Source: Deltaproteobacteria bacterium (GTDB lineage Bacteria > Desulfobacterota > QYQD01). From it: a stretch of 33,133 nt of DNA. The position numbers were made by a program, and so were the translations under genes. The notes under the pieces were generated by a model that saw only the letters and a program-made list of their open reading frames with translations, did no database searches and was not told the origin of the DNA. Every line of letters starts with the position of its first letter. Position 1 is the stretch's first letter. The stretch lies in contig QYQD01000164.1 of the NCBI GenBank assembly GCA_007280345.1, forward strand, positions 1 to 33,133, read 5' to 3'. This document shows, in pieces, positions 1-33,133 of this stretch.

Positions 1-99
1 AACCCTATTGGCAATCCCTATGAAAGTCGTGAGCACGGCGTCAAGGAGCATCGTATCGAAAATCTCTCTGAGTTCGGCAATCGTAACTCGGTTTGCCAT
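1..99 (-). CDS. 5' part of a probable head-tail connector protein (truncated by window edge)
   Basis: Only the first 33 codons are inside the window, starting ATG GCA AAC CGA. A GGAGAAAATAA Shine-Dalgarno precedes the start, inside the 3' end of the upstream sulfotransferase gene, and the start abuts that gene's TAA. The peptide pattern, TIAELREIFDT followed by TTFIGIAN, resembles the N-terminus of gp6-like head-tail connectors, where a short helix (x-x-E-x-x-x-I) precedes a second helix. That would put the phage neck module to the left and make the DGR/glycan block an insertion between head and neck genes. The family call is tentative because most of the protein is missing; the reading frame itself is well supported. 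Confidence 0.5.
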   Translation of the reverse strand, partial: MANRVTIAELREIFDTMLLDAVLTTFIGIANRV

Positions 100-813
100 T
101 TATTTTCTCCGCGCCCGCCATAATTTAGGGTCTACAAAATTAAGAATTTCTGGGTTCCATGATAATCCGAGCCAGGAAATCGCGTCCATAAGTTCCGAGT
201 AATCACCCGCCACCATTTTTTCGGGCCATATCACTTTTACCTGGAGGCCCGTCGTGATCATTTCCACGAATCGTTTTTCATGTTGCCGTACCCACCAAAG
301 CCATCCATCCCGCTCATTATTGACGCCGACCGCTTTCTGAATTTCCTTCCTGGCAAAAGCGCTCATGAACCCGGTTTTTTCGCAACTCGTGGCAATGTCA
401 CCGCTCCGCCGCCTGACTATAACCCACTTTGCCCGGGGGAACGCGTAAGACCACACGGGATGAAAGAGGCACATCTTGGCCCCTTTATAATACCAGGGAC
501 CGCTAATGTATCCTTCTTCCAGCATCACCTGCTCGACCCGGCGCCGCCAGTCCGTAGGGATTGGCAAATTCTCAACGTCTGGAAGCGGGTATTGACCCAG
601 GGGGTCCAGGCCCAGGCTCCGGAGGTAGGGTTTCGTGATCGTGTTGACGATTCGGGCGTTCTCCCACATCCCCTTTGGATTCGCCGAGTTTGGTCCCCGG
701 GTGATGCCACCAAAGGCGCCACAGAGCGATATGCTTCCGGCTATGAGCGAAGTGCCAGACCGTGCACATCCGGTGATAAGGATTGGATCATGTAGCCGCT
801 CAGAATTCATCAT
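100..813 (-). CDS. Sulfotransferase family protein (second of two)
   Basis: About 237 aa. The N-terminal segment ILITGCARSGTSLIAG matches the 5'-phosphosulfate-binding loop of PAPS-dependent sulfotransferases. A later WVIVRRRSGDIATS fits the 3'-phosphate-binding strand and helix, where an Arg and a Ser contact PAP. Expected role: transfer of sulfate from PAPS to a hydroxyl or amine on a glycan or other acceptor in the cytoplasm. Three start codons lie in a row (GTG 816, ATG 813, ATG 810). I chose ATG 813 because GAGAGG lies 7 nt upstream. The start overlaps the end of the APS-kinase-like gene, so the PAPS-maker and PAPS-user are translationally linked. No signal peptide. The acceptor cannot be read from sequence. 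Confidence 0.8.
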   Translation of the reverse strand: MMNSERLHDPILITGCARSGTSLIAGSISLCGAFGGITRGPNSANPKGMWENARIVNTITKPYLRSLGLDPLGQYPLPDVENLPIPTDWRRRVEQVMLEEGYISGPWYYKGAKMCLFHPVWSYAFPRAKWVIVRRRSGDIATSCEKTGFMSAFARKEIQKAVGVNNERDGWLWWVRQHEKRFVEMITTGLQVKVIWPEKMVAGDYSELMDAISWLGLSWNPEILNFVDPKLWRARRK

Positions 814-1168
814 CACCAGGCCTCTCGTAAGTGGTCCCGGGCCACAGGCATCCTCCGGGGAGATAAACCAGCCGACTACCCTCTTGCCATTGCGCCCGCA
901 TCATATTCCGCCATTCGCGCCGGGGTGCCACCGCGGCCACGATAACCACATGCCCCGGCCACTCACCCTCAGCCGCAGCTTCCGCCAGGCCCTGCAAATT
1001 TCTGATCCGGCCGGCGTCGGTAAAGTCCTGGTTGCCGGTCTGGTGCCGGAACATGTCGCCGTCGAGAATCCGCACTATCTTGCCCTCGGACCGGAGTTCC
1101 TGGGCCAGGTGGAAGGCGTGGTGGCTCTTGCCTGATCCGGGACGACCGGTAATGAGCACCACAGACAT
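800..1168 (-). CDS. APS-kinase-like P-loop protein (CysC-like, compact)
   Basis: 122 aa. The P-loop GRPGSGKS is at residues 8-15. It is followed by ILDGDMFRH, then a DF..AGRIRN segment, then VVIVAAVAPRREWRNMMR. This series (LDGD-x-x-R, D-F, R-x-x-N, P-x-R-x-x-R) is the order of conserved elements in adenylylsulfate kinases, which phosphorylate APS to PAPS. It is shorter than the usual ~170-200 aa and ends soon after the region where CysC has its lid and C-terminal helices. It could be a minimal active form or a related nucleotide kinase. ATG 1168 overlaps the glycosyltransferase stop as TAATG, with AGGAGG 10 nt upstream; the upstream GTG at 1192 is less likely. Its position next to two sulfotransferases supports a PAPS-supply role. 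Confidence 0.7.
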   Translation of the reverse strand: MSVVLITGRPGSGKSHHAFHLAQELRSEGKIVRILDGDMFRHQTGNQDFTDAGRIRNLQGLAEAAAEGEWPGHVVIVAAVAPRREWRNMMRAQWQEGSRLVYLPGGCLWPGTTYERPGDDEF

Positions 1169-3519
1169 TACCTCCAGGCCTCCTTCACCCACCGATCCCC
1201 CACCTCATGCACCCGGGGACGGCCATGAAAACAGACGATCCGGGCGTCCCGTGGGGGCACACCCTGGCGACATTCCCGCTTATATGAGTAGATGCCGGGG
1301 GCTGCGTCCTGGAGGGCCATGAACGTGCCCCCGTGCGCCTTAAGAGCCGCAGAAATATAAACCTGATCGCCCAGATGGTTGATCTCGGTGGCATTGAATT
1401 TTTCGTAAAGGAAATCATGGGAGCCGTTCTTCCAGGCCATAATCCCGGAGGCGCAGTTGCCCGCCAGCCGGTTTGCTCGATTCCAGGGGCGCAACCCGTA
1501 GAAGTCGCCCCCCAGGGTCAGCAGGTCGTCGATGTTTTTCAGGATGAGGGTGTCCAGGTCAAAATAAAGGACCCGCTCGGTAGACATGGCCCCCGGGCGG
1601 AACAGTTCAATCTTTGACCACCAGCCGGGGTGCCCGTTTGTGAGTCGAATGATTTCCACCCCTTTGATCTTGGGATCATCCGTCAAGCAGACGAACTTGA
1701 ACGGGTGGGTAAGATTCCGGTCCAGTGCCCGCTTCAAGTTCGCGACATACCGCTCATCGAAGTCGCCCCCAGTTTTCAGGACGCAGGCGATGGTGGTGGC
1801 CCGGGCGGGGGCCGGGCGGGTGTCCATCTGGATCTCCGGCGGCGGCAGAAGAGGAGTTTTTCTGACCAACCTTACCTCCGGAGCCGGAATGAACTTGTAA
1901 GGACCGTGCTTGGCCTCATAGAGTGCCTTGTTGCGTTTCCATCGGACCTTCTCGTTAGGTACGATGCAGTGGTCATGCCACTGGTGAGAGACAAGAAGGG
2001 CATCCCTCTGGCTTATGACAACCCCGGCCTTGAGCAAAGATTCCCGGAAATCGTCATCATCGAAGCAAAAGCCCTCGGAAAAGGATTCATCGAAGCCGCC
2101 GGACTGCAAGTATATCTGTTTGTTGAGAGCCGAACAGAAATGATAACGGGCCGGACGAAGTTTGCTGTGCTGAAACCACTGCTCCGGGACCCCCGACAAT
2201 TCTCCATGCTGGCCGATCTTTATTGCATTTCCCGCCGGGGCTTTCCGGCTTTGACATGCACAAACCAGATATTGCTCTGGATCTCCGTCAAAAGCCTTGT
2301 CCAAAGCCGCCAGGATATTTGATTCATGGTAAATTTCCGGGCTCGTCAGGACCACATAGACACCCTTGGCCTCGATCACACCCCGATTAAACAGTTTGGA
2401 GGGACCGTAGCAGTCGTCGGCCTCTTGTACTATCACCCGGATAGGCAAGCCTTGGGTCTGCCATTCGGCCACGACCTGGTGGAGTTCTTCGGGCCGGGCG
2501 CACTTGGAATCCTGGATGATGAGCAACTCCCAATCCTGGCGCCCTTTGTACCAGTATTGATAGCTTAATAGGGTATTATGGAGCAGGATCGGCCGGTCTA
2601 TGTAGGGCATAATAATGGAATATTCCACACCCTTGCCCTCTTTATAGGGACCGATGAATCCAGCTTCTGCCATGGCCCATTTGAGGCCGCTGCTCCGGGA
2701 ATCTTTTTGCACATCAGCGAAGCTTTGCCAGGAAGCTTCCGGCAGGGAAGATAGGCGATTACCTGCAAACCAGTGGATGCCAATGGTATGGGCTCGTACA
2801 TCCAAACGTTGCCGGTCAAGCCAAATGGCCAGCATCTGGTGGCGCACCGACCGGAAGGGGTAGACGGCATGTTGCGGAATCTGCCCGACTATGCTATTTC
2901 CCGCTTCTTTGACCCCGGGGGGGGCGAATTTGACAAGGAGATGTGTTCCTAAGCCCTGATAATCGGTCATGGGTTTGTTGACCATCTCCAGGCCCACCCG
3001 CTCCATTTCCCGGTAGAGATTACACCCCGGCGTACCCCCAAGAAAACCGATAGCCTGCCAGTGCTTAAGTTCTTGTGTCTCTCCCCAGCAAAGGAGGGCA
3101 TCGGCAGTCAAATTTACCGTAAGAGCCGACATGGGCCGAAAATAAAGGATATCAAAATCAGACCAGAAGCCTCCCATGGTATGCAACAGTCGCCAGCGCA
3201 AGAGATCGGAGCGGTGTACCTCCGTCATGCCTGCTGGAAAATCGTCTATGGGAGCCTCCCGAACCTCCACATTGGGGCCGGCTTCAGACAACCGCTTGAA
3301 CCAATCCTCGCCTTGCCAGGCGTAGTGGGCATGTTCCCCGGTGCGCCAGGTGGCCTGGGCACCAGAGTTCTTGGGATACCAGACGATCACCCGCCAGTCT
3401 GGATTGAGCCGGGCGAAGGTATATGCCGTCAACCAACGCAGCCAGGAGAGGGGTTTGTCTTTGCCCCAATACAAATGGAGTACGCGGGGTATGGTCGCCG
3501 GTGATATCAATTTATCCAT
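1168..3519 (-). CDS. Three-domain glycosyltransferase (GT32-like / GT2-like / GT8-like)
   Basis: 783 aa, apparently three transferase domains in tandem. Residues ~8-260 begin IPRVLHLYWG and hold LRWRLLHTMGGFWSDFD, the GT32/capsular-polysaccharide type with a DxD at ~121-123. Residues ~298-520 begin YSIIMPYIDRP and end with GGFDESFSEGFCFDDDDF, typical of GT2-fold enzymes. Residues ~575-783 contain LYFDLDTLI (DxD at ~654-656) and NCASGIMAW, GT8-like. A proline-rich linker (LLPPPEIQ) separates domains 2 and 3. Substrate and linkage are unknown. It overlaps the sulfotransferase upstream by 13 nt. ATG 3519 sits directly on GGAGG with no spacing, whereas TTG 3510 has 9-nt spacing and forms TTGA with the preceding stop, so the true start may be the TTG. 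Confidence 0.8.
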   Translation of the reverse strand: MDKLISPATIPRVLHLYWGKDKPLSWLRWLTAYTFARLNPDWRVIVWYPKNSGAQATWRTGEHAHYAWQGEDWFKRLSEAGPNVEVREAPIDDFPAGMTEVHRSDLLRWRLLHTMGGFWSDFDILYFRPMSALTVNLTADALLCWGETQELKHWQAIGFLGGTPGCNLYREMERVGLEMVNKPMTDYQGLGTHLLVKFAPPGVKEAGNSIVGQIPQHAVYPFRSVRHQMLAIWLDRQRLDVRAHTIGIHWFAGNRLSSLPEASWQSFADVQKDSRSSGLKWAMAEAGFIGPYKEGKGVEYSIIMPYIDRPILLHNTLLSYQYWYKGRQDWELLIIQDSKCARPEELHQVVAEWQTQGLPIRVIVQEADDCYGPSKLFNRGVIEAKGVYVVLTSPEIYHESNILAALDKAFDGDPEQYLVCACQSRKAPAGNAIKIGQHGELSGVPEQWFQHSKLRPARYHFCSALNKQIYLQSGGFDESFSEGFCFDDDDFRESLLKAGVVISQRDALLVSHQWHDHCIVPNEKVRWKRNKALYEAKHGPYKFIPAPEVRLVRKTPLLPPPEIQMDTRPAPARATTIACVLKTGGDFDERYVANLKRALDRNLTHPFKFVCLTDDPKIKGVEIIRLTNGHPGWWSKIELFRPGAMSTERVLYFDLDTLILKNIDDLLTLGGDFYGLRPWNRANRLAGNCASGIMAWKNGSHDFLYEKFNATEINHLGDQVYISAALKAHGGTFMALQDAAPGIYSYKRECRQGVPPRDARIVCFHGRPRVHEVGDRWVKEAWR

Positions 3520-4205
3520 CCTCCGAAACCGCTAGTGCATGGTTCCCGTTCCAGGGCTGGGGTCCAGTTTTCGATTATCTGGGAAACTGGCCGATCCTCC
3601 TGTCGGTAGGTAGTGGGCTTGAAATAAATCACTTTGGCACCAATATAATCCTCAATCCGAATAAGCGTTTCATCCCATCTGTTACACAAATCTTCATAGG
3701 TGACGGTTAGGGCTTCCGGAAAGACCTTCTGTAAAACCGCTTGGGTGTCGCGATGCTCCTCCAAGGCCACATGAAAGTCGTCGATATCAAATTTAACCGG
3801 GGGGTTGCTAATCTGATGGGGTTTGGAGACGTCGAAATCAAGCCGGGAGAAGGCCACACAGCTTGACAGATAGCGGTGTAACTGGTTTTCCCGGTTCAAG
3901 ATCACCGTCCGGGGCGGGAAAAAGGCGGCTATGGCCTGCCAGAAGCCTTCCGGCTCCAAATCAAAATTTTCCCGGATATGGGGCGCGCACCATTGATGGG
4001 TACAAGTCCCCCGGATTCGCTTATCCTGTTCTTTCGGAGTCATTTCCCTAAAATTGGCAAGTTGGCTGATTCCCTCACCCTTAAGGCCGTCCCACTGTTC
4101 CATGACCACTTCCGGGTGGGCTTGCAGGGCCGCCAATAGCATCTGCGTCCCGGAGCGCATTTGGGTGATCATCAAAAACCGGCTACGTTGTTTGGCATTA
4201 TTCAT
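3507..4205 (-). CDS. Sulfotransferase family protein (first of two)
   Basis: 232 aa from ATG 4205. RFLMITQMRSGTQMLLAAL near the N-terminus is a 5'-PSB-like loop (R-S-G-T), and VILNRENQLHRYLS about 100 residues later fits the 3'-phosphate-binding region. The C-terminal half has VTYEDL, a motif common in bacterial sulfotransferases just before the last helix. The start overlaps the methyltransferase stop as TAATG. An in-frame ATG at 4232 exists but would overlap more of that gene. It shares little beyond the motifs with the sulfotransferase at 100-813, so the two probably act on different acceptors or positions. It is soluble, with no membrane segment. Confidence 0.75.
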   Translation of the reverse strand: MNNAKQRSRFLMITQMRSGTQMLLAALQAHPEVVMEQWDGLKGEGISQLANFREMTPKEQDKRIRGTCTHQWCAPHIRENFDLEPEGFWQAIAAFFPPRTVILNRENQLHRYLSSCVAFSRLDFDVSKPHQISNPPVKFDIDDFHVALEEHRDTQAVLQKVFPEALTVTYEDLCNRWDETLIRIEDYIGAKVIYFKPTTYRQEDRPVSQIIENWTPALEREPCTSGFGGWIN

Positions 4206-4702
4206 TATCTCAACCGATAGCCGAAGAAGCATTCCCGGGTAGAGGGTAGGATAACCCGGGCCCAGGATTCGTCAAATTCATCATAGGTCCACAAGCTGCG
4301 GTGCAAGATATTCTCATTTTGATAATAAAAACCCTGTGTATCCTCAAAACAGGTACGGTTGTCATCCCATTTCATGGGCGTCAAGGACACCACAGCCCTC
4401 TGAGCAAGCCTGACTGCTTGGCCTAAGATTTCTAAACTCCGGTGCTTATCAAGATGCTCCAAGACATCTAGGAGCAGAATAATGTCAAATTCCCGGTCTA
4501 GTGGTAAGTCGCTATCGTTTAGGTCTAATAGGTAGTCGGGTTTCGCCTTGGCCCAAGAGTCCAGGGAAAACACCTGTGCCGCGCCGATATTCTGATAGCG
4601 TCGGTCGCCGCTGCCCACATCCAACACCACGTCTGTCGGCAAGGCAAAATTCTGGAGCCATTTCAGTATATGCGGTTCGGGTGGATATTGGGTTTTGACC
4701 AT
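4205..4702 (-). CDS. Class I SAM-dependent methyltransferase
   Basis: 165 aa. VVLDVGSGDRRY is the SAM-binding motif I, FSLDSWAKAKPDYLLDLND covers the acidic end of strand 2, and FDIILLLDVLEHLDK is the motif IV region of Methyltransf_11-type enzymes. The fold is compact and lacks a recognisable substrate domain. It probably methylates a small molecule or sugar in the same pathway as its neighbours. The ATG overlaps the radical SAM stop as TGATG; the ORF-track start one codon earlier is a TTG. The next gene starts on its stop codon, so it is part of one translationally coupled run. Confidence 0.75.
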   Translation of the reverse strand: MVKTQYPPEPHILKWLQNFALPTDVVLDVGSGDRRYQNIGAAQVFSLDSWAKAKPDYLLDLNDSDLPLDREFDIILLLDVLEHLDKHRSLEILGQAVRLAQRAVVSLTPMKWDDNRTCFEDTQGFYYQNENILHRSLWTYDEFDESWARVILPSTRECFFGYRLR

Positions 4703-5664
4703 CAAACAAACTCCGCGTGGCTCAGGGGCATCGTGAGCAGATCCAGGGCCGAGTTGTAGTCATCGTAATAACACCGGACGCACCGGGAGCCATCGAAGGG
4801 GGTCTGCTCTCCCCATATTCGGTCAATGTCTTCCAGGGAACCCATGCGCATGCTCTCGACGTAATCGAGCCCCGGGGGGTCCTGGGCATATTGAACGCCG
4901 CAACATGGGTAAATACCGCCGCCTGCCGATACAACCGGCTTGATGAGGCTGATCAGGCACCGCTCGGCCCCCATGACAAAGGTGGCCCGGTCCTGATAGA
5001 TGACTTTGCTGTCGTCGATGCCTGCCCCCAGGAGATGCGCCCGTGCGACATTCATTCTGAGGGCTGACTTTTCGATATCCAGAAGGTCGCCAACGATCCG
5101 CACATGGGTAAAATTATGCTCATTGGCGAAGATAACCAGCCGCCCAAGCACGTCCCAATCAGGTTTCCTGGTCAGCACGTGGGAAAAGGCCCAATCTATT
5201 CCAGGCCCCGATTGCACGGCGTTCATTATCCCGGCCCATTCCGGCTCCCGATCATCGCTTGAGGAAATCCGGCACCAGGTGACATTTTTGTAACTGGAAA
5301 ACTTGCTGAATTGCGTCCCGTTGGTCACAAGGCCCACCTGGATTTGCAGGCCGTGAAGGATTTTAATGAGAGCGTTGATGTCGGGGTGCAGTAGGGGTTC
5401 CCCGCCGCCGGTGATCGTGACAGACTGGCAACCGAGCTTCTGAAAATTGGCCATGACCCGGAGTAATTTCTCTAAATCGAGTTCGGCCTTGCGGTCCCTT
5501 TCAGAGCAAGAGCAAAACCCGCACTTGAGGTTGCACCGATTTGTGGGATTCAACTGGACGTGCTGGGGGGGAATATAGCCAGCCCGGATGCGATTTATCA
5601 CAAAGGCGTTCTGCAATAATTTGACCGGCAGGGTGCTGGCCGCGGTGTAGCTTCTTAGAGTCAT
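4702..5664 (-). CDS. Radical SAM enzyme with SPASM-like C-terminal cysteines
   Basis: 320 aa from ATG 5664. NRCNLKCGFCSC gives the CxxxCxxC cluster (Cys 44, 48, 51) for the 4Fe-4S that cleaves SAM. TITGGGEPLLHPD is the GGE motif, and QVGLVTNGTQF follows as in MoaA/PqqE/AslB-like enzymes. Late cysteines (YPCCGVQY and CVRCYYDDYN) suggest a SPASM-type auxiliary cluster. Family members modify peptides, nucleosides or sugars; the substrate here is unknown. The ORF track extends 53 codons upstream, but that part is out of frame with the small ADH-like gene and not protein-like. The chosen ATG overlaps the stub's TGA as ATGA, which decides the start. Confidence 0.8.
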   Translation of the reverse strand: MTLRSYTAASTLPVKLLQNAFVINRIRAGYIPPQHVQLNPTNRCNLKCGFCSCSERDRKAELDLEKLLRVMANFQKLGCQSVTITGGGEPLLHPDINALIKILHGLQIQVGLVTNGTQFSKFSSYKNVTWCRISSSDDREPEWAGIMNAVQSGPGIDWAFSHVLTRKPDWDVLGRLVIFANEHNFTHVRIVGDLLDIEKSALRMNVARAHLLGAGIDDSKVIYQDRATFVMGAERCLISLIKPVVSAGGGIYPCCGVQYAQDPPGLDYVESMRMGSLEDIDRIWGEQTPFDGSRCVRCYYDDYNSALDLLTMPLSHAEFV

Positions 5665-5789
5665 AACTGAGCCCCATAAATCCCGCTGGCGAGGACTTTT
5701 ACCAGAACTTGACCTACCCCAAGGGATGGGGTTTCGAGTTCGGCTACCGTGAGCGGGGCACCTAATTCTGTTAGGATGGCGGCTTTCAT
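5661..5789 (-). CDS. 42-aa stub matching the N-terminus of zinc-type alcohol dehydrogenases
   Basis: Too short for the ORF track. Translation begins MKAAILTELGAPLTV and ends VLVKVLASGIYGAQL, which is the first beta-strands of the GroES-like domain of MDR/zinc alcohol dehydrogenases (usual form MKA..L....PL.....P..G.VLVKV.ASGICxxQ/DL). The position that is normally the catalytic-zinc Cys is Tyr here. The rest of the enzyme is absent. The start overlaps the upstream gene as ATGA and the stop overlaps the radical SAM start as ATGA, so the frame is clean. It may survive as a translational coupler, or be the remains of a dehydrogenase lost when the cluster was assembled. Confidence 0.65.
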   Translation of the reverse strand: MKAAILTELGAPLTVAELETPSLGVGQVLVKVLASGIYGAQL

Positions 5790-6223
5790 TTCCCAAGCAC
5801 CTTATGGGCACCTTCTTCAACATCCACCTTGCTCACCGCCTCTACATCAGCAGCCGCCTTTATCTCTACCTTGGCTTCGGTCAGTTTGGTGAGCCACTTT
5901 AACAGAGGCAGGGCAGTGGCCTCTAGCTTATCCATGATCGTATTGGGGCCACCATAGAGAGCTACCTGGTTTAGTACATAAGCCTTGTAACGGGTAACCA
6001 CTTCTTTCTCGGTGATCGCCCCAGATAAGATGCCCATCCCCAGCAACATGGACTTATTGACATCCGCAGCGATATCATACAGATCCCCGACATTCTCCGA
6101 ATCCAGCAAGCGCCGCAACTTGATCTTCAGGTAATGGGTCCGGGCAAGGGCTTCCTTTTCGGTTTCGGTTTCCGATCCTGTCAGAGTTTTGCCGTAGATT
6201 GAGAGTTGGTCTTCAAAGGTCAT
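5786..6223 (-). CDS. Hypothetical 145-aa alpha-helical protein behind the DGR reverse transcriptase
   Basis: I do not recognise a family. The sequence is mostly helical with heptad-like stretches (HYLKIKLRRLLDSENVGDLYDIAADVN), has no cysteines, no signal peptide and no membrane segment, and ends in an acidic/lysine-rich tail (AKVEIKAAADVEAVSKVDVEEGAHK). The ATG overlaps the RT stop as ATGA and its own stop overlaps the ADH-like stub as ATGA, so it is translated in series between the DGR and the sulfation/glycan genes. It could be a small virion component or chaperone, but nothing in the sequence decides this. Confidence 0.7.
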   Translation of the reverse strand: MTFEDQLSIYGKTLTGSETETEKEALARTHYLKIKLRRLLDSENVGDLYDIAADVNKSMLLGMGILSGAITEKEVVTRYKAYVLNQVALYGGPNTIMDKLEATALPLLKWLTKLTEAKVEIKAAADVEAVSKVDVEEGAHKVLGK

Positions 6224-7224
6224 GTCGTCGCCTCCTGCAATTTTTTGTAGGTCCTGGGAAGTTTTATGGACTGGGGAGCGGCCTTTATTAGGCGCAGAAG
6301 ATGGGGCAGCGAGTCGGTACCCTTGGCGTGCCCCAAAAGCGATACCACCGCTTGCTGGTCCCCGGACTTCAATCTCCGGCTAAATTTATAGAGACTGTAT
6401 TTGCGGATGATCCGCCTGGTTTTCCAGGTGTGGTAGCCGACAAAATTGACCCCCCGCTTGATCCTCTGGATGGTGGACTTGGATAATTCCAGGTGCAGCT
6501 TGGTTTTCAAATACTCCACGATCAAGCCCCGATAGGCCAGTGCCTGTTCCCGGCTGAGACCGATGAGCACCATATCGTCCACGTAGCGCACATAGTGCCG
6601 CACCTTCAAAACCCGCTTAATGAAATGGTCCACCGGGTTGAGATAGATCAAAGCGTAAAGCTGGCTCAAAAGGTTGCCGATGGGGATGCCCAGGGGATCG
6701 CCGGTGTCGGCAAAAAGCATCATCGCGTCCACCAGGCGCCGATCCTTAATCTTGCCCTCGATCAACCCCCGGAGGATTTGCCGGTCTATGGAATAAAAGA
6801 ACTTCCGCACGTCGAGCTTCAAGATGTAAGCATCGTTACCATAATGCCTGAGGGCTTTTTGGGTGTAATCGCTGGCCTTGTGCGTCCCATACCCATTCCG
6901 GCAGGCAAAGGAGGTGGAAATAAAGGTCCGGTCGAAAATCGGATAGATCACCCGGTAAATTGCGTGCTGCAGCACGATATCCCGGAAGGCCGGTGCATAG
7001 ATTACTCGAGGCTTGGGCTCGTAAACCATGAACTTGAAATAAGGCTGCGGCTGGTAACTGCCGGCGTGGACTTCTTCGTAGAGGGCCGCCAGGTTGCTTC
7101 CCAGGTTGATCTCGAACTCAAAGCAGGCCCGCTTGCCCCGTTTACCTCGCCGGGCGTCGAGATAAGCATGGTACAGGTTGCTCTTGCTGAAAGCCCGTTC
7201 GAACAAATTGCCGAATCGTTTCAT
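6220..7224 (-). CDS. DGR reverse transcriptase
   Basis: 334 aa from ATG 7224. It carries LKLDVRKFFYSID (motif with catalytic Asp, ~137-147), IPIGNLLSQLYA (IGxxxSQ, the hallmark that separates DGR RTs from group II intron and retron RTs, ~182-188) and RYVDDMVLI (catalytic YVDD, 214-217). No maturase or endonuclease domain follows. Role: copies the adjacent TR RNA with misincorporation at adenines, giving cDNA that replaces VR in the target gene. AGAAGGA precedes ATG 7224 by about 4-5 nt. The ORF stays open upstream to ATG 7476 through the TR, but that start has no clear Shine-Dalgarno, so I take the TR-coded extension as fortuitous. It overlaps the next gene as ATGA. Confidence 0.93.
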   Translation of the reverse strand: MKRFGNLFERAFSKSNLYHAYLDARRGKRGKRACFEFEINLGSNLAALYEEVHAGSYQPQPYFKFMVYEPKPRVIYAPAFRDIVLQHAIYRVIYPIFDRTFISTSFACRNGYGTHKASDYTQKALRHYGNDAYILKLDVRKFFYSIDRQILRGLIEGKIKDRRLVDAMMLFADTGDPLGIPIGNLLSQLYALIYLNPVDHFIKRVLKVRHYVRYVDDMVLIGLSREQALAYRGLIVEYLKTKLHLELSKSTIQRIKRGVNFVGYHTWKTRRIIRKYSLYKFSRRLKSGDQQAVVSLLGHAKGTDSLPHLLRLIKAAPQSIKLPRTYKKLQEATT

Positions 7225-7345
7225 AAAGTCCTTCTGATTTTCGGATTGAATCCTACCAAAAAGAAGGTTTCTCCTGATTTCGCCTAAGGCTGGATAACCT
7301 ATCCCTGTTCTTCCACTATCCGCAAGAGCACGGTTCGAGGAAATG

Positions 7346-7458
7346 CAGTCCGCCTGCCACCCCACATTGTTGTTCGAGTTCGTCCGATTGTTGTTCCAAT
7401 TCAGATACCAGACTCCCGCATTGGACGTGTTGTTCCAATACGCACAGGAGAGGGGACA
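7346..7458 (-). repeat. DGR template repeat (TR)
   Basis: 113 bp lying between avd and the RT gene. It aligns without gaps to the VR at 7920-8032 (constant offset of 574). On the coding strand it is rich in AAC/AAT codons (conceptually YWNNTSNAGVWYLNWNNNRTNSNNNVGW). 17 of 29 template adenines differ in VR; the only other differences are two T-to-G changes at 7364 and 7446. Asn-rich AAY codons allow access to many amino acids without making stop codons, the usual DGR design. Similarity stops abruptly on both sides. Confidence 0.95.
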
Positions 7459-7480
7459 TGTTAATAGGTTACCCATAAGC

Positions 7481-7885
7481 TCAGTTCCAGCGGTTATCGT
7501 CTTTGATCTTTTTGATCCAGCCGCCGATCATCTTGCCGATCTCATCAACCAGGACGGTGATGGCCTGGTAGCGATTAGCCTCCCGCTCCAGAAAGTGCTC
7601 GTCTTCCTGTTTTCCGTCCTTGAACCGGAAATACCCCAATTCATAAGCCAGATAGAGCTGCATCCGCAACTTCTCGTGGGTTATGTCCAGGTTGGTTAAG
7701 GTGGTTTTCTTGAGATAGCGCTTCTCCCCTTCGGTGATGAGGTCAAAGATTCCATAGGCTGTGTTTCTGATTATGTTGGCTAAAGCGTATTTCTCATGTT
7801 TCGGAAAATGGTTAAGGTAAATATTCAATAACTTCAAAAACTCCGCCAATTTGCGATAAAGCCGTGGCTCGCTGTGTATCCCCAT
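7481..7885 (-). CDS. avd: DGR accessory variability determinant (Avd)
   Basis: 134 aa, all-helical. PKHEKYALANIIRNTAYGIFDLI is the conserved segment of Avd/four-helix-bundle proteins (S23-like), and the C-terminal half is rich in Arg/Lys (KIRMQLYL-type helices, GWIKKIKDDNRW). In the Bordetella phage system Avd forms a pentameric barrel that binds nucleic acid and the RT and is needed for mutagenic homing. ATG 7885 is chosen over GTG 7888 because GAGG lies 5 nt upstream. The gene sits between the target gene and the TR, the classic target-avd-TR-RT order. Confidence 0.88.
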   Translation of the reverse strand: MGIHSEPRLYRKLAEFLKLLNIYLNHFPKHEKYALANIIRNTAYGIFDLITEGEKRYLKKTTLTNLDITHEKLRMQLYLAYELGYFRFKDGKQEDEHFLEREANRYQAITVLVDEIGKMIGGWIKKIKDDNRWN

Positions 7886-7914
7886 CACCGCCTCGTTATC
7901 ACTCGGCTACACAG
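7872..7914 (-). repeat. Inverted repeat just 3' of the variable repeat
   Basis: CTGTGTA at 7908-7914 (coding strand) pairs perfectly with TACACAG at 7872-7878, leaving a 29-nt loop that itself contains a GCC/GGC pair. It begins 5 nt beyond the VR boundary and covers the target gene stop and avd start. Some DGRs need a hairpin or cruciform right after the initiation-of-mutagenic-homing site. Here the arms are short and the loop is long, so a functional role is only possible. Confidence 0.3.
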
Positions 7915-9580
7915 GGTAACAGGCCGCCCGCCACCCCCCATTGGAGTACGAGTTCGTCCGATCGCAGTACCAATGCAGAGACCAGACCCCCGCAAGGGAC
8001 GCGTCGTACCAATACGCACCGGAGAGGGGACAAAGTTCGTTCCGAATATATTGATAAAAAGAATCTTTGCCGAACAGGTTATCGCCACCGGTGCTTAAAC
8101 CAGTGACGGCAAAGGGCAGGCCCAGGCCGGCCAGGAGGTACTCAGCGCCGCTGACGTCCTCGGCTAACACCTGGTTAAAGGCGTTGCCATACCGTTGGGC
8201 GAAAGCCCCACCAGCGGATGTGACGAATACCGGAACGAAAGCGTCCATCATGGCCGCCACCCCTTCAGCCCCCCAATGGTCGGTAGTAATGCCCCCTGGT
8301 CCAGCATTGTTTCCAGAGGTAAAGTCCTTCATGGCCGTGGCTTCTTTGGCGGCGTAGAAGGTGCCCTTAGTGGCAGTGCCCCCACTAACCCATGCCCCCG
8401 TCGCTGTGGTATTTGCCCCGGTTAGAGAGAAAGTGTCGTCGTTAATCTTAAGAATCGTGTAGATTTTGTCGTTCAGCACCGTCATAGGGGCCGCAACTGA
8501 GACGATTTGTATGAGGTTACCATTAACATAGCCATGCCCTGCAATAGTTACTACCGCAGGATTGGCTTCGGAGATTCCGGTAATATTTTTGGTTGCGGCG
8601 ACGCACGTCATTCCCAAGGATATCTCATACATCAGACCGTTGAGGTCGGAGATGCCGCACTCCTGGCCGTTGTGGGTGGTTTTAGCAAACGGAAATCCGC
8701 TCCCGGCCTTGCCGCAGTTACTATAACCGTCAGTCAGGTAGACCACCGTGGTGTCGTCAGTGTCCCGAAGGGCATTGTTGTTGCAGCCCTTGGGGTAATT
8801 CTTGGCCCCGGTCCAGTCGTACCAGGCACACCACGCCTCACATTTGGCAGCCTGCCCGTGGGCCAATTGTAGTAACCCCAGTGCCGCCCGCTGGAACTGA
8901 CTGGTGGCGAAAAAGATGCTGTTGGCGTTCCCTGCTCCATCCACCCCGTCCCGAGCATGGGCAGCCTTAATGCACTCGGAGTAATTATTTGCGATGCAGG
9001 CTGTTAAACCAACTCCGGGGGTGGCAGAGTACATGGGGTTGTGGGCAGAATGGGTGCTGAGGGGCAGGCCATTCTTGACGCTGGCCCCAACATAACCGGA
9101 CCCCTTGGCGACCTTGGAAACCTGGTACTTGTCGAAGAAAAACCCAGACTTCTCCGCTCCGCCGTCAATGAAAGCCCGGTGCAGGGCGTAACCCGCAGCA
9201 TTGGCTGCCGCAGTGTTAGCATAGGCACTGGCGGGTTTGACGTCCACCCAGTTCACCGGAAACCCATTGGCCCCGGTGCCGATTTTGTAAAAAAACTTGG
9301 GTATCCAGCACATCACCGATCCTTCGGAGTACTGGTAATTGCCATAGTTGGGTGCCGTTGAATCGGTATAGCCGGTCAGGAGCGTCATGCCGGAGGGCAA
9401 ATCGGCCGCCGGACAAATCCCGACTGCGAACCCCGGACCCCCGGCGATGCCAATATCGTTCACCGGGGCCGGAAAGGTTTGGAGATAGCGCCTGCTTCCG
9501 TCTGACCCCAGAACATAGTAGCCTTGGCCGTCAAAATTAACTCCCCCATTCCCTCGGCTATTAACAGTTGATGGTCTCAT
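7907..9580 (-). CDS. DGR target protein: C-type-lectin (FGE/DUF1566-like) adhesin with an inserted FCCH-like domain
   Basis: 557 aa. The Trp/Gly/Cys-rich body (e.g. YSEGSVMCWIPKFFYKI, EAWCAWYDWTGAKNYPKGCNNNALRDTDD, CGISDLNGLMYEISLGM) and the C-terminal GAYWYDASLAGVWSLHW repeat fit the formylglycine-generating-enzyme-like C-type lectin fold used by DGR variable proteins. Residues ~328-402 (ITGISEANPAVVTIAGHGYVNGN ... SGGTATKG) look like the small beta domain called FCCH or E1-like in phage tail proteins, apparently inserted in a surface loop. Residues 517-554 are the VR. It probably sits on the virion as receptor-binding protein, though display elsewhere is possible. Start ATG 9580 has GGGGGAG upstream; the gene follows the structural gene by 4 nt. 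Confidence 0.88.
   Translation of the reverse strand: MRPSTVNSRGNGGVNFDGQGYYVLGSDGSRRYLQTFPAPVNDIGIAGGPGFAVGICPAADLPSGMTLLTGYTDSTAPNYGNYQYSEGSVMCWIPKFFYKIGTGANGFPVNWVDVKPASAYANTAAANAAGYALHRAFIDGGAEKSGFFFDKYQVSKVAKGSGYVGASVKNGLPLSTHSAHNPMYSATPGVGLTACIANNYSECIKAAHARDGVDGAGNANSIFFATSQFQRAALGLLQLAHGQAAKCEAWCAWYDWTGAKNYPKGCNNNALRDTDDTTVVYLTDGYSNCGKAGSGFPFAKTTHNGQECGISDLNGLMYEISLGMTCVAATKNITGISEANPAVVTIAGHGYVNGNLIQIVSVAAPMTVLNDKIYTILKINDDTFSLTGANTTATGAWVSGGTATKGTFYAAKEATAMKDFTSGNNAGPGGITTDHWGAEGVAAMMDAFVPVFVTSAGGAFAQRYGNAFNQVLAEDVSGAEYLLAGLGLPFAVTGLSTGGDNLFGKDSFYQYIRNELCPLSGAYWYDASLAGVWSLHWYCDRTNSYSNGGWRAACYPV
7920..8032 (-). repeat. DGR variable repeat (VR)
   Basis: 113 bp at the 3' end of the target gene, coding for residues 517-554. 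Compared with TR it has 17 changes at adenine positions giving 13 amino-acid changes (for example NN to YD, NNN to YCD, NN to YS, Q to R, D to A), while non-adenine positions are conserved apart from two T-to-G changes. The 3' end is GC-rich (GGGGGGTGGCGGGCGG), as expected for the site where homing initiates. Trp and Gly scaffold codons lacking adenine are unchanged. Confidence 0.95.
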
Positions 9581-9584
9581 AGCT

Positions 9585-10247
9585 CTACTCCCCCACCCCG
9601 AAGATTAGTTGCAGACAGTCGGCTGTAAAGGTCGCCCCGCTGGGGGTTACAATCAAGGCGTATAGGTTCCGCCCTGCTGCCGCTTCAACCGGCATGTCAA
9701 ATGCCAAGTCAACCAGCGATGCGTGAGTCATCTCCTTCCAATCGCTGCTTTGGATTTCAATAGTCCCGATCCACTTCAACCAATCGATGGCACTCACGGC
9801 CTCGGCGGCGTCATCAGCATAGGTCCCAGCGAGGTCAGTCCCGAAGATAAAAACCAGCAGATCGGCATTTTGCTTGGCAGCGTCCACCACCTTGAGGCTG
9901 GTGATTTTGCCCTTGCCGGTAGCAACCCTGACCGCATTGGTGATGGTCAACTTACCACCCACCACATCATCAACTGCATGGGCTGTGGCGGCAACAGTGG
10001 GGGTGATGGTGATGAGGTCTGACCATTTACTGGTTTCACCGATGTGGGCTTCGCCGGCGGCGATAGTCGCTATTACCGAACTACCATCCACTACCCACCC
10101 GGAGGCCCCATAAATATAAGGTATCCCGCTGGCCTCATCAAAATATTTGGACCCGTATTCCGCCGTAGATGGACGATCCGCCAAAGCACCACTCCAATGA
10201 CTGATGTGGGCTCCGACGGTGTTTAACAATACTTTAGCCATGGTCAT
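9585..10247 (-). CDS. Probable virion structural protein (220 aa, beta-rich)
   Basis: Not assigned to a named family. The N-terminal half has a SKYFDEASGIPYIYGASGWVVDGS segment like phage fibre or decoration repeats, and the rest is Ala/Thr/Val-rich beta sequence with ASLVDLAFDMPVEAAAGRNLYALIV. No signal peptide or membrane segment. It lies directly upstream of the DGR target gene and overlaps the preceding gene as ATGA at 10247; an in-frame ATG two codons later has better spacing to GGGAG. By position it may be the partner or base onto which the variable protein is mounted; this is inference from gene order only. Confidence 0.6.
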   Translation of the reverse strand: MTMAKVLLNTVGAHISHWSGALADRPSTAEYGSKYFDEASGIPYIYGASGWVVDGSSVIATIAAGEAHIGETSKWSDLITITPTVAATAHAVDDVVGGKLTITNAVRVATGKGKITSLKVVDAAKQNADLLVFIFGTDLAGTYADDAAEAVSAIDWLKWIGTIEIQSSDWKEMTHASLVDLAFDMPVEAAAGRNLYALIVTPSGATFTADCLQLIFGVGE

Positions 10248-10966
10248 ATTCTCCCTTCAAGGACTTCGGATAATTGCACTTTAGGAAATGAGGTAATGGC
10301 GCTTTCAGGGTTTGCGTTCAAGAATTCCACCCCGAGTCTTGCCGCATCCTCTGCGATTGCCGGGAAGCCCTTCAAATGCCGCGCAAAGGGAGGTGGCTTC
10401 TTATTACCATGGGACCCGTGCCAGTGACTCACTTTGCCATCGTCCAGGCACATGTCGAAACCGAGTAAGATGATCTTCTTGACGCCGAAATGCACCGCTA
10501 GGCTGATCGCCGCGGCACCGGAGTTATGATTCCAGGCTACCTTGGAGGGATTTGTACTGAGGCCGTACTGTTTTGAGTCGTTGCCGACAATGCCCCTGCC
10601 GCCGCCCTTGGCCAGATACTTGATCCCCTCGCAATCCCTCTCCGGCTTATTGGCAAAACGTGGGCAGCAGGTTATTTTGAGGTTGCGGAACTTGGCCAGG
10701 GCCATCCGGTGCACTAGATACCAGCCGCAGTCGCCAAAAAAGACACAATCCAGCCATGAACCGATCTGGTAGGCGTTGTTGACGCCGATGATATGGGCGC
10801 CATGGATAGGGGCCAGGTAGGGCGAGTAGGTGGAGGGGGGAAGTGCGCCGGTCATCACCTTGCTCACCACGTCCTCCGGAACCCCGAATTGCCGGGGCAT
10901 TGATGGACCACCACCAATTATGAAGCAACTCCCACCGCTCCACATGGGAGGGGCGGTCCAGATCAC
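10244..10966 (-). CDS. Rossmann-like protein related to DUF115/MptE-like phage proteins
   Basis: 240 aa. CFIIGGGPSMPRQFG is the GGGPS nucleotide-binding-type start found in DUF115/MptE-like proteins. HNSGAAAISLAVHFGVKKIILLGFDMCLDDGKVSHWHG matches the later part of the same fold (N-S-G-x-x-A, then G-F-D and a HWHG metal-like cluster). The family includes Maf-type flagellin glycan transferases and a pterin kinase, and phage copies of unknown use are common. Start is GTG 10966, overlapping the previous stop as GTGA; ATG 10945 would remove the first seven residues. Its position between the capsid gene cluster and the DGR suggests it belongs to the glycan-related cargo. Confidence 0.55.
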   Translation of the reverse strand: MIWTAPPMWSGGSCFIIGGGPSMPRQFGVPEDVVSKVMTGALPPSTYSPYLAPIHGAHIIGVNNAYQIGSWLDCVFFGDCGWYLVHRMALAKFRNLKITCCPRFANKPERDCEGIKYLAKGGGRGIVGNDSKQYGLSTNPSKVAWNHNSGAAAISLAVHFGVKKIILLGFDMCLDDGKVSHWHGSHGNKKPPPFARHLKGFPAIAEDAARLGVEFLNANPESAITSFPKVQLSEVLEGRI

Positions 10967-11271
10967 TTGCCCAGGTCCCCAAGCAGCTTCTGAGCGTCCG
11001 CCTGCCGCAAGGCACCCTCATTCACCACCTTGCCGTGAGCATCCACCACGTCGTACCAGCCGGGGCCCCGGGACATGATGCTGTAGCCCCCAGGGGCAAC
11101 TTCAAGCGCCGGTTCCTCGGGGACAGGAGTCATCGGGACAATTAAATCCCGGAAGGCCTTGGGGATTTCTTCCTCGGTGGCTTCAAAAACCTGGTTCGGC
11201 TTGATTATCCGACCACTGACCATCCGGAAAGATTTGTTACTGAGTAACTTCCATTGGCGTTTTTCGCTCAT
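10963..11271 (-). CDS. Hypothetical small protein after the major capsid gene
   Basis: 102 aa from ATG 11271. The ORF track start at 11430 would run back inside the capsid gene; AAAGG lies 9 nt before ATG 11271 (MSEKRQWKLL), which decides the start. The C-terminal part GWYDVVDAHGKVVNEGALRQADAQKLLGDLGK resembles a short beta-hairpin plus helix found at the ends of several phage head-completion proteins. No cysteines, no membrane segment. It may be a neck or head-stabilising protein, but I cannot assign a family. The stop overlaps the next gene as GTGA. Confidence 0.6.
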   Translation of the reverse strand: MSEKRQWKLLSNKSFRMVSGRIIKPNQVFEATEEEIPKAFRDLIVPMTPVPEEPALEVAPGGYSIMSRGPGWYDVVDAHGKVVNEGALRQADAQKLLGDLGK

Positions 11272-11318
11272 GGTAGTCATCCTTTCAAAAGATGGGAGCC
11301 TGATTAGCTCCATCCGGT

Positions 11319-12431
11319 TTAGATGCTGTAGTGGACCAGTCCACAGCGACCGTTGTAATCGCTCCGGATCTGGGGCACGTCCAGGGTGATGACCTTGAAC
11401 TTGTTGATCAGGAAACCCTCTTCCTTCCACTGGATGGTCTGAAGGGGGAGGCCCCGCACCAGGCGCACCGTCTCCGGCCGCATTTCCACCAGGAGGACGT
11501 TATTGGTCGCCAGGGTGTCAGCTACCTTGACCGATGTGATCCCTTCGATTGCCAGGATGCGCTGACGAACCGTGCGAGCCGAGGTGCCGGCGTCGTCATC
11601 GTAGTCCTGGTCCATCACGGTCTCATAGGTGGCCGGAATGTAGAGAACCCATGGCCCGAAATGCAGGTCATCGAGGCTCTTTTGCTTCATGGCGATGACA
11701 TCGGCGATGATCTGAGCCGCGGTCGCAGAGGTCCAGGCCGCAGTTAGGGAGTCGATGTTCCGGTCCGGGAAGTTGACGTAGGAGTAAATGGAGTTGCGGA
11801 GGTTGGTGTCCTTTTCCCCGTAGGCGTAGGTGATGTCGGTGAACAACATCTGCTCCCGGAGCAGGGTTACGGCCCGGGCCGCCTCTTCGGCTTCGGAAAC
11901 ATCCGCGCCTCGGTTGTTCAGGCGCGAGGTCTGGAGGAACCGCTCGTTGATTTCGAAATCCACATGCAGGAGCGGCAGGGGCATATAATGGTGTTTGTAG
12001 TCCACCCGGTCGCCCTGGCTGCGGTTGACGCCGTCCATGCTGATGGTGGCCTGATGAGCCTGGCTGCGGGTGTGCCATTCCAGGACGGTCGAGGCCATGC
12101 CGTTGCCGATGTTCATCACGCAGTTGTTGTCGATCAAGTCCTGCACGCCGGTGAGCCGGATGGTGGCCGCGGTTTGGACGGCCTGCTCCAACTGTTTCCA
12201 TTCATCCCGACGCAAGGTAGCGTTGGCCTGAATGGGGACGGTATTCCGTTTATAGGATTCTTTCTTTTTGGGGTCACCGCCCACATAGGTAGCGATGGTC
12301 ACATAGGACCGGCCATCACTACCAACAAAGGGGCGCATGAGGCCGGGAGTGAGTCGACCTTCCTTGGCAATCATGCTGGCCAGGGCGCCTTGAGGACCAT
12401 TCGGCCCGAGGAAATCAACATTGACGTTCAT
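11319..12431 (-). CDS. Major capsid protein (HK97 fold, encapsulin-like lineage)
   Basis: 370 aa. The segment NATLRRDEWKQLEQAVQTAATIRLTGVQDLIDNN followed by SMDGVNRSQGDRVDYKHHYMPLPLLHVDFEINERFLQTSR is typical of the encapsulin-like branch of HK97-fold phage capsid proteins (linker strand, spine helix, then P-domain). LHFGPWVLYIPATYETVMDQDYDDD and DVPQIRSDYNGRCGLVHYSI at the C-terminus also fit. No scaffold-like delta domain is present, consistent with a separate scaffold upstream. AGGAGAGATATCT precedes the ATG. Gene order protease/scaffold, decoration, capsid is standard. Confidence 0.88.
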   Translation of the reverse strand: MNVNVDFLGPNGPQGALASMIAKEGRLTPGLMRPFVGSDGRSYVTIATYVGGDPKKKESYKRNTVPIQANATLRRDEWKQLEQAVQTAATIRLTGVQDLIDNNCVMNIGNGMASTVLEWHTRSQAHQATISMDGVNRSQGDRVDYKHHYMPLPLLHVDFEINERFLQTSRLNNRGADVSEAEEAARAVTLLREQMLFTDITYAYGEKDTNLRNSIYSYVNFPDRNIDSLTAAWTSATAAQIIADVIAMKQKSLDDLHFGPWVLYIPATYETVMDQDYDDDAGTSARTVRQRILAIEGITSVKVADTLATNNVLLVEMRPETVRLVRGLPLQTIQWKEEGFLINKFKVITLDVPQIRSDYNGRCGLVHYSI

Positions 12432-12468
12432 AGATATCTCTCCTTTCTCGTCAGATTTGCGGTGTTGC

Positions 12469-12936
12469 TTAGACCACCATGACCGCGATGCGGCCGGTGG
12501 TGTTCGTGTCGCCGCCGGAACTGGTGCTCCGGTCCACGGCCTCTAAAGCCATGGCTACGATCTCCAGGGGGAGCTCTTCAGCCGTGCCGGAATCGCCGCC
12601 CACGAACTTTTGCAGGTAGCCGTCGCCATTGGAGGCCAGGAAGTCACCGATGACTACGTTTTCGCCATCAGATAGGAGGGCATAAACCTGGTCGCCACGG
12701 GTAGGAATCCAAACCTGGACCGGATCGGCGGCGGCATAGGCCTCGTCGATAGTCTTGCCCTGGAGTTCGTCTTCGAGCGCGAACATGGGAATGGCGTTAC
12801 CGTTCGCGGGGGTATGCGCACGAACCAGGCCAGTGCTCATCAACTGCACCAGCATCCCCGGAGTGATGGCCGCGTTGGCAATCCATTCCTCGATGACGTT
12901 TGAATACTTCTTTAGTTTGATCGTGTTCTTGGCCAT
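12469..12936 (-). CDS. Capsid decoration / stabilising protein
   Basis: 155 aa. AAITPGMLVQLMSTGLVRAHTPANGNAIPMFALEDELQGKTIDEAYAAADPVQVWIPTRGDQVYALLSDGENVVIGDFLASNGDGYLQK is a well-recognised pattern of small beta-barrel head proteins encoded just before phage capsid genes (gpD-like role). Gly/Ala-rich beta structure, no signal peptide. It would bind the outside of the expanded head and stabilise it. Start ATG 12936 has AGGAGCAAT upstream. It lies 37 nt upstream of the capsid gene and 32 nt downstream of the protease/scaffold gene. Confidence 0.75.
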   Translation of the reverse strand: MAKNTIKLKKYSNVIEEWIANAAITPGMLVQLMSTGLVRAHTPANGNAIPMFALEDELQGKTIDEAYAAADPVQVWIPTRGDQVYALLSDGENVVIGDFLASNGDGYLQKFVGGDSGTAEELPLEIVAMALEAVDRSTSSGGDTNTTGRIAVMVV

Positions 12937-12973
12937 AATATTGCTCCTTTCTCAGTTTTCTTGGGTCCGCCCC

Positions 12974-14578
12974 TTACTCGACGCCCGGGGGCAGGAGTTC
13001 CTCACCTTCATAGGTCGCCGGGGTGCCACCGCCCAGGGGTGTGAAGTCGGTCGGCAGTTTGGCGATCCGCGCCACCTTATCCAGGGCTTCGATGCTCATG
13101 GCAGCAAGTTCTTCCGCAGTGTAAACATCGGGGCTGGCCGCGGTGATCTTGGCGATGATGCTGGCGCGGTGGGCCTTGTGGAGTTTGATACCGTGCTCCA
13201 CCGATGCCCGGGTTTCTGCCGGCAGGAGGGCCAGGAACTTTTCAGGGTCTCCGAGCTGCTCCTGGAGCACCTGGATGGCCTGCTCCTTGTTCATTACCGG
13301 GGGCGGGTCCGGAGCCTTGGCCGGAATTTCAACCGGCGCCAACTTTTCGAGTTGCTCCGCGGTCATGGTCAACAGAATTTCCCGGTCCTCTGCGACCCAC
13401 TTGGTCTCGGCGTTGGCAATCAGCGCATCGACCTTTTCAGGGCAGCAGGAACCCTTGCTCTTGTCTTTTTCCGACATGGTTTTCACCTCTTGATTTTGGT
13501 TTGTGTTAATATACTGAACTTCTCTCACGACGGGCTGGGCCTCGCCGGTAAAGTCGATAGAGCCATCACTGGCCTGGTTATAGTTCCGTTTAAACAGGGC
13601 CTCGCCGTCCGGGTTCATGGGCATATCGCCACCCCGGGGCCTGACCCGATAAATGAAAAAGCCGGGGTAGGTTTCTTCCAGGTAGTGAACCTTCGTGTCG
13701 TCATCCATGCGGTCCAGTTTGGCCTGTATCTTCTGGGAGACCTCGCCAAAGCTCAACTGATTGACGGAGAAGCCGGCCAGGGCCAGGCCCTTGAGTGTTG
13801 CTTCCAATTTCTCGTTATCTTTCACATGCTCACCTCCTTTTTCATGGGTTCGGACCCCGCAGCCGTCAGCCCAGGAACAGGCCCCGGTGCCCCCGGGAAG
13901 CAGGGCCAGGTGATCCGGTCGGTGACTCCTGGCGATTGCCTGGTAGGCCTCCCCGTTCCAATCCCCGGTGACCTGTTCATCATCGGTGAACACCCCGACG
14001 CTCACGTCGAGGGGGAGGCCCTGGCGGATGTAGGCCAGGGCTTCGGGGGATATCCGGCTGATAGCATCCAGGTCAATATATGCCTCGGCCCGGAGCCGCC
14101 CGCCGTCCATCTGGGTATGATAGACCCGCCCCACTGCCTGACTGTCGATGACCTCGGGGTCATTGCAGGAGATGTTCATCCCATCCTCTACCGGGTGCTG
14201 TACCGAAATCGGGATACCATCCCAAGCACCAGGGAACCGGCCCATTTCATCGGCCAGGTGGAGGAGGGGGCCGTGGCTGCCGGCGTGAACGCCCTCTGTG
14301 AGCATTATTACGGGGACCACCAGATGCTTGCGGCCCTGGTGCATCTCTTCTCGGATCGTGTAGCTTTGAGCCTTGAGGCCGTAGTGTCCCAGGTGGCCTG
14401 CCTCGTTTCCAGCAACCCCGTTGGCTTGGCGAATGGCAGCGGGGGCGCAAGTGGCATCGGTGCCGCCGTCAGCCAAACATTTCGCCAAAACAGAATTCGC
14501 GACGGCCACCCATTGCCTTTTTGCGCTGTCGCTCAGGCCTTGCTTGTGAGAATCCACATCCGCAATTGTCCAGGGCAT
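12974..14578 (-). CDS. Head maturation protease fused in frame with scaffold (DUF2213-like protease + C-terminal scaffold)
   Basis: 534 aa from ATG 14578 (MPWTIADVDSHKQ), chosen because GAGGG lies 5 nt upstream. Domain order: a ChaB-like N-terminal segment (SAKRQWVAVANSVLAKCLADGG, residues ~16-45), a DUF2213-type prohead protease core (HLVVPVIMLTEGVHAGS ... GIPISVQHP ... LDVSVGVFTDD ... DHLALLPGGTGACSWADGCGVR), a middle region (VHYLEETYPGFFIYRV), and a charged helical C-terminus typical of scaffold. Two in-frame internal starts with strong Shine-Dalgarno sequences (GTG 13825, ATG 13477) suggest that shorter proteins are also made, as in lambda C/Nu3. Confidence 0.8.
   Translation of the reverse strand: MPWTIADVDSHKQGLSDSAKRQWVAVANSVLAKCLADGGTDATCAPAAIRQANGVAGNEAGHLGHYGLKAQSYTIREEMHQGRKHLVVPVIMLTEGVHAGSHGPLLHLADEMGRFPGAWDGIPISVQHPVEDGMNISCNDPEVIDSQAVGRVYHTQMDGGRLRAEAYIDLDAISRISPEALAYIRQGLPLDVSVGVFTDDEQVTGDWNGEAYQAIARSHRPDHLALLPGGTGACSWADGCGVRTHEKGGEHVKDNEKLEATLKGLALAGFSVNQLSFGEVSQKIQAKLDRMDDDTKVHYLEETYPGFFIYRVRPRGGDMPMNPDGEALFKRNYNQASDGSIDFTGEAQPVVREVQYINTNQNQEVKTMSEKDKSKGSCCPEKVDALIANAETKWVAEDREILLTMTAEQLEKLAPVEIPAKAPDPPPVMNKEQAIQVLQEQLGDPEKFLALLPAETRASVEHGIKLHKAHRASIIAKITAASPDVYTAEELAAMSIEALDKVARIAKLPTDFTPLGGGTPATYEGEELLPPGVE
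13475..13490 (-). promoter_or_regulatory. Internal ribosome binding site and ATG for a separate scaffold protein
   Basis: On the coding strand AGAGGTGAAAACC leads into ATG TCG GAA AAA GAC at 13477, in frame with the protease ORF. Starting here gives a 167-aa product (12974-13477) covering only the charged, Ala/Glu/Lys-rich C-terminal region, which is what a free scaffold protein would be. Confidence 0.55.
13823..13842 (-). promoter_or_regulatory. Near-perfect Shine-Dalgarno with in-frame GTG inside the protease ORF
   Basis: AAAAAGGAGGTGAGCAT precedes GTG AAA GAT AAC at 13825, with 7-nt spacing. AAGGAGGTG is an almost complete match to the anti-Shine-Dalgarno. The GTG falls right after the usual end of the protease domain (CSWADGCGVR), so the single ORF may really express two or three proteins. 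Confidence 0.55.
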
Positions 14579-14588
14579 AATTTCCCTC

Positions 14589-14813
14589 TCAGAACCCGTA
14601 TGACCTTCGAACCGATGCCGAAGCATCGACAAGCCAAGCCGGAAGATGTTTCTTGGGCTGTATGCTGTTGAGCCTGCCCTTTTTTTCTAAACCTGCACTT
14701 TTGCGTTGCACCAGCCCCCCATCTTTCTGGGGGATGACCGGATGACACCTTTGGCCGGATGCGCACTCGCTGCACAATTCGTCTGGGTGCGGGCACGTTT
14801 CCGGAGTTACCAT
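14589..14813 (-). CDS. Possible small Cys-rich protein
   Basis: 74 aa from ATG 14813 with GGAGG 5 nt upstream, starting MVTPETCPHPDELC. Four cysteines (C-x6-C-x2-C-x5-C) within the first 23 residues could bind zinc. The C-terminal half (LVDASASVRRSYGF) is less protein-like, and no family is recognised. It lies between an intrinsic terminator and the protease gene, filling what would otherwise be an empty stretch of ~315 nt. The ribosome site is good; the coding character is moderate. Confidence 0.4.
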   Translation of the reverse strand: MVTPETCPHPDELCSECASGQRCHPVIPQKDGGLVQRKSAGLEKKGRLNSIQPKKHLPAWLVDASASVRRSYGF

Positions 14814-14827
14814 CCCAGCCTCCAAAT

Positions 14828-14868
14828 AAAAAAAGGGGCCAGGCACCCGTGAAGGATGCGCTGGCCCC
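14828..14868 (-). terminator. Intrinsic terminator upstream of the protease gene
   Basis: On the minus strand GGGGCCAG (14868-14861) pairs with CTGGCCCC (14842-14835) around an 18-nt loop and is followed by TTTTTTT. It lies 27 nt after the 56-aa gene and would end or attenuate transcription before the capsid genes. Confidence 0.8.
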
Positions 14869-14894
14869 GATGGTTTCGACAGCCAATCAGATAA

Positions 14895-15065
14895 TTATTT
14901 CATGCGCTGCAGAGTCACAGGATCATCTTTTGATGGAACTATGACCCGTTCGTTTCTTACTGTGGTAATCTCTCCTGCTTCAAGTTGTAATGTTACCTTA
15001 CCATAAAATTTATCTTTTACCAATTTGTCAATATGCGCGGCGATCCATTCTTGGGTCGGGGTCAT
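14895..15065 (-). CDS. Small DUF2292/YezD-like protein
   Basis: 56 aa from ATG 15065 (MTPTQEWIAAHIDKLV). FYGKVTLQLEAGEITTVRNERVIV matches the short two-strand pattern of DUF2292/YezD-like proteins (YGxVTxxxxxGxxxxxxxxxxxR). The ORF track start at 15173 is inside the MuF gene. The chosen ATG is supported by GGGAGG 10 nt upstream and because the in-frame extension of the MuF gene ends on it as ATGA. Function unknown. It is followed by an intrinsic terminator. Confidence 0.6.
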   Translation of the reverse strand: MTPTQEWIAAHIDKLVKDKFYGKVTLQLEAGEITTVRNERVIVPSKDDPVTLQRMK

Positions 15066-15071
15066 TTGGGC

Positions 15072-15089
15072 GCCGCCTCCCGAGGCAGC
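15072..15089 (-). other. Hairpin just after the MuF TGA (SECIS-like geometry)
   Basis: Minus-strand GCTGCCT-CGGG-AGGCGGC forms a 7-bp stem (one G-U) with a 4-nt loop that starts 18 nt after the TGA at 15101-15103. Size and spacing fall within the range described for bacterial selenocysteine insertion elements, including a G within the first two loop bases. It may equally be a chance GC-rich hairpin near the next gene's start. Confidence 0.25.
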
Positions 15090-15100
15090 CAGCAGCATCT

Positions 15101-16051
15101 TCAGAATGTGTGAACAGGGATTATTCCGCTCGCCTCCTCCAAAGTATAAACTCGCCCTTCCAAAGAGGCACATTCTGGACAGACACGGGCGTCACCGGCA
15201 TTTTTAAATTCTACTTCCGCCGACACGCCTTCAACTCCCCAATTCTTGTATTCTTGCAAGGATGATTCTGCATAGGCCCGAATCACTTCCGTCCTGGCCA
15301 ACATCTCCGCCCGACGCTCCGCAGGGATAAATCGGCCCAGGGTGTCGGTGATCCCCAAAGTTCCCGCATTATTCCCGTCGATGGTAGCGACAAGTATCTT
15401 AGCAATGACACGGGCCCCGTCGCCGTCCGCCATGGCCTGGGCCAGGACCTGCGATATCTGGTGATCCATTGCGTCCGTGATGCCCTTCAAACCGGAAAAG
15501 GTCCGGGTGAAGAGCAGGCCTACCCGGTCCACATGGAAGGGAAGACTCATCGAAGCCAGGACGCCTCCGGTGGATTCGATTGAAGGAACGGAGTAACCAG
15601 TATGGGCGAGCTCGTACCTGGCCCGCTGGACACCCCTCTGGTAACTATCGCTGATGTACCGATCCGTCCATGCTGACTCGACCGCCTGACCCAATTGAGG
15701 GCGATGTGAGACTTCCAGAAGCCCGGCCTGTTCCTGTTCTTGTAGCCACTTCATAAATGCGGTTACTTTCTCCGCTGATCTTGGAAACGCAAAAGCCCCA
15801 TGCCCCGGAGTCGTCAAGGTTACTTCCTGAACCATGATTCGGCGGATACCGGCATCGGGGGGTGTCAGGCCGAAGCAATCCTCGACCACGACCGCCCGGA
15901 TGATCTCATTTTTGAGTGCCCGGAAGCGACGGGTGAAATCCCGGACAAAACTTTGGCGAAGAAAAATCGTTCGCGTCGGATCAAATCGAGTTGCCGCCCG
16001 GTGAACCGAGAGCAGGGGGCGGGTGCGTAGTTTTTCAGCCGGCAGGCCCAT
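15101..16051 (-). CDS. MuF / SPP1 gp7-type head morphogenesis protein, interrupted in its C-terminal motif
   Basis: 316 aa. The C-terminal third has LARTEVIRAYAESSLQEYKNWGVEGVSAEVEFKNAGDARVCPECASLEGRVYTLEEASGIIPVH, the conserved MuF (Phage_Mu_F) region with its CPEC. Normally this continues as HPNCRCxWxP; here it reads H-T-F-TGA-R-C-C-W-L-P, so the stop replaces the first Cys of the motif. The frame runs 12 more codons to a TGA that overlaps the next ATG. Minor head protein that links portal and capsid assembly. Start ATG 16051 has GAGGTG 10 nt upstream and overlaps the 56-aa gene by 17 nt. Confidence 0.82.
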   Translation of the reverse strand: MGLPAEKLRTRPLLSVHRAATRFDPTRTIFLRQSFVRDFTRRFRALKNEIIRAVVVEDCFGLTPPDAGIRRIMVQEVTLTTPGHGAFAFPRSAEKVTAFMKWLQEQEQAGLLEVSHRPQLGQAVESAWTDRYISDSYQRGVQRARYELAHTGYSVPSIESTGGVLASMSLPFHVDRVGLLFTRTFSGLKGITDAMDHQISQVLAQAMADGDGARVIAKILVATIDGNNAGTLGITDTLGRFIPAERRAEMLARTEVIRAYAESSLQEYKNWGVEGVSAEVEFKNAGDARVCPECASLEGRVYTLEEASGIIPVHTF

Positions 16052-16205
16052 TTTGCGTTATCACCTCAATACAACCGTGACTTGAAAAAGGAGGCTGCGT
16101 TAAATCAACCCTGGGGAACTTGTCTTTCAAGGCCTCAAATCTCTCTGAAAAACCAGGGGGCGGCTCAGGACAACGGTCATCACGAATATAATTAGGGCCC
16201 GCCAT
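16035..16205 (-). CDS. Small protein between portal and MuF genes
   Basis: 56 aa, absent from the ORF track because of length: MAGPNYIRDDRCPEPP ... DLTQPPFSSHGCIEVITQNGPAG. The ATG overlaps the portal TAA as TAATG, so it is read in series with the portal gene, and it ends 17 nt inside the MuF gene. Proline-rich, two cysteines, no membrane segment; no family recognised. Overlaps at both ends and unbroken spacing argue that it is real. Confidence 0.6.
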   Translation of the reverse strand: MAGPNYIRDDRCPEPPPGFSERFEALKDKFPRVDLTQPPFSSHGCIEVITQNGPAG

Positions 16206-17704
16206 TATGCACCCCCTGGAGGATTCTGGTTCGGTGGAGGTTGGGGAGCATTGGGGTCCGAGGGAACGGGCAGCACAGGGGGCACAGGGGGCAAGAGAGC
16301 ATCGGCCGCGGCCTGCTCTTCTGCCATCGCCGCCTTCTTCTCTTCCTCAATCAAGGCGATCTGCTCATCATCGAATTTCATTATTTCCCGCAGAAATGAC
16401 GCAGGGGGAAGGACGCTCTCAACCGTGGGGCCAGCCGTGGCATAATTCTTGAGGGCCAGGGATAAGGTGTTGGCAATGTCCGCCTTGTCCTTGTCACTCT
16501 GCGACCATAGGTCTTGCCACTGAATCGAGTAATCTTTTGCTGGGGCCGGCAGCACCCCATATTCAATGCACCGGTCCACAAAAGGCCGGATGATAGTCGG
16601 TTCAGCAAATTCAGTACGTCGTCCTATTACCAGGGAAAGCCAGTTGTCCCGGTCCTGGGTGCTGGCCAGTTGCCCGATTTCAGAACCTAAGAGGATGCGC
16701 AGCGGGATTCCCGTCACGGCGCTGATCATTTGGAGCTGCACTAAGACGTGCTTCTCTGGGTCGGAAACTTGCGAGGCCAGGGTGTCCCAGGTGATCCCTT
16801 CATTCAGAATCATGCGCCGCAGATCGTGCTCATATTCGTCAATCTGGGCCTGCAACCCGAGTTTAGTTGCCTCTGACAGAAAGGTTTCCTTGTCCACCTT
16901 CCCCTGATACCCAGGCCGTGCCCCCCGCCAGAACATCTCAGCCGAGGCCCCCACGAGCTTTTCCAAATCCATGAGCCGGTTGAACACCACCTTTAGCCGG
17001 GGGGTCCCCTCAATCTCGGATTCAAGCAGTCCGTCCGCCACATGGATCACCCGGGAATGGTGGACTTTGATCTCTTGGCTTGTCCCGGTGCTAACATTGG
17101 AAACGGTGATCGTGTAAAAAAGAGGTTGGCCATAGCGTTCATCGCTGGAATCGGTCACGTATTCGATGACATTGGTAAGGGCACTTCCCTCTCCGAAAGG
17201 CTTGACCCAAAGCAACTTGAGGGCAGGGCCATTGACCGGCATGGCAAAGTCCTGGGAAGTCCTTACATCGCTCAGGCCAAGGAGCAATAGCCCATATTGA
17301 CCGATGCCCGTCAGTTTATCGAGCCGGGAGAACTTGGGATGCAGGGCCAACTTGTCATAAAGCTCATAAAAGGCCTTTTCAAGGTCCGTCTCGTTGTTAT
17401 CATCCGATTCCAGTAATTCAAAACCGCCGCGCCAGGTCGCGTCAACAGGCCGGTCGATTACGGCTGCGGCAATGTCCTGGCGCGAGTATTGATCGTAATA
17501 ATCTTGGTAGGTGAGTGTGAGCTTATACCCTAGGGCCTGGTAGAGGTCCCGATCCCCGCCATACTGGAGGCCCATCTGACCGGCGAGTTTAGCCCGGGCC
17601 ACGATAACCGATAGCGTCTGGAGTTCGCCGGGGTTAATGCGCCTATCAGGCAGGAGGCTTGCGGCGTATGATCCGAGGGTTTTGATGAGGCTTTTTTTGC
17701 TCAA
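16205..17704 (-). CDS. Portal protein (DUF1073 / anti-CBASS-Acb1-neighbour type phage portal)
   Basis: 499 aa. DYYDQYSRQDIAAAVIDRPVDATWRGGFEL, YGLLLLGLSD, and VTGIPLRILLGSEIGQLASTQDRDNWLSLV are characteristic of DUF1073-type portals (the last is the G-x-P-x-x-x-L-x-G stem region). The C-terminus is a Pro-rich tail (PPVPPVLPVP). It forms the dodecameric ring at the packaging vertex. The start is a TTG at 17704 with GGAG 6 nt upstream; no ATG or GTG is available in frame nearby. A promoter, tandem dyads and an intrinsic terminator lie in the 260 nt upstream, so expression may be separately controlled from the terminase genes. Confidence 0.88.
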   Translation of the reverse strand: MSKKSLIKTLGSYAASLLPDRRINPGELQTLSVIVARAKLAGQMGLQYGGDRDLYQALGYKLTLTYQDYYDQYSRQDIAAAVIDRPVDATWRGGFELLESDDNNETDLEKAFYELYDKLALHPKFSRLDKLTGIGQYGLLLLGLSDVRTSQDFAMPVNGPALKLLWVKPFGEGSALTNVIEYVTDSSDERYGQPLFYTITVSNVSTGTSQEIKVHHSRVIHVADGLLESEIEGTPRLKVVFNRLMDLEKLVGASAEMFWRGARPGYQGKVDKETFLSEATKLGLQAQIDEYEHDLRRMILNEGITWDTLASQVSDPEKHVLVQLQMISAVTGIPLRILLGSEIGQLASTQDRDNWLSLVIGRRTEFAEPTIIRPFVDRCIEYGVLPAPAKDYSIQWQDLWSQSDKDKADIANTLSLALKNYATAGPTVESVLPPASFLREIMKFDDEQIALIEEEKKAAMAEEQAAADALLPPVPPVLPVPSDPNAPQPPPNQNPPGGA

Positions 17705-17726
17705 TTCATGCTCCGATGGGGGCGCC

Positions 17727-17769
17727 CAAAAAAGAAAAAGGGGCAGAGGTCCCCATTAACCCCTGCCCC
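17727..17769 (-). terminator. Intrinsic terminator in the portal leader
   Basis: Minus-strand GGGGCAG (17769-17763) pairs with CTGCCCC (17746-17740), followed by TTTTTCTTTTTT. It ends 22 nt before the portal TTG and lies downstream of the candidate promoter at 17824-17852, a position suited to attenuation or antitermination as well as to ending terminase transcripts. Confidence 0.8.
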
Positions 17770-17823
17770 GGGCCACAATGGCTCCCCGTGGAACCGTTAC
17801 CAGAAGAAGGATAGTGCATATAT

Positions 17824-17852
17824 GAACTATGGAAGCAATTATTTTGAAAGTC
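17824..17852 (-). promoter_or_regulatory. Candidate sigma-70 promoter for the head operon
   Basis: Minus-strand TTGACT (17852-17847), 17-nt spacer, CATAGT (17829-17824). The -35 box matches 5/6 and the -10 box 4/6. It lies in the AT-rich gap between terL and portal and its -35 overlaps the first of three dyads. Confidence 0.45.
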
Positions 17853-17899
17853 AAGACTTTTCGTCAATTATTTGACAGTCAGTGTCGATTTTTTGACTA
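17845..17899. promoter_or_regulatory. Cluster of three short dyads, possible operator
   Basis: AAAGTC-AA-GACTTT (17845-17858), GTCAA-TTAT-TTGAC (17861-17874) and GTCGA-TTTT-TTGAC (17882-17895). The last two belong to 18-bp direct repeats (14/18 identical) that start exactly 21 bp apart, two helical turns. This is the layout of paired repressor or activator sites beside a promoter. Confidence 0.45.
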
Positions 17900-17939
17900 T
17901 CCGGCTAAAAGTCGTGTCTTTGGGGTATGTCAAGTAGAT

Positions 17940-17964
17940 AAGGGGGCTATCTCCCCCTTTTTTT
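17940..17964 (+). terminator. Hairpin with T-tract at the end of terL (plus orientation, perhaps bidirectional)
   Basis: AAGGGGG (17940-17946), loop CTATCT, CCCCCTT (17953-17959), then T's to 17964. The T-run is on the plus strand, against the direction of all genes. The same stem also forms in minus-strand RNA just after the terL stop but lacks a U-tract there. It may block antisense transcription. Confidence 0.45.
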
Positions 17965-19489
17965 AACGGAGGAGAATCCTAACTTCTTTCTTGCCAGCCA
18001 ACTTCCCAAGAGCCCCGCTTCCGGCATCCACCTGGTCCTTAAATTTCGAGAATGGGAAGAACCGATGCTCTTCGATAAATTCACGATTCCAATCGCCCCT
18101 GAGCAATTGCACGTTTCCATTGTTTACCTGCACCGAGTAAGGGTCAGCCCGAAAAATCTTATCACCCGTGGGCCGGTCGGCGTATGAGGCGAACCCGGCC
18201 AGGTTGCGAATCGTGGCCTGGGCGCTATCCTTCCCACCGCTCCCCGGTTCTTGCTCATGATAAATCTGTACCCCTTGGCCGTCCGCCTCGGCAGTTTCCC
18301 GGATGATCCGCTCACGTTCCTCAGAGGCCCACCTGCCCCGCTTCACATCCGAGACAAAGAACTTGCCGGATACCAGCCTGTGCATCTTGACGCCGACCGT
18401 GAAAGCTCCTGTACCGTCTTTGGTGCCGGCCTTATCCCAATAACGAACGGTCGCGGCGATACTCACTTCAGAGGGCATGGTGTCCACCATGGCGAAATGC
18501 TCTACCTTAAACATGCCCCCACCCGGGGGCGTCGGGTTCTGGCCATATTGGGCGGCATATCCATATTGGCCTAACCGAACCTCTTCCTCTTCTAAAACGC
18601 TCCAGGGCATACGTACAGGATCAAGAAGTCCGTCAACGTATCGCTCTACCAACTCTGGGGGATATACCTGTTTGGCGTAGGTTCTAATTTCCCCTGGAAG
18701 GCTTATAAGTTTTAATCTGATCTTATCCTTTTTCTCCCAAAGATGGCCCGTAGGATCCCCCTGGTGGAGCCTTTGTTGAATCAAAACCATGGCGGCCACT
18801 TGTTTATCAATCCGCCGGGTAGATAAGGTTTGGTCAACCCAGGTGATGCAGGTTCTCAATTCCGTCTCGCTGGCGGCCTGTTTTGGGTTTAGCGGATCAT
18901 CCGGTAAGAGGAAATGGCCATGGAAGCCGGTCATGGTAGCGCCCACACTGGTGCTATATCGGCCGCCCCCCCGATAAACTTTGCCATTTTCATATTTGAG
19001 GATCTTGAAATTGCTCACGGTATTTTTGTCTGGATCAATTTTTATATATGGATAGATGTGTTGAAATCGTTCCGAGCTCACCATGTCGCGGCAATATTTC
19101 GCAGATTCAAGGGAAAGGTCGGCCGAATAACTAGCCGTGATAAACCTCATCCAGTACCATTTGGTCCAGCACCAGGCTGGAAACATGATACTGACCATGC
19201 CGGTTTTTGTCGTGCCGGGAGGGACATTGATAAGCAGGTCGTATTCCCTGGGGAGCCTCTGGCCCACCCGTTCAGCCATGGTCTGCAATTCAGCGCAGAG
19301 ATAGAGAATATGCCAGTTGGATTGAAATTCATCGTTTGATATCTCGGGCCAGAAATATTGTAGGAAAAAATAGAAGCTGCGATTGCAGCGTTCCCGGATT
19401 GCCAGGTTGGGGTTTTTTATGGCTTCCAGGATTTGGGCACTTTTTGTTAGGGGAGCGGCGCTGGTTTGACTTATAAACAAGGGAGTCAC
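17963..19489 (-). CDS. terL: Terminase large subunit
   Basis: 508 aa from GTG 19489. The ATPase half has a Walker-A-type NVPPGTTKT, a YSADLSLESAKYCRDMV segment, and HFLLPDDPLN as Walker B. The nuclease half has VRYWDKAGTKDGTGAFTVGV (first catalytic Asp of the RNase-H fold) and FSKFKDQVDAGSGAL near the end (late Asp). It cuts and pumps DNA into the head. The ORF track start at 19540 is a GTG lying 55 nt inside terS; GTG 19489 overlaps the terS stop as GTGA and removes the unlikely MYQRRDEVERRPHPR leader. Length fits the family. Confidence 0.9.
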   Translation of the reverse strand: MTPLFISQTSAAPLTKSAQILEAIKNPNLAIRERCNRSFYFFLQYFWPEISNDEFQSNWHILYLCAELQTMAERVGQRLPREYDLLINVPPGTTKTGMVSIMFPAWCWTKWYWMRFITASYSADLSLESAKYCRDMVSSERFQHIYPYIKIDPDKNTVSNFKILKYENGKVYRGGGRYSTSVGATMTGFHGHFLLPDDPLNPKQAASETELRTCITWVDQTLSTRRIDKQVAAMVLIQQRLHQGDPTGHLWEKKDKIRLKLISLPGEIRTYAKQVYPPELVERYVDGLLDPVRMPWSVLEEEEVRLGQYGYAAQYGQNPTPPGGGMFKVEHFAMVDTMPSEVSIAATVRYWDKAGTKDGTGAFTVGVKMHRLVSGKFFVSDVKRGRWASEERERIIRETAEADGQGVQIYHEQEPGSGGKDSAQATIRNLAGFASYADRPTGDKIFRADPYSVQVNNGNVQLLRGDWNREFIEEHRFFPFSKFKDQVDAGSGALGKLAGKKEVRILLR

Positions 19490-19962
19490 CCTGTCTCGGG
19501 GGTGAGGTCGCCTTTCAACTTCATCCCTGCGCTGATACACAAATCAAGTTCTTCCGGGGTAAGGTCGGACAAATCCGGGGACTTTTTGACCTTGAGCGTC
19601 CCGAGTTCAAAAATGGTGAGCCCCGACTCCTGCTGGAGTTTCTTGATTTGCTCCCGGGCACCCCTGGCCACGTTCAGATAGCCGACAGCCACGTTGCCGT
19701 TGGGATCGACCTTGGCAAAATTCTCCAGAGCCACCCGCTCTATCTCCTCAAAGGCTGCCAGGCTTTCGCCGATCAGGGTCTTGGAATCGCTGGAATCGAC
19801 GATCAGTGCCCAGAGTTTGCGGGCGCGGGCGAGTAGGAGACGGACATTACGTTCCTTCACGCCAAGATACAACCCTATCTGGCTCGTGCTCATGTTTTGG
19901 CGATATAAAGACATGGCTTTCATCGCCTTCTCATTTGTTTCGTGGGTAGGCGTTTTAGACAT
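19486..19962 (-). CDS. terS: Terminase small subunit (putative)
   Basis: 158 aa. The N-terminal third forms a helix-turn-helix (MSTSQIGLYLGVKERNVRLLLARARK), followed by a long helical region (LAAFEEIERVALENFAKVD ... YLNVARGAREQIKKLQQ) suitable for ring formation, and a short acidic tail (LSDLTPEELDLCI). This architecture and its position directly before terL fit a small terminase that recognises the packaging site. GGGGAGG lies 12 nt before ATG 19962, and a strong promoter is about 75 nt upstream. Confidence 0.75.
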   Translation of the reverse strand: MSKTPTHETNEKAMKAMSLYRQNMSTSQIGLYLGVKERNVRLLLARARKLWALIVDSSDSKTLIGESLAAFEEIERVALENFAKVDPNGNVAVGYLNVARGAREQIKKLQQESGLTIFELGTLKVKKSPDLSDLTPEELDLCISAGMKLKGDLTPETG

Positions 19963-20035
19963 CTATCTGATTTACCTCCCCTTTTCTCGGCATTGAATAA
20001 TGCCCCTGCTTGACCGCCTTTTCATAATTGTATTT

Positions 20036-20065
20036 ATTCTAAGGCCATATTTACGAAAATGTCAA
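20036..20065 (-). promoter_or_regulatory. Strong sigma-70-like promoter upstream of terS
   Basis: Minus-strand TTGACA (20065-20060), 18-nt spacer, TAGAAT (20041-20036). A perfect -35 and a 5/6 -10 lie just downstream of the terminator of the preceding lipoprotein gene, so it would start the late packaging transcript. Confidence 0.7.
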
Positions 20066-20091
20066 GTGTTAAATGAAGTCTGCGAGTCGAC

Positions 20092-20124
20092 AAAAAAAAA
20101 CCGGGGCCCCCGAAGGAACCCCAG
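20092..20124 (-). terminator. Intrinsic terminator after the lipoprotein gene
   Basis: Minus-strand CTGGGG (20124-20119) pairs with CCCCGG (20106-20101), with one G-U, followed by nine T's. It lies 5 nt after the stop of the gene at 20129-20815 and separates it from the terS promoter. Confidence 0.75.
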
Positions 20125-20128
20125 CCCC

Positions 20129-20815
20129 CTACCGATACCACTTAACCGTTGTCATGCTCCCCCCGCCTCCCGTGGGGATCGTGTTGGCGACTGCCCTGCC
20201 TGGGTAAAGGTGACCACCCGCATAATATGACGGGTATGGCGTCGCACCAGCAGCGCACACCGCACCGACCCCGGCGGTGATTAAAGCGACCGTCCCGACA
20301 GCGAACATCCTCTTTTCCTCACCGCTCTGAGTCTGAATATCCGACACGATCCCCCGGTCAAAATGAATTTCCACCACCCGGGATCGGATAGTTTGCCTGG
20401 CCGTCAAGTCCAGGAGGGGAACATAGCAGAGCGGGGAGATGGTCCTGTCCGACCCCTCATATCGCCAGACCGGATTAAACCAGCTTTCAGGAGGTCCCAG
20501 GAGCGCCAGGACTTCGGCTTTTGTAGTAACGCCGACCTGGATATTATCCCTGAAAGAGGCATCCATGATTTTATGGTTGCCGGCGCCGGTGGTGGAACAG
20601 CCGAAGCAGAGCAGGATTGTGATGAGCATGACCCCAAGTGCTTTAAATATTTGGTCAGCAATTCGTTTAGCTTTAGTGCAGAGGGCTTCCGTTTTACCAT
20701 AGCTTGCGTATCCCACCGCATCCCCAATAATCCCGATGATAATTACCTGATCATACTTGAACTTTTCCGCGTAGTCTCGGGCCGCTGCCACCTGTGGTGA
20801 CGGATTGAAGGCCAT
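20129..20815 (-). CDS. Fusion of a short phage domain with a BamE/SmpA-like lipoprotein domain
   Basis: 228 aa from ATG 20815 (AAGGAG 6-7 nt upstream); the ORF track start at 20851 is not favoured. Residues 1-~58 (NPSPQVAAARDYAEKFKYDQVIIIGI ... GYASYGKTEALCTKAKRIADQIFKAL) resemble small soluble phage proteins that usually end here. Residues ~63-75 are MLITILLCFGCST, a signal sequence with a lipobox, followed by FRDNIQVGVTTKAEVLALLGPPESWF, the SmpA/OmlA (BamE) pattern. A second hydrophobic stretch is MFAVGTVALITAGVGAVCAAGA. A lipobox in mid-protein is odd: either two genes were fused or the lipoprotein starts at the internal ATG 20629. Confidence 0.65.
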   Translation of the reverse strand: MAFNPSPQVAAARDYAEKFKYDQVIIIGIIGDAVGYASYGKTEALCTKAKRIADQIFKALGVMLITILLCFGCSTTGAGNHKIMDASFRDNIQVGVTTKAEVLALLGPPESWFNPVWRYEGSDRTISPLCYVPLLDLTARQTIRSRVVEIHFDRGIVSDIQTQSGEEKRMFAVGTVALITAGVGAVCAAGATPYPSYYAGGHLYPGRAVANTIPTGGGGSMTTVKWYR

Positions 20816-20889
20816 GGCTTTCTCCTTAGAAGATAGGGGACCAGCATACACCGACCCCCTGTTTTTGGAAGGTTTTGTTTTCCTGGGGG

Positions 20890-21138
20890 TTACCTTGCCT
20901 TCTCCGCAGCCGCCCGCTCCTCATCAGCCGCCAGCGCATCAGCCTTGTCACCGTAGATGTGAAAGTCGTGCTGTTCGCCGCAGGTACAGGCCCCCTTGTA
21001 ACCGGCCTCGCAGTAAATTCCTGGTTCGTCGCACGGCATCAGATTGTCTGTTGAACAGGCGCACTCGGAATCTGAGCACAAACCATCATATCCGTTCTTC
21101 TCCAGGTATTCCTTGATAATTTCTTTGATAGTGGACAT
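20890..21138 (-). CDS. Small Cys-rich phage protein
   Basis: 82 aa: a helical N-terminus (STIKEIIKEYLEKNGYDGL) followed by CSDSECACSTDNLMPCDEPGIYCEAGYKGACTCGE with eight cysteines, suggesting a zinc- or disulfide-stabilised knuckle, then a charged Ala-rich tail. Proteins of this pattern are frequent in phage early regions, with no known role. GGAGG precedes ATG 21138; it lies in a GCCGC-ATAAGGAG-GCGGC hairpin (21142-21159) that could mask the ribosome site. Confidence 0.7.
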   Translation of the reverse strand: MSTIKEIIKEYLEKNGYDGLCSDSECACSTDNLMPCDEPGIYCEAGYKGACTCGEQHDFHIYGDKADALAADEERAAAEKAR

Positions 21139-21151
21139 CTAAGCCGCCTCC

Positions 21152-22957
21152 TTATGCGGCCTTCTTTTCGTTCACCTGTTCGATATGGCCATTCTCCAGC
21201 CACCAAACCCGAATCTCAGGCACCGGCGACGGGTCGGCATGGTCACTCGTAGCGAAAACCAAAACTGTGTCAAAATCCTGACGCACGGCCAGGAGGAAGT
21301 CAATCAGTTGGGCTCTGTTCACGGGGTCGAGTATGTCCGCCTCGTCGATCATCAGGAGGCGGGCACCGGCCAGGGTAGCCAACACATATTGGAAGCAAAT
21401 CCCGGCCCGGTATCTGGCGGACTTACTCAGGCAGGGGTAAAGAATGTCCCTCTGGACCTCCAAGTCTTTCGTGAGGGTCAGAGGGTAGCTCTCATGTTCC
21501 GGGAAGAGATAAGAAGAGGCGAAGTGAAGCCTCTCGTTAAACGGTCCCAGGGCCTCAGCAATGAGTTGGGAGGGGATGCCGTCCGGGGCTAGGGCTTTGG
21601 CAAGGGCGTCGTAAAGGGTGATCTCTTTTTCAGCTTCGGCGATCTTGGCTACGGCCGCTTCCGCCGCCTCTTTCTTTCGCCAAAAGTTCCGCACCGCGTC
21701 GAGCAGCTCGTAGCCGATGGCCATACGCACATCCATGGCGATGAGTTGGACGTCTATTACCGCCGTGTCCTGAATCTGCTCCTGCTGCTCCTTGAGCTTG
21801 GCGATCTTGTCAGCCAGGGCTTGGCCCTGCTTGTAGTAATTGTCGTAAGCCGCCTGTGCGTCCTGTGCCACCTTGAGGTCGGTTTCGATAAGCCCGACTT
21901 CCTTTTCCTGCTCCTGAAGGTCGGCCATAGTCTTTTTCAGAACCGCCGGGTCCACGTCCTGGGGTTTTGTGCCCTTGACTGCCACCTTCCGGGAGCTGGG
22001 GCACTCGACGCTGTAAACCGGGCAAATATCCGGGAATGCTTTCGGGTCCTGGCCCGCGGTCATGCCTGCGACTTTCTCTTGCAAACGCTCCAGGATGCCC
22101 CGGTTGATTTCCAGTGCCTTCCCGTACTTCTCCACTTCGCCGGGGTCCGGGGCCTCTGCTGGGTTGGCTTCCAGTGCCGCCAACTCCTTTTCAAGTTCTG
22201 GGAGCTTGTCGGCCTGGGCCTCCACCTTGCCCCGCTTCTGCTGGAGTTTATCCCGTTCAACCGTGAGTACTGACAGTCCAGCTTCCACGTCGGCCGTCTG
22301 GATATCGGGTAGGATACGGAGCACCCCGCCGATGGTGGCCTGAGTTTCGGGTTCCTCCATCTGGGCATCATCCCGGGTGCGCTTGGCGATGCGCCGGCGG
22401 GTGATGGCTTCGGTTTCGGCATCCTTAAAACCTTTCTGCTCGCCTATGTTCGCGAGGTTAAGAATATCGGAATCCATTTGCGGAGTTAGGGCGCCGGTGA
22501 AGCCCTTCAAGGAAACGATTAACCTTGCTCTGATTTCATCCCTCCGGGGCTGTAATCCCGGGATCACTCGGAAAAGGATTCGCCGCCGCTCGTCATCGGG
22601 CATGGAGAGAAAGGTCAAGGGGTCCGCAAGGATTGACATCATGACCTGATCATCCGGGACCGGCCCCGTAACACTGGCCGGGGTCTTAGGGGTCTTTTTC
22701 CTGGACGTAACCTCTTTATCGCCCCAGGTGATCGTGACCTCCGCGGCCTTGGCGCCGTCCTTAATGAAAGCGGCCTGGGCCTCGTGCGTCTTGAGGCCGC
22801 GGGCCTGGCCGGTGAGTGCCCATTGAACTGCATCCCTGACGCTGGACTTGCCGGATTCATTGATACCGGCGATGATGTGAATAGGTGCCCCGGAAAGGCC
22901 CATGTCCAGGGATTCGAGGGCCAGGAAGTTACGAATAGAAAGTGCTGAGATTTTCAC
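21152..22957 (-). CDS. RecF/SbcC/Rad50-like ATPase with coiled coils
   Basis: 601 aa. Walker A GINESGKSS is at residues 31-39 after the typical SIRNFLALE start. A long coiled-coil region (~200-450) is broken near the middle by CPVYSVECPSSRK, which resembles a zinc-hook. The C-terminal lobe has LSKSARYRAGICFQYVLA as signature motif and ARLLMIDEADILDP as Walker B, followed by VFATSDH. It would work with a nuclease in DNA end processing or recombination. No SbcD partner is next to it; the nearest nuclease is the PD-(D/E)XK protein at 24523-25650. It overlaps the 102-aa gene as ATGA. Confidence 0.82.
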   Translation of the reverse strand: MKISALSIRNFLALESLDMGLSGAPIHIIAGINESGKSSVRDAVQWALTGQARGLKTHEAQAAFIKDGAKAAEVTITWGDKEVTSRKKTPKTPASVTGPVPDDQVMMSILADPLTFLSMPDDERRRILFRVIPGLQPRRDEIRARLIVSLKGFTGALTPQMDSDILNLANIGEQKGFKDAETEAITRRRIAKRTRDDAQMEEPETQATIGGVLRILPDIQTADVEAGLSVLTVERDKLQQKRGKVEAQADKLPELEKELAALEANPAEAPDPGEVEKYGKALEINRGILERLQEKVAGMTAGQDPKAFPDICPVYSVECPSSRKVAVKGTKPQDVDPAVLKKTMADLQEQEKEVGLIETDLKVAQDAQAAYDNYYKQGQALADKIAKLKEQQEQIQDTAVIDVQLIAMDVRMAIGYELLDAVRNFWRKKEAAEAAVAKIAEAEKEITLYDALAKALAPDGIPSQLIAEALGPFNERLHFASSYLFPEHESYPLTLTKDLEVQRDILYPCLSKSARYRAGICFQYVLATLAGARLLMIDEADILDPVNRAQLIDFLLAVRQDFDTVLVFATSDHADPSPVPEIRVWWLENGHIEQVNEKKAA

Positions 22958-23262
22958 GATTCCTCCTTCGGTGCTGGGGCAGTAATGGCCTCCATAATGA
23001 GCTTTTCGACGGGGCCGATGAGGTCCGCAAAATACCTAAGCGAACTTGCCGCTTGGGTAAGGGTATCTTTATGCTGCCTCATATCGCGCAATCTCCGGTA
23101 AATAAGGGATACGTCGAATTTGTACCCGATGGAAAATGGGGATTCTCCGGCGCGCTGGGTCAGCAGTTGAGACTCATACTCGAGGCCCAACACACACAAC
23201 AATTCTCCTTTGGTAATTTCCACAATTAGGTTATTGTGATTACCTTTGCCGATGATTTTCAA
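22954..23262 (-). CDS. Hypothetical 102-aa protein upstream of the SbcC-like ATPase
   Basis: No family recognised. An N-terminal beta part (NLIVEITKGELLCVLGLEY) is followed by basic helices (VSLIYRRLRDMRQHKDTLTQAASSLRYFADLIGPVEKLIMEAI). The start is TTG 23262 with AGGAGG 7 nt upstream. The stop overlaps the ATPase start as ATGA, so the two are coupled and may act together. No membrane segment. Confidence 0.6.
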   Translation of the reverse strand: MKIIGKGNHNNLIVEITKGELLCVLGLEYESQLLTQRAGESPFSIGYKFDVSLIYRRLRDMRQHKDTLTQAASSLRYFADLIGPVEKLIMEAITAPAPKEES

Positions 23263-23277
23263 AATATCCCTCCTTTT

Positions 23278-23517
23278 CTAGACAAATCCCGCCATTTCGC
23301 CTTTTTTCTGGACTTCGACGGCCTTGTCATAATTTTTGTCATAATTCTCCGTCTTTTCCGGTAACCCCTTTCGGGGGCCCCACTTTCGCAGGGGCCAGCG
23401 CCTGACGGCAAGATTCCCGATGTGCGATGGATGCGCCCCCTCGGATCTTCATCTCGCCTCTTGCCTTGCGTCGTCGGACTCAGGTGCACCCGGTGGAGGT
23501 GGGGGCTTGTGGGTAAA
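23278..23517 (-). pseudogene. Protein-like frame without a start codon and with one internal TGA
   Basis: Directly after the stop at 23518 the same frame reads FTHKPPPPPGAPESDDARQEAR, TGA (23449-23451), then RSEGAHPSHIGNLAVRRWPLRKWGPRKGLPEKTENYDKNYDK ... GEMAGFV and TAG just before the next Shine-Dalgarno. Composition and length are those of a typical small phage protein, but no ATG, GTG or TTG precedes it and a nonsense codon splits it. The other frames give only short basic peptides (the ORF-track entry 23259-23489). I read this as a decayed gene; an alternative is two tiny ORFs joined by ATGA at 23449-23452. Confidence 0.45.
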
Positions 23518-23718
23518 TCAAGTCATTTCTTTATCGTCGGCCAGCCATTCAGGGAGTTCGATCTGGACAGCGTCGCCCTCGCCGTGGATAATGGCTATCT
23601 GACTCTTGGGAAGCCAAGTATCATCGCTCCCGTCCGGCTGCCAGTCATCGGCCCGAAACAGGATGGCCATATCGGTTTCCCGGATGACGCGGCCAGTGAA
23701 TTGGATAGCTTCGCTCAT
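23518..23718 (-). CDS. Small protein, paralogue of 27877-28077
   Basis: 66 aa: an N-terminal strand pair (IQFTGRVIRETDMAILFRA), then DTWLPKSQIAIIHGEGDAVQIELPEWLADDK. The motif W/Y-LPKSQ followed by a short strand and P-x-WLA is shared with the 66-aa protein at 27877-28077. The fold looks like a small beta-barrel. Function unknown; such proteins recur in phage early regions. It follows the 62-aa gene by 3 nt. Confidence 0.65.
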   Translation of the reverse strand: MSEAIQFTGRVIRETDMAILFRADDWQPDGSDDTWLPKSQIAIIHGEGDAVQIELPEWLADDKEMT

Positions 23719-23721
23719 GGA

Positions 23722-23907
23722 TCACGCCTCCTTGACCTTATTGTGGGGTTCATCGCCAGACGATTGAAACATCAAATCTCCAACGGCCTCAGCTACAGAA
23801 TTTCCAAAACCCGCCGGAGATTCCTGGAGGTTGATAAAATCTTCGTGGTAGACGGCGCACCACTTGTTGCCGTCCACAAAAACCCGGATAATCATTTCGG
23901 AATCCAT
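23722..23907 (-). CDS. Hypothetical 61-aa protein
   Basis: From ATG 23907: MDSEMIIRVFVDGNKWCAVYHEDFINLQESPAGFGNSVAEAV. The pattern (strand, DGN-x-WCA, NLQE, AGFG) is seen in small phage proteins of unknown role. The ATG overlaps the HNH stop as TGATG, with GGAGGGG just upstream; the GTG one codon earlier is less likely. Confidence 0.6.
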   Translation of the reverse strand: MDSEMIIRVFVDGNKWCAVYHEDFINLQESPAGFGNSVAEAVGDLMFQSSGDEPHNKVKEA

Positions 23908-24512
23908 CACCCCTCCTTAACTTTTGACCTTTCTCGGTACATGACTTTGTAGGCTTTCACTGCCTCCGGTTTATCCTGTCGTCGTTGCTTGCAGGCTTGG
24001 ATATTGCAATCCCGATGATAATTTTTCGCGGAACCCATCTTCAGGTTTTGAGGATCATCGTATTTCCCGCAAATATGGCATAAGCGCCAGGACGCCTGAC
24101 CGCAAGCCTTCAATGCCCGCATCCGCATGTGTATCAATTTGTGGTAGTTGCGATCTTGGCAAACCACCAAATTAGAGGGAAGGTTGTTGGCCCGGTTTTC
24201 ATCAACGTGATGAGGTATGGCCTCCGGAGGCAAGGGTTTTCCCAAAGCCTTTTCCGCCACAAGGATGTGCTCACGAACATAACCCTGAGAATCAGCCCTG
24301 GGATGGTCCGGCATTGAAATCAAAACGTAGCCGTCATTTTTGCGTTTTACCCCGCCATTCCACTTGGGATTATTGCTCCCTGTTGAGCTGTGTCCTTGAA
24401 TGAATCTGACCGGTTTGCCTTTGATTCGACCATATTTCTTATGGTTTTTCTTGGGGATAGTGGTTAGCCTACCGCATCCGCATTGACATAAACCCTCGGG
24501 TATTTTATCCAT
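23907..24512 (-). CDS. HNH homing-type endonuclease 1
   Basis: 201 aa from ATG 24512 (MDKIPEGLCQCGCGR), supported by GAGG 6 nt upstream; the track start at 24587 overlaps the nuclease gene. Order: a CQCGCG zinc-type N-terminus, RIKGKPVRFIQGH, DGYVLISMPDHPRADSQGYVREHILVAEKALGKPLPPEAIPHHVDENRANNLPSNLVVCQDRNYHKLIH, which is the HNH core (HH ... N ... H), and a C-terminal CHICGKYDDPQNL knuckle. It cleaves DNA and probably spreads itself between phages. It is a paralogue of the gene at 25643-26227. Confidence 0.82.
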   Translation of the reverse strand: MDKIPEGLCQCGCGRLTTIPKKNHKKYGRIKGKPVRFIQGHSSTGSNNPKWNGGVKRKNDGYVLISMPDHPRADSQGYVREHILVAEKALGKPLPPEAIPHHVDENRANNLPSNLVVCQDRNYHKLIHMRMRALKACGQASWRLCHICGKYDDPQNLKMGSAKNYHRDCNIQACKQRRQDKPEAVKAYKVMYRERSKVKEG

Positions 24513-24522
24513 TGTCTTCCTC

Positions 24523-25650
24523 TTAGGTGGACTTATGGAATCCCACTTTTTCAACAGTTTTGGCTTGGTATTGACCCAAGATTCCATCCAGAAGTTCTTT
24601 CCTTTTGAGCTTTTTCAAGCCTCTGTCTAAAGAGGTTTTAGTTAAACTCAACATCGGCCATACTTGGGATGGTTCAACCCCCTGGGCCAGTAGATCGTTA
24701 ACAACCTGTTCGGGGTCAAGATCATAAGAGACGCTGGATGAGGGGCCATAAATTACGTTACCTACAGTGATTGATCCATACTCCGTAACCCATGCCTTGA
24801 GATGGTTTTTAATCGCCTTCCCCATTTCTTCAATCGCCAGGAGCAGGGTCGCCGCTTTCACTGCGTCCTCGTGATTTACCGGATAAAGGACGTTGGCCGG
24901 CACGAGCGCCTGGGCCATGACCGGGCAATGGGATGTGACCCCGCACCAGCCGCAGAACGATCCGGGAGTCGGGTCAAAATACTTCTCGGCTTCGATGATG
25001 GCGATTTTGGCTTCCAGTTCTGCCGGCACGGTGTCCAGGTCGCCGGGGGTCAAGAGGATTTCACGTTCCGCTCCATATCTCAGAAAATGGAGTTGCAGCA
25101 AGATTTCTTGAGCGTCCGGGTAACGAGTCCGCCTGGCACCCCAGCCGTAGATACGAAGTTGTAAGGGAATGTGCTCCGGGTCGATTTCGATGACCGCACG
25201 ATTAGATTTCCAATCTTTTATGACCGCCAGGCCACCTTGCAAGAAAGTGAAATCGAGCACCATCCGGAAAAAGACTTCGGGGGCATGATACTCGCAGGGC
25301 TCCCAGGCGCGGTTAAAAGCAAGCTGCAGTTCTACTCCGGGGTTCTCTACCGGCGGCAGGATGAAATTCTCGTAGGCCCGCGGCCAGACCTCCAGCACAT
25401 CCGCGGGGGCCTCCTTGGGGGTGATCTGCTGGGCCCAGGCCCAATCGGTTTGCAGGCCTTGAGAAATGAGCCGATTAAGATACTTGGCCGCCAACTCATG
25501 AAGCATCTGGCCGATGAGCAGGGGTTCCGCGGTGACCCGGGGGATTTTGTCGATGCGGATGAGTTTAAAGGCGAACGGGCAGCCGCCGTGAGCGTCGCCG
25601 CCATGGAACATCTCCAAAGCTGAGTGAGAATAACTCGCCTGTTTAGCCAT
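24523..25650 (-). CDS. PD-(D/E)XK nuclease, Cas4/AddB/RecB-like with Fe-S cysteines
   Basis: 375 aa from ATG 25650 (GGAGG 9 nt upstream, inside HNH 2). GQMLHELAAKYL supplies the conserved His of motif I, RMVLDFTF the Asp of motif II, and VIKDWKSNR the D/E-x-K of motif III. One Cys near the N-terminus (GGCPFAFKL) plus three near residue ~255 (FCGWCGVTSHCPV) fit the 4Fe-4S arrangement of Cas4/AddB-type exonucleases. Likely a recombination or end-resection nuclease of the phage, perhaps with the SbcC-like ATPase. The C-terminal ~100 residues (SLTKTSLDRGLKKLKRKELLDGIL) are not part of the nuclease core. Confidence 0.82.
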   Translation of the reverse strand: MAKQASYSHSALEMFHGGDAHGGCPFAFKLIRIDKIPRVTAEPLLIGQMLHELAAKYLNRLISQGLQTDWAWAQQITPKEAPADVLEVWPRAYENFILPPVENPGVELQLAFNRAWEPCEYHAPEVFFRMVLDFTFLQGGLAVIKDWKSNRAVIEIDPEHIPLQLRIYGWGARRTRYPDAQEILLQLHFLRYGAEREILLTPGDLDTVPAELEAKIAIIEAEKYFDPTPGSFCGWCGVTSHCPVMAQALVPANVLYPVNHEDAVKAATLLLAIEEMGKAIKNHLKAWVTEYGSITVGNVIYGPSSSVSYDLDPEQVVNDLLAQGVEPSQVWPMLSLTKTSLDRGLKKLKRKELLDGILGQYQAKTVEKVGFHKST

Positions 25651-26227
25651 GCCGAATGTCCTCCAAGTTCTTATTCTTTTTAAGTTGATATCTTTCTTTA
25701 TCGTATTGGGTTTTGCATGACTTATGGCACATATTCCTGTTTCCACCATTTACCAAATTCAGGGGGTCATCATATTGTTTACAGAAAGAACATTTTCTCC
25801 AATTAACATAACCGCACTCTTTAAGTGCCTTTTCCCTGGAATGCAGTAAATTGTGGTAGGTTTGATCTTGGCAAACTACGAAATTCTCAGGAGAATTGTC
25901 CGATTTATCATGATTAACATGGTGGATGACCGCAGATAAAGGTAACAACTTCCCAAGAATTTTTTCTACAATTAAATATGGTTCGCCGACATACCCAATT
26001 TTAGTGGCCCTGGGGTGATCAGGGGCAAATACCATAACGTAGCCATGGTTATCTGTTCTTCCGCCTTTCCAAAGTACACTTAATGGACCCTTGCCAAAGT
26101 GATAGTGGCCCGCGATAAATTTTAATGGCTGCCCCTTTATCCAGCCTTTATTCTTGTCGCTTTGGCGAGCCAACTTTGTCTCACCCCCGCACCCGCACTG
26201 GCAAAGTCCTTTAGGAATTTCTGACAT
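25643..26227 (-). CDS. HNH homing-type endonuclease 2
   Basis: 194 aa from ATG 26227 with GGAGG 6 nt upstream; the longer track ORF to 26578 reads through a terminator-like structure. It shares the layout of HNH 1: GLCQCGCGG, WIKGQPLKFIAGH, NHGYVMVFAPDHPRATKIGYV, LLPLSAVIHHVNHDKSDNSPENFVVCQDQTYHNLLH (HNH core) and a C-terminal CSFCKQYDDPLNL knuckle. It is more AT-rich and lysine-rich than its surroundings, consistent with recent arrival. Its last codons contain the Shine-Dalgarno of the nuclease gene. Confidence 0.82.
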   Translation of the reverse strand: MSEIPKGLCQCGCGGETKLARQSDKNKGWIKGQPLKFIAGHYHFGKGPLSVLWKGGRTDNHGYVMVFAPDHPRATKIGYVGEPYLIVEKILGKLLPLSAVIHHVNHDKSDNSPENFVVCQDQTYHNLLHSREKALKECGYVNWRKCSFCKQYDDPLNLVNGGNRNMCHKSCKTQYDKERYQLKKNKNLEDIRHG

Positions 26228-26238
26228 GGCAATCCTCC

Positions 26239-26311
26239 AAAAAGAAAAACCCGAGAGTTGTCTAGCCGCGCAACACGGCCCCAGGGCCTCGCGGACACCT
26301 GGACTCTCGGG
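26239..26311 (-). terminator. Terminator-like multi-stem RNA before HNH 2
   Basis: Minus strand: CCCGAGAGT (26311-26303) pairs with ACTCTCGGG (26258-26250) as a 9-bp closing stem, followed by TTTTTCTTTTT. The 44-nt interior can form further stems (CCGCG with CGCGG, and GGCC-CTGG-GGCC). This is larger than an ordinary terminator and may be a small structured RNA with a terminal U-tract. The HNH 2 Shine-Dalgarno follows at once. Confidence 0.65.
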
Positions 26312-26384
26312 ATACTTATTGGTGGATAGATAAAACAAGCCCATTGACGGGGGGCCTCCCGGCTGCGCGAATTTAGACAAATTC

Positions 26385-26413
26385 ATAGTATTTCCTTCCT
26401 GGAGATATGTCAA
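26385..26413 (-). promoter_or_regulatory. Candidate sigma-70 promoter
   Basis: Minus-strand TTGACA (26413-26408), 17-nt spacer, TACTAT (26390-26385). Perfect -35, weaker -10. It would transcribe the structured element at 26239-26311. An ATG with GGAAGGA upstream at 26385 opens a frame through that element into HNH 2, which I do not regard as a gene. Confidence 0.45.
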
Positions 26414-26429
26414 GTAGTTTCGCATGATC

Positions 26430-27845
26430 TTAAAAGAGTGACTTCCTCGCCTGCCCCTCGTTGCCCTTGGGAGGCGGGGGAGGAGGCGGCGGATCAGCCA
26501 ACCGCTCCTTGCCCTCCTGGACCTCTGCCGCCGCGGTGACTTTGAGCACAATCCCGGCCTCATTGAAGGCTTTCTCAATTACCCCTACCGTGAGACCCTG
26601 GGCCACTTCCGCCAGGTTGTCCACCAGATCAAGGACCACCTGCATTTCACCCCCCAGGGTCGGCCCCCAATCCAGCCACCGGCCGATGGGCACGCCTTTG
26701 GTGGTCACCAGATCGATGGGCAGGTCAACCATGCCGTCCGGTTCCTTGGCCAACTCCATGAGGGCCGGAAGGGTGATCGCCATTGCCGGGGAACCGGCCC
26801 CCTGCTCCCCTCCGTTTCCGGGGCCCTGGCTTTGCGTCCCTGCCGCTGCTGTGGGTTCCGGGGCCGGGGCGGGGGATTGGGTAGCAGAAGCCTTTTTCTT
26901 GCCACCAGCGGCCTTAGGCGAAGCCGTTCCTTCGGCTTCGGGGTCCGGGTAGAACTCCGCCGCGGTTTCGGCTTGTTCCGGGGCCGGTTCCAGGTGCGGA
27001 AGCAATAGGAGCTTTCGAGCCTCTACCTCTACCGTGTCCATCTTCACCCGGCGCTCGATGCGCCTCAGGGCAATTTCGTAACCGATCTCGGCCAACTGCT
27101 GTTCCGGGCCGCGGAACTCGATGGAGACGATGAACGCCACCATGCTCTTGCCGTCCGGGGTCGTAACCGTCTTGGGCGAGAGCACCAGCGTCAAGGGGAT
27201 TCCGGCCAGGGGGCCACCCGTCAAGGTTTTGATGAGGGCCAAACTGGAAAGGATGGCATTGACGGTATTCCAGGAGGTCGTCCGGAACTTCCAGACGCCG
27301 CCCACCCGGTCAACCCCTTCGATGAGGGCCTGTAGGGTGCCTAAGGGTTTGCACCGCGGCTGCCCTTTGTAATCCGCCGCCAGGCGCTCACAGGGGCAAG
27401 TCACCATACCGTATTCATTGGGGCCAGGTTTGCGCTCCTGTAGTTTGTCAGAGTCAAAAGGTTCCCCTGTAGCCACTCCGGGGACAAAATAAATTACTCC
27501 TTCCCCGAATCTTTGCGCTTCCTCGCCGTCCCCGGAGCACCAGCACCGGGAGCCCTGATAAGCGGAGTAGCGGGTCATAAAGTTGAGGTCAATGTCATCG
27601 TAGAGCAGCCGCACAGGGAGTTCTACCAGCTTGGTACCGCCCGGGTTGACCATTTTCATCAGGGCGTCGTCCGCCATAAACCGGCCGGCCGCGTCCCGCT
27701 GCATGGTGGTAATGACAAAGTGGTCATACTTCACCGGGAGCCGGTAGGTTTCATTGCTCCCCTGTTTCTTCCGTTCATCCCCCAGGCCGCCGATCTTGAT
27801 CTTGCCGCGTTCGGCCAGTTGGGGGGTTAATCCTTTGATCGCCAT
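26430..27845 (-). CDS. Gp3-like recombination directionality factor family protein
   Basis: 471 aa. It begins MAIKGLTPQLAERGKIKIGG, then LPVRLLYDDIDLNFMTRYSAYQGSRCWCSGDGEEA, VTCPCERLAADYKGQPRCKPLGTLQALI (cysteine pairs that could bind zinc), VWKFRTTSWNTVNAILSSL and LAGIPLTLVLSPKTVTTPDGKS. This order is that of the Gp3-like RDF family found in phages with large serine integrases. Residues ~295-365 are an Ala/Pro/Gly-rich linker and the C-terminus is a poly-Pro tail (PPPPPPPPKGN), longer than usual. No integrase is in the window, so the RDF role is by family only. GGAGGATTTTTT precedes the ATG. Confidence 0.7.
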   Translation of the reverse strand: MAIKGLTPQLAERGKIKIGGLGDERKKQGSNETYRLPVKYDHFVITTMQRDAAGRFMADDALMKMVNPGGTKLVELPVRLLYDDIDLNFMTRYSAYQGSRCWCSGDGEEAQRFGEGVIYFVPGVATGEPFDSDKLQERKPGPNEYGMVTCPCERLAADYKGQPRCKPLGTLQALIEGVDRVGGVWKFRTTSWNTVNAILSSLALIKTLTGGPLAGIPLTLVLSPKTVTTPDGKSMVAFIVSIEFRGPEQQLAEIGYEIALRRIERRVKMDTVEVEARKLLLLPHLEPAPEQAETAAEFYPDPEAEGTASPKAAGGKKKASATQSPAPAPEPTAAAGTQSQGPGNGGEQGAGSPAMAITLPALMELAKEPDGMVDLPIDLVTTKGVPIGRWLDWGPTLGGEMQVVLDLVDNLAEVAQGLTVGVIEKAFNEAGIVLKVTAAAEVQEGKERLADPPPPPPPPKGNEGQARKSLF

Positions 27846-27856
27846 AAAAAATCCTC

Positions 27857-27871
27857 CTTACCCTTGGTAAG
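27857..27871 (-). promoter_or_regulatory. Small hairpin overlapping the Shine-Dalgarno of the RDF-like gene
   Basis: Minus-strand CTTAC-CAAGG-GTAAG runs straight into GAGGATTTTTTATG, so the end of the stem shares bases with AAGGAGG. Five base pairs; it could modulate translation. Confidence 0.3.
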
Positions 27872-27876
27872 AAAAG

Positions 27877-28077
27877 TTAAACCTCATAGCACTCAAGGCC
27901 CTTAGCCTCTGCAAGCCAATGAGGGATGTCAACCTCGTTGCAGGTTTCCCGGATGTCCTCCACCTGACTTTTGGGGAGATAAACCGTCTCATCCCCAAAG
28001 ACAAAGCACCAGGATAACCGGGTTTCCCGGGAATCAAGAATGCGGTCGAATTTCAGGGTTATGAGTTCGTTGCTCAC
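27877..28077 (-). CDS. Small protein, paralogue of 23518-23718
   Basis: 66 aa from GTG 28077: ITLKFDRILDSRETRLSWCFVFGDETVYLPKSQVEDIRETCNEVDIPHWLAEAKGLE. It shares the YLPKSQ ... xxIPxWLAExKG core and the same length with the protein at 23518-23718, so the phage carries two diverged copies. Small beta-fold expected; function unknown. It follows the 40-aa membrane protein immediately after its TAG. Confidence 0.65.
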   Translation of the reverse strand: MSNELITLKFDRILDSRETRLSWCFVFGDETVYLPKSQVEDIRETCNEVDIPHWLAEAKGLECYEV

Positions 28078-28200
28078 CTACCACCCCCATAAACAAACGG
28101 CCACGAACGCCGCGATGCAGATTCCCCAGGTGATAATGCTGGACCAGGGGCCGGGGTCGCCTTCAAGCCATTTCAGACAGTCTTTGCAGTTACAGTTCAT
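28078..28200 (-). CDS. 40-aa single-pass membrane protein
   Basis: Too short for the ORF track. MNCNCKDCLKWLEGDPGPWSS is followed by IITWGICIAAFVAVCLWGW, a single hydrophobic helix at the C-terminus, with a CNCxxC cysteine group on the short N-terminal side. ATG 28200 overlaps the preceding stop as ATGA and AAGGA lies ~6 nt upstream. It could be a small inner-membrane phage protein; no family is known to me. Confidence 0.6.
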   Translation of the reverse strand: MNCNCKDCLKWLEGDPGPWSSIITWGICIAAFVAVCLWGW

Positions 28201-28484
28201 GGCACTTCCTTGGCCTTGGCGATGGCGGCTCTTGCCTCATGGATTACACAGTGGCAGAGCGGATCATGCCAAACTTCATTTCCTTTTGAGACATTTCCCA
28301 GCAGTCTTTCCAAAGCCGCCAACAGGTCAGGAGCCGCCGCGATGAGGCGGGCGTTGATATGGGCTTGGCCAGAAGGCGGCACATTTGATGCACAGCCGAC
28401 TACTTGGCCATCAGCCGAGAATATTAGTTGCACCCCGAGATTTGCGGAACGGGCCTCCCACGGCCCAGCCGTATGCTTCCTCAT
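28197..28484 (-). CDS. Small phage protein of the TAGPWE/NARLIAAAPDLL type
   Basis: 95 aa from ATG 28484 (GGAGG upstream; the track start at 28607 lies inside the zinc-ribbon gene). HTAGPWEARSANLGVQLIFSADGQVVGCAS followed by INARLIAAAPDLLAALERLL is a common phage early-protein pattern, then a C-terminal WHDPLCHCVIHEARAAIAKA with possible metal ligands. Function unknown. Coupled to both neighbours by ATGA. Confidence 0.7.
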   Translation of the reverse strand: MRKHTAGPWEARSANLGVQLIFSADGQVVGCASNVPPSGQAHINARLIAAAPDLLAALERLLGNVSKGNEVWHDPLCHCVIHEARAAIAKAKEVP

Positions 28485-28741
28485 GGCACTTCCTCCATAA
28501 ATTCCCTTGCGTGACGTTCGCACATCTTGTGCGATTTCACCGGAGGCCCCGGATCGGGTCCGGCGCACCAGGGGCAGGGGCAATCGGGGGCCAGGATAGG
28601 GGGACAAAAGGGGTTAAAGGGGTCATCTAACCGCACCATCAGGCCACCGCAGAGGTGGCAGGTGGCCACGTCCTCAAAGGTGGCCGCTACGAGAGTATCC
28701 GTTACCTCACATTCCGTACATTTGTATTCGTAAATTGGCAT
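28481..28741 (-). CDS. FmdB-type zinc-ribbon protein
   Basis: 86 aa. MPIYEYKCTECE ... DVATCHLCGGLMVRL is the FmdB/CxxC-CxxC zinc ribbon seen in putative regulatory proteins. The tail (FCPPILAPDCPCPWCAGPDP ... SHKMCERH) adds more Cys and His and is not part of the family core. GGAAGGAGGGCTT precedes ATG 28741, immediately after a 12-bp hairpin (28754-28787). Confidence 0.75.
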   Translation of the reverse strand: MPIYEYKCTECEVTDTLVAATFEDVATCHLCGGLMVRLDDPFNPFCPPILAPDCPCPWCAGPDPGPPVKSHKMCERHAREFMEEVP

Positions 28742-28753
28742 AAGCCCTCCTTC

Positions 28754-28787
28754 CCGGGGACCCCGCCTCGTGCAACAGGGCCCCCGG
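28754..28787 (-). promoter_or_regulatory. Hairpin A directly before a Shine-Dalgarno, loop TTGCACGAGG
   Basis: Minus-strand RNA forms a 12-bp stem (CCGGGGGCCCUG / CGGGGUCCCCGG) including two G-U pairs that would be mismatches in plus-strand RNA, with a 10-nt loop TTGCACGAGG. The stem ends 1 nt before AAGGAGGG of the zinc-ribbon gene. The same loop recurs at 31648-31675. Confidence 0.65.
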
Positions 28788-28819
28788 TCGCCATTGGATT
28801 AAAAAGGGAATTATATACT

Positions 28820-28939
28820 TTAGTCCCTATTAGGTTCTTCATCCTTGGAATCCTTAGCCTTTTTGGTTTTTGGTTTGGGCCGGTAGGATAAGACTTTATC
28901 GACAATCTTGTTTAGGATTTTGAGAGGTCTTTTGGCCAT
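28820..28939 (-). CDS. 39-aa basic protein
   Basis: MAKRPLKILNKIVDKVLSYRPKPKTKKAKDSKDEEPNRD, missing from the ORF track. A basic helix is followed by a Lys/Pro and then acidic tail. It begins 2 nt after the previous gene's TAA. The ribosome site is weak (GTAGATTAATT), so it may depend on coupling. The composition suggests RNA or DNA binding, which is only a guess. Confidence 0.5.
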   Translation of the reverse strand: MAKRPLKILNKIVDKVLSYRPKPKTKKAKDSKDEEPNRD

Positions 28940-28941
28940 AA

Positions 28942-29091
28942 TTAATCTACGGTTCCATTGCAGGCATTATATCTGCAAGCCTCAGCCTTCTTTTCATACC
29001 ACTCGCCCGTTATCTCATCATCACTCTCGTATGCTTCTCGGGATTTTCCATCAAGGCGATCGGCTTCATCAATCCATTCTTGGCGGGTCAT
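28942..29091 (-). CDS. 49-aa acidic protein
   Basis: MTRQEWIDEADRLDGKSREAYESDDEITGEWYEKKAEACRYNACNGTVD, missing from the ORF track. ATG 29091 overlaps the methyltransferase stop as ATGA and GGAG lies ~10 nt upstream. Predicted helical, acidic, with two cysteines at the C-terminus. No family recognised. Confidence 0.55.
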   Translation of the reverse strand: MTRQEWIDEADRLDGKSREAYESDDEITGEWYEKKAEACRYNACNGTVD

Positions 29092-29642
29092 TGCTTTTGT
29101 TCTCCTTTAATGAAATTGAAGGCGCTCTCTATACTGATAGCCAAGGCCAGAGAGAGTTGATAGGGAATCATGGCTCGTTCCGCCGCTTTACTGGAAGACA
29201 TTCGTTCTTTCCCCATATTTAATCTGATTTTTGAGAGAGGCGGGATGATACCCCAAAGGTAAATTGGGTATCCAATCCACGCCGGTTTTCCCAGAAGTGA
29301 ATTAAACCATTTAACGGCTCCCCGAGTGTTTTCGATAACCCAAAAACGGGGGTTTGCTTCTTGGATGACCCGGTACGTTGCTTGCACCAGTATCATTGAT
29401 GGTTCCTGCCCAGTGCGACACCAAGGCATAGACTCTCTGGAAAATTCTTCACAAGGCGGCGAGGCCCAGATTAAATCCAGTGGATCACCATCCCATGTGA
29501 AGGTTCGGATATCCGCCACTAAATCTGGTTTGAACTGCGGGTTATTGTCCAAGGTAGTAACTTGCCAACCCCTATCTTTCATGGCAGAACTGGCACCCCC
29601 AAGACCTGAAAACAGATCAAGCATTTGCAATGAGTCTGCCAT
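29088..29642 (-). CDS. Small DNA C5-cytosine methyltransferase
   Basis: 184 aa. MLDLFSGLGGASSAMKDRG is motif I, VTTLDNNPQFKPDLVADI motif II-III, IWASPPCEEFS motif IV with the catalytic PPC, and WVIENTRGAVKWF motif VI (ENxxG-type). LSSSKAAERAMIPYQLSLALA corresponds to the last motifs. It is half the length of typical Dcm enzymes and lacks an obvious target-recognition domain, as in other compact phage forms. It may protect phage DNA from restriction. No Shine-Dalgarno is seen before ATG 29642 or ATG 29624, and its first 26 nt overlap the transposase gene. Confidence 0.78.
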   Translation of the reverse strand: MADSLQMLDLFSGLGGASSAMKDRGWQVTTLDNNPQFKPDLVADIRTFTWDGDPLDLIWASPPCEEFSRESMPWCRTGQEPSMILVQATYRVIQEANPRFWVIENTRGAVKWFNSLLGKPAWIGYPIYLWGIIPPLSKIRLNMGKERMSSSKAAERAMIPYQLSLALAISIESAFNFIKGEQKQ

Positions 29643-30543
29643 AGGTGAGCCGTTTATTTGCGGTTGCGGCTATGAAACTTTCAAGCCGCTCAAGAGTATG
29701 CCGTTTGCAGTTACCGGCGTTCAGCCGGAAGGTAAACTCATTGACATAACGCCCCAGGTGCTTAGGGCTGGCATGATGATAAACGCCGTAAAGACCCCGC
29801 TTCAATGTAGCCCACACGCTGTCGATGCTGTTTGTGGTCACGCCGTCTTTAACATAATCCCCGGCGCTGTGATTAACCGACTTGTGCCGGTAAAGCAGAC
29901 CGTCCAGGCCAGAGTAAACAGGGGCATCATCCGTATGGATCATGGAGCCGATAGCCACATGGTCAAGGATTGCGCCATGCAGAGTCGCCTTATCCGGGCT
30001 TTTGAACGGCTTGGCAATCGTGTTGCCGCCCCTCTCCCGAAGTCCGACAACCCCGACCTTGCCGACAGAACCACGGCCAGCAAGCAACTTCTTGTTTTGA
30101 TGCTTGGCGGTTTCCTTGCCCCCGATATAGGTTTCATCAACTTCGATAATTCCCCGGAGTTCTGCAAGGTCATCGCCACAGGCTTCCCGGAGCCGATGCA
30201 GCATGAACCAGGCCGACCTTTGGGTAATGCCTATCTCCTTGGAGAGTTGCAGGGAGGATATGCCCTTCCTGGCCGTCACAAGAAGGTACATGGCATAAAG
30301 CCACTTATGCAGGGGAATGTGGCTCCGCTCGAAGATCGTGCCGGTGCGCACCGTGAAATCCTTAATGCAGGCATTGCAGCGGTAAAAGCCACCTTTAAGG
30401 GCATGGATTCGCTTCATTTCCCCGCAATGAGGGCATTTCACGCCCTTGGGCCACAGCCTGGATTCGAGATATTCCCTGGCCGATTCCTGATCGGGGAATC
30501 TCTCGAAAAGCTGAAAAGTGGAAATGGTGATTTTGTCTTTCAT
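29617..30543 (-). mobile_element. IS1595/ISXO2-type transposase gene
   Basis: 308 aa transposase CDS. An N-terminal zinc ribbon (CPHCGEMKRI ... YRCNACIKDFTVRTGTIFE) precedes the DDE domain: IIEVDETYIGG (first Asp), MIHTDDAPVYSGL (second Asp), and SVNHSAGDYVKDGVTTNSIDSVWATLKR (N/E region). A strong promoter touches the start codon. I find no terminal inverted repeats, and the 3' end overlaps the methyltransferase gene, so this looks like a lone transposase rather than a complete insertion sequence. Confidence 0.85.
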
Positions 30544-30549
30544 GTCTAT

Positions 30550-30577
30550 ATTATAACCATTTATTTTCGTGAGTCAA
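30550..30577 (-). promoter_or_regulatory. Sigma-70 promoter for a leaderless transposase transcript
   Basis: Minus-strand TTGACT (30577-30572), 16-nt spacer, TATAAT (30555-30550). Only 6 nt separate the -10 box from ATG 30543, so transcription would start on or next to the start codon and the mRNA would lack a Shine-Dalgarno. Confidence 0.75.
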
Positions 30578-30599
30578 GTATATAATCCCCATTAAAAAG

Positions 30600-30713
30600 C
30601 TACGTGTTCATGGGCATCACGATAGAGAAGTAATTCGGGTCATCGGCGCCCATGATCCGGGCCGGCTTATCGTGAGCCGTGGTCGAGAAGCAGGCCGAAA
30701 TATTTGGCCTCAT
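30600..30713 (-). CDS. 37-aa ORF, perhaps part of a frameshifted small gene
   Basis: From ATG 30713: MRPNISACFSTTAHDKPARIMGADDPNYFSIVMPMNT. The C-terminal part is protein-like. A second frame begins at ATG 30726 (MIEKYEAKYFGLLLDHGSR, stop 30667-30669), which overlaps the previous stop as ATGA and has the better ribosome site (GGAGG). The two frames overlap for 47 nt, so either there are two tiny genes or one gene with a +1 frameshift near 30670-30700. It is the last reading frame before the transposase. Confidence 0.4.
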   Translation of the reverse strand: MRPNISACFSTTAHDKPARIMGADDPNYFSIVMPMNT

Positions 30714-30722
30714 ATTTTTCGA

Positions 30723-30953
30723 TCATATTCCAGCCTCCTCCTCCACCTCAGCGTCAAAGTGCATCTGCGCCATATGGATGATGTAATCCGGTTCGATGCC
30801 GTTCTCCCGGGCCAGGTGCAGCAGGTCCGCCACCAGATCGTAGATGGAGGTGCCTATCTCTTCCTTGTGGCAATGGTCAAAAACAGCGTCCAGAGCCTTT
30901 TCTCCGATTGCGGCCCGCTCGTTATTGGTCACGATATGGTTTGCCTCTACCAT
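30723..30953 (-). CDS. Hypothetical 76-aa protein
   Basis: MVEANHIVTNNERAAIGEKALDAVFDHCHKEEIGTSIYDLVADLLHLARENGIEPDYIIHMAQMHFDAEVEEEAGI. Helical and acidic, of a type often seen in phage early regions, with no known role. GGAGG lies 7 nt before ATG 30953, in a 24-bp leader that is repeated with one mismatch before the DUF3150-like gene. Confidence 0.65.
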   Translation of the reverse strand: MVEANHIVTNNERAAIGEKALDAVFDHCHKEEIGTSIYDLVADLLHLARENGIEPDYIIHMAQMHFDAEVEEEAGI

Positions 30954-30978
30954 CGTCTTACCTCCAAAAAAGATGTTT

Positions 30979-31326
30979 TTATTTAAAGAGTCCCGGATGC
31001 TTCTCCGGTTCTACATACTCCGGAACCTCAACCCCCAACTCCCGCTCCAACCACTCCGCCACCAGGCGCCGGTGGCAGAACTCCCCCGGCTTCTCCCAGC
31101 AGAGCAGAATAGCGTCCTCCCCCAGCTCCTGATAAACCTTCCGGGGATCCAGGCGATCCAGGATTTCTTGATAGGCTGCCCGGTATTCTCCGTTTGTCAT
31201 TTTGAGCATTTGCCGGGTGGGGGCCAGGGCTTTATAGCGTCGGCCGGTCCAACCCCTGGGGGGATAAAGGGAAATTGATACCGCCTTCGGGTCCCGGCCA
31301 GCCCGGGCGAAATTGCTGGTTTGCAT
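30979..31326 (-). CDS. DUF488-like protein
   Basis: 115 aa. ILLCWEKPGEFCHRRLVAEWLERELGVEVPE is the C-terminal signature of DUF488, with its conserved Cys and CHR. The N-terminal VSISLYPPRGWTGRRYKALAPTRQML also fits the family (usually SI..PP.......+.L.P). Biochemical role unknown; phage copies are common. The stop of the preceding gene overlaps its ATG (TGATG-type junction at 31326). Confidence 0.75.
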   Translation of the reverse strand: MQTSNFARAGRDPKAVSISLYPPRGWTGRRYKALAPTRQMLKMTNGEYRAAYQEILDRLDPRKVYQELGEDAILLCWEKPGEFCHRRLVAEWLERELGVEVPEYVEPEKHPGLFK

Positions 31327-31631
31327 CAGTCCTCCCTTCTGATCTTAGTCAAGGCCAGTTTCGCAATTTCTTCCACGTCATAGTCCGTGGCTGACAACGG
31401 CCCGAAAGCCATTAAATCGGGGTCATCCCAAACCCCGCTGATCCTGGCCACGATAGCCCTGAGTGCCGAAACCAGGCCGGGAGCCGCTGAAAAAAGGATC
31501 GCGTAGCCCTCTTGATCCCCACCGATCATCTCGGCTATGCGGACCCGGGCCAGATTGTCCCCGACCCCCAAAATCTCAAAATTCTCATTCCCGTAAGAAT
31601 AAGGGGGCACTACCTCTAATTTTACAGGCAT
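31326..31631 (-). CDS. Hypothetical 101-aa protein
   Basis: MPVKLEVVPPYSYGNENFEILGVGDNLARVRIAEM ... AAPGLVSALRAIVARISGVWDDPDLMAFGPLS ... VEEIAKLALTKI. A small alpha/beta protein; the AAPGLVSALRAIV stretch recalls the NARLIAAAPDLLAAL motif of the protein at 28197-28484. No function assigned. AGGAGGCG precedes ATG 31631, immediately after hairpin B. Confidence 0.65.
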   Translation of the reverse strand: MPVKLEVVPPYSYGNENFEILGVGDNLARVRIAEMIGGDQEGYAILFSAAPGLVSALRAIVARISGVWDDPDLMAFGPLSATDYDVEEIAKLALTKIRRED

Positions 31632-31647
31632 ACTTCACGCCTCCTTT

Positions 31648-31675
31648 GGGGCCGCCCCTCGTGCAAGGCGGCCCC
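31648..31675 (-). promoter_or_regulatory. Hairpin B directly before a Shine-Dalgarno, loop TTGCACGAGG
   Basis: Minus-strand GGGGCCGCC-TTGCACGAGG-GGCGGCCCC: a perfect 9-bp stem with the same 10-nt loop as hairpin A. Three nt separate it from GGAGGCG of the gene starting at 31631. There is no U-tract, so it is not an intrinsic terminator. Confidence 0.7.
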
Positions 31676-31696
31676 GGTTGTGATGTGGTTATACCC

Positions 31697-32631
31697 TCAG
31701 GACAAGTCGATCATCCGCTTGTAGCTCTTGGACACCATGGTCACGTCCTCCACCTTGGAGGCTACCGCTGCCACCTGGTCAGCCAGGCCGGCTAACTGAG
31801 CCTTGAGGCCGTCGTTGTCCTTGAGTGCCTGGATGTCAACCCCGTCCAGGCCGGCCTTCAACTTCGCCAGTTCTTCTTCCAGGGGCTTGTAACCGAAGAT
31901 GTTCATCTCCCGGGCCCAGGTATGGAGGTTGCGGACCTTCTCCAGCGATTCGTTGCGGATGACTTTCCCTTCCTTCAGGCTCACGGATAGGCTGGCCACC
32001 ACTTCCCGGATACGCTTCTGATAGTCCAGAAAAGCCGTCTCGACCGCCTCCTGACACTTGGCCTCCAGTTCGTCCTTAGCCCGTTCATAGGCCGCCAGGA
32101 CCTCAGGGGCCGTGCTCTTGCTGGGGGGTTCTGCCGCTTTGATCTCGGTGATGGTCCAGAACATATCGAATTTGCGCCGCAGGACCTGAGCGTTGGCCGG
32201 ATAGTGGGGAGCCATTTTCTCCCAGGAGCCGGGCCATTTCGCTTCACAGAAAGCCTTCCAATCTTCCCGGATGGAATCGTACTTCTCGCAGAACTCGTCG
32301 GCCAGGGCCAGGTATTCGCCCTTGAGCTGCTCCAATTTCTCCATCGTCTTGGCCAGCCGGTTTTTGGGGGAACAACGCACCCACTCCAGCACGAACTCAA
32401 AGGTGCTGTCGTTCAGGAACCGCCGGGCCTCACTGACCTTGCGGTTGAAAGCCTGGCGCCACTCGGCCGGATAGAGTTTTTTGTTGCCAGGTGATAAAAT
32501 TCCGGGACCTCTTTCTCTTCCAAGCCCAGGTCTTTAGCGGTGAGGTTCACAATACCGGGCCAGCTCCGGGTGCAGAGCTGGATCGCCACCAGGCCGTCAA
32601 AACCGTTGCTGTCTTTCGCTTTCGGGGTCAT
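31697..32631 (-). CDS. DUF3150-like protein expressed across a -1 frameshift
   Basis: The first 52 codons (FDGLVAIQLCTRSWPGIVNLTAKDLGLEEKEVPEFYHLATKN) end in the slippery heptamer A_AAA_AAC. Moving to the -1 frame continues LYPAEWRQAFNRKVSEARRFLNDSTFEFVLEW and then the 231-aa ORF to 31697, giving 311 aa. The joined sequence fits the DUF3150 pattern (DLGL..., then K-K/N-L-x-P-x-E, then long coiled-coil helices). Without the shift the first frame stops after 72 codons. GGAGG precedes ATG 32631. The function of DUF3150 is unknown; a helical scaffold-like protein is plausible. An A-run sequencing error must be excluded. Confidence 0.7.
32476..32482 (-). promoter_or_regulatory. Slippery heptamer A_AAA_AAC (candidate -1 frameshift site)
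   Basis: Coding strand codons ACA AAA AAC: the heptamer A AAA AAC is in the correct phase for tandem -1 slippage, and the -1 frame is the one that restores the conserved protein. I see no clear downstream pseudoknot; GC-rich sequence (CCGGCCGAGTGGCGCC) begins ~6 nt later. Confidence 0.55.
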
Positions 32632-32651
32632 CGTCTTGCCTCCAAAAAAGA

Positions 32652-32750
32652 TTAGGCCGGGCCAGGCCCAGCCTTGTTGCGGTCCATCTCGTTCCCATCC
32701 AAAACCAGGGCGCCGCCGTCCTGGGTTTGGGAGAAAAAAGAGGGTTTTAC
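32652..32750 (-). other. Start-less protein-like frame following the 72-aa ORF
   Basis: In frame after the TAA at 32751-32753 the sequence reads VKPSFFSQTQDGGALVLDGNEMDRNKAGPGPA and a TAA. It looks coding, but the only start codon is an internal TTG. It may be a decayed small gene, a readthrough extension, or a frame joined at the T6 run. No firm call. Confidence 0.25.
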
Positions 32751-32969
32751 TTATAGGGAATTGGAGAACTTGACCAACATCCTCCCCAGTAGATTAGCCT
32801 CGTCCTTGGAAAGCACCACCCGCGTAATTCCTATCTTCCCCGTTACAGGGTGCGTACCATGGATAATCTGTAAGCGTATCCAGCCCACCATCATCTGGAG
32901 CCTCAGAGGGCCAACTTTCTCTCGGGTTCCAGCGGTATCGGTTCGCTGAATCGTTATCTGCTTCTGCAT
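32751..32969 (-). CDS. Hypothetical 72-aa protein
   Basis: MQKQITIQRTDTAGTREKVGPLRLQMMVGWIRLQIIHGTHPVTGKIGITRVVLSKDEANLLGRMLVKFSNSL. A short beta-rich protein ending in a helix; the SKDEANLLGRMLVKF end resembles the last helix of small phage proteins that follow DUF-type early genes. AAGGAGAGG precedes ATG 32969. Function unknown. Confidence 0.6.
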   Translation of the reverse strand: MQKQITIQRTDTAGTREKVGPLRLQMMVGWIRLQIIHGTHPVTGKIGITRVVLSKDEANLLGRMLVKFSNSL

Positions 32970-32979
32970 GAGCCTCTCC

Positions 32980-33129
32980 TTATCCGCACCATGGATTTTG
33001 ATTCAGTTCCTCGAAGCCCGGGGCTGGGGGGCCCAGGGTCGAAAGGATTTCCGCCGTCTCTTCCGTCCACCAGAGCGTAGAGGCGCCGCCATCTTCCGAA
33101 AAGACGATTTCAAGCTCGCTGTCCGGCAT
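32980..33129 (-). CDS. 49-aa acidic ORF at the right edge (5' end may lie outside)
   Basis: MPDSELEIVFSEDGGASTLWWTEETAEILSTLGPPAPGFEELNQNPWCG, missing from the ORF track. Strongly protein-like and acidic. Only 4 nt precede the ATG inside the window, so the ribosome site and even a longer N-terminus cannot be judged. It ends close to the Shine-Dalgarno of the 72-aa gene. Confidence 0.5.
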   Translation of the reverse strand: MPDSELEIVFSEDGGASTLWWTEETAEILSTLGPPAPGFEELNQNPWCG

Positions 33130-33133
33130 TGGT

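Follow-up and report, generated by a model that had tools for sequence, protein, structure and literature searches.

The window, the whole 33,133-nt stretch of DNA analyzed here, is one entire contig (QYQD01000164.1, C20) of a 2.43-Mb draft assembly. On its minus strand lie, in order, a target gene with a variable repeat (VR) near its 3′ end, avd, a template repeat (TR), a spacer and a reverse transcriptase (RT) gene. The original prediction had read these genes as a complete diversity-generating retroelement (DGR) in the classic order, and target gene, avd, TR and RT were indeed all found, at 7907–9580, 7481–7888, 7346–7458 and 6220–7224, respectively. As criteria for a DGR we used an RT of the DGR clade with the motifs [IVL]GxxxSQ and YxDD, and TR/VR mismatches of which at least 75% fall on TR adenines. 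Further criteria were a C-type-lectin target with a 3′ VR, Avd, a structured RNA in the TR–RT spacer and a GRNA hairpin 4–34 bp past VR. The DGR on this contig is genuine and complete, and all of its parts are intact.

The contig is that of a tailed phage. It carries genes for terminase, portal, Mu-F-like and encapsulin-like head proteins, and no terminal repeat was found on it. An IMG/VR contig from metagenome 3300025307 (L131) represents the same phage, with 99.98% identity over 5,657 bp. The contig is a single fragment of a draft MAG, so its host is not certain. After the DGR, a minus-strand cargo cluster at 100–5823 encodes an APS kinase (PF01583, 1.4e-17), two weakly sulfotransferase-like ORFs, a large glycosyltransferase, a methyltransferase-like ORF and a radical SAM protein, which suggests phage-borne sulfated glycan modification. 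An intact IS1595-family transposase lies at 29617–30543 (minus strand; NF033547, 4e-57). Also on the minus strand, an HNH_3 endonuclease ORF and an ORF alike by eye (25643–26578 and 23907–24587) are probably homing-type endonucleases.

TR (7346–7458) and VR (7920–8032, target residues 517–554; both minus strand) aligned over 113 bp without gaps, as predicted, and 17 of the 19 mismatches (89%) fell on the 29 adenines of TR (hypergeometric p = 1.1e-10). From TR to VR, six of these adenines had become T, six G and five C, and the remaining two mismatches were both T>G. The 13 residue changes counted originally are borne out as those arising from adenine sites; with the two T>G sites the number rises to 15. 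Only this single VR is present, a second one not being found in the 2.43-Mb assembly. That the TR/VR pair arose by chance or plain duplication is already refuted and has a negligible probability, given the adenine bias and a like adenine pattern in ~100 relatives.

The target gene (7907–9580, minus strand) encodes a 557-aa tail-fibre-like variable protein. It had no Pfam match, and hhalign against Mtd alone was not significant. An AlphaFold model built with 59 homologues reached a mean pLDDT of 90.3 (37 with 9 homologues), and the best solved fold for this model was 5vf4 (Foldseek, E = 1.5e-12), which is TaqVP, a DGR variable protein from a prophage of Thermus aquaticus (PMC6328139). A profile from the 59-sequence target alignment matched 5vf4 (E = 3.8e-7). 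The model thus places the predicted C-type-lectin end in a DGR-type lectin fold of the FGE type, with VR at the C terminus as in TaqVP. The two proteins share ~15% identity, and the window's target differs in having an extra FCCH-like domain inserted in the lectin fold (approximately residues 327–411, 8348–8602, minus strand). This insert matches E1 FCCH domains by Foldseek, and PF16190 was found in 11 of the 59 homologues; the module is doubled in L132 and L133 and apparently absent from L044, the match there passing over this segment. The neighboring avd (7481–7888, minus strand) encodes an accessory variability determinant, with matches to Pfam bAvd (1.8e-16, above cut-off), PHROG Avd (1.9e-22) and NCBIfam Avd (2.7e-19, under that model's own cut-off).

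The RT (6220–7224, minus strand, 334 aa) contains both predicted motifs, IGNLLSQ (~6661–6681) and YVDD (~6574–6585). Its best PDB match was 8ub7, the BPP-1 DGR RT (E = 8.6e-55), compared with E values of ~1e-18 for group II RTs, and it also matched PHROG 1423. The phylogenetic check called for originally, a maximum-likelihood tree of 23 DGR RTs and 5 group II-like RTs, put it inside the DGR clade and apart from the group II RTs with 100/100 support. It scored below the family cut-offs for group II TIGR04416 (112.9 versus 300 bits) and retron St85 (44.7 versus 235 bits). Sequence comparison thus supports a DGR-type RT, set apart from group II enzymes by tree and profile score and from retrons by the weak St85 profile score. 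A 145-aa ORF at 5786–6223 (minus strand) overlaps the RT stop; it is conserved only in the closest relatives, where it adjoins RT (61–65% identity in L002–L004), and gave no family match in Pfam, PHROG and NCBIfam profile searches.

The RT proper begins at ATG 7224, after AGAAGGAC, with an AGAAGG Shine-Dalgarno sequence five bases upstream. The first ATG of the ORF is 7476, and from there the frame stays open through TR, which raises the alternative that ATG 7476 is real and that the RT is a fusion whose first ~84 residues come from TR and spacer. The frame is open not only in the window but also in L001–L004 and some other relatives, the PHROG 1423 match begins at residue 8, and tblastn matches cross TR in phages VP58.5 and phiARM81mr. 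Against a fusion, codon-position changes between lineages were 35/24/128 in the RT core but 3/3/4 and 4/5/6 in the spacer; because the spacer changes show no codon periodicity, the spacer is without coding constraint. In most relatives, Pseudomonas phage Bise among them, stops close the TR–spacer frame; a good Shine-Dalgarno sequence precedes ATG 7224, and the RNA structure described below accounts for the spacer. We therefore rejected the fusion as very improbable: the long frame through TR invites mis-annotation. The PHROG RT profile includes TR-encoded sequence, so such mis-annotation is probably common. Annotated RTs start ahead of TR in Vibrio phage VP58.5 and Aeromonas phage phiARM81mr (L023, 2980–4257; L025, 2977–4263). 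In VP58.5 the stretch from TR to the RT core has no ATG in the RT frame, and here a TR-derived RT N-terminus is harder to dismiss.

The spacer between TR and RT (7225–7345, minus strand) folds into a multi-hairpin RNA revealed by covariation. Across 23 relatives, 97.3% of the cells of 24 named pairs were paired, compared with 83.5% after column shuffling and 32–45% when the structure was slid, a control that leans toward structure because the structure was drawn from the same sequences. Stronger evidence comes from double changes, which occurred in 79 cells versus 20.7 in shuffles. Alifold added an outer helix. Single-sequence folding gave no signal (z = −0.4), covariation alone giving one, and the spacer had no match in Rfam. 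The covariance model (R1) recognized the spacer in 33 of the 52 loci searched; distant DGRs were not matched, among them BPP-1, which gave no match at E values up to 1. We found no report of this covarying element in the open-access literature searched. The last hairpin (CCTTC/GAAGG, 7230–7267, minus strand), in which four of five pairs covary, holds AGAAGG, the RT Shine-Dalgarno sequence, in its 3′ strand, and the same overlap occurs in most relatives with a recognizable Shine-Dalgarno sequence. We infer that this hairpin may sequester the RT ribosome-binding site and so couple RT synthesis to template folding.

Past VR, at a distance of 4–34 bp, Guo and colleagues described a GRNA-loop hairpin that is required (PMC3240598). 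Its counterpart here, GCC-GA-GT-[GATA]-AC-GA-GGC (7890–7907, minus strand), starts 12 bp past VR and carries a GATA loop; its first base is the last base of the target stop codon (7907). It agrees only loosely with the published GC-rich stem of 7–10 bp, since its stem has seven positions and two of these are tandem G.A mismatches. Energy folding alone failed to single it out, and the idea that the window has no hairpin after VR was rejected once relatives were compared: a GRNA hairpin is present in 47 of 57 relatives versus 5.2 in shuffles, and 21 of the 57 have the form with tandem G.A mismatches, versus 0.02 expected.

The cassette resembles that of Bordetella phage BPP-1 (mtd-avd-TR-brt) in the order of target, avd, TR, spacer and RT, in its adenine-directed changes and in the GRNA hairpin past VR. 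However, the two RTs, 36% identical, belong to different subclades, and the BPP-1 hairpin has an 8-bp Watson-Crick stem in place of seven positions with a tandem G.A mismatch. The BPP-1 spacer folds, recruits RT-Avd and provides the priming adenine, and brt is without a clear ribosome-binding site (PMC12875486), whereas the window has one within its spacer hairpin. Pseudomonas phage Bise is closer, with 58% RT identity, a spacer of the same family (99 bits) and a TR/VR pair with nine changes, all at adenines; it differs in its closed frame through TR and in a contractile-tail-type gene neighborhood. A genome in the genus of the window's bin (L007) carries a different DGR with an RT of another subclade, in which 20 of 21 TR/VR mismatches fall on adenines.

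The nearest relatives of the cassette are L001–L004 (IMG/VR UViG 3300037043, 3300037046, 3300037048 and 3300037484). They share its order and spacing, spacer RNA and hairpin, with RTs 86–88% identical (88% for L001/L002 and L003), Avd 87–94% identical and TRs 94–97% identical over the matched part. In contrast, VR differs at 24–28 of 113 sites, targets are 62–70% identical, and outside the cassette no DNA-level similarity was found in the stretches compared. Recent divergence confined to VR is seen among relatives. L001/L002 and L003 differ at six sites in 6,716 bp, every one inside VR; TR adenines account for five, and the sixth is a T/G difference at a TR thymine. All 15 differences between L068 and L069 in 7,232 bp lie within VR and at TR adenines. 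Most other near-identical contig pairs behave likewise, with VR differences at up to ~20 sites, nearly all TR adenines, while flanks in those sets mostly show 0–2 differences per kb. Such contig pairs serve the purpose of the read-mapping check proposed originally, in that VR varies at adenine sites amid kilobases without change. The near-identical contigs L100 and L103 show the reverse, a shared VR and eight differing TR sites, which reflects either an assembly artefact or a TR change.

These data bear on the possibility that the DGR is decayed, having diversified its target once and being now inert. This copy is known from one snapshot, which leaves some room for decay. Yet every part is intact, most differences in the RT core between lineages lie at third codon positions, spacer pairs are maintained, and between the window and L004 only 3 of 113 TR sites have changed as against 24 VR sites. 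Together with the VR-only divergence among close relatives, these observations make decay quite unlikely. The activity of the window's own copy is judged from relatives ~80–83% identical at the DNA level; the DGR of the window is very probably active. The original claim of strong evidence for past mutagenic retrohoming is thereby upheld and, for the lineage, 'past' if anything understates the case.

The two T>G changes of the window are part of a wider excess. Among the 44 non-adenine mismatches of 57 non-redundant TR/VR pairs, 18 were T>G (p = 6e-8), and the excess was replicated in 32 further TR clusters gathered later, the BPP-1 clade included (13 of 41 versus 3.6 expected, p = 3e-5); these p-values assume independent mismatches, which is only roughly true. 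Over all 88 clusters, T>G accounted for 31 of 82 non-adenine mismatches, with ~8 expected, and G>T for 2. The excess persisted with 10 bases trimmed off each end (18 of 42). T>G affects ~1.4% of TR thymines, compared with ~0.25% for other non-adenine types, and is commonest at T before A (OR 4.3, p = 0.001). Two explanations were tried and rejected. With template slippage re-using a 3′ G, T before G should not be least affected, as it is; with old TR adenines as the source, T>A should be common, yet it is rare (5). Non-adenine changes have been noted before, with T preferring C (PMC6642488), and the present set differs; the T>G pattern was not reported in the open-access literature searched.

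Ordinary drift or protein selection, rather than the RT, is a serious contender as the source of this excess, though we do not hold it to be the probable one. VR is under selection, the numbers are small (31 events), and the earlier report found T preferring C. However, drift is expected to affect TR and VR alike, and T>G outnumbers G>T by 31 to 2; the changes are spread evenly among the three codon positions (10/9/9) and lead to many different residues, two being synonymous; two arose between near-identical contigs (L003 and L081); and the excess recurred in the replication set. The T>G excess thus suggests a weak second error channel. That DGR RTs weakly direct dC opposite template U and that the spacer of this clade hides the RT ribosome-binding site we put forward jointly as a tentative proposal.

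Taken as a whole, the locus is almost certainly best explained as a complete type-avd DGR in a tailed phage, operating as follows. One transcript across avd, TR, spacer and RT would give both proteins and the template. By analogy with BPP-1 priming, the folded, conserved spacer RNA would be the start site from which RT and Avd synthesize cDNA back through TR. The RT would misread template adenines and, we infer, rarely uracils, yielding T>G. As in BPP-1, the cDNA would then take the place of VR in the target gene, with homology and the GRNA hairpin immediately past VR as guides. The outcome would be a tail-fibre-like protein with its C-type-lectin tip altered at ~15 residues, and the altered tip presumably binds new host receptors, as in BPP-1.

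The element itself is one more, ordinary phage DGR. Its clade is of value for the contig pairs, which show, indirectly, natural and continuing retrohoming. The T>G signal, to which surveys requiring matching non-adenine bases, such as DiGReF, are blind, leads to an exact and testable statement on RT fidelity. The spacer is conserved enough to model, so it should help, where annotation fails, to locate TR and the real start of the RT. If the RT ribosome-binding site is indeed hidden in the last hairpin, one RNA molecule would not serve as folded template and RT messenger simultaneously.
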